This document shows, piece by piece, positions 1 through 64,000 of a stretch of 64,000 nt of DNA. The notes beneath the pieces are model-generated. The model searched no databases, was not told the DNA's origin, and saw nothing but the letters and a program-made list of their open reading frames with translations. The first letter of the stretch is position 1. Each line of letters opens with the position of its first letter. A program made the translations under genes and the position numbers. Where the stretch lies: NCBI GenBank assembly GCA_903822005.1, contig CAIJNL010000014.1, positions 1 through 64,000 of the forward strand, given 5' to 3'. This DNA is from an uncultured Nitrospiraceae bacterium (lineage in GTDB: Bacteria; Nitrospirota; Thermodesulfovibrionia; Thermodesulfovibrionales; Dissulfurispiraceae).

Positions 1-166
1 ACGTCTTCGGCGTTCTACCGAGGTTATGACCTCAACCGGTCTCATCGTAGCCCCTTTCTTCGTTGTAGTCATATGTGTAATCATAAGACTACAATTTATT
101 TTTGGTTTTTACAATGTCCGGTTTAAACGGGGGCCACTACAACTTGGCATTGAACGATCGGAATAA
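1..166 (+). CDS. C-terminal fragment of a membrane protein (cut by window edge)
   Basis: An open frame enters from the left edge in the second base position and stops with TAA at 164-166, leaving about 54 residues. A run of hydrophobic residues (GLIVAPFFVVVICVII) looks like one last transmembrane helix, followed by a short polar tail. The family cannot be named from this piece. Its position ahead of a methyltransferase, an epimerase and a glycosyltransferase suggests the end of a surface-glycan gene, which is inference only. Confidence 0.4.
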   Translation, partial: RLRRSTEVMTSTGLIVAPFFVVVICVIIRLQFIFGFYNVRFKRGPLQLGIERSE

Positions 167-387
167 TGCCCGAGTAATCCGGCATATCTATGACAGCAAC
201 GTCAGAGGTCAGCATTTATGGAGAAGTGGTGATTTAAAGATAATGGAAATTAATCTAGATGGATTTAAACAATGATCGGCGGAAAATTCATGGTTTCATT
301 GTTGACCGTAGTCATTCATAAATACAGAGAAGAACTAAACTATAGCTTCTGCAAGAGAAATCGTACAGATTTTGGAGTCATTCCCAG

Positions 388-1065
388 ATGTCAAAAGTAG
401 ACTTTGACGAATTTGCTAATAATTATGATGACATCCTAAAAGAACAACTGTTTCTTTTTGAACGGGATACAGCCTTTTTTTCGCAGCATAAGGTATCCTT
501 AACCAAGAAACTTCTGAAGCACCGACCTGTCAGGATTCTGGAATTTGGGTGCGGAGTCGGAAACAATATCAGATACTTTGCCAGTCTTTTCCCAGACGTT
601 TCTATAACCGGATGCGACATTTCCCAAAGGTGCCTTGATATAGCAATAAAAGAGAATCCATCGGCTAAGTTTTTTTTGCTCACTTCCACAGCAGATTCTA
701 TTTGTGGCAATTTCGATCTTGTATTCATTGCAAATGTCCTGCATCACATTAACCCGAATCAGCGTCATGACACTTTAAGTTTCATCAAGAGTCTCACGGT
801 CAATAATGGAGAGCTATTTATCTTTGAACACAATCCTTATAACCCTGTTACACGACATATAGTCCGAACTTGCCCTTTTGATGCTGATGCTGAACTCATT
901 AAGCCGAGGCACCTGATTGCCCTGCTCAAAAAGGCAGGCTTTTCGATAATTGAGAGACAGTACATTCTCTTCTTTCCATCTTTTCTCAGCGGGCTTCGCC
1001 CTATGGAACGTTATTTAAAATCTCTGCCTTTGGGCGGGCAGTATGTTGTACACGCTTCTCTATAA
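388..1065 (+). CDS. class I SAM-dependent methyltransferase
   Basis: A 225-residue protein with a Rossmann methyltransferase fold. Motif I is LEFGCGVGNN at about 51-60, followed by GCDIS where the acidic residue at the end of strand 2 contacts the SAM ribose, and FIANVLHHI at the usual post-motif position. No membrane segment is seen. The substrate is unknown. It precedes a nucleotide-sugar epimerase and a family 2 glycosyltransferase, so modification of a sugar or lipid-linked glycan is a reasonable guess. The region is more AT-rich than the housekeeping genes further on, as is common in surface-glycan loci. Confidence 0.8.
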   Translation: MSKVDFDEFANNYDDILKEQLFLFERDTAFFSQHKVSLTKKLLKHRPVRILEFGCGVGNNIRYFASLFPDVSITGCDISQRCLDIAIKENPSAKFFLLTSTADSICGNFDLVFIANVLHHINPNQRHDTLSFIKSLTVNNGELFIFEHNPYNPVTRHIVRTCPFDADAELIKPRHLIALLKKAGFSIIERQYILFFPSFLSGLRPMERYLKSLPLGGQYVVHASL

Positions 1066-1154
1066 TAAAAGAGACAACACCGGATCGGCTTTTTTACACC
1101 GATGACAGAAATATTATATTATACTTAGGAAGTAACATAGACGGAGGCGTATTC

Positions 1155-2096
1155 ATGAACTGCCTTGTACTCGGCGGAAACGGCTTTATTGGCTCGCATC
1201 TGGTCGACAGGCTTTTCGCTGAAGATCATCGGGTGCGCGTATTTGACAAGTATAAAGAACAGTTCCGTCGTCCGCTTGGCGGGGTAGAATACAGTTACGG
1301 AGATTTCGGCAACCGTGGCCTGCTATCCAACGCATTGAAAGACATTGATCTGGTTTTTCATTTGATCAGCACCACCCTCCCTAAAACGTCGAATGATGAC
1401 CCTGCCTTTGACATCAGTTCAAATGTCGTAGAAACCATCTTTTTACTTGAACAGTGCGTGACTAATAAAATAAAGAAGATTGTATTTATTTCTTCGGGCG
1501 GCACCGTTTATGGCATGCCAGAAATCCTTCCTATAAATGAAGATTGCACTACAGATCCTCTATGTTCATATGGAATAGCAAAGCTTACCAATGAAAAGTA
1601 TCTGTCATTGTTTAATCATCTCTACGGCCTGAATTATGCTGTTATTAGGCCGTCCAATCCTTACGGCAGCAGGCAAAATCCGCAGGCTGCCCAGGGGGCT
1701 ATATCGGTATTCCTTGGCAAAGCGATCAGAAAAGAGACAATCAATATCTGGGGTGACGGCGAAATAGTGAGAGATTATCTCTTCATAGATGATCTTGTTG
1801 ATGGCATCTATAAAGCAGCTGTCAGCGAACCCAGATCCAAAATATTCAATATAGGCAGTGGAGAAGGAATTTCCCTGAACGATATTTTGAAGGCCATACG
1901 CAACGTTGCAAATCTCGAAGTAAAAGTAGAATACACAGACAAACGTATTTTCGATGTCCCGAAGATTATTCTAGATATATCACGCGCAAAGGATGAACTC
2001 GGATGGAAACCTGTAACTCCGCTTCAGACCGGCCTTAAAATGACATATGATTTTATCGCCGGCCTACTAAAAGAGAAGGAAGTCCGAAATGGTTGA
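1155..2096 (+). CDS. NAD-dependent nucleotide-sugar epimerase/dehydratase (extended SDR, GalE-like)
   Basis: A 313-residue cytoplasmic extended short-chain dehydrogenase. The NAD-binding glycine motif GGNGFIG is at 7-13, the catalytic Ser region SSGGTVYG at 113-120 and the YGIAK catalytic Tyr/Lys pair at 139-143. RPSNPYG follows, as in UDP-glucose 4-epimerases and UDP-glucuronate decarboxylases. Such enzymes interconvert nucleotide sugars for surface polysaccharides. The exact substrate cannot be read from the sequence. A GGAGG-type ribosome site precedes the ATG. The end overlaps the next glycosyltransferase gene by 8 bases, so the two are probably translated together. Confidence 0.88.
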   Translation: MNCLVLGGNGFIGSHLVDRLFAEDHRVRVFDKYKEQFRRPLGGVEYSYGDFGNRGLLSNALKDIDLVFHLISTTLPKTSNDDPAFDISSNVVETIFLLEQCVTNKIKKIVFISSGGTVYGMPEILPINEDCTTDPLCSYGIAKLTNEKYLSLFNHLYGLNYAVIRPSNPYGSRQNPQAAQGAISVFLGKAIRKETINIWGDGEIVRDYLFIDDLVDGIYKAAVSEPRSKIFNIGSGEGISLNDILKAIRNVANLEVKVEYTDKRIFDVPKIILDISRAKDELGWKPVTPLQTGLKMTYDFIAGLLKEKEVRNG

Positions 2097-3060
2097 ATTT
2101 AACAGAAGAGAAAGTGACAAGAAACCGGTCCCTGAAGTTTCTATAGTTATTCCGGTCTACAAAAGCGCCACTATATTGCCTCATCTGATACAACAGATAG
2201 ACTACGCCATGAATGAATCCGGTTATGCCGGCAACTACGAGGTACTTCTGGTTAACGATTGCAGCCCTGATGAGAGCTGGAGAGTGATTGAGACCCTGTG
2301 TGATCAGTATGCTCAGATCAAAGGAATCAATTTGATGAAAAACACAGGCCAGCATAATGCAATAATGGCTGGCCTGAATCATGCCGCAGGCAAGGTCATA
2401 GTAATGATGGATGATGACCTTCAGCATCCGCCAAAATATATTTCCCATCTGGTTAACAAGATCAGGGAAGGTTATGATGTCTGCTATACAAAATTCAGGG
2501 AAAGAAAACATTCCGCATGGAAAGTTTTTTGCAGTAAATTCACCGACAAAATGGCCATGATACTGCTGGATAAGCCGGAGGGTATATACATGTCCCCGTT
2601 CAAAGCCGTCAGTGCTGTTATAAAGAAAGAAATAATTAAATATACCGGCCCCTATGCTTATGTTGACGGTTTGATATTAATGATATCGGCCAATATAACA
2701 AGTATTAATATAGAGCACCATAAAAGATTCGAAGGGCGAGGCAATTACACGTTTATAAAAGGCGTGACGTTATGGTTTAAAATGGCTACCAGCTTCTCAG
2801 TCGTTCCTTTGAGAATAGCCTCTTTTCTTGGGCTGCTAAGCGCGGTCTGCGGGTTCATTTTTGCGATCATCATGGTAATTGAAAAATTGACAAGGGACGT
2901 TCCTATAATTGGTTGGGCCTCATTAATAGTGACTATTCTTCTCATGGGCGGCATTCAGCTCTTTGCAATTGGAGCAATCGGCGAGTATCTTGGCAGAATG
3001 TACATAAATATAAATAAAAAACCACAGTTTATTGTCAGATCCAAGAAAAATATCCTCTGA
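2089..3060 (+). CDS. family 2 glycosyltransferase with two C-terminal membrane helices (DPM1/ArnC-like)
   Basis: A 323-residue protein with a GT-A domain: NDCSPD at about 56-61 and the metal/nucleotide-binding MDDDLQHPP at about 107-115. Two hydrophobic helices follow near residues 240-300, and the C-terminal tail is basic. This layout is that of polyprenyl-phosphate glycosyltransferases (ArnC, GtrB and bacterial dolichyl-phosphate mannose synthase relatives), which charge undecaprenyl phosphate with a sugar at the inner face of the membrane. It overlaps the epimerase gene by 8 bases, and that enzyme may supply its donor. The sugar specificity is not visible. Confidence 0.88.
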   Translation: MVEFNRRESDKKPVPEVSIVIPVYKSATILPHLIQQIDYAMNESGYAGNYEVLLVNDCSPDESWRVIETLCDQYAQIKGINLMKNTGQHNAIMAGLNHAAGKVIVMMDDDLQHPPKYISHLVNKIREGYDVCYTKFRERKHSAWKVFCSKFTDKMAMILLDKPEGIYMSPFKAVSAVIKKEIIKYTGPYAYVDGLILMISANITSINIEHHKRFEGRGNYTFIKGVTLWFKMATSFSVVPLRIASFLGLLSAVCGFIFAIIMVIEKLTRDVPIIGWASLIVTILLMGGIQLFAIGAIGEYLGRMYININKKPQFIVRSKKNIL

Positions 3061-3185
3061 ATTAATACCCGCACTGCCCGCATATTCTTTTCCCAGCGAT
3101 GATATGGGACAACCTTACAGACTTTTTATCTTGCGTTGGGGCCGGGAATATATGAGTCTCCTGCCGACACCCCCCTCTGATCGCC

Positions 3186-3214
3186 TTGATTAAAAGAGAC
3201 AAGTCTGCTATTAT
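3186..3214 (+). promoter_or_regulatory. sigma70-type promoter of the small bS22-like gene
   Basis: A -35 box TTGATT (3186-3191), a 17-base spacer and a -10 box TATTAT (3209-3214). TG one base ahead of the -10 makes it an extended -10 element. Transcription would start near 3221, about 34 bases ahead of the GTG start at 3255. Confidence 0.6.
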
Positions 3215-3254
3215 GAAGGTCTTCGCAAAGTCATCCATATAAGGAGGTGAGTCT

Positions 3255-3347
3255 GTGGGTAGCGTTGTAAAATGGCGCAAAAAGAAGATGCGCAAGCACA
3301 AACACAAGAAACTCTGCAGGGCCACAAGGGCCCAGAGGAGAAAATAG
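3255..3347 (+). CDS. bS22/COX24 (AURKAIP1)-type small ribosomal protein
   Basis: A 30-codon gene starting with GTG and ending TAG. The product is extremely basic (MGSVVKWRKKKMRKHKHK then KLCRATRAQRRK). It begins MGSV, continues with a K/R/H-rich helix and ends RAQRRK, which matches the mycobacterial bS22 pattern and the C-terminal COX24/mS38 domain of mitochondrial small subunits. In those ribosomes the peptide lies near the decoding region of the small subunit. A perfect Shine-Dalgarno (AAGGAGGTGA at 3241-3250) sits 7 bases ahead of the GTG, and a good promoter lies upstream. Its size makes it easy to miss. The function is inferred from sequence pattern alone. Confidence 0.8.
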   Translation: MGSVVKWRKKKMRKHKHKKLCRATRAQRRK

Positions 3348-3404
3348 ATAATCTTCGCCGGTGATGACCTGGTATCATGAGCACGATGTGCTATAATATA
3401 CGTC

Positions 3405-4421
3405 ATGTCAGATCTAATAATTCCATTCTCCACAACCGGCATAGGAAGCACACCCCATAAAGTCCCGGAGGCGGCCTGCGAGCTTGTAAAAGCTGCCTTC
3501 GATATCCCTTTTTGGCCTCAACTGCCCCAGATATCGTTCAGAGAATCGATGGTGGCGCAGTACGCCGAAGGTATGCCCTTTCTCAGGCTGGATGACAAAG
3601 TCGAAAAAATATGGGTCGAAAGGGATGGCAGCAACGATCTCGACCTTTTTTATGAGAAGCATGCCGAAGGCGCGAGCGTTGCCATATCTGCGTCCCATGC
3701 AGCCGGCCTGGATGCCTTTCTGAAGACAACTGTCGACAAGAGGTTCAAGGTACTTAAAGGGCACATAACCGGCCCCCTGACCTTTACGCTCGGCCTGAAG
3801 GATGCCTCAGGAACATCCATCTACTTCGATGAAGAGCTGCGCGAAATCGGTTCCATGCTGCTCCAGTCCAAGGCCCGCTGGCAGGTCGAAATACTTAAAA
3901 AGATGGCTGACGAAGTCATAATATTTATCGATGAGCCGATCTTTTCAGCTATCGGCAGCTCGTCCTACCTCGGAGTTTGCGACGATGAAATCCTCAGGTT
4001 GCTTGGCGATTCAGTCTCTGCCATTGAAGGCGCCGGCGGCATATCCGGCATACATTGCTGCGGCAAAGCCGACTGGCAGATGATCATCAAGAGCGGTGTA
4101 AGGATCCTGAACTTCGATGCCTTCGAGTATTTTGATACGCTTGCAATGTACAGCACAGACATTAAGGCCTTTCTCGAAAATGGCGGGTATCTTGCCTGGG
4201 GCATTGTGCCGACTTCGGATGCAGCGGTTACAGCTAAAGATGAGGATGTAGCCGCATCTTTTAAGGAGAAATTGGCCCGCCTCCATGATCTCACTGGTTC
4301 GGACCTGGTCTACAAGCAATCTCTTATTACTCCCTCCTGCGGAGCTGGTTCAAGGACAGAGGCCGAGACCGAAAAGATATTCAGGATGGTCAGGCACGTA
4401 AAAGAAGCTGTTACCGGCTGA
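3405..4421 (+). CDS. MetE C-terminal-like zinc methyltransferase (core methionine synthase/UroD superfamily)
   Basis: A 338-residue single-domain barrel protein. It has the DEP motif at 176-178, a zinc-type HCC at 217-219 and a distal Cys312 (TPSCGAGS), the pattern of ligands in cobalamin-independent methionine synthase. It is about half the length of MetE and lacks the N-terminal domain. Stand-alone core-MetE proteins in archaea and anaerobes transfer methyl groups to homocysteine, often from a corrinoid protein rather than folate. That role is likely but not proven here. The tmk gene follows closely. Confidence 0.72.
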   Translation: MSDLIIPFSTTGIGSTPHKVPEAACELVKAAFDIPFWPQLPQISFRESMVAQYAEGMPFLRLDDKVEKIWVERDGSNDLDLFYEKHAEGASVAISASHAAGLDAFLKTTVDKRFKVLKGHITGPLTFTLGLKDASGTSIYFDEELREIGSMLLQSKARWQVEILKKMADEVIIFIDEPIFSAIGSSSYLGVCDDEILRLLGDSVSAIEGAGGISGIHCCGKADWQMIIKSGVRILNFDAFEYFDTLAMYSTDIKAFLENGGYLAWGIVPTSDAAVTAKDEDVAASFKEKLARLHDLTGSDLVYKQSLITPSCGAGSRTEAETEKIFRMVRHVKEAVTG

Positions 4422-4436
4422 CCCTCACCAAAGCCC

Positions 4437-5093
4437 ATGCAGAATAAAACTCAAAATAAAAAGGGATTCTTCATCTCCCTTGAAGGCATTGAAGGCACCG
4501 GAAAAACCACCCAGGCACGGTTGCTTGCCGACAAACTTATAAAACAGAATTTCGAGGTCCTGCTTACCCAGGAGCCTGGCGGAACAGTCATCGGAAACAG
4601 GATCAGAGAAGTCCTGCTGCTTCCCGAGCATGACGAGATGTCATTTGCGGCCGAACTTCTGCTTTACAATGCCGACCGCGCACAGCATCTCACAGAGAAA
4701 ATACTTCCGGCTATGAACAAGGGAATGATAGTCATCACAGACAGGTTCTCTGACTCCACAGTCGCTTATCAGGGGTACGGACGCGGCATAGACCTCGGGC
4801 TCATTTCTGCAATAGATACGATTGCCACAAATAATACGAGGCCCGATCTGACGCTCCTGTTCGATCTTGATATTGAGACAGGTCTTGCCAGAAACAGGGA
4901 CATCAACAAGGTGGACAGGCTGGAGCTGGAAACTATTGAATTCCACAAGAGGGTCAGAGAAGGTTTTAAGGAGATTGCGAAAAAAGAACCTCAGCGGATC
5001 AAAACAATTGATGCTTCCCTGCCCGCGGACCAGGTACACATTATGGCCTGGGAATTTGTGAGCGCTGAAATGCGCAAGAAGGACATGCTGTGA
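4437..5093 (+). CDS. tmk: thymidylate kinase
   Basis: A 218-residue cytosolic kinase that phosphorylates dTMP to dTDP with ATP. The P-loop GIEGTGKTT lies at 17-25, the substrate-binding DRFSDSTVAYQGYGRG in the middle and the R-rich LID segment ARNRDINKVDRLE further on. The length is normal for the family. It starts 15 bases after the MetE-like gene, and holB follows within 15 bases. The tmk-holB pairing is widespread in bacteria and supports both assignments. Confidence 0.95.
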   Translation: MQNKTQNKKGFFISLEGIEGTGKTTQARLLADKLIKQNFEVLLTQEPGGTVIGNRIREVLLLPEHDEMSFAAELLLYNADRAQHLTEKILPAMNKGMIVITDRFSDSTVAYQGYGRGIDLGLISAIDTIATNNTRPDLTLLFDLDIETGLARNRDINKVDRLELETIEFHKRVREGFKEIAKKEPQRIKTIDASLPADQVHIMAWEFVSAEMRKKDML

Positions 5094-5108
5094 TGACCCT
5101 TAAAGAAT

Positions 5109-6083
5109 ATGGCACTTAGAAATATCATAGGCCATGAGAGACCGGTCAGGATACTTTCCGGCACCATAAAGAGAGACCGTGTGCCCTCTTCCATGCTTCT
5201 GTCGGGTGATTCCGGCATAGGCAAGATGCTTGCCGCCCGCAGCTACGCCAAGGCGTTGAATTGCCTGTCGCCTATAGATTTCGATGCCTGCGACGAATGC
5301 TCATCCTGCCGCAAGATCGAGAGCGGGTCTCATCCTGACATAACCTGCGTGCTTCCGGAGAACGATGAAATAAAGATAGAGTCTGTAAGGCAGGCTGAAG
5401 AGGTGCTCTCTCTGAAGCCTTATGAGGGAAGGCTGAAAGTTCTTATTATGGATGATGCGGACATGATGAATATCAACGCGGCCAATGCCTTTCTGAAAAC
5501 GCTCGAAGAACCGCCTGGAGACAGCCTTATCATTCTTATATCTTCCAACCCGGACAGACTGCCTGACACCATCCGCTCACGCTGCATGCATATCCGCTTC
5601 AGGCCTCTCTCGGGAGAAGCATGTAAACAGGTCCTTTTAACGAAAGCCGGGGGAAAAGATATCGGCGGGTTTAAAGGTCTTGCAATGGGAAGACCCGGGA
5701 TCGCCATAACTAAAGACTTTGCGGCAGAACAAAAATGGTTTATGGACATATTGAATACAATAAGCAGGGGTGAGACCCGCTGCTCCTGGACAGACAAGAA
5801 TGATATCAAAAAATGGCTTGACCTCTGCACAATATGGCTAAGGGACATTGCGGTATTCGCTTCTACAGGCAGGGAATCCGATCTCCTGTACAGTGGAAAA
5901 CATACCGCAAGGAATGTTTCCGCTGCGCTTGATGCCTATCAGCGCATCCGGAAGGTGCGCGGGCTGATAGATCTGAACCTCAACAAATCAATCACTTGGA
6001 ACTTCGTATCGGGTATAATACAAGATATAGTTGCGCAGCCGGTATCAGGCGGAAGGTCATCGAAGGCAGTATCTGAATACTGA
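5109..6083 (+). CDS. holB: DNA polymerase III delta' subunit
   Basis: A 324-residue clamp-loader AAA+ protein. GDSGIGKM at 33-40 is a Walker A relative with Met in place of the usual Ser/Thr, which fits a delta' subunit that does not hydrolyse ATP. A four-cysteine zinc module is formed by Cys52, Cys61, Cys64 and Cys67. NAFLKTLEEPP and a nearby SRC/RF stretch are typical of the DnaX/HolB family. It would load the beta clamp together with DnaX and HolA. It lies directly after tmk and 44 bases before the PSP1-domain gene. Confidence 0.9.
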   Translation: MALRNIIGHERPVRILSGTIKRDRVPSSMLLSGDSGIGKMLAARSYAKALNCLSPIDFDACDECSSCRKIESGSHPDITCVLPENDEIKIESVRQAEEVLSLKPYEGRLKVLIMDDADMMNINAANAFLKTLEEPPGDSLIILISSNPDRLPDTIRSRCMHIRFRPLSGEACKQVLLTKAGGKDIGGFKGLAMGRPGIAITKDFAAEQKWFMDILNTISRGETRCSWTDKNDIKKWLDLCTIWLRDIAVFASTGRESDLLYSGKHTARNVSAALDAYQRIRKVRGLIDLNLNKSITWNFVSGIIQDIVAQPVSGGRSSKAVSEY

Positions 6084-6127
6084 TGCCGCAGGCTGCTAAA
6101 AAGCTTTTTCTGGGAGGATCACGATAG

Positions 6128-7069
6128 ATGCCGGATGTATTGGGTATAAGATTCAAATGCTGCGGCAAGATTTATGACTTTGAGGTAAATGGGATCGAGG
6201 CAAAAGAGGGCGATCAAGTAATAGTAGAGTCCGATTTCGGTCTCAGCCTCGGCAAGGTCGTAAAAGGAAGACGCACCATTGAAAAGAGTGAAAGGGAACT
6301 GAAGCGGGTTGTCCGGAATGCGACTGAGGAGGATTTCAGGACCAGGGAAGAGAACAAACTGCTCGAAAAAGAGGCCCGTGAGTTCTGCGTAGAAAGGATA
6401 CTGGCACGCGGCCTGCCCATGAAACTGGTTGCCACAGAAACCACCCTCGACAAGAAAAGGATAGTCTTCTACTTTACCGCCGAAGGGCGTATAGATTTTC
6501 GGGAACTCGTTAAAGACCTGGCATCGAGATTCAAGACAAGGATCGAGATGCGCCAGATCGGGGTCCGCGACGAGGCCAAGCTTGTGGGAGGGTTCGGGGT
6601 CTGCGGCAGGACCCTTTGCTGCAATACCTTTCTTACATCTTTCGAGCCGGTATCCATAAAGATGGCAAAAAAACAGGAAATGGTGCTGAACATCGGCAAA
6701 CTCTCGGGACTCTGCAGCAGGCTGATGTGCTGTCTCAGATATGAATATGACGGGGATTTGGGCACTATCGCTACTGACGACGAGATCCCGCCTGAAGCAG
6801 CTGAAGCTCCGGTTGGCAAGACTGAGAAGAACCTTTCAGAAGTGCTTGCGGAGAACATTATCGATGACAAGACAGAGCCTTACGCAAAAAAAGAATTCTT
6901 GCCGAAGCCTTTTCAGCCGGGAAGCGTTCCTGCGGTGATCCCGCAGTCTGATGCAAAGCCGGGTGAAATAAAGACCGAAAACAAGGATGATGAGCAGAAA
7001 AAGAAGAACAGAAAGCGCTTTAAAAGGAGACGTTTCAGGAAACATGAGCCACCAAAAAAAGAGCAATAG
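6128..7069 (+). CDS. PSP1 C-terminal-domain protein (RicT/YaaT-like)
   Basis: A 313-residue protein whose first ~220 residues match the PSP1/RicT family, including the conserved cysteine-rich stretch CGRTLCCNTF and GLCSRLMCCLRYEYD. In Bacillus, RicT (YaaT) works with RicA and RicF in an Fe-S complex that affects mRNA processing by RNase Y. The tail from about 225 onward is low-complexity and highly basic at the end (KKKNRKRFKRRRFRK), suggesting RNA contact. The holB-PSP1-metG order is common in bacteria. It overlaps the 5' end of metG. Confidence 0.85.
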   Translation: MPDVLGIRFKCCGKIYDFEVNGIEAKEGDQVIVESDFGLSLGKVVKGRRTIEKSERELKRVVRNATEEDFRTREENKLLEKEAREFCVERILARGLPMKLVATETTLDKKRIVFYFTAEGRIDFRELVKDLASRFKTRIEMRQIGVRDEAKLVGGFGVCGRTLCCNTFLTSFEPVSIKMAKKQEMVLNIGKLSGLCSRLMCCLRYEYDGDLGTIATDDEIPPEAAEAPVGKTEKNLSEVLAENIIDDKTEPYAKKEFLPKPFQPGSVPAVIPQSDAKPGEIKTENKDDEQKKKNRKRFKRRRFRKHEPPKKEQ

Positions 7070-8996
7070 ATTTTATATAACAACGCCCATTTATTACGTA
7101 AATGATATCCCTCATATCGGTCATGCCTACACGACAATAGCCGCTGACATCGTGGCCAGATATAACCGCCTTAGAGGAAGAGACGTCTTTTTCCTGACCG
7201 GCACTGACGAACACGGGCAGAAGGTCGAAAAGGCGGCGAAAGACAAGGGCCGCTCAGCGAAAGAGCATGCCGACCTGATGGTAGATAATTTCAAAAAAAG
7301 CTGGAGCGCGCTCTCGATCAGTAATGACGCCTTCATCAGGACCACTGACCAAGAGCACAAAAAATGCGTTATGGACCTGCTGCAGCAGCTCTATGACAAA
7401 GGCGAGATAGAGAAGCGTTCATATTGCGGCATGTACTGCACTCCCTGCGAAAGGTTCTGGACAGAAAAGGACATTACCGACGCGAATTGTCCTGATTGCG
7501 GCAGGCCCGTTGACAAAATAGAAGAAGAGAACTATTTCTTTCTGATGTCCAAATATCAGCAGAGACTCATCGATCACGTCGAACAGAATCCTGCTTATGT
7601 ACTGCCCGAAACGCGGCGGAATGAGGTGCTGGGGTTTCTGAAGGCACGGCCGCTCGGAGATCTCTGCATATCAAGACCCAAGAGCAGGCTTGCCTGGGGC
7701 ATCACCCTGCCCTTTGACGACAAATATACTACATACGTCTGGTTCGATGCCCTGGTCAACTATTATTCAGCTACAAAGTACCTTGCACCGTCTGTTCGTG
7801 ACGACTGGTGGCCAGCTGACCATCACCTCATAGGCAAGGACATACTCACAACCCATTCTGTATACTGGTCAACAATGCTGATGGCCCTCGGGCTGCCGTT
7901 GCCCCGGAATATCTTTGCGCATGGCTGGTGGACCATCAGCGGCTCGAAGATGTCAAAATCCCTGGGCAATGTGATAGACCCTAATGACATGGCGGCAAAG
8001 TACAGCGCTGACGCCTTCAGATATTTTCTTTTCAGGGAAGTCACTTTCGGGATTGACGGAGATTTTTCGGAAGACGCGCTCATCCGCCGCATCAATACCG
8101 ATCTTGCCAATGACCTGGGCAACCTGCTGAGCCGCACCCTAACCATGGCCGAGAAATATTTCGACGGCGTCATCTCGAAACCCAAACCATACGCCGGAAA
8201 CAGCTTTGCCGACGAATGTTCAGCGCAGCTCGGCCATATCTTCAATGAAACAGAAAACATTAACTGGTCGCACCTCAAGTTACACTCTATACTCGAAAAC
8301 ATCTGGAACATAGTCGGGGCCGCAAACAATCACATAGCACGCACAGAGCCGTGGAAGCTTGCCAAAAACGATACCGACGCGCTGAAGGCCGTGATCTTTG
8401 ACCTATGGAATGCCCTGAGAGTGACAGCGGTTTCGATATATCCGTTCATGCCTTCGGCTTCTGAAGCCATCTGGAAACAAATCGGGTTGAAATCTCTTGT
8501 TGATGAGACTGCGCAGGCGGGAGATGACATATTTCAATGGGACTGGATGCCTTCATATGACATCAAAATAGCAAAGGGCGAACAGCTCTTTCCAAGGATA
8601 GAAAAAGAAGAAAAAGCGGCTAAGCAGACGCTTAAAAAGGAGATGCCAAAGATGAATGAGCCGGCTGCCGATAACCTGATCGGCATTGAAGATTTTGCAA
8701 AGGTCCAGCTCAAGGTGGGCGTGGTAATGTCTGCCGAGAGGGTCGAGAAGTCAGAAAAGCTGATAAAAATGCAGGTGGATACCGGGGAACAGCGCCAGAT
8801 AGTTGCCGGCATAGGCAAGGCCTATACACCGGAAGAACTGGTGGGCAAGAAGATAGTCGTGCTCGCGAACCTCAAACCCGCGAAATTGATGGGCGTTGAG
8901 TCGCAGGGCATGCTGCTTGCGGCAACAGATAGCGAAGGCATACTGTCCGTACTGACCCTTGACCGGGACCTTAAGCAGGGGGCCGGAATAAGGTAG
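7044..8996 (+). CDS. metG: methionyl-tRNA synthetase with C-terminal tRNA-binding domain
   Basis: A class I synthetase of 650 residues from the ATG at 7044. An in-frame ATG lies upstream at 6987, but the family begins at this later Met. The HIGH box is PHIGHAYT at 23-30, a zinc knuckle is formed by Cys132/135/149/152, and KMSKS starts at 302. The last ~110 residues form an EMAP/Trbp111-type OB fold that binds tRNA and promotes dimerisation. The gene overlaps the 3' end of the PSP1-domain gene in another frame. Confidence 0.95.
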   Translation: MSHQKKSNRFYITTPIYYVNDIPHIGHAYTTIAADIVARYNRLRGRDVFFLTGTDEHGQKVEKAAKDKGRSAKEHADLMVDNFKKSWSALSISNDAFIRTTDQEHKKCVMDLLQQLYDKGEIEKRSYCGMYCTPCERFWTEKDITDANCPDCGRPVDKIEEENYFFLMSKYQQRLIDHVEQNPAYVLPETRRNEVLGFLKARPLGDLCISRPKSRLAWGITLPFDDKYTTYVWFDALVNYYSATKYLAPSVRDDWWPADHHLIGKDILTTHSVYWSTMLMALGLPLPRNIFAHGWWTISGSKMSKSLGNVIDPNDMAAKYSADAFRYFLFREVTFGIDGDFSEDALIRRINTDLANDLGNLLSRTLTMAEKYFDGVISKPKPYAGNSFADECSAQLGHIFNETENINWSHLKLHSILENIWNIVGAANNHIARTEPWKLAKNDTDALKAVIFDLWNALRVTAVSIYPFMPSASEAIWKQIGLKSLVDETAQAGDDIFQWDWMPSYDIKIAKGEQLFPRIEKEEKAAKQTLKKEMPKMNEPAADNLIGIEDFAKVQLKVGVVMSAERVEKSEKLIKMQVDTGEQRQIVAGIGKAYTPEELVGKKIVVLANLKPAKLMGVESQGMLLAATDSEGILSVLTLDRDLKQGAGIR

Positions 8997-9114
8997 CCGT
9001 TCTTCTAACCGCAGCAAAAAAAGATTTCGGTAACAAAGAAGCCGACACATTTAGTTCCGCAGAGCAAACTACAGCTATTGCATAATACTTTTCTGTTCAA
9101 TTTTATATTCATTC

Positions 9115-9849
9115 ATGAACGAGGTCAGACCTGGTATGAATGCCGACGGCACAGAAGAGAAAAAAAGTCCGCGCCAAAAGGTTCGGGAGTGGCCCGAAAA
9201 TGAGAGGCCGCGCGAGCGTCTGATCAGATACGGCGGCGCTGCCCTTTCCGAAGCCCAACTGCTCGCCATATTGCTCAGGACCGGGAGCGGAGACCGTGGA
9301 GTCATGGACCTCGCCCTTTCCCTGCTCGATACCTTTAAGAGCCTACGGGACATCGACAACGCTTCCATGTCAGACCTTTCCTCGATCAAAGGGATAGGCA
9401 CTGCGAAGATTGCCCAGATGAAGGCCGCTTTCGAGCTCGGCAGGCGGCTTATGGCTGAACCGGGTCATGACGGACCTCTTCTGCTTTCGAGTTCAGCCGT
9501 CTATTCTTTTTTTGCCCCGAGATTCAAGCACTTGAAAAAAGAGGTATTCCTCTGTCTTCTGCTTGACGTTAAAACCAGGTTTATAAAAGAGGTGAAGATA
9601 TCAGAAGGTACTCTAACCAATTCCCTGATACATCCCCGCGAAGCCTTCAAAGAGGCCATAAGAGAATCCGCGGCAGCCGTTATTTTCATCCATAACCATC
9701 CGAGCGGCGATCCCTCGCCCAGCCGAGACGACATCACTGTTACCGAACGCCTGAAAAAAGCGGGCGAGATAGTCGGAATTTCGATGCTCGATCATATAAT
9801 TATAGGAGACGGCTCATACGTGAGCCTTAAAGAAAAGGGCCTCTTATGA
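9115..9849 (+). CDS. radC: RadC/JAB-domain protein
   Basis: A 244-residue protein (237 if the in-frame ATG at 9136, preceded by GAGG, is the true start). An N-terminal helix-hairpin-helix region (IKGIGTAKIAQMKAAFELG) is followed by a JAB/MPN metalloprotease-like domain with HNHPSGDPSPSRDD, the zinc-binding JAMM signature. The family is named for DNA repair, but its biochemical role is unsettled. It sits between metG and purH with short gaps and may be cotranscribed with them. Confidence 0.9.
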   Translation: MNEVRPGMNADGTEEKKSPRQKVREWPENERPRERLIRYGGAALSEAQLLAILLRTGSGDRGVMDLALSLLDTFKSLRDIDNASMSDLSSIKGIGTAKIAQMKAAFELGRRLMAEPGHDGPLLLSSSAVYSFFAPRFKHLKKEVFLCLLLDVKTRFIKEVKISEGTLTNSLIHPREAFKEAIRESAAAVIFIHNHPSGDPSPSRDDITVTERLKKAGEIVGISMLDHIIIGDGSYVSLKEKGLL

Positions 9850-9928
9850 TAGAATATAACGCTGTCCGAATCGTTAAGAGCTGATATTGACACTTATACC
9901 AATTAATAATTACCGGGAGGACTAATTT

Positions 9929-11479
9929 ATGATCAAGAGGGCGCTGCTAAGCGTATCCGACAAATCAGGAGTTGTTGAGTTTTCGCGAGAACTCTCTTCA
10001 ATGGGAGTAGAACTGCTTTCAACAGGCGGCACAGCCAAGGCATTGCGTGACGCAGGCATACCGGTTATAGAAGTCTCTGATTATACAGGGTTTCCCGAGA
10101 TGCTCGATGGCAGGCTCAAGACACTCCATCCGAAGATACATGGCGGCCTGCTGTCCCGCCGCTCCAGCGCGCAGGACATGGAAGACATAAAGAAGCATGG
10201 AATCGGCACTATCGACCTCGTTGTCGTCAACCTGTATCCGTTCGAAAAGACAGTGGCTAACCCCAATGTCAAGTTTGAGGAAGCCATAGAGAACATCGAC
10301 ATCGGCGGCCCCACAATGCTGCGTGCAGCGTCAAAAAATTTCGGTGATGTGGCCGTTGTAGTCGATCCGGCTGACTATGCGATGATAATCGAAGAGATGA
10401 AGAAAACAGGGGACGTGCCCAGAGAAAAGAAGCTCGGCCTTGCAAAAAAAGTTTTTGAGCATACCTCACGCTACGATACACTGATAGCTGGTTATCTGAC
10501 CTCGGTTACAGAAAAAGAACTCAGGTTCCCCGATTATCTGACAACCTCGATGCAAAAAGTCGCTGTTCTCAGATATGGCGAAAATCCGCAGCAAAAAGCC
10601 GCCATATACAAAGAAAAGACTTACGGCCTCTCTCTTCCGGACGCTAAGGTACTGCAGGGCAAGGAGATGTCCTTTAACAACTATCTTGACACGCATGCGG
10701 CCCTGCTCCTTGCTGTCGAATTCAGACAGAAGGCCTGTGCCATAATCAAGCATAATAACCCCTGCGGCGTCGGTACCGGCAAGAGCGTCGCGGATGCTTA
10801 TGCCAAGGCGCTTAAGACAGATTCTGTTTCTGCGTTCGGCGGTGTCGTTGCGTTCAATGCCGAGGTTGATGCTGAAGCTGCCGCCCTGCTTGTGAATATC
10901 TTTCTGGAAGTTGTGATCGCCCCCTCTTTCACAAAAGAAGCCCTTGCCCTGCTCTCTAAAAAACAGAACGTAAGACTGCTCGAAATGCCCGATATGCTTC
11001 TGCCTGGCAAGAACAGGCCCGGATCATGGGACATGAAGCGCATAGCCGGCGGCCTGCTTCTTCAGGACTGGGACTATTCGTCCGAAGACGTCATGGCCAT
11101 CAAGGCAGTCACAAAGCGTGAACCGACAAAAGAAGAGCGGGATGCCCTCGCCTTCTCATGGACGGTCTGCAAACATGTGAAATCCAATGCCATAGTTTAC
11201 GCGCTGCATGACCGCACGCTAGGCATCGGCATAGGACAGACAAAGAGGGTTTTTTCGGCGCAGATCGGCGCACTGAATTCCTGCGAACCCCTGAAAGGCT
11301 CTGTGGCAGCATCCGATGGCTTCTTCCCGTTCAGGGACGGCATCGACGCGCTGCATGAAGCAGGGGTCACCGCTGTGGTACAGCCGGGCGGCTCGATCAA
11401 GGACCAGGAAATTATAGGCGCCTGCGATGAGCATGGGATGGCCATGATACTCACGGGCAACAGACACTTCAGGCACTAG
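9929..11479 (+). CDS. purH: bifunctional AICAR transformylase/IMP cyclohydrolase
   Basis: A 516-residue enzyme for the last two steps of IMP synthesis. The N-terminal MGS-like IMP cyclohydrolase domain starts RALLSVSDKSG with STGGTA nearby. The C-terminal transformylase has the catalytic KHNNPCGVG with Lys274 and His275. The gene has a good GGGAGG site before its ATG. purD follows after a 12-bp hairpin, so the two purine genes are probably one unit whose downstream part may be attenuated. Confidence 0.96.
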   Translation: MIKRALLSVSDKSGVVEFSRELSSMGVELLSTGGTAKALRDAGIPVIEVSDYTGFPEMLDGRLKTLHPKIHGGLLSRRSSAQDMEDIKKHGIGTIDLVVVNLYPFEKTVANPNVKFEEAIENIDIGGPTMLRAASKNFGDVAVVVDPADYAMIIEEMKKTGDVPREKKLGLAKKVFEHTSRYDTLIAGYLTSVTEKELRFPDYLTTSMQKVAVLRYGENPQQKAAIYKEKTYGLSLPDAKVLQGKEMSFNNYLDTHAALLLAVEFRQKACAIIKHNNPCGVGTGKSVADAYAKALKTDSVSAFGGVVAFNAEVDAEAAALLVNIFLEVVIAPSFTKEALALLSKKQNVRLLEMPDMLLPGKNRPGSWDMKRIAGGLLLQDWDYSSEDVMAIKAVTKREPTKEERDALAFSWTVCKHVKSNAIVYALHDRTLGIGIGQTKRVFSAQIGALNSCEPLKGSVAASDGFFPFRDGIDALHEAGVTAVVQPGGSIKDQEIIGACDEHGMAMILTGNRHFRH

Positions 11480-11506
11480 GATTTAGGCGGCGATTGAATA
11501 ATATGA

Positions 11507-11557
11507 GCAGGAATTGAGCGGCATTTAATTCCCTCGATTCCTGCCTTACTTTTTTCG
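11507..11557 (+). terminator. hairpin with T-run between purH and purD
   Basis: A 12-bp stem (11507-11518 with 11533-11544, one G-U pair) and a 14-base loop, followed by a T-rich run at 11546-11556. It could be a partial terminator, an attenuator or a processing site. No upstream open leader was seen that would explain a classical attenuation mechanism. Confidence 0.45.
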
Positions 11558-11568
11558 GGAGGCTCAAT

Positions 11569-12837
11569 ATGAAAGTTTTAATCGTGGGCGGCGGCGGAAG
11601 AGAACATGCCATTGCCTGGAAACTGGCGCAGTCCCAGAAGGTCGACAAAATATACTGCACCCCCGGCAATGCCGGCATAGCAAGTATTGCTGAATGCATC
11701 GAGGTGGCGGTTGACGACTTTGCCGCCCTGCTCGACTTTGTGAAATACGAATGGATAGACCTCACCATTGTAGGCCCTGAAGACCCGCTTTCAAAAGGCA
11801 TTGTGGATATATTCGAAAAAGAAGGCAGACGCATCCTCGGTCCCACAAAGGCCGCGGCCCGGCTCGAATCGAGCAAGATATTCTCCAAGGACTTCATGAG
11901 GCGCCACCGCATACCGACCGCGGATTACAAGGTTTTCTCATCATATCTCCATGCCGAAGACCATGTAAGAATGATGGGCGCGCCAATCGTGATAAAGGCA
12001 GACGGCCTGGCAGCAGGCAAAGGAGTGTTTGTTTCCCCTACGGTTGAGGACGCAATAGATGCTCTCAGGCTCATCATGAAGGAACGGGCCTTTGGCGAAG
12101 CGGGTGACCATGTTGTGGTCGAGCAATGCCTGGAAGGCGAAGAGGCCTCTTTCATGGTCTTTACGGACGGAGATACCATAGTGCCCATGGGCAGTTCCCA
12201 GGACCACAAGAGAATATTCGACGGCGACAAGGGGCCGAATACCGGAGGCATGGGAGCTTACAGTCCGGCGCCCATCATCACGCCCGAGTTCGAAAAGAGG
12301 ATTGTTGACACCATAATGAGGCCTGTTATCGACGGACTTAAAGCCGAGGGCATGAAGTATAAAGGCATTCTCTACGCCGGATTGATGATCAAAGACAATA
12401 CACCCACTGTACTCGAGTTTAACTGCAGGCTGGGTGATCCGGAGACCCAGCCGGTGCTTTCGAGGCTTTCGACCGACCTGCTGGACATCTGCCTTGCAAT
12501 AACGGACGGCAGACTCGGAGAACTTAATATTGAATGGAAACCGGAATCCGCAGTCTGCGTAGTCCTGGCTTCAAAGGGATATCCGGGCAGCTACGAGAAA
12601 GGCACGATAATAAAGGGACTTGATGAAGCAAATATGATTGATGGGGCAACGGTTTTCCATGCCGGCACTGCCTTTAATAACAATGATATTGTTACAAGCG
12701 GCGGCAGAGTGCTCGGAGTTACGGCAACAGGGGCTGATATCAGGGCTGCCCGGGACCTTGCATATAAAGCCGTAGAAAAGATCAGCTTCGATGGCATGCA
12801 ATACCGCAAAGACATCGCCTACCGGGCACTCAGATAG
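11569..12837 (+). CDS. purD: phosphoribosylamine-glycine ligase (GARS)
   Basis: A 422-residue ATP-grasp ligase that joins phosphoribosylamine and glycine. It begins VLIVGGGGREHAIAWKL and contains GPEDPLSKGIVD, the ATP-grasp stretch IKADGLAAGKGV and the metal-binding LEFNCRLGDPETQ. The length is normal. A GGGAGG site precedes the ATG. It is 89 bases after purH, forming a small purine unit. A weak hairpin without a clear T-run follows at 12872-12911. Confidence 0.96.
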   Translation: MKVLIVGGGGREHAIAWKLAQSQKVDKIYCTPGNAGIASIAECIEVAVDDFAALLDFVKYEWIDLTIVGPEDPLSKGIVDIFEKEGRRILGPTKAAARLESSKIFSKDFMRRHRIPTADYKVFSSYLHAEDHVRMMGAPIVIKADGLAAGKGVFVSPTVEDAIDALRLIMKERAFGEAGDHVVVEQCLEGEEASFMVFTDGDTIVPMGSSQDHKRIFDGDKGPNTGGMGAYSPAPIITPEFEKRIVDTIMRPVIDGLKAEGMKYKGILYAGLMIKDNTPTVLEFNCRLGDPETQPVLSRLSTDLLDICLAITDGRLGELNIEWKPESAVCVVLASKGYPGSYEKGTIIKGLDEANMIDGATVFHAGTAFNNNDIVTSGGRVLGVTATGADIRAARDLAYKAVEKISFDGMQYRKDIAYRALR

Positions 12838-12871
12838 CATATTCTTTTTTGGATCAGAATAATGTACAGAA

Positions 12872-12911
12872 GGCAAGGGTAGCCGACTCGATGTCTCGGT
12901 GTGCCCTTCCC
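12872..12911 (+). terminator. possible hairpin terminator after purD
   Basis: Inverted repeats AAGGG/CCCTT with an inner CCGA/TCGG pair can fold into one interrupted hairpin 35-75 bases past the purD stop. There is no strong T-run, so termination would be weak or Rho-assisted. Confidence 0.3.
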
Positions 12912-12944
12912 AGACAAAAACACCCTCCCCCGCCATTTCGGCAT

Positions 12945-12974
12945 TTGACTCTACCTATACAAATCCTTTAAACT
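12945..12974 (+). promoter_or_regulatory. possible promoter for the S1-domain gene
   Basis: TTGACT (12945-12950) and TAAACT (12969-12974) with an 18-base spacer, about 75 bases ahead of the ATG at 13050. It is the only near-consensus pair in this 200-base gap. Confidence 0.4.
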
Positions 12975-13049
12975 TTCAGGCTACCTTTTTAAGGATTAAT
13001 TATCCGGCACTATTGAGAATCGTGTCAAAAATATATGCGAGGTCATCAG

Positions 13050-14540
13050 ATGGAAGATAATAATGCATCCGCCGCCGGAACTCCGGCAACAAGCGAAAAT
13101 GAAACAGTAGGACAGGAAAGCTTTGCTGAACTGCTCGAAAAGAGTTCTTCGCGCAAGGCAAGACTGCGCCCGGGCCAGACGGTCAGGGCAAAGGTCGTAG
13201 GAATATCCTCCGAGACTGTTTATATCGACCTTGGCGGCAAGAGCGAAGGCGTTGTTGACCTCAGCGAATTCAGGGATGAAAACGGCGTTGTAGTAATTAA
13301 AGAAGGCGACACGATCGAGGCCTCATTTGTTTCAGTTGTGGACGGCGCCATGAAGATGAGCACCCTTATGCATGGCCATTCAACCGTCAAGCTTACCAAA
13401 CTGCGCGAGGCATCGGAAAACGGCAGTCCCGTTACAGGTGAGGTAAGAAGAGAGATTAAGGGAGGCTTTGAGGTCAATATCGACGGTATAAGATGCTTCT
13501 GCCCCTTTTCCCAGATCGATCTCAAAAGAGGCCGCGAAGGCGGACTGTATGTCGGCCGCAGCTTCGAATTCAAGATACTCGAATTCAAGGAGAATGGACG
13601 CACAATAGTACTTTCAAGGCGTGCCATACTTCAGGACGAAAAGACGGCAGCAGTCAACAGACTGAAGGAATCCCTCCAGGTAGGCATTGAAATTACCGGC
13701 AAGGTAAGCTCGATACAGAAATTCGGGGCATTTGTAGATATCGGCGGAATCGAAGGCCTTATCCCGTCAAGCGAGCTTTCATGGGCAAAATCCGACAGGC
13801 CCGAAAAGACACTTGCTCCCGGACAGGAAGTTACTGCAAAACTTATCGCAATAGACTGGGAAAAAAACAGGCTGACCCTCAGCCTGAAAGCCATGCAGCC
13901 TGATCCCTGGCAGAATATACATGAGAAATACCCGGTGGGCTCCAAGCTTGAGGGACCTGTCGTCCGTCTGACCAACTTCGGTGCTTTTGTCAATATAGAG
14001 CCTGGCATAGACGGGCTGATTCATATCTCAAACCTCGGTGCCGGCAGGCGCATAAACCACCCAAAAGAGGTTGTAGAAGTCGGCAAGGTCGTCGAGGCAT
14101 ATGTGCTCTCGGTTGACCAGCAGGCCAACAAAATATCCCTCTCCATTGAGCCCAAGGCTGCTCCGAAAAAGATAAATTATCCGGCAGTGGACGAGCTGGT
14201 CGACGGGGTTGTAGAAAAGGTCATGCCTTTCGGAATATTCGTCAGGATCAATGATGACCTTAACGGCCTTGTCCCGAACTCCGAGATGGGCACCCCGAGG
14301 GGAACGGATCACGCCAAGTCCTTCCATACCGGTACGCCCATGAAGGTCCTTGTAATAGATGTTGATACCGAACAGGGAAAGGTCACTCTCTCCAGAAAAG
14401 CCATTATCCAGAAGGAAGAAGAGGCTGATCTGAGGCGTTACAGGGAAACCGGCGCAAAAGAGACAAAGTCCGAAAATGGCCTGAGCGACTTCGGTGAACT
14501 GCTGAAAGCAAAGCTCGAAGAAAAAGGCATCAGGAGCTAA
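13050..14540 (+). CDS. rpsA: S1 RNA-binding domain protein, ribosomal protein S1-like
   Basis: A protein of 496 residues from the ATG at 13050, chosen because GAGG at 13039-13042 sits 7 bases before it; an in-frame ATG at 13035 lacks such a site. It has a charged N-terminus and about five S1 OB-fold repeats. The recognisable ones contain VYIDLGGKSEGVVDLSEF, KFGAFVDIGGIEGLIPSSE, NFGAFVNIEPGIDGLIHIS and PFGIFVRINDDLNGLVPNSE. The first half is more divergent. S1 binds mRNA at the 30S platform; a five-repeat form is shorter than the six-repeat E. coli protein. It could also be a second S1-like regulator if another rpsA exists elsewhere. Confidence 0.78.
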   Translation: MEDNNASAAGTPATSENETVGQESFAELLEKSSSRKARLRPGQTVRAKVVGISSETVYIDLGGKSEGVVDLSEFRDENGVVVIKEGDTIEASFVSVVDGAMKMSTLMHGHSTVKLTKLREASENGSPVTGEVRREIKGGFEVNIDGIRCFCPFSQIDLKRGREGGLYVGRSFEFKILEFKENGRTIVLSRRAILQDEKTAAVNRLKESLQVGIEITGKVSSIQKFGAFVDIGGIEGLIPSSELSWAKSDRPEKTLAPGQEVTAKLIAIDWEKNRLTLSLKAMQPDPWQNIHEKYPVGSKLEGPVVRLTNFGAFVNIEPGIDGLIHISNLGAGRRINHPKEVVEVGKVVEAYVLSVDQQANKISLSIEPKAAPKKINYPAVDELVDGVVEKVMPFGIFVRINDDLNGLVPNSEMGTPRGTDHAKSFHTGTPMKVLVIDVDTEQGKVTLSRKAIIQKEEEADLRRYRETGAKETKSENGLSDFGELLKAKLEEKGIRS

Positions 14541-14553
14541 AACGTTTTAAAGG

Positions 14554-14586
14554 TCTGTAATGCAGGCAGAGCGCCTGTATTACAGA
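14554..14586. terminator. bidirectional hairpin between S1-domain gene and HDOD gene
   Basis: A 14-bp stem (14554-14567 with 14573-14586, one G-U pair) with a 5-base loop lies between two convergent genes. The right arm contains the stop codon and last codons of the reverse-strand HDOD gene. It would stop transcription from either side, although T-runs are weak. Confidence 0.6.
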
Positions 14587-15440
14587 TCGAAGAATTTGGC
14601 GATAGACGCTTCTTCCGTTTCGACTGAAGCCTTCAGATCATCTATATCTTTATCTCCCAAACCCATTTCGCTGAAAAGTTTTACATGCGCTTCGGTCCAT
14701 TTGCTGTCATGAGCTATCAGCGGGCAGATAATGTCAGACAGACCTTCCGCCAGAAAAATAATATTTGAAATCTTTTTCAGGGGTCCCTCACCTGCCAGCT
14801 CATGATGTTTCTCTATGGGCACTATTATCTCATCCGGGAAATAGAGATGTTCCAGAAACCATTTTGCTGCCTGTGTATGGCTGCAACCTGACATCTCTTC
14901 TTCGGCTTTCAGAAGGGCATCACCTCGCAGCCTCGCAAGCTCATGTATCTGGGTATCCATGTCGCTTTCAGACGCAATCCTGAAAAGGGCCAGACGTCCT
15001 ATATCATGCAGCAGACCCGAGAGAAAACAGTTGCCCTTCTCACTGCCCTGCAATTTATCGCAAAGGCCGCTGGCAATGCTGGCCACGACATATGAATGCG
15101 CCCATATCTGCTTGAGATTTCCGTACTGGCTCGCGAAGACATTGAACATGGAGGCAGCCAGCGAGATGCTTCTTACAAGGTCAAATCCGAGCAGCATTAC
15201 CGCCTGATCAATTGCTCCTATCCTGCCCGGATATCCGAGAAACGCTGAATTGGCTATGGCCAACACCCTTGAAGCCAGGGCCTGATCATGTTTTACGATG
15301 TCCGAGATGTCCTCTATGGAGATGCTGTCCTTGTTGAGGGCCTTGACCAGTTGATATTTGACCACCGCAAGGCTCGGCAGGCTTGTGAGCTGCTGTATCT
15401 TGCCCCTCGCAGGGCATATTTCATGTTTGCCAGCTTCCAT
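14580..15440 (-). CDS. HDOD-domain signalling protein
   Basis: A protein of 286 residues from the ATG at 15440, which has AAAGGGA about 7 bases upstream; an ATG six codons earlier has no such site. The HDOD domain covers most of the protein, with LPSLAVVKYQLVKALN near the N-terminus, LASRVLAIANSAFLG and FLSGLLHDIGRLAL in the middle. HDOD proteins are HD-domain relatives that usually lack phosphodiesterase activity and act as regulators in signalling or chemotaxis contexts. HDIG-like residues are partly kept here. The target is unknown. Confidence 0.85.
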   Translation of the reverse strand: MEAGKHEICPARGKIQQLTSLPSLAVVKYQLVKALNKDSISIEDISDIVKHDQALASRVLAIANSAFLGYPGRIGAIDQAVMLLGFDLVRSISLAASMFNVFASQYGNLKQIWAHSYVVASIASGLCDKLQGSEKGNCFLSGLLHDIGRLALFRIASESDMDTQIHELARLRGDALLKAEEEMSGCSHTQAAKWFLEHLYFPDEIIVPIEKHHELAGEGPLKKISNIIFLAEGLSDIICPLIAHDSKWTEAHVKLFSEMGLGDKDIDDLKASVETEEASIAKFFDL

Positions 15441-15481
15441 TATTCGATCCCTTTCCATTTACCGCATCAAAAAAAAGTATC

Positions 15482-16396
15482 TCACTTGGAACAGCTCCCG
15501 GGATGGAAGCCCTTGCCGTCCGAGTAACCGTAGAAGAACCGTTCAAATCCCAAACAGCCTGTAATATCTCTAACAGAATAGCCGCCGCCCGCCGAAATCA
15601 TCATATACCTTCTGTTCTTGGCCTTATCGCCTTTGTTGTTCGAAAGGACAAATATATAATCGTCCCTGCTGTCTGCATTAATGTTTAGAGCATAGCTGTC
15701 CTTCAGATTATTGAGACTGCATTCAGTTTCATTAGTCGAGATATCGGCACAGCGCTCACGCGCATACTTCGCCACCGTATCATAAGCCTTTTTTGTTCCT
15801 TCATCGAGGGCCCCTTTGGCAAAAGGTTTTTTTGCCTCGATCACAAAGGCCTTCCTGTTATCGGGATAAGCCACGCATACCGTGCGAGTAAACCGGGAAA
15901 AAGACCTGTCAGGGAATTCGAGACGATGGCTGACAAAGGCCTCGAAAGGCAAAGGCTCCTGAGGATAGCGTTCAGACCGTTTGCCTTTCGTCACGGTCAT
16001 AAAAACATTGTGATGTTTAAAACTATAGTTTGCTCCTCTCAGAAACTGCTCATATCCGGCATCGTTGTATTCCTGTTCGCTAATCTCATAAAAAATACCG
16101 TTGCCTCTTGCATTAAACGCCTTTGATCCCGGCTTTTCGAGATGGACTATCAGGGAACGGGACTCAATCTTGCCATTCCTGTAAACGTCGGCCCGGAGCA
16201 GCCCTATTAACTTCGTCCTGTCCACCCACTTGACATCCAGGAACTCATCACAGAGGCTGAAGCGCTCCTTCAGGGATTGAGTCGCGTCTGACTTAAACGC
16301 GGGATTGACAACATCAGCAGCTCCGGCCATGACCGGGATTAAAAAAAAGATGACAATAAGGATTGCGGTAAGCCTATTTGCACGGCACCTGTTCAT
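15482..16396 (-). CDS. exported protein of unknown function
   Basis: A 304-residue protein starting with a clear signal peptide: a basic start, a hydrophobic core (AILIVIFFLIPVMAG) and AGAA-type cleavage near residue 27. Six cysteines in the mature part may form disulphides. No family was recognised. An AGGAGG site 6 bases ahead supports the ATG at 16396. It lies downstream of another unknown gene and upstream of the HDOD gene, all on the reverse strand. Periplasmic or outer-membrane location is inferred. Confidence 0.6.
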   Translation of the reverse strand: MNRCRANRLTAILIVIFFLIPVMAGAADVVNPAFKSDATQSLKERFSLCDEFLDVKWVDRTKLIGLLRADVYRNGKIESRSLIVHLEKPGSKAFNARGNGIFYEISEQEYNDAGYEQFLRGANYSFKHHNVFMTVTKGKRSERYPQEPLPFEAFVSHRLEFPDRSFSRFTRTVCVAYPDNRKAFVIEAKKPFAKGALDEGTKKAYDTVAKYARERCADISTNETECSLNNLKDSYALNINADSRDDYIFVLSNNKGDKAKNRRYMMISAGGGYSVRDITGCLGFERFFYGYSDGKGFHPGSCSK

Positions 16397-16556
16397 ACGA
16401 TACCTCCTGTGCGCTATAGCAGTAACTGTTATATTGAATCATACACGGCTTAAAATGGCCTTAACCACAAGTAACTACTTTTCTCCCGCATATGCCCAGA
16501 GAGTTGTCGCAGCTGAGAAAAAAAAGACTTCCGGACGCGCATTACCGGCAATCCGG

Positions 16557-17243
16557 CTAAAGGCCTTTATTGAGAAACCCGTTTATAAGCTCCTCGGTGA
16601 AGCGCTGCTCAAGGTCAATACCGGCATCGAAAAATTTACTCTTTCCCTTTATAAACTCTGTCATGCCCGGAACATCGAATCTTCGGTCAGGCACCTCTGC
16701 CGTCGGATTAGACGTGATAATAAACAGACCGTCAAGACCGGCAAGCACCCTCCAGTAATATCCGTCTTTGTCCTCAAGTTCAAAAATCACCTGTGCCTTG
16801 CAAAGATTCTTGAGCATATTGGCGTGTGTTTTGAGGAATTCCATGCGGTCTATATGGTTTGCTTCGAAAAGGCGGTGCCAGCGGGGGCGGTAAAACCGGA
16901 GCGTGCCAAGAGTGCCGGGACCGGTACCCTCTGTTTCCACTACCTCGGAATCAAACTGCAGCAGGTCTATATAAGCCTTGTCACTCCTGGAAAATGGATA
17001 ACACTCAAGCCATACGATCTTGTTTTCAGGGACACCAGGCAGATATTCGGCATATACAAGGGAGGCCATCCGGTCACAGACATTTGTTATGGAAATCGTC
17101 TTGTCGTCATTCCTCTCAGCGAACATGACACAACGCACCTCATTGTCATACTCGACCAATTCCAGGTCACACAGATAATTTGCGGATTTCAGCGCAACCG
17201 GACCCGCCTTGAACCTGAACGTTCCGCTGTATATAACCTTCAT
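16557..17243 (-). CDS. protein of unknown function (228 residues)
   Basis: No signal peptide or membrane helix is visible. The protein starts KVIYSGTFRFKAGPVALKSA and has mixed alpha/beta character with several acidic and aromatic stretches. I do not recognise a family. AAGGA lies upstream of the ATG. It is the first gene of a three-gene reverse block with an exported unknown and an HDOD protein; the 160-base gap after it shows no clear terminator. Real-gene status rests on length, a ribosome site and codon use like the neighbours. Confidence 0.6.
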   Translation of the reverse strand: MKVIYSGTFRFKAGPVALKSANYLCDLELVEYDNEVRCVMFAERNDDKTISITNVCDRMASLVYAEYLPGVPENKIVWLECYPFSRSDKAYIDLLQFDSEVVETEGTGPGTLGTLRFYRPRWHRLFEANHIDRMEFLKTHANMLKNLCKAQVIFELEDKDGYYWRVLAGLDGLFIITSNPTAEVPDRRFDVPGMTEFIKGKSKFFDAGIDLEQRFTEELINGFLNKGL

Positions 17244-17487
17244 ATACCGCTCATCCTTTTGCGGAAGAATTATGAGGAATTAACGCTATATTATAACCTA
17301 TTTATTTATAATATAAAACTAGAAGATAATACGGGGAAATATTAAAATGCGAAAGCGCGGCCGCCGTGAGGGACGAGTGCGTTCATTGCAGATTAGCCTT
17401 CCTTGCGACTTGTGCCATTGCAACGGATAATAATAGAATAAACGATAAGTTTATAAGGTTCAAGATTCATACTTAAGGAGGATTGTG

Positions 17488-18372
17488 ATGAGCAAACTGG
17501 GTTTCATAGGTCTGGGCATAATGGGCAAACCGATGGCGGGCCATCTTATCAAGGGCGGACATACCCTTTACCTGTATAGCCGAAGCGGAGTGCCGGAGAC
17601 CCTCACAAAGGAGGGCGGTATTGCCTGCGCTTCCATAAAAGAGGTCGCTGAAAAAGCGGAAATCATCATTACTATGGTGCCTGATACGCCCGACGTGGAA
17701 AAGGTCATCTTCGGCAAGGACGGCCTGTCGGAAGGCCTGGGCAAGGGCAAGACGGTAATCGACATGAGCACCATCTCCCCGGACGAGACAAAAGTATTTG
17801 CGTCCCGTTTGCAGAAACTCGGTTGTGATTATGTCGATGCCCCGGTATCCGGCGGTGAAGGAGGCGCCATAGCCGCTTCACTTACCATCATGGTCGGAGC
17901 CGATGAAGCCGTTTTTAACAAGATCAAGCCCATCCTCGAGCTGATGGGCAAAAAAGTCACCCTCATAGGTGGCAATGGCGCCGGGCAGACATGCAAACTG
18001 GCCAATAACATCATTTCGGCCCTTAACATAGAAGCGGCGGCCGAGGGACTCATATTTGCATCAAAAGCAGGCCTCGATCCAGTGGTAGTCCTGGAGGCCC
18101 TTTTGGGGGGATCGGCATATTCGCGCTGCCTGGAAAACCATGGGGAAAGAATGATCAAACGCAACTTCGCGCCGGGCTTTCGCATTGAACTCCACCAGAA
18201 AGACCTGAATCTCGCTCTTGAGAGCGCGCGGAAAATGGGAGTAAGCCTGCCTAATACGGCCTTGACCCAGCAGCTCTTTAACGCAAGCGCAGCTCTGGAC
18301 GGTGCGAAAAAAGATAACTCTTACATAATCGCCGCACTCGAAGCCCTTGCCAACCACAAGGTCGGTAAATAG
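17488..18372 (+). CDS. beta-hydroxyacid dehydrogenase (GarR/tartronate semialdehyde reductase family)
   Basis: A 294-residue NAD(P)-dependent enzyme. The start is the ATG at 17488, 7 bases after AAGGAG; an in-frame GTG directly precedes it. The N-terminus carries GLGIMGKPMAGHL (Rossmann motif), then the substrate motif DAPVSGGEGGA and the catalytic-Lys segment GNGAGQTCKLANN. Family members reduce tartronate semialdehyde, succinate semialdehyde or oxidise 3-hydroxyisobutyrate. GarR would fit the sugar-acid cluster at 59576-64000, but the two are far apart. Its stop overlaps the next GTG start by one base. Confidence 0.88.
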   Translation: MSKLGFIGLGIMGKPMAGHLIKGGHTLYLYSRSGVPETLTKEGGIACASIKEVAEKAEIIITMVPDTPDVEKVIFGKDGLSEGLGKGKTVIDMSTISPDETKVFASRLQKLGCDYVDAPVSGGEGGAIAASLTIMVGADEAVFNKIKPILELMGKKVTLIGGNGAGQTCKLANNIISALNIEAAAEGLIFASKAGLDPVVVLEALLGGSAYSRCLENHGERMIKRNFAPGFRIELHQKDLNLALESARKMGVSLPNTALTQQLFNASAALDGAKKDNSYIIAALEALANHKVGK

Positions 18373-19517
18373 TGGACGATAACAGCCTGCTGGTTACCTG
18401 CCCCAAAGGACTGGCGCCTTACCTGGGACAGGAACTGACTGCTCTGGGGTTCCCTGTTATCAAAGAGACCGTCGCAGGTATCGAGACTGCAGGCAGCCTC
18501 GATGATGCCATGTCGCTGAACCTGCGTTTGAGGACCGCTCACAGGGTCCTGCGCCACCTTCGCAGCTTCGAAGCCCGCGACCCCGATGAACTTTATGAAG
18601 CATTATCAGGTATCGAGTGGGAGCGGTTTATTGATGAGAATGAATACCTGTCCGTTCATTCTTCAGTCGATACCCCGACCATAAAGAACCCCCTTTTCGC
18701 AAATGTAAAATGCAAAGACGCCATAGTCGACAGGATCAAGAAGATACACGACATACGTCCGGACTCAGGACCCGACATGACGGGAGCTGTTGTGTTCCTT
18801 TACTGGAAAGATGACAGCTGCAGCGTTTATATTGACACCTCCGGCGAACCCCTGGCAAAACGCGGCTACAGAAAAGTACCTTTAAAAGCTCCAATGCAGG
18901 AGACCCTTGCCGCGGGCGTCGTAATGGCGACCGTATGGGACGGCAATACGAATTTTATTAACCCGATGTGCGGCAGCGGCACGCTCGCGATAGAGGCGGC
19001 ACTGATCGCACTGAACCGGGCACCGGCCATATTGCGCACAGACTTCGGTTTTATGCACATAAAAGGTTTTGACAGGACAAAATGGGAAGAATTACGCACA
19101 AAAGCCAAGGCTGAGGCACACAAGACGCTCACCGCAAAAATCATAGCCACTGACAACAATCCCGCCGCTATCCAGGCAGCAAGAAACAATGCGGCCACTG
19201 CCGGTGTGGAGCACCTGATTGAATTCAGCGTCTGCGACTTCAGTGATACGCCTGTTCCGGACGGTGGCGGAGTTGTGGTGCTGAATCCTGAGTATGGAGA
19301 AAGGCTCGGCAGGACGGCCCAGCTCGAAACTGCATATAAGGGGATCGGCGATTTCTTTAAAAAGCGATGCCTCGGGTATAACGGCTACATCTTTACGGGC
19401 AATCCCGATCTCGCAAAAAAAATCGGGCTGCACGCAAAAAGGAGGATGGTCTTTTTCAACAGCAACATCGAGTGCAGGCTGCTCGAATACGAGCTTTACG
19501 AAGGAAGCAGAAAATAA
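18372..19517 (+). CDS. THUMP-domain RlmL-type rRNA guanine N2-methyltransferase
   Basis: A 381-residue protein starting at a GTG that overlaps the upstream stop. The THUMP region covers about 1-160, followed by a SAM domain with NPMCGSGTLAIEAAL and ATDNNPAAIQAARNNA. This is the layout of the N-terminal half of RlmL and of RlmL/Trm11-like enzymes that make m2G in 23S rRNA. The catalytic motif IV, normally NPPYGERLG, reads NPEYGERLG here. That Pro-to-Glu change is unusual and may alter activity. One-base overlap suggests coupling with the dehydrogenase. Confidence 0.85.
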   Translation: MDDNSLLVTCPKGLAPYLGQELTALGFPVIKETVAGIETAGSLDDAMSLNLRLRTAHRVLRHLRSFEARDPDELYEALSGIEWERFIDENEYLSVHSSVDTPTIKNPLFANVKCKDAIVDRIKKIHDIRPDSGPDMTGAVVFLYWKDDSCSVYIDTSGEPLAKRGYRKVPLKAPMQETLAAGVVMATVWDGNTNFINPMCGSGTLAIEAALIALNRAPAILRTDFGFMHIKGFDRTKWEELRTKAKAEAHKTLTAKIIATDNNPAAIQAARNNAATAGVEHLIEFSVCDFSDTPVPDGGGVVVLNPEYGERLGRTAQLETAYKGIGDFFKKRCLGYNGYIFTGNPDLAKKIGLHAKRRMVFFNSNIECRLLEYELYEGSRK

Positions 19518-19585
19518 GCCCCTCCCTTGCAGTGGTTTATTCCCCGGGCATTGTTAAAGACTATTGACCGGCAGTCTTGTACGCA

Positions 19586-20461
19586 TTAGGCGACAATCTC
19601 TGTGCCGATGCCCTCTTTCGTGAATATCTCCAGAAGAAGGCTGTGCGCCACTCTGCCGTCCACAATATGAGTCTTGCCGACACCTCCAGCAACAGCACGC
19701 ATGCAGGCCTGCACCTTTGGCAGCATGCCCCCGCCTATCACCCCATCGGCAATCAGTGCGTCGATCTGGGCCTTTCCCAGAGTTGACAGTACTTTTCCGC
19801 TGCCGTCTTTTATTCCCTGGACATCCGTAAGCAGCAGCAATTTTTCAGCCTTGACTGCTGAAGCGATGGCCGAAGCCGCGTAATCGGCATTGATGTTGAG
19901 CGCGTCACCCTCGCTGCTGACGCCTATGGGGGAGATGACCGGTATGAAACCGTCCTTGTCGAGTGAATTAAGGATGTCCGGATTTATCTGCCTGACCTCG
20001 CCTACAAGCCCTATGTCTATCAGCTCTTCATCCTTTGCGGAAGATTTGCCGAGGACCTTTTTATCGGCCATTATCAGGCCCCCGTCCTTGCCGCTCAGCC
20101 CGACGGCCCTGCCGCCATGGTTATTGATGAGCGAGACAATCTCCTGGTTTATCAGGCCCCCAAGGACCATCTCTACTATCTCCATGGTCTCCTTGTCTGT
20201 CACCCTCTGCCCCTGTACAAACTTTGGCTCCTTGCCCATCTTTTTCATTGTCTCGCTTATCTTCGGGCCTCCGCCGTGAACTATCACGGTCCTTATACCG
20301 ATAAAATTGAACAGCACCACGTCCTGGGCAAACGACATCTTCAGCGCTTCATCGATCTGGGCCGCGCCGCCGTATTTGATCACAAAAGTCTTTCCATAAA
20401 AATTCCTTATGTACGGCAGTGCTTCAATCAGAATGTTAGCTTTTTCTACCAGACTCTTCAT
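19586..20461 (-). CDS. argB: acetylglutamate kinase
   Basis: A 291-residue kinase from the ATG at 20461, which has AGGAG upstream; an earlier in-frame ATG adds 12 residues not typical of the family. It phosphorylates N-acetylglutamate in arginine synthesis. KYGGAA near residue 29, IVHGGGPKI and the ATP-binding INADYAASAIA/LLLLTDVQGIK segments are present. It is the last gene in the reverse run that begins with trmFO. Confidence 0.95.
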   Translation of the reverse strand: MKSLVEKANILIEALPYIRNFYGKTFVIKYGGAAQIDEALKMSFAQDVVLFNFIGIRTVIVHGGGPKISETMKKMGKEPKFVQGQRVTDKETMEIVEMVLGGLINQEIVSLINNHGGRAVGLSGKDGGLIMADKKVLGKSSAKDEELIDIGLVGEVRQINPDILNSLDKDGFIPVISPIGVSSEGDALNINADYAASAIASAVKAEKLLLLTDVQGIKDGSGKVLSTLGKAQIDALIADGVIGGGMLPKVQACMRAVAGGVGKTHIVDGRVAHSLLLEIFTKEGIGTEIVA

Positions 20462-20520
20462 ATCATTTCTCCTGTCTTTGCATGCCTGGGAGAACACTCT
20501 CCCTGTCTGTCATCTCTGCT

Positions 20521-21252
20521 TTATATCTGCTTTTCAAATTTCGCTATAAGCACGCTGTAGCCTTCCTGTGCCATCGGGCCGGCAACCTTCAGCGCCTCGT
20601 CGCGGTCCCTGAATTTGCCTATCCTGACCCTGTAATATTTCTCATTGCCTATGAATGCGGTCAATATATAAACATCTTTATAACTCAGCTCAAGGTCCAT
20701 CTTGAGCCTCTTCGCGTTTTCTTCATCCCTGAAAGATCCAGCCTGTATTGTCACGGGAGAAGAGCCTTCAAGCTTGCCGTATTTTACCTGTTTTATATAT
20801 CTCGAATCCCTGCCAAGCACCTCGATACGGACACGTCCAACTCCAGGCCCTATAAGGTCTATTTTTTTAGCGGCCCCATATGACAAGTCAAGGTCCCTGC
20901 CAGGGATAAAAGGCCCCCTGTCATTAATTATACATTCAACATCCTTTCCGTTTAAAAGGTGCGTCACCTTCACCCTTGTGCCGAGCGGATAGACCTTGTG
21001 GGCGCAGGTGAGATCATACATGTTGAATATCTCTCCCGATGCGGTCGGCCTGCCATGAAAGTCCTTCCCGTACCAGGAAGCCAGGCATTCGGTCTTTTCC
21101 CCGGCAGTCGCCGTATAATCAGCGCGCCCCTTTGACTTATACGAGTAATCATGCCTCCGGCCAGAAGAACAGGCCGCAAGAAATATCAGCGCTGCCAGAA
21201 GCAGCACAAGCGTTACGCGCCTGTATCCGGGGGTAGTCATTCGCCCTGACAT
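20521..21252 (-). CDS. rlpA: RlpA-family septal-ring lipoprotein with SPOR domain
   Basis: A protein of 243 residues if started at 21252; a start at 21240 is also possible, while 21288 would overlap hslU. A hydrophobic signal ends in the lipobox LIFLAAC with Cys28, so it is a lipoprotein. The double-psi barrel RlpA domain has [17 protein letters not shown] and the catalytic-type NDRGPF. A C-terminal SPOR domain (VTIQAGSF to the end) binds denuded peptidoglycan at the septum. RlpA acts as a lytic transglycosylase in some species. Confidence 0.88.
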
Positions 21253-21259
21253 GCTCCCG

Positions 21260-22609
21260 TTACAGTATATATCGGCTGAGATCTTCATCCTTCACCACAT
21301 CAGCGAGTTTTTGAATAACATACGCCCTGTCGACAACAATAGTCTGTTCCTTCATCTCCGGCGCGTTAAATGAGACCTCCTCGAGCAGTTTTTCGAGAAC
21401 GGTATGGAGCCTTCGCGCACCGATGTTTTCTGTCTTTTCATTGACGGCAGCGGCGATGCCTGCTATTTCATCAATGGCTTCTTCCTTAAAGGAGAGCCCG
21501 ACCCCTTCTGTTTCGAGAAGGCCTATATACTGTTTGATAAGGGCATTGTGCGGCTCGGTCAGGATCCTCACAAAGTCGGCCTTGCCAAGAGATTCGAGTT
21601 CTACCCTGATAGGGAACCGCCCCTGAAGCTCAGGTATCAAATCGGAAGGCTTTGCGATATGAAATGCCCCGGCCGCTATGAAGAGTATATGCTCGGTCTT
21701 CACAGGTCCATGTTTGGTTGTGACAGTGGACCCCTCAACTATCGGCAGCAGATCGCGCTGTACGCCCTCCCTCGATACATCAGGACCATGTGCATGTCCC
21801 TTGCTGGCCACCTTGTCTATCTCATCTATGAAAACAATGCCTGACTGTTCTGTCCTGTCAATCGCTTCCTTGGCCACTTTTTCCATGTCAACAAGCTTGC
21901 CTGCCTCTTCATGCGTAAGCAGCTCGATGGCATCAGGCACCTTGACCTTCTTGCGCTTTGATTTCTCGGGCAGCAGCCCTCCCATCATCTCTTTCAGGTT
22001 TATCTCGATCTCTTCAAGGCCTACATTCGATATAACGCCAAAAGGCATAGACTTTTCACGCACCTCGATGTCAACATAGCGGGAATCGAGCTTGCCCTCC
22101 CTGAGCTGCGTTCTCAGCCGCTCTCTGGTCTCTTTATAGTGCTCCTTGTCGTCATTATCATTCTTTTCTTCTACCGCAGTCCTCGTGCTCTTCTGCACCG
22201 GCAGGAGGAGGTCGAGCAGCCTGTCCTCGGCCAGGACCTTTGCCTTTTCCCTGACCCTTGCCATATGCTCCGTCTTCACCATGCCCATGGCCAGCTCGGT
22301 GAGGTCCCTGATTATGGATTCTACATCGCGGCCGACATAACCGACTTCTGTAAACTTTGAAGCCTCAACTTTTATGAAAGGAGAATTGTCGAGTTTGGCA
22401 AGCCTTCTGGCTATCTCGGTCTTGCCGATGCCGGTGGTGCCGATCATGATGATATTCTTGGGCAGCACCTCATCCTTGAGTTCAGGGGCAAGCTGCTGTC
22501 TGCGCCACCTGTTGCGCAGGGCAACTGCAACGGCTTTTTTGGCCTTTTCCTGCCCTATGATATATTTGTCCAGTTCCTCTACTATTTTTTTCGGTGTAAG
22601 GCTATCCAT
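21260..22609 (-). CDS. hslU: HslUV protease ATPase subunit HslU (ClpY)
   Basis: A 449-residue AAA+ unfoldase. The Walker A motif is [13 protein letters not shown], Walker B is [10 protein letters not shown], and the HslU start [17 protein letters not shown] and the C-terminal tail ending DLSRYIL fit the family. The C-terminus inserts into HslV to activate it. It overlaps the hslV gene by 8 bases. The trmFO-xerC-hslV-hslU order resembles the codY operon of Firmicutes, but here rlpA and argB follow in place of codY. Confidence 0.97.
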
Positions 22610-23135
22610 CTAACTCCTCTGACGAAATATTTTTATTTGTGTAGATGCAAATGTCGCCAGCTATTTCCATTGCCTTGTCTACTATCAGTTTTGCTGAAAG
22701 ATCGCTGTTTTCGAGCAGGGCGCGGGCCGCCGCCTGCGCGTATGCCCCGCCGGACCCTATGGCAGCTATGCCTGTCTCGGGTTCAATAACATCGCCGTTA
22801 CCGGACAGTATCAAGGTATGGTCAGCATCGGCAACTATAAGCAGTGCTTCAAGCCTTCTCAATATCTTGTCGGTCCTCCAGTCCTTTGCAAGTTCTACCG
22901 AGGCCCTGGTGATATTGCCCTTATAAGTCTCTAGTTTCGCTTCGAACTTTTCGAAGAGCGTGAATGCGTCGGCAGTAGCTCCTGCAAAGCCACCGAGAAC
23001 CTTATTATTGTACATCCTCCTGATTTTCCTGGCATTATGCTTAAGCACCGTGTTGCCCAGGGTCACCTGACCGTCACTGGCCATAGCGACCTTATTGTCT
23101 CTTCTTACGCATAGTATTGTCGTGCTGTGAAACAT
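22602..23135 (-). CDS. hslV: HslV peptidase subunit (ClpQ)
   Basis: A 177-residue Ntn-hydrolase of the proteasome beta type. It begins [13 protein letters not shown]; removal of the first residues would expose the catalytic Thr of [13 protein letters not shown] and the [15 protein letters not shown] stretch are conserved. It forms the chamber of the HslUV protease in the cytoplasm. The start lies one base after the xerC stop, and the end overlaps hslU. Confidence 0.97.
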
Positions 23136-24059
23136 CTATTTTTTGTCTCCTTTCTCCCCTTCCGAAAAGGGATGTGCCTTGTCATAAACCTCTATCAGAT
23201 GTCCTATGTCCAGATGGGTGTATTTCTGGGTCGTTGAGAGGGAAGCATGCCCCAGAAGTTCCTGTATGGCCCTCAGGTCAGCCCCGCCCAGCAGCAGATG
23301 CGTGGCAAAGGTATGCCTGAGCGTATGCGGTCCAATCTGGCCTTCGATGCCCGTAAGTCTTGCGTATTTCACTACTATACGCCTTATTTGCCTGTCGGTC
23401 AACCGTCCCCCGTTTTTGTTCAGAAACAGGGCCTGATCATCTTTTGCGCCCGGCTTTTTCCTTTTGAAAAGCGCTCGTTCGATCAAATAATATTTCAGCG
23501 CTTCTATTGCCTTGGCCCCGACCGGCACCAGCCGCTCCTTGCGGCCTTTGCCCATCACCTTCACAATACCTTCCCTTATGTTAAGGTCATCAAGGTTAAG
23601 TGCCTCTGTCTCGCTTACCCTGAGTCCGCTGGAATAGAGCAGTTCCAGTATGGCCCGGTCACGCACAGGCAATACACCCATTCCCTCAGGTGACTTGACC
23701 AGACTGAAGGCATCATCCACGTCAAGAAATGAGGGCAGATGTTTTGATGTCTTCGGAGACGGCACCAGCTTGGCCTGATTGATCTTTATATAACCTTCCT
23801 GGTAAAGATATCTGAAAAAAGACCTGAGAGTAGCCAGCCGCCTGGCAACCGTGGATTTGGCTTTGCCGTCAGCTATCTGTTCAGAGAGAAAACCCCTTAT
23901 GTCGAGGATATCGATATCTTCGGGCTCAGCCGAACAGGATGCCTCAAAATCGGCAAGGTCTTTTTCGTATGCGCGCAGGGTATGCTCGGACACCCCTCTT
24001 TCAACCTCAAGGTATTTAAGATATTTTATTATATGCGGCCTCAGGCCTTTGCCCGTCAT
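23136..24059 (-). CDS. xerC: tyrosine recombinase XerC
   Basis: A 307-residue recombinase. It has an N-terminal SAM-like core-binding domain (YLKYLEVERGVSEHTLRAYEKD) and a catalytic domain with the R-H-x-x-R-Y set: SSGLRVSE, HTLRHTFATHLL and the nucleophile in TTQKYTHL. XerC and XerD resolve chromosome dimers at dif. It is embedded in a housekeeping operon between trmFO (4-base overlap) and hslV, so it is a chromosomal Xer and not a phage integrase. Confidence 0.93.
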   Translation of the reverse strand: MTGKGLRPHIIKYLKYLEVERGVSEHTLRAYEKDLADFEASCSAEPEDIDILDIRGFLSEQIADGKAKSTVARRLATLRSFFRYLYQEGYIKINQAKLVPSPKTSKHLPSFLDVDDAFSLVKSPEGMGVLPVRDRAILELLYSSGLRVSETEALNLDDLNIREGIVKVMGKGRKERLVPVGAKAIEALKYYLIERALFKRKKPGAKDDQALFLNKNGGRLTDRQIRRIVVKYARLTGIEGQIGPHTLRHTFATHLLLGGADLRAIQELLGHASLSTTQKYTHLDIGHLIEVYDKAHPFSEGEKGDKK

Positions 24060-25411
24060 TTACAAGTCCTGATATACTCTTCACAGGAATTCATCTCATT
24101 CCTGGTCCCTCGAACATAGTCAGCCCATTTTTCGAGGGCAAGCTCTGCCATTTTCTGCCTGCGGGCCTTCTTGTCCCTGATACGCGGTATCTCGTCACTT
24201 TCCGGTAAAAGTCCAAAGTTAATATTGCTCGGCTCAAAGTGGCGCGGATCAGATAATGTAATATGCGCCAATAGCGAGCCATGCGCTGAAAAGCGGGGGG
24301 GCGGTATGAACTCTTTTCCAAGGATCTTGCGGGCGGCGCTGATGCCTGCCATAAGTCCTGCAGCGGTCGACTCGATATAGCCTTCCACCCCGGTGATCTG
24401 CCCGGCCATGTATATGTCTGATTTTTCTTTCAGAGACATGTCGGCATTCATATGGCCGGGTGAATTTATATAGGTATTGCGATGAATGCTTCCATACCTG
24501 AAAAATTCCGCATGCTCAAGGCCCGGTATTAACCGGAACACCTTTTTCTGTTCGGGCTGCCTGAGGCGGGTCTGAAAACCGACCATGTTATATGAGGTCT
24601 TGCCCGCGTTTTCCGGCCTGAGCTGCACAACTGCATAGGGAATCCTGCCAGTGGATGGCTCAGGAAGTCCGACCGGCTTCAGGGGGCCGAACCTGAGGGT
24701 GTCACGACCGCGCGCAGCAATTACCTCAACCGGCATGCAGCCCTCAAAAAACTTCGCATTCTCGAATTCCCTGGCGGCAACGGAATCGGCTTCTGCGAGA
24801 GAGTCAAAGAACCTGTCGTACTCTTCCCTGTTCATCGGGCAGTTCACATAATCGTCACCGCCCTTGCCGTAACGCGACATCAGGTATACCTTCGAGTAAT
24901 CTATGCTCTCGGCCTCGATAATGGGAGCAACAGCATCGTAGAAATAGAGATGCTCATCTCCTATAAAGGACCTGATCTCCTCTGCCATCGGGGCTGAGGT
25001 GAGAGGCCCGGTCGCTATTATGCAGATACCTTTTTCAGGTAAGGCCGTCACCTCCTGCCTTATGACTGTTATGAGCGGATGCTTACTGATCGCCCCCGTA
25101 ATGTATGATGAAAAGAGCTCGCGGTCTACGGCAAGCGCAGAACCGGCAGCCACCTCTGATGACCTTGCCGCCTCCATTATGAGCGAGCCTGCGATTTCTA
25201 GTTCCTTCTTGAGCAAGCCCGGCCCAGTCGCTAACTCCCTTGATCGGAGCGAATTGGAGCAGACCAGTTCCGCCAGCCCCTCGCCCTTATGGGCTTCGGT
25301 CATCCTCTGGGGCCTCATCTCGTAAAGCGTGACACTGACACCCAGCCCGGCCGCCTGCCAGGCCGCCTCGCATCCTGCAAGTCCGCCGCCTATTATTGTA
25401 ATCCCTTCCAT
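24056..25411 (-). CDS. trmFO: folate-dependent tRNA m5U54 methyltransferase TrmFO
   Basis: A 451-residue flavoprotein that uses methylenetetrahydrofolate and FADH2 to methylate U54 of tRNA. The FAD-binding start is ITIIGGGLAGCEAAWQAA, followed by ELVCSNSLRS, YKVGFQTRL-like NMVGFQTRLRQPEQ and the GVEGYIESTAAGLMAG segment. TrmFO replaces the SAM-dependent TrmA and is typical of Firmicutes, delta-proteobacteria, Nitrospirae and others. It is the first gene of the reverse operon. Confidence 0.96.
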   Translation of the reverse strand: MEGITIIGGGLAGCEAAWQAAGLGVSVTLYEMRPQRMTEAHKGEGLAELVCSNSLRSRELATGPGLLKKELEIAGSLIMEAARSSEVAAGSALAVDRELFSSYITGAISKHPLITVIRQEVTALPEKGICIIATGPLTSAPMAEEIRSFIGDEHLYFYDAVAPIIEAESIDYSKVYLMSRYGKGGDDYVNCPMNREEYDRFFDSLAEADSVAAREFENAKFFEGCMPVEVIAARGRDTLRFGPLKPVGLPEPSTGRIPYAVVQLRPENAGKTSYNMVGFQTRLRQPEQKKVFRLIPGLEHAEFFRYGSIHRNTYINSPGHMNADMSLKEKSDIYMAGQITGVEGYIESTAAGLMAGISAARKILGKEFIPPPRFSAHGSLLAHITLSDPRHFEPSNINFGLLPESDEIPRIRDKKARRQKMAELALEKWADYVRGTRNEMNSCEEYIRTCK

Positions 25412-25592
25412 ATTTCACCATTGACAGAGCAAATAATCTGCTGTTATTATACCACCTTGTTCGTTGGAAGTATTGCCTTAAAAAGCTTGATTTCGCGCAG
25501 CTCGTTTATATACGTATCCTACCTAAATATTTTTTTATTGGGTTATAATTATTACATATATTCTCGGGAGATATCTTAATAAAGGGAAAACT

Positions 25593-26666
25593 ATGGAAAT
25601 CAAAATTATCAAAACGCCACCTGAAAAAATGAAGACCAAACCTGCTGATGAATCCAAGTTAGGCTTTGGCAAAATCTTTACCGATCACATGTTTACCATG
25701 AAATACAAAGACGGAAAAGGCTGGTATGATGCCGTAATCGAACCCTACCATCCATTGCAGCTCGATCCGACCGCTATGTGTCTTCATTACGGCCAGGAAA
25801 TATTTGAAGGATTGAAAGCCTACCGGGGGAAGAAAGAAGAAGTTTATCTTTTCCGTCCGATGGAGAATATCAAGAGAATGAATGTGTCCGCTGAAAAGCT
25901 CTGTATGCCTCATATGGACGAAGCGGTTTTTTTCGATGCCCTGAAAAAACTTGTGCTGCTCGAAAAAGACTGGATTCCCAGAGGGATGGGGACATCCCTT
26001 TATATTCGACCCACGATGATCTCCACGGAGGCCTCCCTGGGTGTACATCCATCCACCGAATATCTCTTCTTTATCGTCGTCGGGCCAGTGGGCGCCTATT
26101 ACGCCAACGGTTTTGCCCCGACCAAGATTTATGTGACCGAGGAATATACGCGGACAGCGCCCGGTGGTACGGGGTGTATTAAATCCGCAGGCAATTATGC
26201 CGTGAGCCTTTATGCCAGCCAAATTGCCAGTAACATGGGCTATACGCAAGTGCTTTGGCTGGATGCGCGCGAAAATAAGTATGTGGAAGAAGTGGGCACC
26301 AGCAATATCTTTTTTGTAATTGGCGATGAACTGATCACGCCGCCGCTTCGTGGAACAATCCTGCCAGGTGTAACGCGCAATTCAGTGATGAAATTGGCGT
26401 CTCATCTGGGAGTGAAGGTAAATGAGAGGCCGCTGGCCATGGATGAAGTGATTGAGACGATAGAAAACGGGACACTCAAGGAAGCTTTTGCCGCCGGAAC
26501 AGCCGCCGTCATTTCACCGGTTGGACAAATCTATTTTCGCGAGAAGGAATACCTCATTAACGAAGGGAAGACCGGAGCGCTTTCTGAAAAATTATATAAT
26601 GAAATCATGCAAATTCAGTATGGAATAAAGGAAGATCCCTTTGACTGGCGCGTGCAGATTGCTTAA
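25593..26666 (+). CDS. ilvE: branched-chain amino acid aminotransferase
   Basis: A 357-residue class IV PLP aminotransferase of the type II BCAT kind. EIFEGLKAYRG and IRPTMISTEASLG bind substrate, and the PLP lysine is Lys197 in CIKSAGNYAVSL. EVGTSNIFFV and LPGVTRNSVM complete the fold. It converts 2-keto acids to Leu, Ile and Val. AAAGGGA lies before the ATG. A textbook terminator follows at 26703-26737, so it seems to be a single-gene unit. Confidence 0.94.
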   Translation: MEIKIIKTPPEKMKTKPADESKLGFGKIFTDHMFTMKYKDGKGWYDAVIEPYHPLQLDPTAMCLHYGQEIFEGLKAYRGKKEEVYLFRPMENIKRMNVSAEKLCMPHMDEAVFFDALKKLVLLEKDWIPRGMGTSLYIRPTMISTEASLGVHPSTEYLFFIVVGPVGAYYANGFAPTKIYVTEEYTRTAPGGTGCIKSAGNYAVSLYASQIASNMGYTQVLWLDARENKYVEEVGTSNIFFVIGDELITPPLRGTILPGVTRNSVMKLASHLGVKVNERPLAMDEVIETIENGTLKEAFAAGTAAVISPVGQIYFREKEYLINEGKTGALSEKLYNEIMQIQYGIKEDPFDWRVQIA

Positions 26667-26702
26667 AGACCCGGAAGGAAGATAGCTGAGCAGGCAATAC
26701 TA

Positions 26703-26737
26703 CGGGGTGAACGGCCACAGCCGTTCACCCCGTTTTT
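26703..26737 (+). terminator. strong intrinsic terminator after ilvE
   Basis: A perfect 12-bp GC-rich stem (26703-26714 with 26721-26732), loop CCACAG and a TTTTT tail, 37 bases after the ilvE stop. It also lies at the 3' side of the convergent cytochrome gene. Confidence 0.9.
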
Positions 26738-26754
26738 GTCAGTACTGAAACTAT

Positions 26755-27018
26755 TTACTGAAGTCTTTTCAGCTTGAGCGTAGTTGCCGCAGCATTGATG
26801 TCATCGTCGCTCATCGACTTATGCATGCCGGCCCTGGGGCCCTGGCGCAGCGCCTTGGCCAGGTCGTCAGCTGTGACAATCTTTGCCTTTGCTACCATCT
26901 TGTCGACACTCTTTTCACCCTTATGGCACTTATCGCACTTTTCCATGTCCGCGAAACCGAGGCCTGCAAACCCGAGCATAAAGACAACCATGAGCATCAG
27001 TGTGAATATTTTCTTCAT
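26755..27018 (-). CDS. small periplasmic monohaem cytochrome c
   Basis: An 87-residue protein. Residues 1-23 are a signal peptide (KKIFTLMLMVVFMLGFAGLGFA) and the only haem site is CDKCH at 28-32. The mature protein of about 64 residues is helical with several Met residues that could give the distal ligand. Its size is that of small class I-like cytochromes. It probably carries electrons in the periplasm. A GGAG-type site lies upstream of the ATG, and neighbours give no clear partner. Confidence 0.85.
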   Translation of the reverse strand: MKKIFTLMLMVVFMLGFAGLGFADMEKCDKCHKGEKSVDKMVAKAKIVTADDLAKALRQGPRAGMHKSMSDDDINAAATTLKLKRLQ

Positions 27019-27142
27019 TCTAATCTCCTTTGTGATATCGGGACTGCGCGACGTGACACGACCGCTACTTTAATCAGCCCTCATAATATTATTATCTACT
27101 TTCTATAAATGACGCAAGTTTTGATAACCCTATTATTAAGTA

Positions 27143-28606
27143 TCAGACCCTTAACTTCTTTATGAGCAGATCATTAAGGATTTTTGGATTGGCCTTGCCT
27201 TTTGTAGCCTTCATTACCTGACCGACAAAGAAACCAATAAGTTTTTCATCCCCTGCCCTGAAGCGTTCAATCTCTCCGGGGCTCTTTGCCAGGATATCAT
27301 CCACGGCTTTTTCGATCTCGCTGGTATCACTGATCTGTACAAGCCCCTGCTCTTTTACAATATCTTCCGCGTTTTTGCCGGTCCGGTACATTGCTTCAAA
27401 GACCGTCTTGGCGATCTTGCCGCTGATTGTGCCTTCGTCTATCATTTTAAGCATGCCCGCCATCTGGTCAGGTTTCAGCGTGACATCTTCTATCGATTTG
27501 TTATCTTCATTGAGCATGCGCATCAGGTCGCCCATCATCCAGTTAGCGACCGCTTTAGGCTGACTACCCGCCTGGACCGCCAGTTCAAACCAGTCGGCAA
27601 CGGCCCTCTCCACTGTGAGAAGCTCCGCATCATGGTCCGGAAGACCATATTGGGTCATGAACCTGTTTCTCTTTTCGTCCGGCAGTTCCGGCAGGCTCTT
27701 TTTTATCTCAGCTATCCAATCCTGTCCAACCACAACAGGCGCGAGATCCGGCTCAGGGAAATACCTGTAATCATGCGCCTCTTCCTTTGAGCGCATTGAG
27801 AGTGTTACTCCTGCTGCCGAGTCCCAGAGCCTCGTTTCCTGGATGATCTTGCCGCCGTCCTCGATCACGCTTATCTGCCTTTTGATCTCGTATTCAAGGG
27901 CCTTTTCGACAAACTTGAAAGAGTTGATGTTCTTCAATTCCGTCCTTGTGCCAAATTCCTTTTGACCGAACGGCCTGACCGAGATATTCGCGTCGCACCT
28001 GAGAGAACCCTGCTCCATGTTGCCGTCACATACGCCAAGGTACCTCAGGATGCCGCGCAGCTTCTTCATGTACTCGGCGGCCTCGCGTGGGCTTCTCAGG
28101 TCCGGCTCGGACACAATTTCCATCAGCGGCACGCCGGTGCGGTTAAGGTCCACAAAGCTGTGATCGCCCTTACCCTCATGAATGTTTTTGCCCGCGTCTT
28201 CCTCCATATGTATCCTGGTGATGCCGATGCGCTTTACTTCATTGTCGATGATTATCTCCACCAAGCCGTGTTCGCACAGCGGCAACTCATACTGGCTTAT
28301 CTGATAGTTCTTGGGCAGATCGGGATAAAAGTAGTTCTTCCTCGCGAACCTGCTGTACGGGGCTATGCTGCAATTCATGGCGAGCCCGGTCCTGATCGCA
28401 TATTCTATGGCCTTCCTGTTCATGACAGGCAGCACTCCCGGCATACCGATGCAGACCTGGCAGGTCTGCGTATTTGGCTCCGCGCCGAATTTTGTGGAGC
28501 AGCGGCAGAATATCTTGGTATCGGTCAGCAGCTGGGCATGCACCTCCAGCCCTATTACCACCTCATACTTTTTCATAATGGCGCTTGCATCAACACCGTT
28601 TTTCAT
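27143..28606 (-). CDS. gatB: aspartyl/glutamyl-tRNA amidotransferase subunit B
   Basis: A protein of 487 residues from the ATG at 28606, which overlaps the gatA stop as ATGA and has AGGAGG 8 bases upstream. [16 protein letters not shown] is the family start, followed by [16 protein letters not shown] with the zinc cysteines and [12 protein letters not shown]-like [14 protein letters not shown] GatB/YqeY tail domain ends the protein. GatB phosphorylates Glu/Asp on mischarged tRNA and uses ammonia from GatA. gatC is not in this stretch. Confidence 0.96.
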
Positions 28607-30057
28607 AGTGAGGGCCTCCTCAGATGCCATTCAGTGCTTTGCTCAAAGGCATGCGCTGCCTGCAGGATCGTCTCCTCACCAAAATGCTTTCCAATTATCT
28701 GGAGCCCCACCGGCAGGCCTTCCCGGGTAAAACCGCATGGCACCGAAATACCGGGCACTCCGGCAAGGTTCACCGAAATAGTGAAGATATCAGACAGATA
28801 CATCTGCAGAGGATCTGTCGCTTTTTCCCCGATACGGAAGGCCCCGGTCGGAGCTGTAGGGGTCACGATCACATCAACATCCCTGAATGCGCTATCAAAG
28901 TCATTCTTTATCAGGGTCCTCACCTGCTGTCCCTTTTTGTAGTACGCGTCGTAATAACCGGATGAAAGGGCATATGTGCCGAGCATGATCCTTCTTTTTA
29001 CCTCTGCCCCAAATCCCTTCGCCCTGGTATTCATATACATATCTATCAGGTCTTTTGCCGGCTCCCTGAGACCATATTTAACGCCGTCATACCTGGCCAG
29101 GTTCGATGAGGCTTCAGAAGTGGCAAGAATATAGTAAGTGGCTATGGCATATTGAGTATGGGGAAGCGATACTTCAACGGCCCTGGCGCCAAGGTCTTCG
29201 AGTTTCTTTATTGCATCCCTCACAGACTTCTCAACGTCCTGGTCCATTCCCTCGATAAAATATTCCCTGGGTATGCCAATTCGCAGCCCTTTGATATCTC
29301 TTCCTAACGCGGCCATAAAATCCGGAGACGCTACAGGGGCCGAAGTCGAATCAAGGGGATCGTGTCCCGCTATTACATTCATCATCGCGGCCGCATCGGC
29401 AACATCTTTTGTGATAGGCCCGATCTGGTCGAGCGAAGATGCAAAGGCCACCAGGCCATACCTGGAAACCCTGCCATAAGTGGGCTTGAGCCCCACAATG
29501 CCGCAGAGCGAGGCAGGCTGCCTGATCGAGCCGCCGGTATCAGACCCAACCGCTGCTATACACTCACCTGCTGCAACTGCTGCAACCGAGCCTCCGCTGC
29601 TGCCGCCCGGAACACAGTCGAGGTTCCAGGGGTTTCTTGTAGTATGAAAACTCGAGTTCTCGGTGGATGAACCCATCGCGAATTCGTCGAGGTTGGTCTT
29701 GCCGACTAAAACACAATCCTGGCCTCTTAATTTGCCAGTGACCGTGCTTTCGTAAGGCGGCACAAAATTATGCAGGATTTGCGAAGCACAGGTAGTCAAT
29801 ATGCCCTTTGTGCACATATTGTCTTTAATCGCTATCGGTATGCCGGTCAAGAGCGATGCGCGGCCGGAATCTATGGCCTCCTGGGCGCGCTCGGTGTTTT
29901 TATATGCTTCTTCCCGGGTGATTGTGATAAAAGCCTTGACCCGGTCTTCCACGCTATCGATGCGTCCATAAACATCGTCAACTACTTCCCTGACCGTTAC
30001 CTCGCGCTTGTCCAGAAGCTTTCGCAGCCCGAGAATGGTCATTTCATTAAGTTTCAA
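28603..30057 (-). CDS. gatA: aspartyl/glutamyl-tRNA amidotransferase subunit A
   Basis: A protein of 484 residues from a TTG at 30057. I chose it because AGGAGGG lies 4-5 bases upstream and it gives the family-like start [20 protein letters not shown]; the next ATG is at 30042. It is an amidase-signature enzyme with the catalytic Lys in [10 protein letters not shown], the Ser-Ser pair in [14 protein letters not shown] and [14 protein letters not shown]. It releases ammonia from glutamine for GatB. The genome thus uses indirect Gln/Asn-tRNA synthesis. Confidence 0.95.
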
Positions 30058-30164
30058 TCCGCCCTCCTGACGCAACAAAAGAATCCCTTGCAGAATATAA
30101 TAGCCGTAAAAGACCGTTTTTACAGAATATGAATTTTATCACTCTGTTATACTATTTGTAAATT

Positions 30165-31115
30165 ATGGAAAGAACCGATACGGCCTCAAGCAGGCAAAAT
30201 CAGAGGTTGTCCGTTTCAGTTGACGACCAGACCAAGAGACTGGACATATTCGTGTCCGAAGCCACCGGGATCACCAGGTCCCAAATTCTGAAGCTGATCA
30301 GGGAAGGGCACGTGCTTGTCAACGGGCAGGCGGAAGATCCGAATTACAAGGTGCGGCTGGCCGACCTGATCGATCTGGCAGTGCTTCCGGAAGCTGAAAC
30401 AACACTTATAGCGGAAGACCTGCCGCTGAATATCCTTTACATGGATGAATACCTGGCTGTTGTAGACAAACCTGCCGGCATGGTGGTTTATCCCTCTTTC
30501 GGCCATACCGGCGGCACGCTGATGAACGCGCTGGCCCATCATGCGCCCAAACTCGCTTCTATCGGCGGAGGGCTGAGACCCGGGGTCGTGCACAGGCTTG
30601 ATAAGGACACTTCCGGGGTTATGGTAGTTGCACTGGAAGATGCTGCCTATTACAATCTGACCGAGCAGTTCAGGGACAGGAACATTCAGAGAAAATATGT
30701 TTCGCTGATTTCGGGCAGCCTGAAAGAAAATTCGGGGGAAATCAGGCTCGAAATCGGACGCTCAAATTCGGACAGAAAAAAGATGTCGACAAGGACAAGG
30801 CACGGCAAGGAGGCAATTACACGCTGGAAAGTGCTACAGCGCCTGGACAGGGCCACACTGATCGAGGCCAGACTCGGCACAGGCAGGACCCACCAGATCA
30901 GGGTGCATTTCGCTGCCATAGGGAATCCGGTGCTTGGAGACGCTACCTACGGCAAAAAAACATCGGTCGAGACTCGCGCGGGAAAGATGACTATTCCCAG
31001 GCAGATGCTCCATGCCGAAACACTCGGATTTACGCATCCTCATACAGGGGAGTTTATGGAATTCACTTCCCCCATGCCGGATGACATAAAGGAATGCATC
31101 AGAAAACTGAGTTGA
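30165..31115 (+). CDS. rluD: RluA/RluD-family 23S rRNA pseudouridine synthase
   Basis: A 316-residue enzyme with an N-terminal S4 RNA-binding domain (KRLDIFVSEATGITRSQILKLI) and the RluA catalytic domain with the Asp motif HRLDKDTSGVMVVA. GRTHQIRVHFAAIGNPVLGD is also typical. RluD modifies helix 69 of 23S rRNA; other RluA members have different targets, so the exact site is a guess. An extended -10 (TGtTATACT, ending at 30153) lies just upstream. Confidence 0.9.
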   Translation: MERTDTASSRQNQRLSVSVDDQTKRLDIFVSEATGITRSQILKLIREGHVLVNGQAEDPNYKVRLADLIDLAVLPEAETTLIAEDLPLNILYMDEYLAVVDKPAGMVVYPSFGHTGGTLMNALAHHAPKLASIGGGLRPGVVHRLDKDTSGVMVVALEDAAYYNLTEQFRDRNIQRKYVSLISGSLKENSGEIRLEIGRSNSDRKKMSTRTRHGKEAITRWKVLQRLDRATLIEARLGTGRTHQIRVHFAAIGNPVLGDATYGKKTSVETRAGKMTIPRQMLHAETLGFTHPHTGEFMEFTSPMPDDIKECIRKLS

Positions 31116-31147
31116 GACGACTTTCTGTTTTGATCCTGACTTAAATA

Positions 31148-31179
31148 ACCGGCTGGCCGTACATTACGGCTCAGCCGGT
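31148..31179. terminator. bidirectional hairpin between rluD and a reverse unknown gene
   Basis: The arms ACCGGCTG (31148-31155) and CAGCCGGT (31172-31179) pair, and inside them GCCGT/ACGGC pair around a 5-base loop. It sits between two converging genes. T-runs are weak on both sides. Confidence 0.55.
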
Positions 31180-31195
31180 ATTAACACCAGGTCGC

Positions 31196-32005
31196 TTACC
31201 TTTGAGTGTAACCAGGCGGATAAGGCGCGTAACTCGTTTCGTCCCAAAGCCTGTTCCCGCGTTCAGATCCGCACGCAATCAACCCCTTTTTGCAGAGCAC
31301 CTCGCTCCATTCATACTTGTACAGGGTCTTCTGAACAGGCGTCCTCATGGGTTCAAACGCAACATGAACTACCGGCGCATGCATGGATTCTCCAAAACCG
31401 GTGCCAGCGCTTTCATCTCTTGTTTTAGACATACGCGTTGCAGAACGCTCCTCCATCCCGGCAGGCACATGCTCGGCTGATTTCGGCGCCCTGTATACAG
31501 GCCTGGGCCTCTCCTTCTCGCGATAAACAGCGACAGCTATAACTCCCATCGCGCTCGTATCATTAAATGTGCGGACCGAATATGAATCAGCAACATTCGT
31601 AAAATAGAACTTGTGGACAGTGGAGCTGTCTGTCCTCCAGCCATCGAGCCTGGCAGAGCCATTGCCGTCTATCACATACATCTCCTCACTGTTCGCCAGG
31701 TTGGACTGCTTGCCCGATATAATGTTCCTGCCGTCAACCGCTATCACTACGCCAATACGTTCAGACCCAATGTTCCTGACCACAATACCATAATTCTGCC
31801 CTTTTCTGGCCTCCAGGAACTTCTTGATAACATGTGTCCCGCCCTCCTGAAAATCGCGATGGGGGACCGAGAGGAGCGTGCTGCCATCCTCCGCTACCAC
31901 TTCGATTCTGACCGGGTCATACGACCTCGGCGGCTGGTGCGCGGAAGCAATTGATAACGTTGCCGCCAAAAAGACTGCTGTAACAAAGATGATAATGTTT
32001 TTCAT
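31196..32005 (-). CDS. exported protein of unknown function (269 residues)
   Basis: A clear signal peptide (KNIIIFVTAVFLAATLSIASA) precedes a beta-rich domain from about 30 to 160 with GIVVRNIGSERIGVVIAVDG and a linker rich in charged residues. The C-terminal part has two cysteines (VLCKKGLIACGS). I do not recognise a named family, though the middle resembles carbohydrate- or surface-layer-type beta sandwiches. AAGGAGG precedes the ATG. The protein is likely periplasmic or surface-bound. Confidence 0.65.
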   Translation of the reverse strand: MKNIIIFVTAVFLAATLSIASAHQPPRSYDPVRIEVVAEDGSTLLSVPHRDFQEGGTHVIKKFLEARKGQNYGIVVRNIGSERIGVVIAVDGRNIISGKQSNLANSEEMYVIDGNGSARLDGWRTDSSTVHKFYFTNVADSYSVRTFNDTSAMGVIAVAVYREKERPRPVYRAPKSAEHVPAGMEERSATRMSKTRDESAGTGFGESMHAPVVHVAFEPMRTPVQKTLYKYEWSEVLCKKGLIACGSERGNRLWDETSYAPYPPGYTQR

Positions 32006-32457
32006 GACTTAAATCCTCCTTGTGGGTTGTCCTTTGATCTTTAGACAACCCGGCGGACGGATTTGTTCCCTGGAATATTTTCAAGCGCATTATCAACGGC
32101 AAGGGCATACGCCCCTTGTCTCGCTGAATAAACTCACCTTGATACAACGACCGCATTATCTGAAGGACGCACATCATCTCTGACTGATCAGAATCGCAAG
32201 GAAGGTCACACCGAGACGTCGAGTCGCATGCCCTTGCCATCTTCAAGCCCGTATAATGGATTGTGATTGGTAGGCGTCAGCGGTGGCCGGATCGACAGCG
32301 CAGCGTCGCCGTTGGGGTATCACGCATAGAGATAAATACGAGCGTTTAATTAGGGTGCCCACAATGATTCAGCAAGCCGAGATTCGGCTACCGCTGATGG
32401 CGTAAAAGCAAGGATTGTCAAAGCAGGCAAGTCCAACAATTTCTAATGGCTGCTAAA
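32006..32457. other. 452-base gap with a structured segment
   Basis: No convincing protein gene is seen. A consensus TATAAT lies at 32252-32257 without a well-placed -35. Downstream, a 13-bp inverted repeat (32277-32289 with 32385-32397, one G-U pair) encloses smaller hairpins, including CGAC/GTCG (32293-32308) and AGCCGA/TCGGCT (32375-32389). This may be a small structured RNA; see the findings. Confidence 0.35.
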
Positions 32458-32877
32458 TCACAAAACCTTGAAAGGTTTCTCCTCCTCGGCATGCTCGATA
32501 TCCTTAAGGTGAAATTGCAGCGCATCGACTGACAGATGTATCTCCCACAACGAGACCAGGAGAGAAATAATCATGGCAATCATGCTCGCCACAAAGAAAA
32601 GTTTACCAAGCCAGGAAAGACCCTCAAACAATACGAACATGCAGACAGTGCATAACAAAAGACTGAAGACCCCCCAGAACTGCATCGTCCTGGTCAGCAT
32701 TATACGCCTTCGCAGGCTCTGTATCTGCCTTACATACCTCGTATCAGGCGCTTTAAGATATTCGGCATGGAGGGTGCGGATTACAGCGGCCAAACCAAGA
32801 AAGCGGTTGGTATACGCAAGCATCAGCAGCGAAATGGCAGGGAAGAGAAGCGCAGGTGTTGTTATGTCCATGTCCAC
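32458..32877 (-). CDS. DUF2721-like membrane protein
   Basis: A 139-residue protein with three hydrophobic helices (about 7-30, 66-88 and 91-112). LLMLAYTNRFLGLAAVIRTLH near the start and QIQSLRRRIMLTRTMQFWGVFSLLLC in the middle match the DUF2721 family of small inner-membrane proteins. The function is unknown. AAGGAGAG lies upstream of the ATG. It is divergent from the tRNA-Arg gene. Confidence 0.75.
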   Translation of the reverse strand: MDMDITTPALLFPAISLLMLAYTNRFLGLAAVIRTLHAEYLKAPDTRYVRQIQSLRRRIMLTRTMQFWGVFSLLLCTVCMFVLFEGLSWLGKLFFVASMIAMIISLLVSLWEIHLSVDALQFHLKDIEHAEEEKPFKVL

Positions 32878-32995
32878 AGTTATCTCTCCTTAATATATTC
32901 TTTACACCGGACAATTTTATCTTTGTCTATTTCCAAAAATCTGAACTTTTCTCTACCGATTTTGTCCGGCCTTATGGTATTATAAACATCTTGAC

Positions 32996-33069
32996 GCGCC
33001 CATAGCTCAGCTGGATAGAGCGCCAGACTACGAATCTGTAGGCCGGGGGTTCGAATCCCTCTGGGCGCG
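32996..33069 (+). tRNA. tRNA-Arg (anticodon ACG)
   Basis: A complete 74-base cloverleaf. The acceptor strand GCGCCCA pairs with TGGGCGC; the D-arm is GCTC...GAGC, and the anticodon loop CTACGAA carries ACG. The T-arm GGGGGTTCGAATCCCTC is normal. CCA is not encoded. The last 45 bases belong to a 48-bp sequence that recurs at 35168-35215, which marks the gene as an integration site. A hairpin plus T8 follows. Confidence 0.95.
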
Positions 33070-33072
33070 CTT
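33025..33072 (+). repeat. left attachment repeat (attL) within tRNA-Arg
   Basis: A 48-bp sequence running from the anticodon stem to 3 bases past the tRNA end. It is identical to 35168-35215. Direct repeats of a tRNA 3' end are the standard mark of tyrosine-integrase insertion. Confidence 0.9.
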
Positions 33073-33082
33073 TAAAAATCAA

Positions 33083-33116
33083 AGACTTACGGAGATTTCG
33101 TGGGTCTTTTTTTTAT
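33083..33116 (+). terminator. terminator after tRNA-Arg (island side)
   Basis: Arms AAAGAC and GTCTTT with an imperfect inner part, followed by a run of eight T. It lies directly after the attL repeat and so belongs to the island. The other repeat has its own hairpin plus T-run. Confidence 0.65.
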
Positions 33117-33133
33117 TTCATTTTGTCTGCGTT

Positions 33134-33162
33134 TTGTCCACACAAAGCTTTTTTTGTCCACA
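33134..33162 (+). repeat. left pair of TTGTCCACA repeats (possible integrase arm sites)
   Basis: TTTTGTCCACA occurs at 33132-33142 and again at 33152-33162, exactly 20 bases (about two helical turns) apart. The core TTGTCCACA recurs twice near the right end of the island at 35065-35073 and 35120-35128. Confidence 0.6.
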
Positions 33163-33278
33163 ACAACCTTCATAACTCATTGATTCTAATTGCGAGAACA
33201 ACAGATTCTCGATCTGTAGACGAAATTCGTAAGTACACATATTACAGGCATTTTATAAAGTAACCTCTCAGCACCTCA

Positions 33279-33331
33279 TTGCAATTATCCATATTGCTTC
33301 GAACACATAATTGTGATATAGTTGCAATTAT
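33279..33331 (+). promoter_or_regulatory. island promoter bracketed by TTGCAATTAT repeats
   Basis: A promoter is formed by TTGCTT (33294-33299), a 17-base spacer and TATAGT (33317-33322) with an extended TG. TTGCAATTAT lies just upstream of the -35 (33279-33288) and again over the -10/start (33322-33331). An inverted partial copy ATAATTG is in the spacer (33307-33313). A repressor bound to these would shut the promoter. The 313-base stretch from the tRNA to the first gene contains nothing else I can name. Confidence 0.6.
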
Positions 33332-33386
33332 GACAAAAAAACTGGATTTCGTCTAATCATTGTAAGACACATGGGAGGGAATCAAA

Positions 33387-34076
33387 ATGGCGAGTGATGC
33401 CGCAGTATGGGCAGGGTCTTTTGCCACTTTATTGGCCGTTACTGTGGCCCTGCTCAAAGAAGAGCTTATGCGAATATGGCGTCGGCCAAAGTTGGACGCA
33501 AGGATACGACTTTCCGCACCTGACTGTCAAAAGACTAAGATGACCCTTTACAACCAAGCAGGTGCCATAACAGATGTCTCCGACTGCTTCTATTTTCGTC
33601 TTTGGATAGAAAACACGGGAAATCAACGTGCGGAAAAGGTTCAGGTATTCCTGTCCAAATTCTTACGCCGCCATGCGGATGGCTCTTTTGTTGAAGACAA
33701 GGCATTCCTGCCGATGAATTTGCGTTGGACGCACTCGCAGCCATCAGCTCCGGAGATCTTCGCGGACGGAATATCACCAAAAATGGGAAAACACTGCGAG
33801 TTAGGTCATTTTCTTGACCCGGGTAAGCGAGTGACATTCGGAATCGACCTCCCGAATATATCACCGCATCAAACAATACTTGAATTAGAGCTGGAAGTTG
33901 CTCCGAATACCCTCACTCACTTGGTTCCTCCGGGGGTCTACCAACTCGAAATAAAGCTTGCCGCGGCAAATACTGAGCCGAAAACAAAAACAATAGAGAT
34001 CAACCACACAGGCGACTGGTATCCGGAAGAAAACAAGATGTTTTCCGACGGATTTGGGATGAAGGAGATTTCTTAA
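33387..34076 (+). CDS. island protein with N-terminal membrane anchor, unknown function
   Basis: A 229-residue protein with a single helix at about 7-24 (VWAGSFATLLAVTVALLK) followed by a basic stretch (RIWRRPK), so the bulk should face the cytoplasm. The rest is beta-rich and includes FYFRLWIENTGNQRAEKVQVF, like an immunoglobulin-type fold seen in other island-borne unknowns. GGGAGG precedes the ATG. It is the first of two genes in the tRNA-Arg island, 57 bases ahead of the MltR/HEPN-like gene. No enzyme motif is visible. Membrane anchoring plus an effector-like partner recalls phage-defence pairs, but this is inference. Confidence 0.65.
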   Translation: MASDAAVWAGSFATLLAVTVALLKEELMRIWRRPKLDARIRLSAPDCQKTKMTLYNQAGAITDVSDCFYFRLWIENTGNQRAEKVQVFLSKFLRRHADGSFVEDKAFLPMNLRWTHSQPSAPEIFADGISPKMGKHCELGHFLDPGKRVTFGIDLPNISPHQTILELELEVAPNTLTHLVPPGVYQLEIKLAAANTEPKTKTIEINHTGDWYPEENKMFSDGFGMKEIS

Positions 34077-34133
34077 AAAGTCAACCAAGTATTGGAGTCG
34101 ACCTCGGATAATAGCAAATTAGGCAGAATCAAA

Positions 34134-34982
34134 ATGGCAAAGAAGAACCATCATTCAGATGCAGTTGACGAATCGGATCGGGGCTGCGTTCTAGTTGTAG
34201 CTGCCAATCTCGAACTTGTGCTTGAGCGGCTTCTCAAGGCAACCTTTACAAAGAATAATATCTCTAAAAAAGTGCAAGAATCGCTGTTTGACTCAAACGG
34301 CCCGCTAGCAACATTCTCGGGTAAGCTCCGAATAGCCTTCGCATTTGCGCTAATCTCCGCAGATGACTATGCTGACATAGACTTTATCCGTAAGCTCCGG
34401 AACGAAGCAGCGCATAACTCCGAGGAGTACGACCTATCAGAGCATCCTCGAGGAGAACAGATCGATAAGCTAAAGTGCGTACAACCTTACCTTGGAGTAG
34501 CCAAAAGGTATAATGTCTCAAAAATTGCAAAGATGGCATGTGATTCCGGTCGACATGAATCTTCTACCGTGCGGGACGTCCGCCTTCTTGACGCCGGATT
34601 CATCAAGGTTCATAAAGTCCATCTCTTTCTCGGAGCCACAGACATCAGTGCTAGGATATATTACTCGTACATGCTCCTACCAGCTCTCCGGAAGTTATCC
34701 CCTGAAGCTCGTGAGTTAATGGCCATGATACAGGATAGGCGCTTAACACCCGCTCAGCACCATAGTCTTGAAACATCAATATTAGGCCATGCGCTGTGTG
34801 AACTTCGCAAAGCAGGTCTTCTTTCCCCTTTGTTTTGGTCTGATAAGAACGCGAAAGAGATACCTGTCTACTTCCATCCAGATGAGTTTCAAGTTGCGAT
34901 GTCTCGATTCCCTTTGATTTCTGATAAAACGAGATCTGTAGTCCGGCAGGAACTAATCAGAGTTGGTTACCTGCAGCCTTAG
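34134..34982 (+). CDS. MltR/HEPN-like protein with RNxxxH motif
   Basis: A protein of 282 residues from the ATG at 34134; an in-frame TTG at 34092 is possible. Residues about 13-100 resemble the mannitol-repressor MltR domain: SDRGCVLVVAANLELVLERLL, then FDSNGPLATFSGKLRIAFA and DFIRKLRNEAAHN. RNEAAH at 89-94 fits the Rx4-6H active-site motif of HEPN RNases. The C-terminal ~170 residues show no family I recognise. No membrane segment or helix-turn-helix is obvious. As cargo of a small island, it may be a toxin-like RNase, with the membrane protein as its partner. Confidence 0.65.
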   Translation: MAKKNHHSDAVDESDRGCVLVVAANLELVLERLLKATFTKNNISKKVQESLFDSNGPLATFSGKLRIAFAFALISADDYADIDFIRKLRNEAAHNSEEYDLSEHPRGEQIDKLKCVQPYLGVAKRYNVSKIAKMACDSGRHESSTVRDVRLLDAGFIKVHKVHLFLGATDISARIYYSYMLLPALRKLSPEARELMAMIQDRRLTPAQHHSLETSILGHALCELRKAGLLSPLFWSDKNAKEIPVYFHPDEFQVAMSRFPLISDKTRSVVRQELIRVGYLQP

Positions 34983-35064
34983 AAAAAAATTGCGCCCTAA
35001 CCGTTAATCAGTACAATCTAGTACTGTGAGAACTCTCACAATCGGAAGCCGCATCAATAGAGGC

Positions 35065-35128
35065 TTGTCCACACTAGACACTCACCATCACTGCGAAAAC
35101 AAAGGGGAAAACGAAACCATTGTCCACA
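35065..35128 (+). repeat. right pair of TTGTCCACA repeats
   Basis: TTGTCCACAC at 35065-35074 and at 35120-35129, the same orientation as the left pair. They lie 40-100 bases inside the right attachment repeat, as expected for arm-type sites of a tyrosine integrase. Confidence 0.6.
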
Positions 35129-35167
35129 CCTAACCGCGCAAAGCCTTGATAGAAGCCAATCTAACCA

Positions 35168-35215
35168 AGACTACGAATCTGTAGGCCGGGGGTTCGAATC
35201 CCTCTGGGCGCGCTT
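35168..35215 (+). repeat. right attachment repeat (attR), tRNA-Arg 3' fragment
   Basis: Identical over 48 bp to 33025-33072. It begins in the anticodon stem, lacks the acceptor 5' half and D-arm, and so cannot make a tRNA. It is followed by its own hairpin and T8 run, which is probably the original terminator of the tRNA gene. Confidence 0.9.
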
Positions 35216-35225
35216 AAAAAATGAA

Positions 35226-35259
35226 CGGGTTAAGATGATCTCTTGGCCCTTTTTTTTGC
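35226..35259 (+). terminator. original tRNA-Arg terminator beyond the island
   Basis: GGG...CCC with an inner AAGA/TCTT pair, followed by eight T (35251-35258). It lies right after attR and at the 3' side of the reverse-strand kinase gene. Confidence 0.6.
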
Positions 35260-35289
35260 CTTCTTGACTGCAGCTTTACTACCTTGCCG

Positions 35290-37602
35290 TCATGCCGCCA
35301 AAACACTTCTGATTTTCGCAAAAAGCTCCTTTGGCGCTATCGGCTTTTCGATGAAGTGCACATCTTTTTCCATGATCAGTTTGCCGGACAAATAATCCCC
35401 CGCATATCCGCTCATGAGTATGATTTTCAGATCAGGCTGTATTGCTTTAAGTTCCTGATATGCATCTCCGCCGCTCTTTCCCGGCATAATCACGTCCATA
35501 AGCACCAAATGAATTTCATCCCTGTTCTCCATGAATTTAGTGACTGCTTCATCGCCATCGCATGCTTCGATGACAGTATGCCCGAACTCCTGCAGCATCT
35601 CGGTCAGCACCTGCCTGACTGTGGCGTCATCTTCAACTATCAGTATGGTCTCCGTAGCGCTTTCAGGCTCAAATTGCCTTTTGTCTTCCTGCTGAGTCTC
35701 AGCTTTAGTTTCAAGCGCGGGCAGATACAACTTGAAGACAGTTCCGGTGCCTGGCTCGCTGTATACATCGATAAACCCGTTGTGCTGTTTCACTATGCCG
35801 TACACCATCGACAGGCCCAGTCCAGTGCCTTTGCCCACTTCTTTCGTTGTAAAAAACGGCTCAAAGATCCTCGCACAGGTCGCTGCGTCCATCCCAATGC
35901 CGCTGTCTTCAACGGTCATGACTACATATTCACCGCTTGTGCCATATCCATGCATTTTCATAAAGGCTTCGTCTATAAGAGTACGGCCTGTACGTATGGT
36001 CAGCGCCCCGCCCTTAGGCATTGCGTCCCGTGCATTTGCGGCAAGGTTGATAAGGATCTGGGCCATCTGGTTACTGTCTGCCTGCACTGCTGTATTCTCT
36101 TCAGTCAATTGGATACTGAGTTTGATATCTTCTCCGATCGTTCTGGCCAGAATATTCTCTGTCTTCCGGATGGCCGCATTCAGGTCCAAAGGCTGCGGAT
36201 TGTTGTGCTGCTTTCTGCTGAAGGCCAAAAGACTCTGCGTCAGGGCCGCTCCACGGTCAGCTGCATGCATCATTTCCGAAACATAATGAGTCCCCTTGTC
36301 ATTGCCTTTCAACTGCAGATTCAACAAAGATCCGAACCCCATTATACTGGTAAGGATATTGTTAAAATCGTGCGCCACCCCGCCTGCCAGCTGGCCGACG
36401 GCTTCCATTTTCTGGGCCTGCAGCAATTGGGACTCAAGTCTTTCTCTCTCGGTCTCAGCACGCTTGCGTCTCCTGATTTCCATCAGCAGATAGACGATGA
36501 AGGAGCACAAAACGATGAAAACAACGAGTATGAACAACATTTCATTTCTGTATCTGTCCAGAATCGAAACCGGTTTATTTATAATGATGCTCCCCTGCGG
36601 GAGGTCGCCCTCTTCGATACGGAAGCGCTGCATTACGTTATAATCGAACATATATCTGTTCGGACTCTCTAACAGAATTGGAATTGTTCTGACATCAGTT
36701 CCGCCCAGGATTTTCAGGACCATCCCGGCTGCAGTTTCTCCCTGAGAGTAACCGCTTACCAGTTTGCCTCCAAGCACCCCGAGGCCCATCCTGCTGTCAT
36801 TAACGCCAAAAACCGGCACGGATGAGCTATTTGCAAGAAAAGACGCGCTGCTCTTTACAGCGTGGTTGGTCCCCTTTCTATCAACAAAATGCTGAAGCAG
36901 AAGTACGACGCTGTCGTTCTTCAGGGCCGACAGTTTTTGCGCAAGCTCCTCCAGAGTAGAATCACCAAGGGACAGGTATTTGAAACCGAGGTCTTGCGGA
37001 AAATCAGGACGGATCTTCTCAATCTCTGAACGGTATGCTTTCCCGGTTGTCGTGTTGTCGGTCACAACCACTATATTCTTCGCCGCAGGGCGAAGTTTTA
37101 ACGCAATGCCTATGGTAGCGGCAAAATCGTCGCTCTCGACCGTCCCGGTAATATCTCTTCGTCCTCCAAGCAAACGTTCTTCAAAATCATTGATGCCGGA
37201 GAAGACCACTGGCACCCCGGGAAAGAGCCCATCACGGTTCTTGACGATAAACTCCAGCGCGTCATTGTCGCATGCAATAATGGCATCGAATCGAATGCCT
37301 TTATACCCTTCCCTGATCAATTCCTTTAATCGCCTGAAATACTCCGGAGAAGATGGTGTCCGCTTCATGTCCATATACTTGATATAGGTCTCTACCCTGA
37401 TTGGTGATTTTTCGAAGACATCATCTATGCCGCGCATTTCGCTGTCTGAAAAGAGCAGGCCGTAGTGGTATGAGTTCAGTACGAAGACACGTTTCAGTTC
37501 CTGGCCTGCAGCAGGGGAATCAGGCGCCTGCATACTGAACCCGGGCAAGGCCATTGCTGCGATGCAGATCAATATGAATGCGCTGCGAGCGATATTTTTC
37601 AT
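35290..37602 (-). CDS. hybrid sensor histidine kinase with periplasmic substrate-binding domain
   Basis: A 770-residue protein. A signal/anchor helix is followed by a periplasmic domain (about 30-345) like ABC-type substrate-binding proteins of the PF04392 kind. A membrane helix lies at about 355-375. The HisKA domain has VAHDFNNIL with phospho-His411, then a HATPase domain with GTGLGLSMVYGI. A C-terminal receiver domain has the phospho-acceptor Asp703 in [14 protein letters not shown]. It senses a ligand outside the inner membrane and can pass phosphate internally. No output regulator gene is adjacent. It lies just outside the tRNA-Arg island. Confidence 0.9.
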   Translation of the reverse strand: MKNIARSAFILICIAAMALPGFSMQAPDSPAAGQELKRVFVLNSYHYGLLFSDSEMRGIDDVFEKSPIRVETYIKYMDMKRTPSSPEYFRRLKELIREGYKGIRFDAIIACDNDALEFIVKNRDGLFPGVPVVFSGINDFEERLLGGRRDITGTVESDDFAATIGIALKLRPAAKNIVVVTDNTTTGKAYRSEIEKIRPDFPQDLGFKYLSLGDSTLEELAQKLSALKNDSVVLLLQHFVDRKGTNHAVKSSASFLANSSSVPVFGVNDSRMGLGVLGGKLVSGYSQGETAAGMVLKILGGTDVRTIPILLESPNRYMFDYNVMQRFRIEEGDLPQGSIIINKPVSILDRYRNEMLFILVVFIVLCSFIVYLLMEIRRRKRAETERERLESQLLQAQKMEAVGQLAGGVAHDFNNILTSIMGFGSLLNLQLKGNDKGTHYVSEMMHAADRGAALTQSLLAFSRKQHNNPQPLDLNAAIRKTENILARTIGEDIKLSIQLTEENTAVQADSNQMAQILINLAANARDAMPKGGALTIRTGRTLIDEAFMKMHGYGTSGEYVVMTVEDSGIGMDAATCARIFEPFFTTKEVGKGTGLGLSMVYGIVKQHNGFIDVYSEPGTGTVFKLYLPALETKAETQQEDKRQFEPESATETILIVEDDATVRQVLTEMLQEFGHTVIEACDGDEAVTKFMENRDEIHLVLMDVIMPGKSGGDAYQELKAIQPDLKIILMSGYAGDYLSGKLIMEKDVHFIEKPIAPKELFAKIRSVLAA

Positions 37603-37909
37603 TAAAAACCTCGTTGTGCAATGCGATTCTGTTTAATCTACCCTAGTAGTACTATACATTAAACTTATGCACTTAGATAAGACAGTGCTCTAATCAGGAG
37701 AAAGCTACTGCTCATGTCCGGCAAACCCTTGACAGATGCCAAAAGGGACGGTAATGCAAATCTTCAGCCGAGTGTTTAAGGCAACCCCGGCCCGCGCTCT
37801 TTTCCCCTGCATCTGAAATTGCAGTGATTACAAAGACTTCCTATTGACAAATGCCTGCGAAAAGTGATAATATTCGCGAAATCCATAATCGGAGAGGGGT
37901 GAATAACGG
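37603..37909. other. 307-base gap upstream of rpsU
   Basis: It holds the 5' flank of the reverse kinase gene and the rpsU promoter (37844-37871). Nothing else is recognised. Confidence 0.5.
37844..37871 (+). promoter_or_regulatory. sigma70-type promoter of the rpsU operon
   Basis: TTGACA (37844-37849) is a perfect -35. GATAAT (37866-37871) is 16 bases downstream, with TAATAT at 37868-37873 as an alternative with an 18-base spacer. The rpsU ATG follows about 40 bases later. Confidence 0.7.
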
Positions 37910-38110
37910 ATGCCCTCTGTTAAAGTCAGGGACAATGAATCTCTTGATTCGGCCCTTAAGATTTTTAAAAAACAGTGTGAGCGCGAAGGTATTCTTTCTG
38001 AAGTAAAGAAGCGTGAGTTTTACGACAAGCCAAGCATCAAGAAAAAGAAGAAGATCATAGCTGCACGCAAAAAAGCTGCTAAGAAGCCCAGATCTTTTTC
38101 TGCGAGGTAA
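37910..38110 (+). CDS. rpsU: 30S ribosomal protein S21
   Basis: A 66-residue basic protein that begins [20 protein letters not shown] and ends in a long Lys/Arg tail, the S21 pattern. S21 helps the 30S subunit select mRNA. It has its own promoter and a GGAGAGGGG-type ribosome site. It opens the operon rpsU-yqeY-nif3-dnaG-rpoD, the classic macromolecular-synthesis arrangement with two extra genes. Confidence 0.95.
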
Positions 38111-38113
38111 AGT

Positions 38114-38560
38114 TTGGCAATTCTCGAAGATCTTAATGCCGCCTTGAAGGAGGCCATGAAATCTAGGGATGAACTGAAAACATCAGTCATCCGGATGATG
38201 AAGGCCTCCTTAAAGAACAAAGAAATAGAGAAGATGGGGACCCTGACCGATGAAGACATACTGTCGGCCCTCTCTACCATGGCAAAACAGCGCCGGGAAT
38301 CTATCGAGCAGTTTGCAAATGCCGGCAGGACGGAACTTGCGGAAAAAGAGTCACGTGAACTCGAAATACTACAGGCTTACCTGCCCAAACAGCTCTCACC
38401 TGAAGAACTGGATGCCCTCATAAAGAATGCCATAAGCGAGTCTGGCGCCAAATCTGCCGCTGACATGGGCAAGGTCATGAAGGTGTTGATGCCGAATGTA
38501 AAAGGCGTTGCTGACGGCAAGGCCGTCAATCAGCGGGTCAAGGAACTGCTGGGTCCCTGA
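38114..38560 (+). CDS. GatB/YqeY-domain protein
   Basis: A protein of 148 residues from a TTG start at 38114, with GAGG at 38104-38107 inside the end of rpsU, so translation is probably coupled. It starts AILEDLNAALKEAMKSRDE and contains ADMGKVMKVLMPNVKGVADGK, as in YqeY proteins, which match the tail domain of GatB. YqeY is widespread between rpsU and dnaG and may act on tRNA-linked steps, but its role is not established. Confidence 0.92.
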   Translation: MAILEDLNAALKEAMKSRDELKTSVIRMMKASLKNKEIEKMGTLTDEDILSALSTMAKQRRESIEQFANAGRTELAEKESRELEILQAYLPKQLSPEELDALIKNAISESGAKSAADMGKVMKVLMPNVKGVADGKAVNQRVKELLGP

Positions 38561-38596
38561 AGCCTGCAACAAAATCTCTCTTTAAGGAATATCCCT

Positions 38597-39553
38597 ATGA
38601 AGCTTTCCTCACTCTATAAAAAAGCCATTTCTGTCGGTATCGAAAATGATCCCAGAGGCAAAGACGCTGTTGCCATGGAACTGGAAGATACTAAAAAAAG
38701 ATATGATGACATGAAACCAAAGGAAAAGGACTCTTTTGACATGGAATATCTCGAAAATCCTTATTCCGATTCACGCCTCCTGGTCGGCAGCGGCGACGAG
38801 GAGATCAGCAGCATGATGATCGGCATAGACATCGATGTGGGAGAAATCACTCTTGCAGAGATCCTGCGGGGAAAGGGCAATAAGATTGATATGCTTATGT
38901 CCCACCATCCGGGCGGTATTGCGTTCGGCAACCTTTTTTCTGTGATGTACATGCAGGCCGAGATACTCAGGACAAACGGCGTGCCTATAAACATAGCTGA
39001 GGCCCTGACAGAGGGCAGGATGAAAGAGGTAGAGCGCAGACTGATGCCTGCAAACCACACAAGGGCGGTTGATGCGGCCCGCCTGCTCAATTTTCCTTTC
39101 ATGTGCATGCACACAGCGGGCGACAATATGGTAGCCACTTATCTGCAGAGGCTTTTTGAAGAAAAGAACCCCAGCAGGCTGGAAGATGTTCTTGACCTGC
39201 TTCTCGACATATCTGAGTACAAAGATGCCGTAAAATACAATGCAGGACCGAAGCTGCTCATCGGCCCGGAAAAACGCAAGGCCGGAAAGATATTTGTAGA
39301 CATGACCGGGGGCACAGAGGGCGCAAAAGATATCTTCAGCAGCCTCACCCTTTCCGGAGTGAATACCATCGTCGGCATGCATATGAGCGAAGAGCACAGG
39401 AAAGAGGCCGAACTGCATCATCTGAATGTGATAATAGCGGGCCATATAGCGAGCGACAACCTCGGTCTGAACCTGCTGCTCGACAAGACGCTTGCAGGAG
39501 AACAGATAAATATAGTGGAGTGTTCCGGATTCCGAAGGATAGCGAGAGGTTAA
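38597..39553 (+). CDS. NIF3-family metal-binding protein
   Basis: A 318-residue protein. The metal-binding motifs of the NIF3/DUF34 family are visible: LMSHHPGG near residue 100, HMSEEH near 258 and AGHIASDN near 277. A distinctive N-terminal segment of about 60 residues precedes the core. NIF3 proteins bind two metal ions; their reaction is uncertain, with links to cofactor and GTP-cyclohydrolase-like chemistry. Its place between yqeY and dnaG in this operon is unusual compared with E. coli. Confidence 0.85.
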   Translation: MKLSSLYKKAISVGIENDPRGKDAVAMELEDTKKRYDDMKPKEKDSFDMEYLENPYSDSRLLVGSGDEEISSMMIGIDIDVGEITLAEILRGKGNKIDMLMSHHPGGIAFGNLFSVMYMQAEILRTNGVPINIAEALTEGRMKEVERRLMPANHTRAVDAARLLNFPFMCMHTAGDNMVATYLQRLFEEKNPSRLEDVLDLLLDISEYKDAVKYNAGPKLLIGPEKRKAGKIFVDMTGGTEGAKDIFSSLTLSGVNTIVGMHMSEEHRKEAELHHLNVIIAGHIASDNLGLNLLLDKTLAGEQINIVECSGFRRIARG

Positions 39554-39585
39554 CGCAGCGGCCTGCTCGCGCCTGACCTTTGCTG

Positions 39586-41322
39586 ATGAAAACTGACGGA
39601 CAGATTGAAGAGATAAAATCCCGGATAGATATTCATGCCCTGATCTCTGAGTATGTTGATCTGAAGAGATCAGGGTCAAACTTCAAGGGCCTCTGCCCTT
39701 TCCATTCAGAAAAGACCCCGTCCTTCATGGTAAGCCCCTCAAAGCAGATATTCCACTGTTTTGGCTGCAACAAGGGCGGAGACATCTTCTCCTTTATCAT
39801 GAATTACGAAAACATGACCTTCCCCGAAGCGCTTTCGCACCTGGCAGATAAGGCCGGAGTGAAGCTTGAGGAATCCCGCCACAGCGATACCGACAGGGGG
39901 CTCAAGGACAGCCTGTATGCCATAAACGATGAGGCCATGCGCTTTTATATTAAAAACCTGACGGCTGCCAGACAGGCGGTCACTTATCTTAAAGAGCGCG
40001 ACATCAAGGATGAGACTGTCTCCATGTTCTCGCTTGGGTACGCGCGCGGAGAACGCGACGAACTGATGCGCCACCTGCGGGCTGTCGGATACTCAGATGC
40101 GATGATGAAATCTGCCGGACTTGTGCATTACGGCAGCGAAGGCGCACACGACTTTTTCAGGGAGCGGCTGATATTCCCCATATTCGACCTGAGAGGAAAG
40201 GTCGTAGCTTTCGGAGGACGGACTCTCTCTTCTTCAAAGAACGTCCCTAAATATCTCAACTCGTCCGAGAGCCCTGTCTTTAAAAAGAGTGATACTTGTT
40301 ACGCCCTTAACCTGGCCCGGAATACCATAACGCAAAAAGGCTATGCCGTCATTGTCGAAGGCTATTTTGACGCCATCGTCTGCCACCAGTTCGGTTTCAC
40401 AAACACGATAGCTCCGCTCGGTACAGCCCTTACGCCCGGGCATCTCCGCAAGCTGAAAAAACTGACAAATAAAGTACTGCTCACCTTTGACGCTGACAGC
40501 GCCGGTATAGCTGCTGCCAGGCGCTCCGTTGAACTGGTTTATGCCGAGGGCATGATCTCTAAGATTGTACTGCTGAGCGAAGGCGACGACCCTGACACTT
40601 ATCTTAGAAAACATGGCGCTGACAATTTCAGGAAAATAATCGGTAAGGCCATATCCCCAGTGGAGTTCTTCCTTTCGCGGGCCGGCAAAAGCAAGATCGA
40701 GGGGCTCCGCCAGTTTCTCTCCATAATTTCGAACTGCCCTGATACGCTGCTGCGCGACGAGGCAATAAGGGAGCTCTCTGATCTGGCCAGTGAGAAGGTG
40801 CTGCGCGATGAACTTGCCGTTATCACCAGGAAGAATGCCGGCAGGGCAAGGGACCATGGACAGCCTGGAACTCAGGATGCTGTTCCGGAGGCGCCTGTCG
40901 AGATCAGCAGGGAGGAAGACATCCTGCTTAACATCTCCCTGTCAAACCCGCGCCTTGCAAGACGCATCGCCGAAAGTATAGACATGTCGAGCCTTGAGAG
41001 CCCGCTCTCAAAAAAAATATTCACCAACATACTCTCCCTGCCTCCTGACACGGAACCAACCCAGGAAAGGATGCTGGCTGACTGCAGCCCTGAAGAGCGC
41101 TCTGCCGTCAACAGGTCGGCTATCGAGCCGGGCATAGACCTCGAGAGGATCGCGCAGAACATTAATGAATGCCTGAAAAAGATCCGTCTTAACGCAGTTG
41201 CGGAGCGTATTGCCGAGGCAAAAAGCTCCGGGGACGAAAACAGCCTGCGTGCCCTGCTGCTCGAAAAGAAAAAACTCATGCAGAAGCGTGTTGAACTTTT
41301 TTCGCAGAAAGATTCAAAATAG
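39586..41322 (+). CDS. dnaG: DNA primase
   Basis: A protein of 578 residues from the ATG at 39586; an in-frame TTG lies two codons upstream. The zinc-binding CHC2 domain uses Cys37, His40, Cys58 and Cys61 ([23 protein letters not shown]). The TOPRIM domain has [10 protein letters not shown] and TFDADSAG. The C-terminal region would bind DnaB. Primase makes RNA primers at the replication fork. rpoD follows 14 bases after the stop. Confidence 0.95.
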
Positions 41323-41336
41323 TCCGGGAGGTATTT

Positions 41337-42839
41337 CTGAAAGAACCCTTTGACATCGATAAAGATGACTTCGGCGAAGATGAGACTCCTTCGCCTTCCC
41401 CCGATTATTGCGGAGAGGAGCTCTATCAGGAAAATGAACATGCCATAACCGGTTCTGAAGTTGAGAACAACTCTCACCAGGAATTCGATCCTATAAAGTC
41501 TTATCTTAAGGGCATAAGCACAATACCACTGTTGACCAAGCAGGGCGAAGTCGAGATTGCCCGCCGCATGGAAAACGGCCGCGATAGAATAGCGGTAGCG
41601 CTTTCTACAATCCCCTTTGTAATCAAGAAACTTATTATGCTCGGAGATTTCGCTGAAAGCGGCGAAGCGCCCCTCATTGACATCATCCTGGACGGCGAAG
41701 ACATGTCGGATGAAGACCTGCTGGAAGAGAAGGAGCGCTTCAAAACGGTCACTGCTGAGATAGCGCGACTCTTCGCCGTCAGGCAGGCCCTTATCAGCAG
41801 GGAGCCCGGGGCCGATCCGACCGCCTGGAAATCTGCCGAATTGACAGAAAACAGAGACCAGCTTGTTGCCAGGGTCAAGGAACTGAGGCTGAAGAATGAA
41901 GTCATAAACGCTTTTTTCGAAGAGCTGAGAAAGATGGGAGAACATCTTTCGGCCCTTCAGGCCAGGGCAAAGAAATTGAACAGGTCCAAAAACGGTGCGG
42001 AAGCGGCTGAATGCCTCACAGAGATCCAGAAGATCGAAGACTCCTTTGGCCTCGGCTGGGAAGACATCAAGAAAGTCACCAGAGAAGCCCTGGACGCTGA
42101 ACGCGAGGTCTCCCGCGCCAAAGACATACTGGTTGAAGCCAATCTCAGGCTGGTGATCAGCGTTGCAAAAAGATATGTCGGCAAGGGTATGAACCTCGGC
42201 GACCTGATTCAGGAAGGCAATATAGGCCTGATAAAGGCCGTAGACAAGTTCGAATACAAGCGGGGCTACAAATTCAGCACTTACGCGACCTGGTGGATCA
42301 GGCAGGCGATCAGCAGGGCGATAGCCGACCAGTCGCGCACGATCAGAATACCGGTGCATATGATCGAAAACCTTCACCTCATTAACAGGACCGCCAAAGA
42401 GCTGGTGCAGGAAGGAGGCTCTGAACCTAATCCCGAAGAGATATCCAAAAGGGTCAACATACCGGTAAGCAGGGTGCAGAGTATCATGAGGATGACGAGA
42501 GAGCCCATTTCCATAGAGACCCCTGTAGGCGATGAAGACGATACCATGCTCAAGGACTTTATCGAGGACAAATCGGTCCCCTCTCCGCTTGAGGCCGCGA
42601 TCCTCGATGACCTGAAGGAGCAGATCGACAAGGCCCTCTGCACACTATCTCCAAAAGAGCAGCTTGTTATCAGGCGCAGGTACGGACTGGGCGAAGATTC
42701 ACCTCATACCCTTGAGGAAGTGGGACAGGAATTTGAAGTCACCAGGGAGCGCATACGCCAGATCGAGGTCAAGGCCATTCGGAAGCTCAAGCACCCATCC
42801 CGCAATAAATGGCTCAGGGATTTTCTCAACAAGACCTGA
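41337..42839 (+). CDS. rpoD: RNA polymerase primary sigma factor (sigma70/RpoD)
   Basis: A protein of 500 residues if read from a CTG at 41337, preceded 5 bases earlier by GGGAGG. No in-frame ATG, GTG or TTG lies between the upstream stop (41292) and 41532; starting at the TTG at 41532 would cut region 1.2 ([20 protein letters not shown]) in half. Region 2 has [22 protein letters not shown] and [14 protein letters not shown], and region 4 ends with the helix-turn-helix [18 protein letters not shown]. The acidic N-terminus replaces a short region 1.1. It closes the macromolecular-synthesis operon. Confidence 0.93.
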
Positions 42840-42846
42840 CCGCGCC

Positions 42847-42876
42847 TTGACTTGAAGGGCCGCTAACTATTATCAT
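42847..42876 (+). promoter_or_regulatory. probable tRNA-Met promoter
   Basis: TTGACT (42847-42852) and TATCAT (42871-42876) with an 18-base spacer, about 55 bases ahead of tRNA-Met, in the short gap after rpoD. Confidence 0.5.
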
Positions 42877-42931
42877 ATTCGTCGCTGGCGTGAAGACGGC
42901 CCCTACGCTATTTTGATGGGATTGCTCGCGC

Positions 42932-43007
42932 GGGCCCATAGCTCAGTTGGTAGAGCTACCGGCTCATAACCGGTTGGTCCCAGGTTCGAGTCCTGGTGGG
43001 CCCACCA
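42932..43007 (+). tRNA. tRNA-Met (anticodon CAT)
   Basis: A 76-base cloverleaf with GGGCCCA/TGGGCCC acceptor, GCTC...GAGC D-arm, anticodon loop CTCATAA and encoded CCA. An elongator Met tRNA is the simplest call. A CAT anticodon is also used by tRNA-Ile2 after lysidine modification, and the sequence alone does not fully exclude that. The initiator is unlikely because the first base pair is G-C. Confidence 0.9.
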
Positions 43008-43064
43008 TATTCCGTGCATCAGATGCCATGACAGGACTTCCGGCACGGCTCGAGAGGAGTATTA

Positions 43065-43817
43065 GTGTACAAAGGTTTGCAACTTCTGATTGATCTGCAG
43101 AAATTCGACACACAAATCCTTTCCTTACGGCTCAAGATAGATTCAATCCCGGCCCATATCGCAGCGGACGAAGCAGTTTACCAGCAGGCGCAGAAGGCCC
43201 ATGATTCGGCCGGACAGCAGCGGCTCGCCCTTGAAAAGAAAAAGAAAGACAAGGAACGCCAGGTCGAGGAGCTGACCGAAAAGATAGTCAAGATGAAGGC
43301 GCGCGCCGCAGAGATCAAGACAAACAAGGAATACCAGGCCAACCTTAAAGAGATCGAGGCATTCGAGTCCCAGATCCGCAGTGTGGAAGATGAACTGCTC
43401 GAAATTATGGAGGCCCTCGAGACCGCCTCAAAAGATGGCGCCGCTCAAGACCAGAAGTTCGCAGCTGCAAAAGCCGAAGCGGAAGCGATTGGCAAGGAGA
43501 GGTCCGAAGAGATCTCCGCAGCTGAAGAGGAAATACAGGCCCTCAAGGCAAAGAGAAAAGAACTTGCAGCTTCAATTGATCACGAACTGTATGAGCAGTA
43601 TATGGGCATTCTCAAGTCCTGCAGGGGACTCGCTGTTGCGGAAGTGGTGAAGGAAGTCTGCCAGGGCTGCAGCATGAACATCCCGCCCCAGCTGTTTGTT
43701 AGGATTAAAAACGGGGAAGATATCTTCGAGTGCCCGCAATGCAGAAGGCTTCTCTATTATATAAAACCCGAAAACGAAAAACAGGAAGAAGCTGCCCCCA
43801 AAAAAGCTGAAGCTTAA
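43065..43817 (+). CDS. coiled-coil protein with C4 zinc ribbon
   Basis: A protein of 250 residues from a GTG with GAGGAG upstream. Residues about 1-190 are a long heptad coiled coil rich in Glu and Lys; the end has CQGCSMNIPP and CPQCRRLLYY, a C4 zinc ribbon. This is the CT398/zf-RING_7 family, which is widespread in bacteria and has no agreed function. It follows tRNA-Met and converges with selD. Confidence 0.85.
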   Translation: MYKGLQLLIDLQKFDTQILSLRLKIDSIPAHIAADEAVYQQAQKAHDSAGQQRLALEKKKKDKERQVEELTEKIVKMKARAAEIKTNKEYQANLKEIEAFESQIRSVEDELLEIMEALETASKDGAAQDQKFAAAKAEAEAIGKERSEEISAAEEEIQALKAKRKELAASIDHELYEQYMGILKSCRGLAVAEVVKEVCQGCSMNIPPQLFVRIKNGEDIFECPQCRRLLYYIKPENEKQEEAAPKKAEA

Positions 43818-43823
43818 CTTCTT

Positions 43824-44834
43824 TTATTCGACTGCAACCCTGCCAGTTCCTTTCGTGACACGCCCTATTATCTTGTAGAAAATCTCTGCCTCGGCAAAGA
43901 ATCGCACACCGTCCTCCTTTACCGCAATCAGAAGACCACCCGAGGTCTGGGGATCGGCAAGCAGCAGTTTCTGCTCTTCAGTGACCAAGGGTCCAAAATC
44001 GACCTTGGGGGCCACATACTTCAAATTGCTGTATGCGCCTGCGGGTACCATTCCGAAATCTATCATTTCCTGCACTCGCTCCAACACAGGAACGCCGGCA
44101 AGGTCTATTACAAAATCCAGCGCCTCATCCCTGAGCATATTCAGCGCATGCCCGAGCAGGCCGAAGCCCGTGACATCCGTACAGGCCGATGCCCCTGATT
44201 TCAGTGCCAGCAACGACGCCTTGTCATTCAATGTACGCATCCATTCAATTGCATGCCCTGTTTCGGCATCCGTAAGCATACCGCCTTTCAGGGCAGTTGT
44301 CAGGATTCCTATGCCGAGCGGCTTGGTCAGGATGAGAAGTTCGCCCTCTTTCGAACCGGTCGCCCTCAAAATCCTGTTCTTGTCGATAGTGCCTGAAACA
44401 GACAGCCCGAACTTGATCTCATCATTATCAAAGCTGTGGCCGCCTACCAGCAGCACGCCGGCGCGTTCAAGAACAGCAATAGCGCCCCTCATGATTTCCC
44501 TGATTACAACAGGCTCGCATGTGCACGCGGGGAACCCGACAATAGCCATGGCAGATACCGGCTTGCCGCCCATTGCGTATACATCGCTTATCGAGTTGGC
44601 GGCACTTATCTCGCCAAAGGTAAACGGATCGTTGACCACCGGCGATATTACATCCACGGTCTCTACAACCGCCTGTTCGCCAAAAAGGCATACCCCCGCG
44701 TCGTCGCCGGGCCCGACAAGCATTTTGGGCGCGGGACCGCGGCGAAGGTCTGCCATAATGATGTCAAGGTCTGCCAGACCTATCTTGGCAGCTCAACCGG
44801 CAGCTTTTACTTTTTCTGTCAACTTATAGTCCAT
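43824..44834 (-). CDS. selD: selenide, water dikinase, itself a selenoprotein
   Basis: A 336-residue protein read from the ATG at 44834 through an in-frame TGA at 44793-44795 as selenocysteine 14. The N-terminus is then MDYKLTEKVKAAGU followed by AAKIGLADLDIIM, the family start in which Sec or Cys is catalytic. GPGDDAGVCLFG and the later DVTGFGLLGHALNM and DPQTSGG are SelD motifs. A hairpin AGGTCT-GGC-AGACCT begins about 12 bases after the TGA and is a candidate SECIS. SelD makes selenophosphate from selenide and ATP. An ATG after the TGA (44756) would lack the catalytic loop. Confidence 0.9.
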
Positions 44835-44962
44835 ACGCAAGTTATTATACCCTTTAGTGAAGACATGGTAAAGGATACCGCTGTCTTGTCTTTAAGATGA
44901 ACAGCATATTATCATTAATAAAATTGAATATAATAATGATAAACAGCCGGGGAGCGACACAG

Positions 44963-45718
44963 ATGGATAACGGTAAAGTAGCTATTGTCACAGGCGGAGG
45001 CCAGGGGATCGGCAAGGCCGTAGTAAAAAGATTACTCGATGACGGTTTCAAAGTTGTTATCGCTGATATCGATAAAGAGGCGGGCAGAGAGACCCTTGAG
45101 GAATATCATGCCCTCGGAGATTCAGTCTTTATGCATGCTGACATCTCGGACGAAGCCGCTGTCAAGGCTGTTGTCAAAGAAACAATATCATGTTTTCGGC
45201 GCCTGGATGTTCTGGTAAACAATGCAGGGACCATGATCAGAAAACCTCTTGCAAAATTGAGCCTTACCGAATGGAACAAGGTTATCGGAGTAAATCTTAC
45301 CGGCGCATTCCTCTGTGCGAAATATTCAGCGCCTTATCTGTCAAAGAATAAGGGCTCAATAGTAAACATAGCTTCAACACGGGCGTTCATGTCAGAACCC
45401 GATACCTTTCCCTATTCCGCCTCAAAGGGAGGTATTGTGGCCCTTACCCATTCGCTGGCATGCAGCCTCGGGCCTGAGGTGCGTGTAAACTGCATCAGTC
45501 CCGGATGGATTGATGTGAGCAGGTCTGAAAAGAGACGAACACGGAAGCCTGAAAAGCTTTCGGAGATGGACCACAAACAGCATCCGGTTGGCAGAGTTGG
45601 AAGACCGGAAGACATCTCCGCCATGGCGGCTTATTTAATCTCTGACACGGCCGGTTTTATCACAGGGGCCAATTTTGTGGTTGATGGTGGAATGACGAGG
45701 AAGATGATTTATGAGTGA
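44963..45718 (+). CDS. short-chain dehydrogenase/reductase
   Basis: A protein of 251 residues from the ATG at 44963, which has GGGGAG 8 bases upstream; an earlier in-frame ATG at 44897 adds an unlikely tail. The NAD(P) motif VTGGGQGIGKAV is near residue 10, NNAG near 88, and the catalytic YSASKGG follows a Ser. NFVVDGGMTRKM at the end is typical. It resembles 3-oxoacyl-ACP reductase and sugar-alcohol dehydrogenases; the substrate is unknown. It is divergent from selD. Confidence 0.85.
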   Translation: MDNGKVAIVTGGGQGIGKAVVKRLLDDGFKVVIADIDKEAGRETLEEYHALGDSVFMHADISDEAAVKAVVKETISCFRRLDVLVNNAGTMIRKPLAKLSLTEWNKVIGVNLTGAFLCAKYSAPYLSKNKGSIVNIASTRAFMSEPDTFPYSASKGGIVALTHSLACSLGPEVRVNCISPGWIDVSRSEKRRTRKPEKLSEMDHKQHPVGRVGRPEDISAMAAYLISDTAGFITGANFVVDGGMTRKMIYE

Positions 45719-45759
45719 AGGGTGCTAGTTTTACATATTCTATTGCTTCCTGTTCCTCC

Positions 45760-46569
45760 CTATCTGTCTTTTTCTGCAAATGCCTTAAAAAATGTGTAGC
45801 AGAAAACTCCGTCGGCCTCTGTGGTGCGATAAAGGTCTTTTATTCCTTTGTCAAAAACAGTTTGGTCAATCAGCCCGGCGCCAAGGGCCGAGCCTCGCAC
45901 ACCCTCAATCATTGCTGTAAAGGTGTTCTTGGTAAATCCCTCTACAAATTCCGGCCTGCTGGAATCAACGTATACCATTCGTGGAGAAACGCGAACGGAT
46001 TTAAACCCGGCCTCGTTAAGCAGAGGATAAAGCTCACGTCCGATCAGCGCATTGCCACCTGCCTTTTTTTGAAGTTCAATCTGACACTGTATTGCCCCAT
46101 TGGCTTCTTTGCTGTCCGGATAAAAATACGCGGAGCCGTGATCGCCCTCGATTACGGTAATGGTGCCTCCAGGCTTTATAACCTTCTTCAGGCTAACGAG
46201 GGCTTCAACCGGATTAAGAAGATGTTCGAGAACAAAACAGACAAAAACATGGTCAAACGATTCCGCTTCAAAAGGCAGATGAAATATGTCACCCTGCTGA
46301 AACCTGACATTAGTGATACCTGCGTTCTCTATTCTTTCACGTGCCTGGGAAATTGATACTTCAGAAATGTCCAATGCCGTTATTGCTGCCTTCGGACTGT
46401 TTTTAGCAAGAGTTATGGTTTGAGCACCAACGCCGCACCCTGCTTCCAAAACGCGACTGCCAGCGGGATAAGATGTATCAGAGTGCAAAAGTTCTATAAG
46501 AGTTGACGCCTGATCCTGCAGACGACGACCTTCTCTTTCATCATATCCATGTACGTATGTTTTGTGCAT
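45760..46569 (-). CDS. class I SAM-dependent methyltransferase
   Basis: A 269-residue enzyme. Motif I is VLEAGCGVGAQTITLA at about 40-55, then ITALDIS and the GDIFHLPFEAESFDHVFVCF segment. The length and central part resemble UbiE/Coq5-like and small-molecule methyltransferases. A GGGGAAG site is upstream of the ATG. It converges with the SDR gene. The substrate cannot be read. Confidence 0.82.
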   Translation of the reverse strand: MHKTYVHGYDEREGRRLQDQASTLIELLHSDTSYPAGSRVLEAGCGVGAQTITLAKNSPKAAITALDISEVSISQARERIENAGITNVRFQQGDIFHLPFEAESFDHVFVCFVLEHLLNPVEALVSLKKVIKPGGTITVIEGDHGSAYFYPDSKEANGAIQCQIELQKKAGGNALIGRELYPLLNEAGFKSVRVSPRMVYVDSSRPEFVEGFTKNTFTAMIEGVRGSALGAGLIDQTVFDKGIKDLYRTTEADGVFCYTFFKAFAEKDR

Positions 46570-47045
46570 GTCTTCCCCTTTTATTGTCCCCCCACTTTAG
46601 ATTTCTCCGTTAAAAATCACCCGGTTCGGACATAGCCCTGTATTTAGAAATACAGTCTTGCCATACAATAGCATATAATAATGCATCTTCTGCTACCAGT
46701 TGCTTTTATTATCCTGCTACAGGGCGAAGAGCATCAGATAGTCGAGAACAGCCGGATTTGAAGGCAACATTCATCCAGTTTCATCATTGTCCAATATCCC
46801 CCTAATTTCCCCCTGTTTGCCCTGCATTCTGGTCAGCAGAACTGTCTGAAAACTATAACATATCTCTGTTAAGCAGGGCTTAAATCATCCTCTTGACAAG
46901 AGATAGGCCCCTGCGTGAGACTATATAATAAGTTTTTTAAGGCTTGGGGGGCCGGGAAGCAGTATACACGAGTATTTATTGCTGAATACCGATATCTCAT
47001 CTGCCAATACAAAAAGACCAACACAGGGAAAAGGTGACCAATATT
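46570..47045. other. 476-base gap upstream of the AOR module
   Basis: No protein gene is supported. TTGACA (46893-46898) and TATAAT (46924-46929) are both perfect but 25 bases apart, too far for a standard sigma70 promoter. The module's promoter is nonetheless probably near here, since transcription from the reverse gene on the left cannot serve it. Confidence 0.4.
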
Positions 47046-47960
47046 ATGGAAACAGCGGTCAAGGAAAAAGAGTCTTTGAACAACTGCAGTGAATTGTCGT
47101 TGAATCCGCTCTGTTCCCGCCGACAGGTTTTAAAACTCGGCGGCATCTCTATCATCGGGATGACCGCGCTCGGCTCATCTCTTGCCGAGGGCGCTGTTAA
47201 GCCCCTGATCATCATGGAACAGGCAACTGGATTAGTGACCTCGGACCCGAACAAATGCGTAGCGTGCGGACGCTGCGAACTCGCCTGCACCGAGTTCAAT
47301 GACGGCAAAGCGGCACCCACGATATCCAGGATCAAGGTTGACAGGAACATGAATTACGGGTCGAGCGGTGATCTGCTGCAACGGGAAGGCAAGGGCAACT
47401 GGGGAGACGGAGTTGTCGTGCAGGACCTCTGCAAGCAGTGTCCCCATCCTGTGCCCTGCGCCAATATATGCCCCGAAAACGCAATTGTCGTTGGCCCGGT
47501 TGGTAACGCACGCATGATAGATATGCAGAAATGCACCGGCTGCAAGGTATGCCTGAAGGCCTGCCCCTGGGAGATGATCTCTTTTGATGCGGAAACCCGC
47601 AAGGCAACCAAGTGCGATCTCTGCAAGGGCAAACCGAAATGTGTTGAGGCCTGCCCCGCAGAGGCCCTGACATATGTCGGCTGGAAAGATTTGACCGACA
47701 AGATTCCTCCCCGCACCATGACCACTGCGCGGATGCTTGAAGAACGCGCCCTGGCCTGCCAGGAATGCCATATGCCGGGACAGGGTAAAAATATCGAGCA
47801 GGGATTCGGGATCTTCACAGGCTCCTCAAGAAAGGGGCGGCCGGTTTCTGCCGGGGAGTTCGGCTTCAGGTGGGTCGACCTCGCGGGCTCAATTATGCTG
47901 CCCGTTGGAATCGCTTTAGTTGCAATACATGCTGTAGTACGGAAGGTGACAAAGAAATGA
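47046..47960 (+). CDS. Tat-exported ferredoxin subunit with CXXCH haem site and membrane anchor (AOR module)
   Basis: A protein of 304 residues from the ATG at 47046 (AAGGTGA lies 9 bases upstream; an in-frame GTG at 47034 is possible). A twin-arginine signal, SRRQVLK with a hydrophobic run, lies near residues 24-50. Ferredoxin motifs follow: CVACGRCELAC from Cys71, CKQCPHPVPCANICP, CTGCKVCLKACPW and CDLCKGKPKCVEACP, enough for four [4Fe-4S] clusters as in HybA/DmsB. CQECH at 238-242 is a c-type haem motif, and one C-terminal helix (about 278-299) anchors it. This places electron transfer on the periplasmic side. It overlaps the cytochrome b gene as ATGA. Confidence 0.85.
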   Translation: METAVKEKESLNNCSELSLNPLCSRRQVLKLGGISIIGMTALGSSLAEGAVKPLIIMEQATGLVTSDPNKCVACGRCELACTEFNDGKAAPTISRIKVDRNMNYGSSGDLLQREGKGNWGDGVVVQDLCKQCPHPVPCANICPENAIVVGPVGNARMIDMQKCTGCKVCLKACPWEMISFDAETRKATKCDLCKGKPKCVEACPAEALTYVGWKDLTDKIPPRTMTTARMLEERALACQECHMPGQGKNIEQGFGIFTGSSRKGRPVSAGEFGFRWVDLAGSIMLPVGIALVAIHAVVRKVTKK

Positions 47961-48643
47961 AAAAAATATATCTTCATGCCCTGCCGCTCAGGATATGGCA
48001 CTGGATGAACGCGCTCATGTTTATTATTCTGCTTGTAACCGGACTGCAGCTTCGCATGTCGGGGGTGGCAGATCTGAGCCCTCACGATCCGGCCCTGGTA
48101 ATACATAACTACGCCGGATGGGCCATGGTCGGCTTCTACATCTTATGGCTTGCGTACAGCATCGTCAGCAGAAATCTGATCAACAACTATGTAATCCGCA
48201 AGCATGATCTCGGCGGGATTTTCGGCCAGGCGAAGTATTATCTCATCTCAATCTTCAAAGGTGAAGAAAACCCTTTCACCCCTTCGCCTGACAACAAATT
48301 CAACCCTCTCCAGAAAATAGCCTATGGTTCAGCCATGTTTATTTTCGCGCCGGTCATTATCATCACGGGCCTGCTTTATACCGACATCAGCTGGCTGCGC
48401 CAGTTCATTCTCGACTCGAAACTGACTGGTACTATAAATGCCATTCACATAATGGCCGCGTACCTGTTTGCCCTTTTCCTCATTATCCATGTTTATATGG
48501 CGACCCTCGGTCCAACGCCCCTGACTCATATCAAGGCGATGATCACCGGTCATGAGGAAGAACCCGATGGACCAAAAGTTAAGTCTTCTGCCAAGACTCT
48601 TCCGGCTGACCCTGCCTCTGAAGCAGGAAGCCAGGGTGCATAG
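47957..48643 (+). CDS. cytochrome b subunit (FdnI-like) of the AOR module
   Basis: A protein of 228 residues from the ATG at 47957, overlapping the ferredoxin stop. Four transmembrane helices carry conserved histidines: LPLRIWHWMN (His15), VIHNYAGW and IHIMAAYLFALFLIIHVY. This is the cytochrome b561/formate dehydrogenase gamma type, which binds two b haems and reaches the quinone pool. The C-terminal ~30 residues are polar. It would link the AOR and its ferredoxin to membrane quinones. Confidence 0.88.
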   Translation: MKKIYLHALPLRIWHWMNALMFIILLVTGLQLRMSGVADLSPHDPALVIHNYAGWAMVGFYILWLAYSIVSRNLINNYVIRKHDLGGIFGQAKYYLISIFKGEENPFTPSPDNKFNPLQKIAYGSAMFIFAPVIIITGLLYTDISWLRQFILDSKLTGTINAIHIMAAYLFALFLIIHVYMATLGPTPLTHIKAMITGHEEEPDGPKVKSSAKTLPADPASEAGSQGA

Positions 48644-48685
48644 TAATTTCATGAGACAGAAATTTATGAGAAGGAAGGAAAGATA

Positions 48686-50797
48686 ATGACTAAATACGGC
48701 GGTTGGTCAGGAAAGGTACTCCATGTCGATTTATCGAATGGACGCACCTGGACTGAAGATACCATAGAAAAATACAAGGACTATCTCGGCGGAACAGGCA
48801 TCGGCTACAAAGTCATGTGGGATGAAGTCCCGACAGGCACAAAACCTTTCGATCCCGAAAACAGGATTATCTTTGCTGTCGGCCCACTGGCTGGAACCGG
48901 CGCTCCCTGCAACGGGCGCACCGCCATTACAACACTTTGGCCTACCTGTACCCCTATGCCTCTTGTAGGCTCCGGGCACATGGGTGGTCAGTTTGCCGCG
49001 AAACTGAAGTATGCGGGATATGATGCCATTGTGATAAAAGGCAAGGCAGCATATCCGGTATGGCTATCGATCGTAGACAACAAGGTTGAAATCCTTGACG
49101 CCAGGCGCATCTGGGGTACCGGAATTCGCGATGCAACAGCCGCGATCACCCAGATAATGGGACCGGAAGCATGCGTGTCCGCCATCGGACAGGCCGGAGA
49201 AAATCTTGTGCCCATGTCGGTAGTGATAAACTCTGTTTCGCATTCAGCCGGCGCGATCGGCGGGATAATGGGCTCAAAAAACCTTAAGGCCATTGGCGTG
49301 CTCGGCACAGGCAGCGTGCACATTGCCGGAAAGAAAGAAGAGTGGGAAAAGATGGTCAAATACCACCTTTCCCTTCTTGGCGCGAACAATCAGCATGTTG
49401 TGCCCAACTCTCCCCAACCATGGGCCGAGTTTTACGAACCTGGCACCCGCTGGCTAGCCTCCAAAGGCAGATCATGGGGCGCCAATGCCCGTCCAGTCGA
49501 AACAGGTGCCTGTGATCCACACAATCTTAACCGCATCGCTTACCGCACCAACAACGCGGCCTTTTTCATGGGAGAAATAGCCTGGCAATATACCGTGCGC
49601 GGCAATGGCTGCACCAGCTGCCCGATCAGGTGTCACACAATTATCAAGGTGCCGGCTCTCTCTTCAAAATATGGCATACCCGAGATCGGCCAGAATACCT
49701 GCTCAGGCCTGAACTTCGGCCGCAATTTCTACAGGAAATTGCCGGGTGGCAACAAAGGGATGCACAGTGTTGAGACAAACATGGTTGGAATGCATCTGGC
49801 GGACGACCTTGGGGTATGGTGCAATTACTCACAGATGCAGCGCGACTTCCAGAAGCTCTACTACGACGGCTACATCGAAAAAAACCTTGGATCCAAGGAA
49901 TTCAAAAGCTTCTCATGGAAAAAATACGAGCAGGGCGATGCGTCATTTCTCTTCGAAATCATCCCCAAGATCGCCGCAAAGGAAGGAGAGCTTGGAACAG
50001 CGCTAGGCCTGGGCACAGGATATCTCCTGCAGCGCTGGTCGATTTCCGAAAAGGATTGGGGCAAGGACAAGGAACTGTTTTACTGGAAGATGGGGCATCC
50101 GAAACACCACTCGACTGAAGACGCCGGACAGTGCGGATACATCATCAACACCCAGTACAACCGCGATGCCCAGTGCCATTCGCATGTCAATTTCGTAAGA
50201 AACGGTCTGCCTCTCGAGGTCCAGAAAAAACTCGCGGAAGAGATCTGGGGTTCTCAGAAGGCGGTTGATGCGGTTGGCGCGTACACACCTATGCACAAGT
50301 CAAAGGCAAAGATGGCAAAATGGTCCATTATCAGAAAGGAACTCCATGACTCCCTGTCTATCTGCAACTGGATGGGCCCATGGATAGCATCTCCCCTTAA
50401 GGAACGCGGATACAAGGGTGATGACTCGATAGAATCCAAGCTTTACACGCTGGCCACCGGTGATAAAAAAGACCGGGCCGAGCTTGATGCCGTGGCGGAA
50501 CGCATATTCCTGCTTCACCGCGCCCTTACGATACGGGACATGGGCACGAAGGACATGCGCGGCAAGCATGACCTCGGCCCTGACTGGGCATTCACTGACA
50601 AATCCGGAAAGCCCCCCTACACAAAGGGGACCATTCACCTTGACAGAAAAGATGCCTCGCTCGCAATGGACATGTTCTATGATGAGATGGCCTGGGACAA
50701 GACCACCGGCGCACCAACCTCTGCGACTTACCGCAAATTCGGACTTGCCGGTGTGGCAGATGAACTGGGCAAGCGCAAACTGCTGCCGGGAGCGTAA
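48686..50797 (+). CDS. aldehyde ferredoxin oxidoreductase family protein (tungsten or molybdenum pterin)
   Basis: A 703-residue protein. It starts GGWSGKVLHVDLSNGRTW and has the AOR N-terminal domain with YLGGTGIGYKVMWDE and GPLAGTGAPCNGRTAI. The [4Fe-4S] ligands are Cys309, Cys312 and Cys316 (GCTSCPIRCHT) and a distal Cys560 (SLSICNWMG). The family oxidises aldehydes or reduces acids with a bis-pterin tungsten site; benzoyl-CoA reductase BamB is a relative. It lacks its own export signal. The partners are a Tat ferredoxin, a cytochrome b and a 197-residue unknown. The substrate is unknown. Confidence 0.9.
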   Translation: MTKYGGWSGKVLHVDLSNGRTWTEDTIEKYKDYLGGTGIGYKVMWDEVPTGTKPFDPENRIIFAVGPLAGTGAPCNGRTAITTLWPTCTPMPLVGSGHMGGQFAAKLKYAGYDAIVIKGKAAYPVWLSIVDNKVEILDARRIWGTGIRDATAAITQIMGPEACVSAIGQAGENLVPMSVVINSVSHSAGAIGGIMGSKNLKAIGVLGTGSVHIAGKKEEWEKMVKYHLSLLGANNQHVVPNSPQPWAEFYEPGTRWLASKGRSWGANARPVETGACDPHNLNRIAYRTNNAAFFMGEIAWQYTVRGNGCTSCPIRCHTIIKVPALSSKYGIPEIGQNTCSGLNFGRNFYRKLPGGNKGMHSVETNMVGMHLADDLGVWCNYSQMQRDFQKLYYDGYIEKNLGSKEFKSFSWKKYEQGDASFLFEIIPKIAAKEGELGTALGLGTGYLLQRWSISEKDWGKDKELFYWKMGHPKHHSTEDAGQCGYIINTQYNRDAQCHSHVNFVRNGLPLEVQKKLAEEIWGSQKAVDAVGAYTPMHKSKAKMAKWSIIRKELHDSLSICNWMGPWIASPLKERGYKGDDSIESKLYTLATGDKKDRAELDAVAERIFLLHRALTIRDMGTKDMRGKHDLGPDWAFTDKSGKPPYTKGTIHLDRKDASLAMDMFYDEMAWDKTTGAPTSATYRKFGLAGVADELGKRKLLPGA

Positions 50798-50823
50798 GAC
50801 GAGCCCCCGATGAAATCGAATAG

Positions 50824-51417
50824 ATGAAGGCAAACAAAAGTCTTAACCCGGCCATTTCGGATGAAGCTGCTGAACAGGCATTTGCGGCAATGATCAGGAA
50901 GGGCAGTGAGGAAGGGAAGCTCGTCGCTGAAGACGAGCTCCTGGCCTCTGCCGTTGAGCGGGATCTTTTGAACTCAAAGCCGGCCGGTCATGCCAAAGAG
51001 GTCAAAAAAGCGCTCAACAGCCTCATAAAAAAGAACAAAGACCTTCGTGCGCTTAAGGCGCAGGATGGCTCGCGAAGGTTCTTCTCATCCCTGCTTATCA
51101 CCGAAGCCTATGCCGGAATACTGCTCCAGAAAGAGGGAGACCCCCTGCGGCTTATCGCTGAAATCGTGCGCCAAAACTCGAAGATCTACCCGCGCCCCGT
51201 CCCTCTCGACCTATTTACCCAGCCTCCGTTTGATCTTGGGGATCAGGAGGTCAGGGATTATATCAAGAAAATGACCTCCGACAAGGCGTATCGAGATATC
51301 TCCCTGACTGCAACTTCGACATCCAGGGAGTTCCTCTATTCATCCCTGTATCTTGAACCCGATCATGCCTCTATGCTTGCCCAATGGTTCGATGTCGGAC
51401 GAGCGGACAATCCCTGA
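50824..51417 (+). CDS. unknown protein linked to the AOR module (197 residues)
   Basis: It starts 26 bases after the AOR gene and has no signal peptide or membrane helix. The sequence looks alpha-helical, with charged helices in the first 80 residues and YPRPVPLDLFTQPPFDLGDQ near 125-145. No family was recognised. A cofactor- or export-chaperone role like the TorD-type proteins for Tat-exported molybdoenzymes would suit the context, but no motif proves it. Confidence 0.7.
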   Translation: MKANKSLNPAISDEAAEQAFAAMIRKGSEEGKLVAEDELLASAVERDLLNSKPAGHAKEVKKALNSLIKKNKDLRALKAQDGSRRFFSSLLITEAYAGILLQKEGDPLRLIAEIVRQNSKIYPRPVPLDLFTQPPFDLGDQEVRDYIKKMTSDKAYRDISLTATSTSREFLYSSLYLEPDHASMLAQWFDVGRADNP

Positions 51418-51544
51418 TTCAACATTAGGTCTCTGCGTGCCGGATCTGTTGCCAGCTTCCCTGACTTGATAACCTGCTTCAGTAATTGGCTAAAAATATG
51501 ATAGATTATAAGCAGATGGCAATCAGTCAGGAAAGGGGCCCCTA

Positions 51545-51943
51545 ATGAAAAAAAGAATATTTTTTATATGCCTGCTAATTTGCATATTCATGCTTCCCCT
51601 TCTCTCTTCAGCATCTGACTGGAGGATGTTCACCCCCAAGCAGAAAGACGGCTCTACATGGTATTACGACAAGAGCAGCATCGTATATATGAAAAACAGT
51701 GTCATCATAGGCATACCCATGCCCTTCAAAGACAGTAACTATCAGAAAATGTGGATAAGGGCCTCTTCAGACGCGGGCGAAAAAATATACCAGGTAGAGC
51801 TTAGCTGCAAAGAGCGCACAGCAAGAATGCAGGACAATAATGGTAAAGGCATATATAATTTTACGCTCATAGACTACCTTTACGACCGCCCTATCCCGCC
51901 TGACACTGTCCTGGACTGGCTCAGTAAATCCGTTTGCCACTAA
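51545..51943 (+). CDS. small exported protein (surface-adhesin E-like)
   Basis: A 132-residue protein. A signal peptide (KKRIFFICLLICIFMLPLLSSA) is followed by SDWRMFTPKQKDGSTWYYDKSSI, the pattern of small periplasmic proteins of the surface-adhesin protein E kind. Two cysteines near the ends of the mature part could pair. AAAGGGG is upstream of the ATG. The function is unknown. A hairpin overlaps its stop codon. Confidence 0.65.
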   Translation: MKKRIFFICLLICIFMLPLLSSASDWRMFTPKQKDGSTWYYDKSSIVYMKNSVIIGIPMPFKDSNYQKMWIRASSDAGEKIYQVELSCKERTARMQDNNGKGIYNFTLIDYLYDRPIPPDTVLDWLSKSVCH

Positions 51944-51956
51944 CATCGAGTGGCAA
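51934..51956 (+). terminator. hairpin over the stop of the small exported protein gene
   Basis: A perfect 8-bp stem TTGCCACT/AGTGGCAA (51934-51941 with 51949-51956) around a 7-base loop; the TAA stop begins within it. No T-run follows, so its strength is doubtful. Confidence 0.45.
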
Positions 51957-52067
51957 CAGGCGCGCTTAAGTACTGATAATCTTGATTTTTACTATTGTGA
52001 GTCTTTTGATGATTATCAAATGAAACTTTACAATATTCATATGAATTATTGAAGGGACGGAACTAAG

Positions 52068-52646
52068 ATGATAACGATAGGAATACTCATTTACCCTCAG
52101 GTAGAAGAAATGGATTTTGTTGCCCCTTTTGAAGTGCTTAGCTATGTGAATAAAGTTTTGCCTGGAAGCACCAAAGTCTTACTCGTTTCGGAAAATTCGG
52201 CCCCTGTAACAGCATTTAACGGCATGACGGTGATTCCGCATTCCACGCTGAAGGATTGCCCTTCCTTAGGTGTTCTTGTGGTCCCGGGAGGAAAAGGTCG
52301 ACTGACTGCAATGAAGAATGCTGCAATTCAGGATTTTATCCAACAACAGGCTAGGACCGCCCAATACGTTACTTCAGTATGCACAGGCGCCTTTTTGCTG
52401 GCCGAGGCCGGTTTGCTCAAAGGGAAAAAAGCGACTACCTACCATACAGCTTTTGCTGAGTTGGAAGCATACTCCGTGCAAGTGCTTAAAAATAAGGTTG
52501 TCCATGATGGGCAGATAATTACTTCAGCCGGCGTTACTTCGGGACTGGAACATGGTTTTTACATGCTGAAACTATTGTTTGGTGCTGAGCTTTCTGCTGT
52601 GGTGGCGCGTAGGATAGAATACGAAGTTGATGTAAACTCACTTTGA
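52068..52646 (+). CDS. DJ-1/PfpI-family protein
   Basis: A 192-residue class I glutamine amidotransferase-like protein. The nucleophile-elbow cysteine is in VTSVCTGAFLLAEAGLLKGKKATTYH, and LVVPGGKGR precedes it. Such proteins include isonitrile hydratases, chaperone-like and transcription-factor-linked forms; this one has no HTH domain. GGGACGG is upstream of the ATG. It converges with the second AOR gene. Confidence 0.85.
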   Translation: MITIGILIYPQVEEMDFVAPFEVLSYVNKVLPGSTKVLLVSENSAPVTAFNGMTVIPHSTLKDCPSLGVLVVPGGKGRLTAMKNAAIQDFIQQQARTAQYVTSVCTGAFLLAEAGLLKGKKATTYHTAFAELEAYSVQVLKNKVVHDGQIITSAGVTSGLEHGFYMLKLLFGAELSAVVARRIEYEVDVNSL

Positions 52647-52765
52647 TATTCCGTGCGGAACCTGGAAAATCTTCAGCAAGCTGAATGACAGGATTCCAAA
52701 TCCAGGCAAGAGAGCGGGAGGGCAGGTATCATCCCCGCCCCCAGCCTGAATTCCGCCATACAGTG

Positions 52766-54613
52766 TCAGAACGTACCGATTAACTCTTCCAGCCCCAGAG
52801 ACTTCAGGGTCTGGGGAAGAGGCCTGCCTGTTTTGGCTTCCCAGCCCATTGCTTCAAAATAAGCATGCACCATAAAATCCATGTGGGGTTCGCTGGGTCG
52901 TCCCTTCACAGGACCGTCAACAGGAGTCGAACCATACCGGGCGGACGGCCTTTCCAGTGCAGGGTCGAGTCCGTGGCGGAAATTAAATACCCTGAGCAGA
53001 TTCACGATTCTCCGCCCGATTACCAAAGCAGCCTGCATGTCCAGGTCCCATCCTGTCACCGCATTCACAGCCTCGACCGCCATATTTCTGTTTGGGCAGC
53101 AAAAGGCGCAAATGCCAAGACAGTCCACAAACTGCAACCAGCCATTCTCTTTGGCATTCACCAGGGGAACTTCCCATGGCGAGAATTTGTCTGACACAGG
53201 CGGATTTCCGAGTCGTTCCGGGAAAACCCCGCCCCGGGTCGCCTCAATAGTGCTTGTATTGGATGTGCAGGTGTCCAGCATTTCGCACCACCGGCCGCGA
53301 TGATCATGCCCCCTGGGCGACGCCCCCTTCAGGGTATAAATGGCCCAATCAGCGGCTTCCCCGCCGATTTTTTTTGAGGCCCTCATTACGCCCTCGGCTA
53401 GAAGGTCTCCGATGTCCTTCCTGTTGGCTATCATCCTGAGCATCTCTTTGACCGATTCGACATTCCCCCAGCTCATGTCAAGACCCGAAAGGTCATCTTT
53501 TCTGAAAACGCCTTTTTCATAACATTCCATGACCCATGCAACAGTCCAGCCCGCTTCATTGGCATCAAGGCCCATCTCATCAGCGAAAGCGTTGAGCATT
53601 ACCGTGGCACCCGGATCAGTATTGCCGATCAGCGACCCCCAGGCAGCAAGTGCTTCGTATTCCGGCTCCTCTCCCACAAATCCGGTGTACGGTCCTTCGG
53701 TCACTTCACAGGTCTTGCAGTGGAGAAGCCGGCAGGCCCAGCAGGGGTTATTTTTCATCTTGAAGTGGGTCCGGAGATAATGTCCGTCCAGCTTTTCATG
53801 CTCCGGAAAGATATTTGTCGTATAGTTCTTAACAGGCAGAAATCCGCCCTGTTCAGCGCCTGAGAACCCGCCGCCGGTCCCGAATTCATAAATGCGCTTT
53901 GATCCCTTGGTTTTGGCATCCTCATGCATTTCCTTGGCGAGCCGTTCAACGGCATCGAAATCCTTGACGGGGACCTTAGCGGTCCCGCGCGCAACTGCAA
54001 CAGCCTTGAGCTTTTTAGACCCCATCACCGCGCCAAGTCCGTTATGCGCCACAACATGTCCTCCGTCGCCAGAGATCATCGCGTAGCGGACGAGATTTTC
54101 TCCGGCCGGACCGATGCATTGTACGCTCCCCTGTTTACCGAGGCCTAATTCTTTCAGCAGAATATCTTCGGTTTCGAGTGTTCCCTTGCCGGCCAGATGA
54201 CTGGCATCCCTTATCTCAGCTGTCCCGTCATGAATATAAATGTAGACCAGATCTGAAGCAGCGCCCTGGACAATGAAACCGTCAATTCCTGAAAATTTAA
54301 GATATGCGCCAAAACGCCCATTGGCCTGCGAACTGCCTGCGAGATTGGTCATGGGCCCTTTTGAGACAACTGAAAAAGTACCGGTTCCGGATATACGGGT
54401 TGCACCTAACGGGCCTGAAAAGAACATCAGGCGGTTTTCAGGGTCATTCCATTCCACACCCGGGAGAACTTCGTCATACAGGTATTTGACCCCTATTCCG
54501 GTTCCGCCGACATATTTATGTATCAGGTCATCGCTCAGTTCCTCTGCCTTCACCTGTCCAGAGCCAAGATCGATTCTGAGAAGCCTGCCCATGTATCCGT
54601 ATTCAGTTTTCAT
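52766..54613 (-). CDS. second aldehyde ferredoxin oxidoreductase family protein
   Basis: A protein of 615 residues from the ATG at 54613, with AAGGAGG about 10 bases upstream; an earlier in-frame ATG at 54682 gives an unlikely tail. It has YMGRLLRIDLGSGQ and YVGGTGIGVKYLYDE at the start. The [4Fe-4S] ligands are Cys291, Cys294 and Cys299, with the distal Cys502 in DCLGICAFCCPN. The length is normal for soluble AORs. It has no ferredoxin or cytochrome next to it, so it would use soluble ferredoxin in the cytoplasm. A good promoter lies on its strand. Confidence 0.92.
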   Translation of the reverse strand: MKTEYGYMGRLLRIDLGSGQVKAEELSDDLIHKYVGGTGIGVKYLYDEVLPGVEWNDPENRLMFFSGPLGATRISGTGTFSVVSKGPMTNLAGSSQANGRFGAYLKFSGIDGFIVQGAASDLVYIYIHDGTAEIRDASHLAGKGTLETEDILLKELGLGKQGSVQCIGPAGENLVRYAMISGDGGHVVAHNGLGAVMGSKKLKAVAVARGTAKVPVKDFDAVERLAKEMHEDAKTKGSKRIYEFGTGGGFSGAEQGGFLPVKNYTTNIFPEHEKLDGHYLRTHFKMKNNPCWACRLLHCKTCEVTEGPYTGFVGEEPEYEALAAWGSLIGNTDPGATVMLNAFADEMGLDANEAGWTVAWVMECYEKGVFRKDDLSGLDMSWGNVESVKEMLRMIANRKDIGDLLAEGVMRASKKIGGEAADWAIYTLKGASPRGHDHRGRWCEMLDTCTSNTSTIEATRGGVFPERLGNPPVSDKFSPWEVPLVNAKENGWLQFVDCLGICAFCCPNRNMAVEAVNAVTGWDLDMQAALVIGRRIVNLLRVFNFRHGLDPALERPSARYGSTPVDGPVKGRPSEPHMDFMVHAYFEAMGWEAKTGRPLPQTLKSLGLEELIGTF

Positions 54614-54969
54614 CCTTCGCAGTCCTCCTTCTACTCCATTATATTCTTTATATCCGCCGAAATGTTTGCTCCCATACGGCAAAGTTCAGCCACATGCATA
54701 AAACGGTTTTAGAAAATGCTCTCAGGTATTATACTCGTTCCCCGTGCTATTGTCATCAGGGACATGAACCGGGCCACAACGCCTGTAATCACTTTCGTGC
54801 TCACTCCGGCTTCTTTGATCTTTACCCCTATGGCAATAAAGCACTCTTTTTTAATTTCAGATATAATATGCTTACTTAGTTGCTTCCTTACCTTGCTGAC
54901 AGTCACGTTTTTTGAAATTGCGTGTTTCAACGAACAAGGATTTAAATCTGCTTTAAGGGAGGGTTTGTG
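54614..54969. other. 356-base divergent region between AOR and DASS genes
   Basis: It holds the AOR promoter on the reverse strand (54728-54756). On the forward strand a TATAAT at 54862-54867 lacks a good -35. No gene is convincing: a short reverse-strand open frame (54709-54930) starts at TTG and has no ribosome site. Confidence 0.4.
54728..54756 (-). promoter_or_regulatory. promoter of the second AOR gene
   Basis: On the reverse strand, ATGACA (54756-54751) and TATAAT (54733-54728) are separated by 17 bases. Transcription would start about 107 bases ahead of the ATG at 54613, leaving a long leader. Confidence 0.6.
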
Positions 54970-56370
54970 ATGATGAAGTATGTTAAATTTATAGTGCCAG
55001 TTTTGGTACCTGTGGCCATCTTATTGTCGCCTGCGCCCGCCGGGCTATCTATTGCTGCGTGGCAATTATTTGCCATGTACATCGCGGCCATACTCGGCCT
55101 CGTGCTGCGACCGGCATCCGAGCCGGTTGTGTTGCTGGTGGTTATAAGTGTTTCAAGCCTTTTATTCGGCAACCTGGACGTCATGTTATCCGGATTCTCT
55201 AATGGAACAGCATGGCTTGTTTTTACCGCGTTTATGCTGGCTCAGGCATTTATGGAAACCGGGCTGGGTATGCGGATTGCCTATATTTTAATCGGGAAAT
55301 TCGGGAAGACCACCCTGGGGCTGGGCTATGTTGCAGCCCTGACTGATTTGGTTATCAGTCCGGCAACACCTTCAAATACCGCACGCACCGGCGGAGTAGT
55401 TTACCCGATATTTCGCAGTTTGGCGGTAACGTTGGATTCACATCCCGGCCCTTCTGCCCGTCGAATCGGCGGATATCTCACATTGCTTCTCTATCAAATC
55501 AGCTTGATAACTGCCGCAATGTTTTTGACATCTCAGGCGGTCAATGCCTTAATCGCGACATTTGCAAAAAGTATTTTGAATGTTAATGTTACCTGGTTGT
55601 CATGGGCCCAGGCCAACGTTGTACCGGGGTTGATCATCCTGTTTGTGGTTCCCTATCTTGTATATAAATTATTTCCTCCGGAATTAAAACGCATCGAAAA
55701 TACAGAGATTTCCCGTAGCGGATTGGCCAAAATTGGCGCCACAACCAGGCGCGAAAAGATTTTGATGGCGTTGTTTATACTGGCGCTTATTGGCTGGGCC
55801 ACGGGATCCATTACCAAGATTAATCCGACAACGGTGGCTATCTGTTTTGTTACGGCCTGTCTTGTTACAGGCGTGATTTCCTGGGATAGTTTGCTGAATG
55901 CGAAAGGGGCCTGGAGTACATTCATCTGGTATGCCGCCATTATCAGTTTGGCGGAGGGCTTGGCCAAGGCAAAGTTTTTTGTATGGTGCAGCGATTATCT
56001 GGCGCACCATATAAGTTTCGTCGGCTACAATGAATATGTTGTATTATTCGGCCTGCTTATTATCAGCGTAGTTTCCCGTTATTTCTTTGCGTCGTCGGCG
56101 GCGTATGTTACCAGTTTTATCCCTGTGCTATATTCGCTGGGAATGGTTGCCAATGTGCCGCTAATACCGTTGACGTACCTGATGGGCGCCTCGGCAGCGT
56201 ATAGTGCTTTGCTGACTCATTACGGCAATGCCGTAGCCCCTGTGCTTTTTGGCGCCGGGTATGTGGACCAGAAAACGTGGTGGATGGTTGGCGCGGCCGT
56301 AAATGTTTTGTATGTAATCGTCTACATGGCGATAGGCCTCCCGTATTGGAAAGCGATCGGCTTGTATTAG
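54970..56370 (+). CDS. DASS-family dicarboxylate transporter (SodiT1/CitT-like)
   Basis: A protein of 466 residues from the ATG at 54970, with GGGAGGG upstream. It has about 12 hydrophobic helices. GTAWLVFTAFMLAQAFMETGLG, SPATPSNTARTGGVVYPI and the C-terminal ALLTHYGNAVAPVLFGAGYV are the DASS signature segments that bind carboxylate and sodium. Plastid 2-oxoglutarate/malate transporters and E. coli CitT and TtdT belong here. It probably takes up or exchanges a dicarboxylate. It is divergent from the second AOR gene. Confidence 0.9.
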   Translation: MMKYVKFIVPVLVPVAILLSPAPAGLSIAAWQLFAMYIAAILGLVLRPASEPVVLLVVISVSSLLFGNLDVMLSGFSNGTAWLVFTAFMLAQAFMETGLGMRIAYILIGKFGKTTLGLGYVAALTDLVISPATPSNTARTGGVVYPIFRSLAVTLDSHPGPSARRIGGYLTLLLYQISLITAAMFLTSQAVNALIATFAKSILNVNVTWLSWAQANVVPGLIILFVVPYLVYKLFPPELKRIENTEISRSGLAKIGATTRREKILMALFILALIGWATGSITKINPTTVAICFVTACLVTGVISWDSLLNAKGAWSTFIWYAAIISLAEGLAKAKFFVWCSDYLAHHISFVGYNEYVVLFGLLIISVVSRYFFASSAAYVTSFIPVLYSLGMVANVPLIPLTYLMGASAAYSALLTHYGNAVAPVLFGAGYVDQKTWWMVGAAVNVLYVIVYMAIGLPYWKAIGLY

Positions 56371-56418
56371 TTGGTTGGCTTTAGACGACACGGATTGTCA
56401 TCTCCGGGAGGAGGACAT

Positions 56419-56475
56419 ATGCAGCAACGTCTGTTCGCAGCCCTTCTTGGGTTGCTGTTTGTGGCGTGTGCGTAG
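56419..56475 (+). pseudogene. lipoprotein signal-peptide remnant or tiny lipoprotein
   Basis: GGGAGGAGG six bases ahead of an ATG starts an 18-codon frame whose product MQQRLFAALLGLLFVACA ends in a lipobox-like FVAC followed by a stop. A strong ribosome site on so short a frame suggests the start of a lipoprotein gene that lost its body. A short peptide is also possible. Confidence 0.4.
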
Positions 56476-56680
56476 ACGCGCGCCCAGCCCAATCCTTAAG
56501 TTCAGTGAGGGGATCGGGGTCGGGCTGGCAAATATGCATTTAGATATGCTCGTCAATTCTTACTGTATGTGTTTATGATTTGAAATAATAATAGTTATTG
56601 CTTTTGATCCCATGAGAATACGGGTTGCTGCGTGAAACTGAGCCTACCCCCCCCTCGCCATCAGGACTACAATTAAATGC

Positions 56681-56710
56681 TTGACACGGTCCTCCAAGTT
56701 CTCATATAAT
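56681..56710 (+). promoter_or_regulatory. consensus sigma70 promoter of the feoB-fur operon
   Basis: TTGACA (56681-56686), an 18-base spacer and TATAAT (56705-56710), both perfect hexamers. The -10 ends on the first base of a 17-bp palindrome that would act as an operator. Confidence 0.85.
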
Positions 56711-56726
56711 TGAGACAGAGTCTCAA
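56710..56726. promoter_or_regulatory. Fur-type operator over the feoB start site
   Basis: A perfect palindrome TTGAGAC-AGA-GTCTCAA overlaps the -10 and the expected start of transcription. It also reads as a near 7-1-7 Fur box (TGAGACA-G-AGTCTCA). Since feoB takes up ferrous iron and a fur gene is next in the operon, Fur binding with iron is the natural reading. Confidence 0.72.
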
Positions 56727-56755
56727 TATCACTAATCGCCCTATTGGAGGACGTT

Positions 56756-58747
56756 CTGAAAAATTGCTGGCGGAACAGGCATGGACATGAGTCCACGCAC
56801 AAAAAGAATGCTCTGGACAAGGTTGCCCTTGTAGGCAACCCGAATGTTGGAAAGAGTGTAATATTCGGCCTGTTGACCGGCAAATACGCTACTGTATCAA
56901 ATTACCCCGGAACGACCGTCGAGATCACACAAGGCAATATATCTTTGGGCAACAGAAAGTTGCTGCTGATAGATACACCGGGAGTAAACAGCCTTATACC
57001 GATGAGCGAAGACGAGAAGGTGACCAGGGACATCATCCTGGATGAAGCCCCTTCTTCCATCGTGCATGTGGCTGACGCCAAGAACCTGAAGAGAAGCCTG
57101 CTCGTTACCCTACAGATAGCCGAAATGGGCCTGCCCATGACCCTGGACCTCAATATGACGGATGAGGCCATGGACAAGGGCATCAATATAGATTCAGCCA
57201 AACTGAAAGAGATCCTTGGGATAAATGTAGTTACCACAATCGCACCCCAAAAGAAGGGGATCGGCGAGCTCAGACAGGCCATGCTCTCTCCGGAACGCTC
57301 CAAAGCTGAACTCTGCTATGGCCCTCTGATAGAAGAATACATCGCGAAGATAACCGCCATGCTTCCGGCCTGCGCCATCTCTGGCAGATCGCTTGCGGTC
57401 ATGATACTCTCGGGTGACGAAAGCCTGAAGGAGTGGCTCCATGCCAACATTCGGGACAAAGATCTTGTCGAAATAGAGCGCCTGAGGCACGAATGCGAAA
57501 TAAAGGCCCCGGAGGCCCCTGCATATACTATTAACAAGACGCGCATCCAGCTTGCCGAACAGATCAGCAGCGCGGTCGTTACCAAAGCGGCGCCGTCGGG
57601 TGGGAAGATCATCAATTTCCTCGGCAAGGCAAGCATGCATCCGGTCTACGGCATACCCGTGCTGCTGGTGGTGCTCTATGCTGTTTATGAATTCGTCGGG
57701 GTACTGGGCGCAGGCGTGCTCGTGGATTTCGTCCAGAATGTGATATTCGCCGAATATCTTAACCCCGCGGCGACCAGCCTCGTAAAAACAGTTATACCCG
57801 TCCCGATAATACAGGAACTGCTGGTCGGAGAATACGGGCTGATAACAGTGGCCCTGACATACGCGATTGCCATAATACTTCCTATAACCGTGACCTTCTT
57901 TATAGCATTTGCAATACTTGAGGACAGCGGGTATCTGCCCAGGCTTGCGATCATGAGCAACAAGGCGTTCAATTTGATCGGACTTAACGGCAAGGCGGTG
58001 CTGCCTATGGTGCTCGGCCTCGGCTGCGGCACAATGGCAGTGATGACATCCAGGATACTCGAAACCAAAAGGGACAGGATCATCACCGCGTTCCTGCTCG
58101 CCCTTGCCATACCCTGTTCGGCGCAGCTCGGTGTAATACTCGGCATTCTCGGTTCGCTCTCCTTCAAGGCAACCATTGTCTGGACCCTGAGCATCCTGAT
58201 AGTGCTGTTTGTATCCGGGTTCCTGGCCTCGAAACTCGTCCCCGGCGAGAGGACCGAATTCTTCCTGGAGATACCCCCGATACGGATGCCCAGCATGATG
58301 AACATTCTTGTCAAGACAGTAGGCCGGGTGGAATGGTACCTGAAAGAGGCTGTCCCACTCTTTTTGCTCGGGACCTTCATCCTCTTTGTGCTGCACAAGC
58401 TTAATTTAATAGAAGTGCTCGAAAATATGGCTTCGCCCATAGTGGTCAATCTGCTCGGTCTGCCTGCTGCGACCACCCAGTCTTTCATCCTTGGCTTCCT
58501 GCGTCGGGATTACGGCGCAGCCGGATTGTTCACCATGGCCCAGCAGGGCCTGCTGACCCCTGTACAGTCAGTGGTCAGCCTCGTGACAATCACACTTTTC
58601 ATTCCATGCATTGCGAGTTTTTTCATGATCCTCAAGGAACGCGGCATAAAAACAACCCTTTGGATAGTCGCCATAGTATTTCCGACAGCCTTCGTCTTCG
58701 GCGGGCTGCTGAACTGGATCCTGACTTCATTCAATATAACGCTATAA
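56756..58747 (+). CDS. feoB: ferrous iron transporter FeoB
   Basis: A protein of 663 residues from a CTG at 56756, 5 bases after GGAGG; the other option is a TTG at 56744 that overlaps this ribosome site. No in-frame ATG precedes the G-domain. GNPNVGKS (G1) is at 27-34 and DTPGV (G3) follows; NMTD replaces the usual G4 NxxD. The membrane part has two Gate segments (GCGTMAVMTSRILETKRDR and similar) and about 8-10 helices. FeoB imports Fe2+ across the inner membrane. feoA is not present next to it. Fur follows 2 bases after the stop. Confidence 0.93.
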   Translation: MKNCWRNRHGHESTHKKNALDKVALVGNPNVGKSVIFGLLTGKYATVSNYPGTTVEITQGNISLGNRKLLLIDTPGVNSLIPMSEDEKVTRDIILDEAPSSIVHVADAKNLKRSLLVTLQIAEMGLPMTLDLNMTDEAMDKGINIDSAKLKEILGINVVTTIAPQKKGIGELRQAMLSPERSKAELCYGPLIEEYIAKITAMLPACAISGRSLAVMILSGDESLKEWLHANIRDKDLVEIERLRHECEIKAPEAPAYTINKTRIQLAEQISSAVVTKAAPSGGKIINFLGKASMHPVYGIPVLLVVLYAVYEFVGVLGAGVLVDFVQNVIFAEYLNPAATSLVKTVIPVPIIQELLVGEYGLITVALTYAIAIILPITVTFFIAFAILEDSGYLPRLAIMSNKAFNLIGLNGKAVLPMVLGLGCGTMAVMTSRILETKRDRIITAFLLALAIPCSAQLGVILGILGSLSFKATIVWTLSILIVLFVSGFLASKLVPGERTEFFLEIPPIRMPSMMNILVKTVGRVEWYLKEAVPLFLLGTFILFVLHKLNLIEVLENMASPIVVNLLGLPAATTQSFILGFLRRDYGAAGLFTMAQQGLLTPVQSVVSLVTITLFIPCIASFFMILKERGIKTTLWIVAIVFPTAFVFGGLLNWILTSFNITL

Positions 58748-58749
58748 GT

Positions 58750-59172
58750 ATGGACAAAAAAAAGTTTATCAGCTTTCTGGCTGACAGGAACCTCAAACTT
58801 ACGCGGGAGAGAGACGAAATATTTCAGGCGGTACTTGCCAAGAAAAAACATTTCGCTCCGGATGACCTCTTTCTCGAAATGAAAACAGGCGGATCAAAGA
58901 TATCACGGGCCTCTGTATATCGAACAATCCCTTTGCTTGTCGAAAGCGGTATGATAGAAGAAGTGGAAAGAGTGGACAAGCATGCCCACTATGAGCGGGT
59001 GCCGGAAAACGGGCATCACGACCATATGATCTGCACCAGATGCGGAAGGGTGATAGAATTCTACTCCGAGGGGCTTGAGGAGCTGCAGGCCCGCATCTGC
59101 ACGCAGAAGAATTTTAAAGGCACGCGCCACAGTCTCGAAATACTGGGGGTATGTGAAAAATGCGGAAGTTGA
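58750..59172 (+). CDS. fur: Fur-family metalloregulator
   Basis: A protein of 140 residues from the ATG at 58750; longer in-frame options run inside feoB. The winged-helix domain ends with SRASVYRTIPLL (recognition helix) and the dimer domain has HHDHMICTRCG (His89, His90, His92, Cys95, Cys98) and a second zinc pair Cys135/Cys138. These are the sensory and structural metal ligands of Fur/PerR proteins. Sharing an operon with feoB and a palindrome at the promoter points to iron-responsive autoregulation. A PerR-like role is not excluded. Confidence 0.9.
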   Translation: MDKKKFISFLADRNLKLTRERDEIFQAVLAKKKHFAPDDLFLEMKTGGSKISRASVYRTIPLLVESGMIEEVERVDKHAHYERVPENGHHDHMICTRCGRVIEFYSEGLEELQARICTQKNFKGTRHSLEILGVCEKCGS

Positions 59173-59197
59173 CGGCCCTGCTGAAGGCGGTTAGCGG

Positions 59198-59434
59198 ATG
59201 ACCACAGCATTCTTGATCGCACTGTCCGCATTTATTATCAATCTGCCTCTCGGCTATCTGAGAAGCCGCTGCCGGCGATTCTCGGCCCTGTGGTTTGTTT
59301 ATGTGCACCTTTCAGTGCCGCTGATATTTCTGGCACGGGTACTGTCACATACCGATTATCAGTTTATTCTGCTTTTTATTATCTCGGCTGTGACCGGCCA
59401 ATATCTCGGCGGAAAAATGGTCGCCAAATCATAA
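59198..59434 (+). CDS. small membrane protein downstream of fur
   Basis: A 78-residue protein with two or three hydrophobic helices (TAFLIALSAFIINLPLGYL, FVYVHLSVPLIFLARVL and FILLFIISAVTGQYLGG). I recognise no function. It starts 25 bases after fur and so probably shares the iron-regulated transcript. The RSRCRRF loop is basic. It could be a FeoB partner or a separate small transporter subunit; nothing in the sequence decides this. Confidence 0.65.
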   Translation: MTTAFLIALSAFIINLPLGYLRSRCRRFSALWFVYVHLSVPLIFLARVLSHTDYQFILLFIISAVTGQYLGGKMVAKS

Positions 59435-59575
59435 GAGCTATTTTTTTGCAGGGCAAAAAAAGGATAAGGGGCATACCGGCCCCCGCGCATGCTGCAGGAG
59501 GCACGGCAGCGCTGTTTGGCGGCTGCAAACAGGGCACTACCGTGTCTCATATGATACTTACCGCCCTATCAATAC

Positions 59576-60490
59576 TTATTTCAGCAATCCCATTCCTACC
59601 AGCACCTGGCGCAGTTTTTCCCGCTCGTCAGCTGTCATCGGTCCGCAAGGGTTCATACAGGGCCCGGCCTCAATTCCGAGCAGGATAAGCGATTCCTTGA
59701 TTACTGCGGGGAACGTTCCGATCGTGAATGCGTGGCGAAGAGGTGCCAGGGTGTATTGAGCTTCAAGTGAGCCTTTCAGATCACCAGCCATGTATTTTTC
59801 GTAGATGTCTGCACAAAGCCTCGGGGCCACGTTGGCACACGATGCAATAGAGCCGACCGCACCATAACAGAGTGCCCCGTAGATCAGTGTATCCCGTCCC
59901 ATGAGGACCGAGAAATCATCCATATGCCTGGTTAAACGGATATATTCTGCGGTCAGGGTCAGGTCGCCGCAAGAGTCCTTGATACTTACGATATTAGGAA
60001 CTTCTGCAAGTTTCGCAACTGTGCCAGCCGCGAGATTAACCCCTGTCTTCGGCGGATTGTTGTAAAGAAGAACGGGAAGAGATGTATTTGCGGCAATGGT
60101 TTTATAGTGTGTAATCAACTGGTCCTGACTGGGAGAAACGAACATTGGGGTCAGCACAGAGACTGCATCAACCTTGCATTCTTCAGCCAGCTGGGTCAGC
60201 ATCACACTCTCGCGGGTCGTAATGCCGTTGGTTCCGGCGTAGACCGGCACCCTGCCTTTTGTCTCGTCCATTGTGACCATGAAAATCTCCCGCTTTTCCT
60301 CGGGTGTCAGTCCATAAAATTCGCCGGTCGTTCCTACCACAAACAGGCCATGTATGCCGCCGGCGATCAGATAATTGATCAGCTTGCGCATCGCTTTTTC
60401 GTTGAATTTCTCCTCTTTAGTCAGAGGAGTAATAACTGCCGGTATTATTCCTTTTGGTTTGAACCCTTTTCCCTTTGCATCATTTCCCAC
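59576..60490 (-). CDS. DapA/NanA-family class I lyase
   Basis: A protein of 304 residues from a GTG with GGAGGAAG upstream. It is a (beta/alpha)8 Schiff-base lyase: GTTGEFYGLTPEEK near 51, the catalytic Tyr in LLYNNPPKTG and the Lys in VSIKDSCGD. DapA itself, N-acetylneuraminate lyase and 2-keto-3-deoxy sugar-acid aldolases/dehydratases share this fold. Its neighbours (MFS, LarA-like, UxaA/GarD-type) point to 5-keto-4-deoxyglucarate or a related keto acid rather than lysine synthesis. Confidence 0.85.
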   Translation of the reverse strand: MGNDAKGKGFKPKGIIPAVITPLTKEEKFNEKAMRKLINYLIAGGIHGLFVVGTTGEFYGLTPEEKREIFMVTMDETKGRVPVYAGTNGITTRESVMLTQLAEECKVDAVSVLTPMFVSPSQDQLITHYKTIAANTSLPVLLYNNPPKTGVNLAAGTVAKLAEVPNIVSIKDSCGDLTLTAEYIRLTRHMDDFSVLMGRDTLIYGALCYGAVGSIASCANVAPRLCADIYEKYMAGDLKGSLEAQYTLAPLRHAFTIGTFPAVIKESLILLGIEAGPCMNPCGPMTADEREKLRQVLVGMGLLK

Positions 60491-60536
60491 AATACTTCCT
60501 CCCTTGATAGATAGTTCTTCTTTTACATACTCAGTA

Positions 60537-61856
60537 CTATTTAATATTCAGCTCCACCCTCTTGATCTCCGGGACGATGAAAAGATAAGACATCGCTCCC
60601 AGCATGCCCATGACTCCTACAAATATCAACGCACCGTTGAAAGATCCGGTGGACTGAAGTATGTATCCGATGACAAGCGGTGTGACAATACTGGCTATGT
60701 TGCCGCAGAAGTTGAACATACCGCCGTTCATGCCCAGCATCTCTTTGGGCGAAGTATCTGTAATGACGACCCATCCCAATGCGCCGAATCCCTTTGCAAA
60801 GAATGCGAGAGACATTACGCCGACCACTACCCACTCAACAGTAACGTAATTTGCCAGGATAATACTGCCCGACATTACCAGCCCTATTATGATCGGGGTC
60901 TTACGGGCAAATGTCATCGATTTCCCCTTTTTCAGCAGCCAGTCCGAAAAGATTCCGCCAAGCAGGCCGCCCGCGAACCCGCAGATGGCGGGCACTGAAG
61001 CTATAATGCCTGCTTTCAGTATCGACATCCCCTTTGCCTGCACAAGAAACGTCGGAAACCAGGTAAGGAAAAACCAGGTGATGGTATTGAGACAGAACTG
61101 TCCGAGGTAAACGCCGAGCATCATGCGGTTAGTAAGCAGTGCCTTAACGTAAGACCATTTTACCTCCGCCTTTTTATCACTCAGGTTTGCCAGTCCGCCG
61201 CCGGTCTGGATAAAATCGAGTTCTGCCTGATTGACCTTTGGGTGCGTTCTCGGATCGCGAACAACCTTGAACCAGTAGAAGGACAGGGCAACGCCGATCA
61301 ACCCCATGCTGTAAAACACCGCTTCCCACCCAAACGCAACCAGGATATATCCCATCAGGGGGTTAAAAGCAGCAAGGGCAAAATATTGGGCGGAATTGAA
61401 AATGGCCGCTGCCCGGCCTCTTTCATGGTTCGGAAACCACATGGCGGTGATCCTGCTGTTAGCAGGAAAGGCAGGGGCTTCGCCAACGCCCATAAGAAAC
61501 CTGAGCGCAAAAAGCATCCATAAGGCGGTGAGCCCGGTGAAAAAGCCGACTGCGCCCTGAAGGAAAGTGAAGAGTGACCAAAGTAGAAGTCCGATTCCAT
61601 ATACTATCCGTGATCCGTAGCGGTCCAGCATCCAGCCGCCCGGTATCTGGAGGGCCGTATATGACCATCCAAAAGCGGAAAAAGCAACGCCCATGGCAAC
61701 GGCATCCAGCCCAAGGTCCTTGCGCATCGCAGGCGCAGCCATAGAGAGCGTTGCGCGGTCTACATAATTCATAGTAGTTACAATGAACAGCATCAAGAGG
61801 ATGAAGTAGCGGACATTCGTCTTTGTAACGTCGTTGGCGGCTGCTGCAATATTCAT
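60537..61856 (-). CDS. MFS transporter of the anion:cation symporter type
   Basis: A 439-residue protein with 12 predicted helices. NYVDRATLSMAAPAMRKDLGL and GWSYTALQIPGGWMLDRYGSR near the start, and RFLMGVGEAPAFPANSRI in the first half, are typical of the ACS family that includes the glucarate/galactonate transporters GudP and DgoT. GGGGGG lies upstream of the ATG. It probably imports a sugar acid used by the neighbouring enzymes. Confidence 0.88.
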   Translation of the reverse strand: MNIAAAANDVTKTNVRYFILLMLFIVTTMNYVDRATLSMAAPAMRKDLGLDAVAMGVAFSAFGWSYTALQIPGGWMLDRYGSRIVYGIGLLLWSLFTFLQGAVGFFTGLTALWMLFALRFLMGVGEAPAFPANSRITAMWFPNHERGRAAAIFNSAQYFALAAFNPLMGYILVAFGWEAVFYSMGLIGVALSFYWFKVVRDPRTHPKVNQAELDFIQTGGGLANLSDKKAEVKWSYVKALLTNRMMLGVYLGQFCLNTITWFFLTWFPTFLVQAKGMSILKAGIIASVPAICGFAGGLLGGIFSDWLLKKGKSMTFARKTPIIIGLVMSGSIILANYVTVEWVVVGVMSLAFFAKGFGALGWVVITDTSPKEMLGMNGGMFNFCGNIASIVTPLVIGYILQSTGSFNGALIFVGVMGMLGAMSYLFIVPEIKRVELNIK

Positions 61857-61948
61857 TCTTGTTTACCCCCCCTTTTTTTTATGTGGTTCATAAAATTATT
61901 GCTCCCCCTGATTTCAGTTCATCCTGCCAAGCAAAGACAGATATCAAT

Positions 61949-63268
61949 TTACTTCTGCTTCCTTACAATTGCAGTCTTGAGATTCCCGTCAGCATCAAAT
62001 TCCATGTAAGCCGGCTCGTCTTCAGCTTTCAGCCCGGCATATTTCCCCTTGGTAACATCTTCATAATATGCCTCGGACAGCATAATATGCCCGATATGAA
62101 GACTGTTGGGAATACGGATGACCCTCGCCTTTTCCTTGTCCGTATCAGTCAATGTTCGTATGCATGCCTGTATGGCTTCTTTGTCTGTTGCAAGCACAAG
62201 AGGAATTATCGCCGACTTTAATACTGTGCTCGTCAGACAGTTCGGATACATTTTCTCGGTATCAATCTTGTCGAATAGCCGCTTTGTAATGGCGCTGGCC
62301 AGCCCTGTGCCCAATGCGTTTCCATGAGAAACTTCAGAGATATCCAGCATACACGTTCTCTGAACCTGTACCCCGCCTGTTGCATACTCGGTAGAAAACG
62401 TGCCTGTGATATTTGCATCCACGCCGCCGCCGCTGTAGTTCTTGCCTATTTCATCGACAATGAGCACATCTCCCTCACCAACGATTATTTGCGGCATGTT
62501 TGCCCAGGAGAGCTTTAACAAATCCGGCTCTCTCGCCATGATGTCATCTTTATGAATCGCCTCTATCTTACAGGTTTCATCATAGGCATTTTCCACGAAG
62601 GAAATTGAGAATAAAATCGGGGCCTTTTCAAGGATTACTTTTGCATTGGCAGGCAGGTTACGGGCGATCTTTCCCATACCGTCGCTATGCACACTCTCAG
62701 CGCCTTCCTGTTTGCCAAGGCCGACGACCATCATTTTCAAGGGTCCGCTTTCATAATCGCCGCGGAAGGCATTGTGAGGTTTTACACGGCATGATACTAT
62801 AATGCCGTCTGATTCATAAGCCGTTTTATCCATATAAACCGGTAGCCCCAGCTCTGAATGGCCCAGCATGACTGTATCCATGCTGGATTTTATCGGGCAG
62901 CCCATTGTTTTTTCGGTTATGTTATATCCCTCCAAAACTTCTATCTGTCCTTCTGCAGTTGCACCGCCGTGACTTCCCATGGCCGGAACAATAAAGGGAT
63001 TGGCCTGTCTGGACTTTACAAAATCTACTATTGCCTTAGTAATAATATCAACGTTGGCAATTCCCCTGCTGCCGGCAGTTATTGCGATATTCATGCCTTT
63101 TTTGATTTGACCGGATATCTTTTCCTGTGACAACTCCGCAGATACAACTCCGGGTATTTCCGCCGGTTTGATAATCTGCCGTGAAAATGTCTGTGTGGCA
63201 CGAAACATTTTTGGAATCTGCACATTCTCCAGTAATTTTGATACGACGCCGCCTTTTTTAACGTCCAT
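61949..63268 (-). CDS. LarA-like protein (DUF2088 family)
   Basis: A 439-residue protein. AITAGSRGIANVD and VPAMGSHGGATAEGQ near residues 70-110 resemble the N-terminal region of nickel-pincer lactate racemase LarA, whose superfamily covers racemases and epimerases of 2-hydroxy acids. The rest diverges from LarA, and the cofactor ligands cannot be confirmed by eye. A purely LarA-like fold with another activity is possible. It lies in a sugar-acid gene cluster, so a hydroxy-acid epimerase role is a guess. Confidence 0.7.
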   Translation of the reverse strand: MDVKKGGVVSKLLENVQIPKMFRATQTFSRQIIKPAEIPGVVSAELSQEKISGQIKKGMNIAITAGSRGIANVDIITKAIVDFVKSRQANPFIVPAMGSHGGATAEGQIEVLEGYNITEKTMGCPIKSSMDTVMLGHSELGLPVYMDKTAYESDGIIVSCRVKPHNAFRGDYESGPLKMMVVGLGKQEGAESVHSDGMGKIARNLPANAKVILEKAPILFSISFVENAYDETCKIEAIHKDDIMAREPDLLKLSWANMPQIIVGEGDVLIVDEIGKNYSGGGVDANITGTFSTEYATGGVQVQRTCMLDISEVSHGNALGTGLASAITKRLFDKIDTEKMYPNCLTSTVLKSAIIPLVLATDKEAIQACIRTLTDTDKEKARVIRIPNSLHIGHIMLSEAYYEDVTKGKYAGLKAEDEPAYMEFDADGNLKTAIVRKQK

Positions 63269-63428
63269 TATTAATCCCCCTCGATTTATATCCTTGAAAC
63301 ATGTTTATTATATCGTTTCGGACAGTTAAATACATCAAACGCAAGTGCACGATAATCGGCAGTTTATACCATGCGTTTTACTCCACTAACGACAGACATG
63401 GATGACAGCTCTGTATAAGCCGTTATCT

Positions 63429-64000
63429 TTATGTTATCGGCGCAGGATTAAACAGGCACAAGGCATTATTGAGTCCCCAATGGTCAGCCCAGGTCTGCTT
63501 ACGTCCGCTTGCGACATCTATAATTAGGCGGAATATTTCCCATCCAACCTCTTCTATTGTTGTCTCTCCGGTAGCTATACGCCCTGCATTAACATCTATA
63601 AGATCATGCCATTGTTCGGTCAGGGCATTTCGTGTCGAAACCTTTATGACCGGGGTCATAGCCAGTCCATAGGGCGTCCCCCGTCCTGTTGTGAAGACCT
63701 GCACATGCATTCCCGAAGCCAGCTGCAATGTCCCGCAGACAAAATCGCTTGCCGGCGTGGCCGCGTAGATCAATCCTTTCTGACATGCCTTTTCACCGGG
63801 CGATAAAACCGCAACTATCGGACTGGTGCCTGATTTGGCTATTGACCCCAACGCTTTTTCTACCACATTAGCGAGTCCGCCCTTTTTGTTTCCGGGGGTA
63901 GGATTAGCGCTTCTGTCCACGCCACCCATATCCAGATAATTGTCATACCATTTCATTTCATTTATTAAAGCCCGCCCTACTTCTTCATTGACCACCCTGG
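63429..64000 (-). CDS. UxaA/GarD-type sugar-acid dehydratase, C-terminal part (cut by window edge)
   Basis: The frame runs off the right edge; 190 residues are present. [43 protein letters not shown] and [12 protein letters not shown] are the C-terminal core of altronate dehydratase UxaA and galactarate dehydratase GarD, which bind iron and remove water from aldarate or aldonate. The N-terminal SAF domain, if present, would lie beyond the window. A GTG near 63995 exists, but the domain clearly extends upstream. It heads the reverse sugar-acid cluster. Confidence 0.82.

Follow-up and report, generated by a model that had tools for sequence, protein, structure and literature searches.

A probable exported YdhV-type Mo/W enzyme with a candidate c-haem site on its ferredoxin subunit in a Nitrospiraceae bacterium

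The window, i.e., the whole 64,000-nucleotide stretch of Nitrospiraceae DNA analysed here, carries a four-gene operon of the E. coli ydhYVWXUT type, as judged by sequence, and its product is most likely a Mo/W-enzyme complex exported past the cell membrane and linked to respiration. We consider it probable that this complex is a membrane-attached respiratory YdhV, or Class V WOR, whose ferredoxin subunit is tipped by a c-type haem and, in this operon, anchored to a cytochrome b that connects to quinone. The complex probably represents the Class V/clade 41 kind of WOR already in the literature, to judge by the YdhV model, which its large subunit passes, and by the grouping of that subunit with its relatives on a tree of large subunits. 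A periplasmic, Tat-dependent enzyme of the AOR family has already been published and hence is not new, and the haem-attachment-type tail on the electron-carrier subunit appears not to have been described before.

Operon structure and the catalytic subunit

All four genes lie on the plus strand. The first encodes the S subunit, a WorS/YdhY-like ferredoxin of 304 amino acids (47046..47960; NF007382 (YdhY), E 1e-42, below the cut-off), the second a YdhU-like cytochrome b of 228 amino acids (47957..48643; PF01292, E 3.6e-25), the third the L subunit, a YdhV-type AOR-family Mo/W enzyme of 703 amino acids without a signal peptide (48686..50797; NF007354), and the fourth the W protein, YdhW-like, 197 amino acids long and likewise without a signal (50824..51417; NF007411, E 4.6e-34, below the cut-off). 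The stop codon of the S gene and the start codon of the cytochrome b gene overlap in ATGA (47957–47960), while 42 bases separate the cytochrome b gene from that of L and 26 bases separate L from W. The same four-gene order, which the earlier note had proposed to look for elsewhere, occurs in the closest relatives and, as S-(cytb)-L-W, is conserved across several phyla. A search of positions 43500–52000 against Rfam gave no match, and scans for promoters and terminators returned signals close to the shuffle level.

The L subunit scores 1018.4 bits against the NCBIfam model of YdhV (NF007354), whose curated cut-off is 868, and it comprises the AOR-family domains PF02730 and PF01314. C309, C312, C316, and C560 are assigned as the cysteines of its [4Fe-4S] cluster from the AOR family. 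C339, invariant in 30 sequences, aligns to Cys336 of E. coli YdhV. Profile similarity between L and BamB, the AOR-family subunit of class II benzoyl-CoA reductase, is mostly confined to the first 330 residues, and the BamB complex is cytoplasmic and has other partners. According to a 2025 review, Cys336 is an extra metal ligand that YdhV shares only with BamB (4z3w), and the second-shell residues of the aldehyde-oxidising members are missing in the YdhV clade (PMC12096430). An AOR in the strict sense has no protein ligand to the metal, while in L the reported ligand cysteine is present and invariant; L is thus a YdhV with a metal-ligand cysteine and not a classical aldehyde oxidase, and it should not be named an aldehyde oxidoreductase by function. 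Of the label "AOR" given in the earlier note, the family assignment stands and the enzyme type does not.

The two AOR-family domains would also suit a classical aldehyde:acceptor oxidoreductase relocated to the periplasm and passing aldehyde electrons to quinone, but the cysteine common to YdhV and BamB and the reported absence of the second-shell aldehyde residues (PMC12096430) speak against such an enzyme, as does the failure of the partially purified large subunit of a relative, CsWOR41L, to act on any of 46 aldehydes (PMC13328260); we regard it as very improbable. Aldehyde oxidation, implied by the earlier AOR reading, was for the same reasons, the cysteine ligand and the published negative assays, rejected as the default function and main reading.

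Two further loci of the window touch on this enzyme family and on selenium. At 52766–54682 on the minus strand, convergent to the operon, lies the gene of another AOR-family large subunit, which Pfam places in the ordinary type; there are four AOR-family genes in the genome in all. The selD gene for selenophosphate synthetase (43824–44820, minus strand) has an in-frame TGA at the usual "GUAAKIG" place, where plain ORF calling trims the protein to 310 amino acids, and SelD itself probably carries selenocysteine, to judge by this codon.

The W protein reaches 118 bits against NF007411 (YdhW; cut-off 203), which makes it a homologue rather than an equivalog. Its AlphaFold model (pLDDT 92) comprises two tandem winged-helix repeats, and the structural matches listed for it by Foldseek are mostly winged-helix proteins with middling scores and weak E-values, the best being 0.003. 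A Tat chaperone of the TorD/NarJ type, which has an all-helical fold, was considered; among the listed matches, weak as their E-values are, none is TorD-like. A Pfam search of W gave no family matches. Two stretches of the protein, YPRP and YLYS, are conserved, and hardly any locus lacks the W gene; that W is a cytoplasmic helper is a guess.

The window's operon is similar to E. coli YdhYVWXUT, whose YdhV is a Mo-bis-MPT enzyme, in that L is a YdhV by the curated model, that W resembles YdhW, the cytochrome b YdhU, and S YdhY, and that the metal-ligand cysteine is conserved. It differs in lacking ydhX and ydhT genes and in encoding one ferredoxin instead of two. Moreover, E. coli YdhY has TRLEFL and neither a CXXCH tail nor a tail helix, whereas in the window's S subunit the twin-arginine motif is complete, CQECH is present, and the C-terminus forms a membrane helix.

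The ferredoxin subunit, its CXXCH motif, and its membrane tail

The open reading frame of S begins at a GTG (47034), and the start at ATG 47046 yields the protein of 304 residues. Its twin-arginine motif SRRQVLK (47115..47135), recognised from the sequence and from relatives, is followed by GGISIIGMTALGSSLAEGA, the hydrophobic run extending to about 47189. Four [4Fe-4S] motifs formed by invariant alignment columns come next: I, C75–C85 (47256..47288), II, C133–C146 (47430..47471), III, C167–C177 (47532..47564), and IV, C194–C207 (47613..47654), numbered in the GTG form. They use 16 cysteines, so that both cysteines of CQECH (residues 238–242 in the ATG form, 47757..47771), a candidate site for the attachment of a c-haem, are extra and lie outside the clusters. 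A transmembrane helix (about 47880..47939) lies near the C-terminus, the final residues being RKVTKK. All these parts, i.e., the signal with its hydrophobic run, the four clusters, the CXXCH, and the terminal helix, had been described in the earlier note and are present. The AlphaFold model of S has helices at 29–53 and 279–307 and is of low confidence (pLDDT 58), so motif-to-cluster distances are not measurable from it. Having a twin-arginine signal and a C-terminal helix beside a WorL, S corresponds to the definition of Class V (WorL beside a WorS with a Tat signal and/or a transmembrane segment), and with an N-terminal Tat signal and at most two hydrophobic helices, one of them no more than 50 residues from the C-terminus, also to that of tail-anchored Tat proteins.

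A first survey by protein scan with S yielded 22 loci; as ACQECHMP was among its six search peptides, the second was run via the large subunit (YdhV model) and was blind to the motif. It covered Nitrospirota (matches in 2/295 genomes), the phylum of Desulfovibrio (15/395), one Bacillota phylum (11/348), and the orders of Syntrophus (11/149) and Parasutterella (1/200), with a few matches scoring under the curated cut-off. Distinct loci with a readable S number 52, E. coli and the window counted in.

A C-x-x-C-H after cluster IV is found in 45 of the 52 loci. Its histidine is as invariant as its two cysteines, while the X residues vary freely, at least 27 different pairs being found. Since the post-cluster-IV site is conserved while X varies, the motif was rejected as an accident of a cysteine-rich protein; together with the twin-arginine motif, found in 48 of 50 S relatives, this shows that the features of S are not due to chance. 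Some relatives have incidental C..CH sequences within their clusters, e.g., at loci L009 and L022. The tree of large subunits (50 rows) separates the 43 rows with the motif from the seven without it, with moderate branch support (83/51). Loss of the motif in homologues had been named in the earlier note as a refutation of its reading; the motif is retained in the great majority of loci, and on the tree the seven that lack it are placed outside the CXXCH group.

The position of the motif relative to the C-terminus varies with the presence of the cytochrome b gene. In seven Bacillota proteins C..CH makes up the last five residues of S, and 1–24 residues come after it in the remaining loci that have no cytochrome b; in the 14 loci with cytochrome b there are 48–63 residues beyond it, the membrane helix included. 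The match between the long tail with the helix and the cytochrome b gene is exact (14/14 loci with the gene, 0/38 without). In the cytochrome b loci the tail contains a conserved histidine inside the helix and a conserved W-(I/V)-D upstream. The clade of 14 loci comprises Nitrospirota, Syntrophales, and allies, and its 13 rows on the L tree form a single group with support of 100/99. The cytochrome b aligns with HyaC. By its b561-type family match and by four histidines (H15, H50, H164, H178) that do not vary among 15 sequences, namely 14 orthologues plus YdhU of E. coli, it conforms to the di-haem cytochromes of the FdnI/HyaC/YdhU type.

Genes for haem attachment accompany the motif. PF01578 (cytochrome c assembly), a model not specific to haem ligation factors, is found in all 41 genomes whose S has C..CH and in two of the five Bacillota genomes whose S is without it. 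The base rate in the Bacillota phylum is 93/199 genomes, and PF01578 is present in 6/6 motif-bearing Bacillota genomes, which is suggestive, with a chance of about 0.01 if the genomes were independent but with few evolutionary changes behind it; by the L tree, the association of motif and assembly genes reflects one or two such changes. The window's genome has haem ligation genes (PF01578 and PF05140), with ResB and CcsA-type genes among them. From the conservation of the motif and its co-occurrence with haem-attachment genes, we infer that CQECH binds a c-type haem.

In a complex exported in the same way, C..CH could instead serve without haem, as a site for another metal or as a redox-active or structural cysteine pair, with cluster IV passing electrons directly to cytochrome b. 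E. coli YdhY and Clostridia-type relatives do without the tail motif, and since it is also missing from S in two Bacillota genomes that do have cytochrome c assembly genes, it is not essential to the family; in addition, FdnH/FdnI and HybA-type proteins connect clusters to membrane partners with no haem c (PMC10924467), and Tat substrates fold before export, while haem ligation requires an accessible, reduced CXXCH. Against this, an invariant histidine and invariant cysteines with variable X residues are the signature of a c-haem, cytochrome c assembly genes are present in every carrier genome, and a motif at the extreme C-terminus stays accessible once the protein has folded. A haem-less site is therefore, in our estimate, unlikely. 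For the family at large we lean, somewhat above even, towards a covalent c-haem at the C-terminal tip of the ferredoxin in most Class V WOR (YdhV) small subunits, which would make them the first haem-c-bearing members of the AOR family, the haem being added after Tat export of the folded cluster protein and the membrane anchor and di-haem cytochrome b having been added later in one clade. In the literature collection searched for a haem-bearing WOR subunit, no paper joins aldehyde ferredoxin oxidoreductase, periplasm, and CXXCH.

Export and the predicted electron route

The twin-arginine motif was sought by pattern search, and as both misses are proteins cut by contig ends, it is present in 48/48 S relatives whose N-terminus is complete. 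In L the AOR fold begins right at the N-terminus, and there is no signal. A tatC gene was found in 27 of 28 genomes, the exception being G184 (the genome holding locus L006), whose S has a Tat signal; its absence there may be an assembly gap. In three Bacillota loci (L084, L085, and L094) tatC adjoins the operon, as it reportedly also does in Cetobacterium (PMC13328260). A further neighbour, fdhD, lies beside the YdhV operon in L084, L085, and L016, with tatC also near in the first two, an arrangement suggesting that cofactor sulfuration and Tat export serve the YdhV enzyme.

Hitch-hiking of a signal-less subunit is standard for Tat redox enzymes (PMC10924467), and by analogy L would be carried out by S; a periplasmic Ydh complex was predicted as early as 2014 (PMC4257093). 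The complex could alternatively be split, with S and cytochrome b facing the periplasm and L remaining in the cytoplasm with another electron carrier. L itself is indeed without a signal, a cytoplasmic location is common in the AOR family, and YdhV of Gordonibacter and Eggerthella has been predicted to be cytoplasmic (PMC4257093), but the operon encodes no WorS-like subunit besides S, which matches the solved WorS chains 9mqx_E and 8c0z_C, the S and L genes are adjacent or nearly so across the loci examined, those consisting of S, L, and W only included, and hitch-hiking is, as noted, standard for such enzymes. The split arrangement is, in our view, quite improbable. The earlier proposal of a periplasm-facing, quinone-linked complex with L exported via the Tat signal of its partner thus stands as the best reading, in view of the Tat motif, the signal-less L, the four invariant histidines of cytochrome b, and tatC beside three operons; aldehyde oxidation is not supported, and a periplasmic AOR-family enzyme that depends on Tat is already in the literature.

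In the exported complex, L would receive a Mo- or W-bis-molybdopterin in the cytoplasm, possibly helped by W, and fold onto S, the sole carrier of an export signal; the Tat system would then export the pair, with L as the hitch-hiker, and the C-terminal helix of S would keep this subunit fixed to the outside of the membrane. Electrons may run between the metal, the [4Fe-4S] cluster of L, the four clusters of S, the c-haem on CQECH, the two b haems, and the quinone pool, an order and a quinone link that are proposed here. As for the reaction, we slightly prefer reduction of a periplasmic substrate with menaquinol electrons to aldehyde oxidation. Where a relative has no cytochrome b, the predicted haem would sit on a free C-terminal tail, and its electrons would go to soluble cytochromes c or to an adjacent YdhX/NrfD module. 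In Sutterellaceae (loci L021–L026) the YdhV operons run on into genes for a cytochrome with three CXXCH, for a YdhX of the Tat type, and for NrfD. This set is, by its sequence, clearly periplasm-facing and forms an alternative outlet to the membrane for the enzyme.

Several described systems share parts of this design. The Class V WORs of clade 41, such as CsWOR41 of Cetobacterium somerae, consist of WorL, a Tat-type WorS, and further subunits; they have been proposed to be membrane-associated and, since the small subunit has a Tat signal, to face the periplasm (Putumbaka et al. 2026, PMC13328260). The module of a tail-anchored Tat iron-sulfur protein with an FdnI-related cytochrome b (PMC10924467) likewise has a Tat signal, a ferredoxin-type protein with a C-tail helix, and an adjacent cytochrome b, but it was described as standalone, whereas in the window it forms one operon with YdhV and YdhW and has CXXCH ahead of the tail. 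FdnGHI and HyaABC also combine a periplasmic metal enzyme, a cluster subunit with a C-tail, and a di-haem cytochrome b; they differ in the family of the catalytic subunit and in having no haem c, and in FdnGHI the Tat signal sits on the catalytic subunit.

Implications for Class V WORs

What is added here to the main text of PMC13328260, in which CXXCH, haem, and Nitrospirota are not mentioned and neither the haem-type tail of S nor its anchor is described, is, on sequence evidence, the conserved C-x-x-C-H after cluster IV and, in the one clade of 14 loci, the extension of S by a membrane tail together with the gain of a di-haem cytochrome b. The rarity of YdhV in the Nitrospirota genomes surveyed and the position of the window's operon in a mainly Syntrophales clade suggest that it was gained by gene transfer.

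Of the tungsten-enzyme family, Class V WORs represent about one tenth; E. coli and many gut bacteria have them, and according to PMC13328260 none has a known activity or has been purified as a whole complex. The predicted c-haem on the partner subunit points to cytochromes as partners worth seeking and would be one possible reason for the inactivity of large subunits purified alone. The clade of the window represents a compact four-gene version, with the electron carriers within one operon, and, if the prediction is true, its haem is attached to a protein exported already folded.
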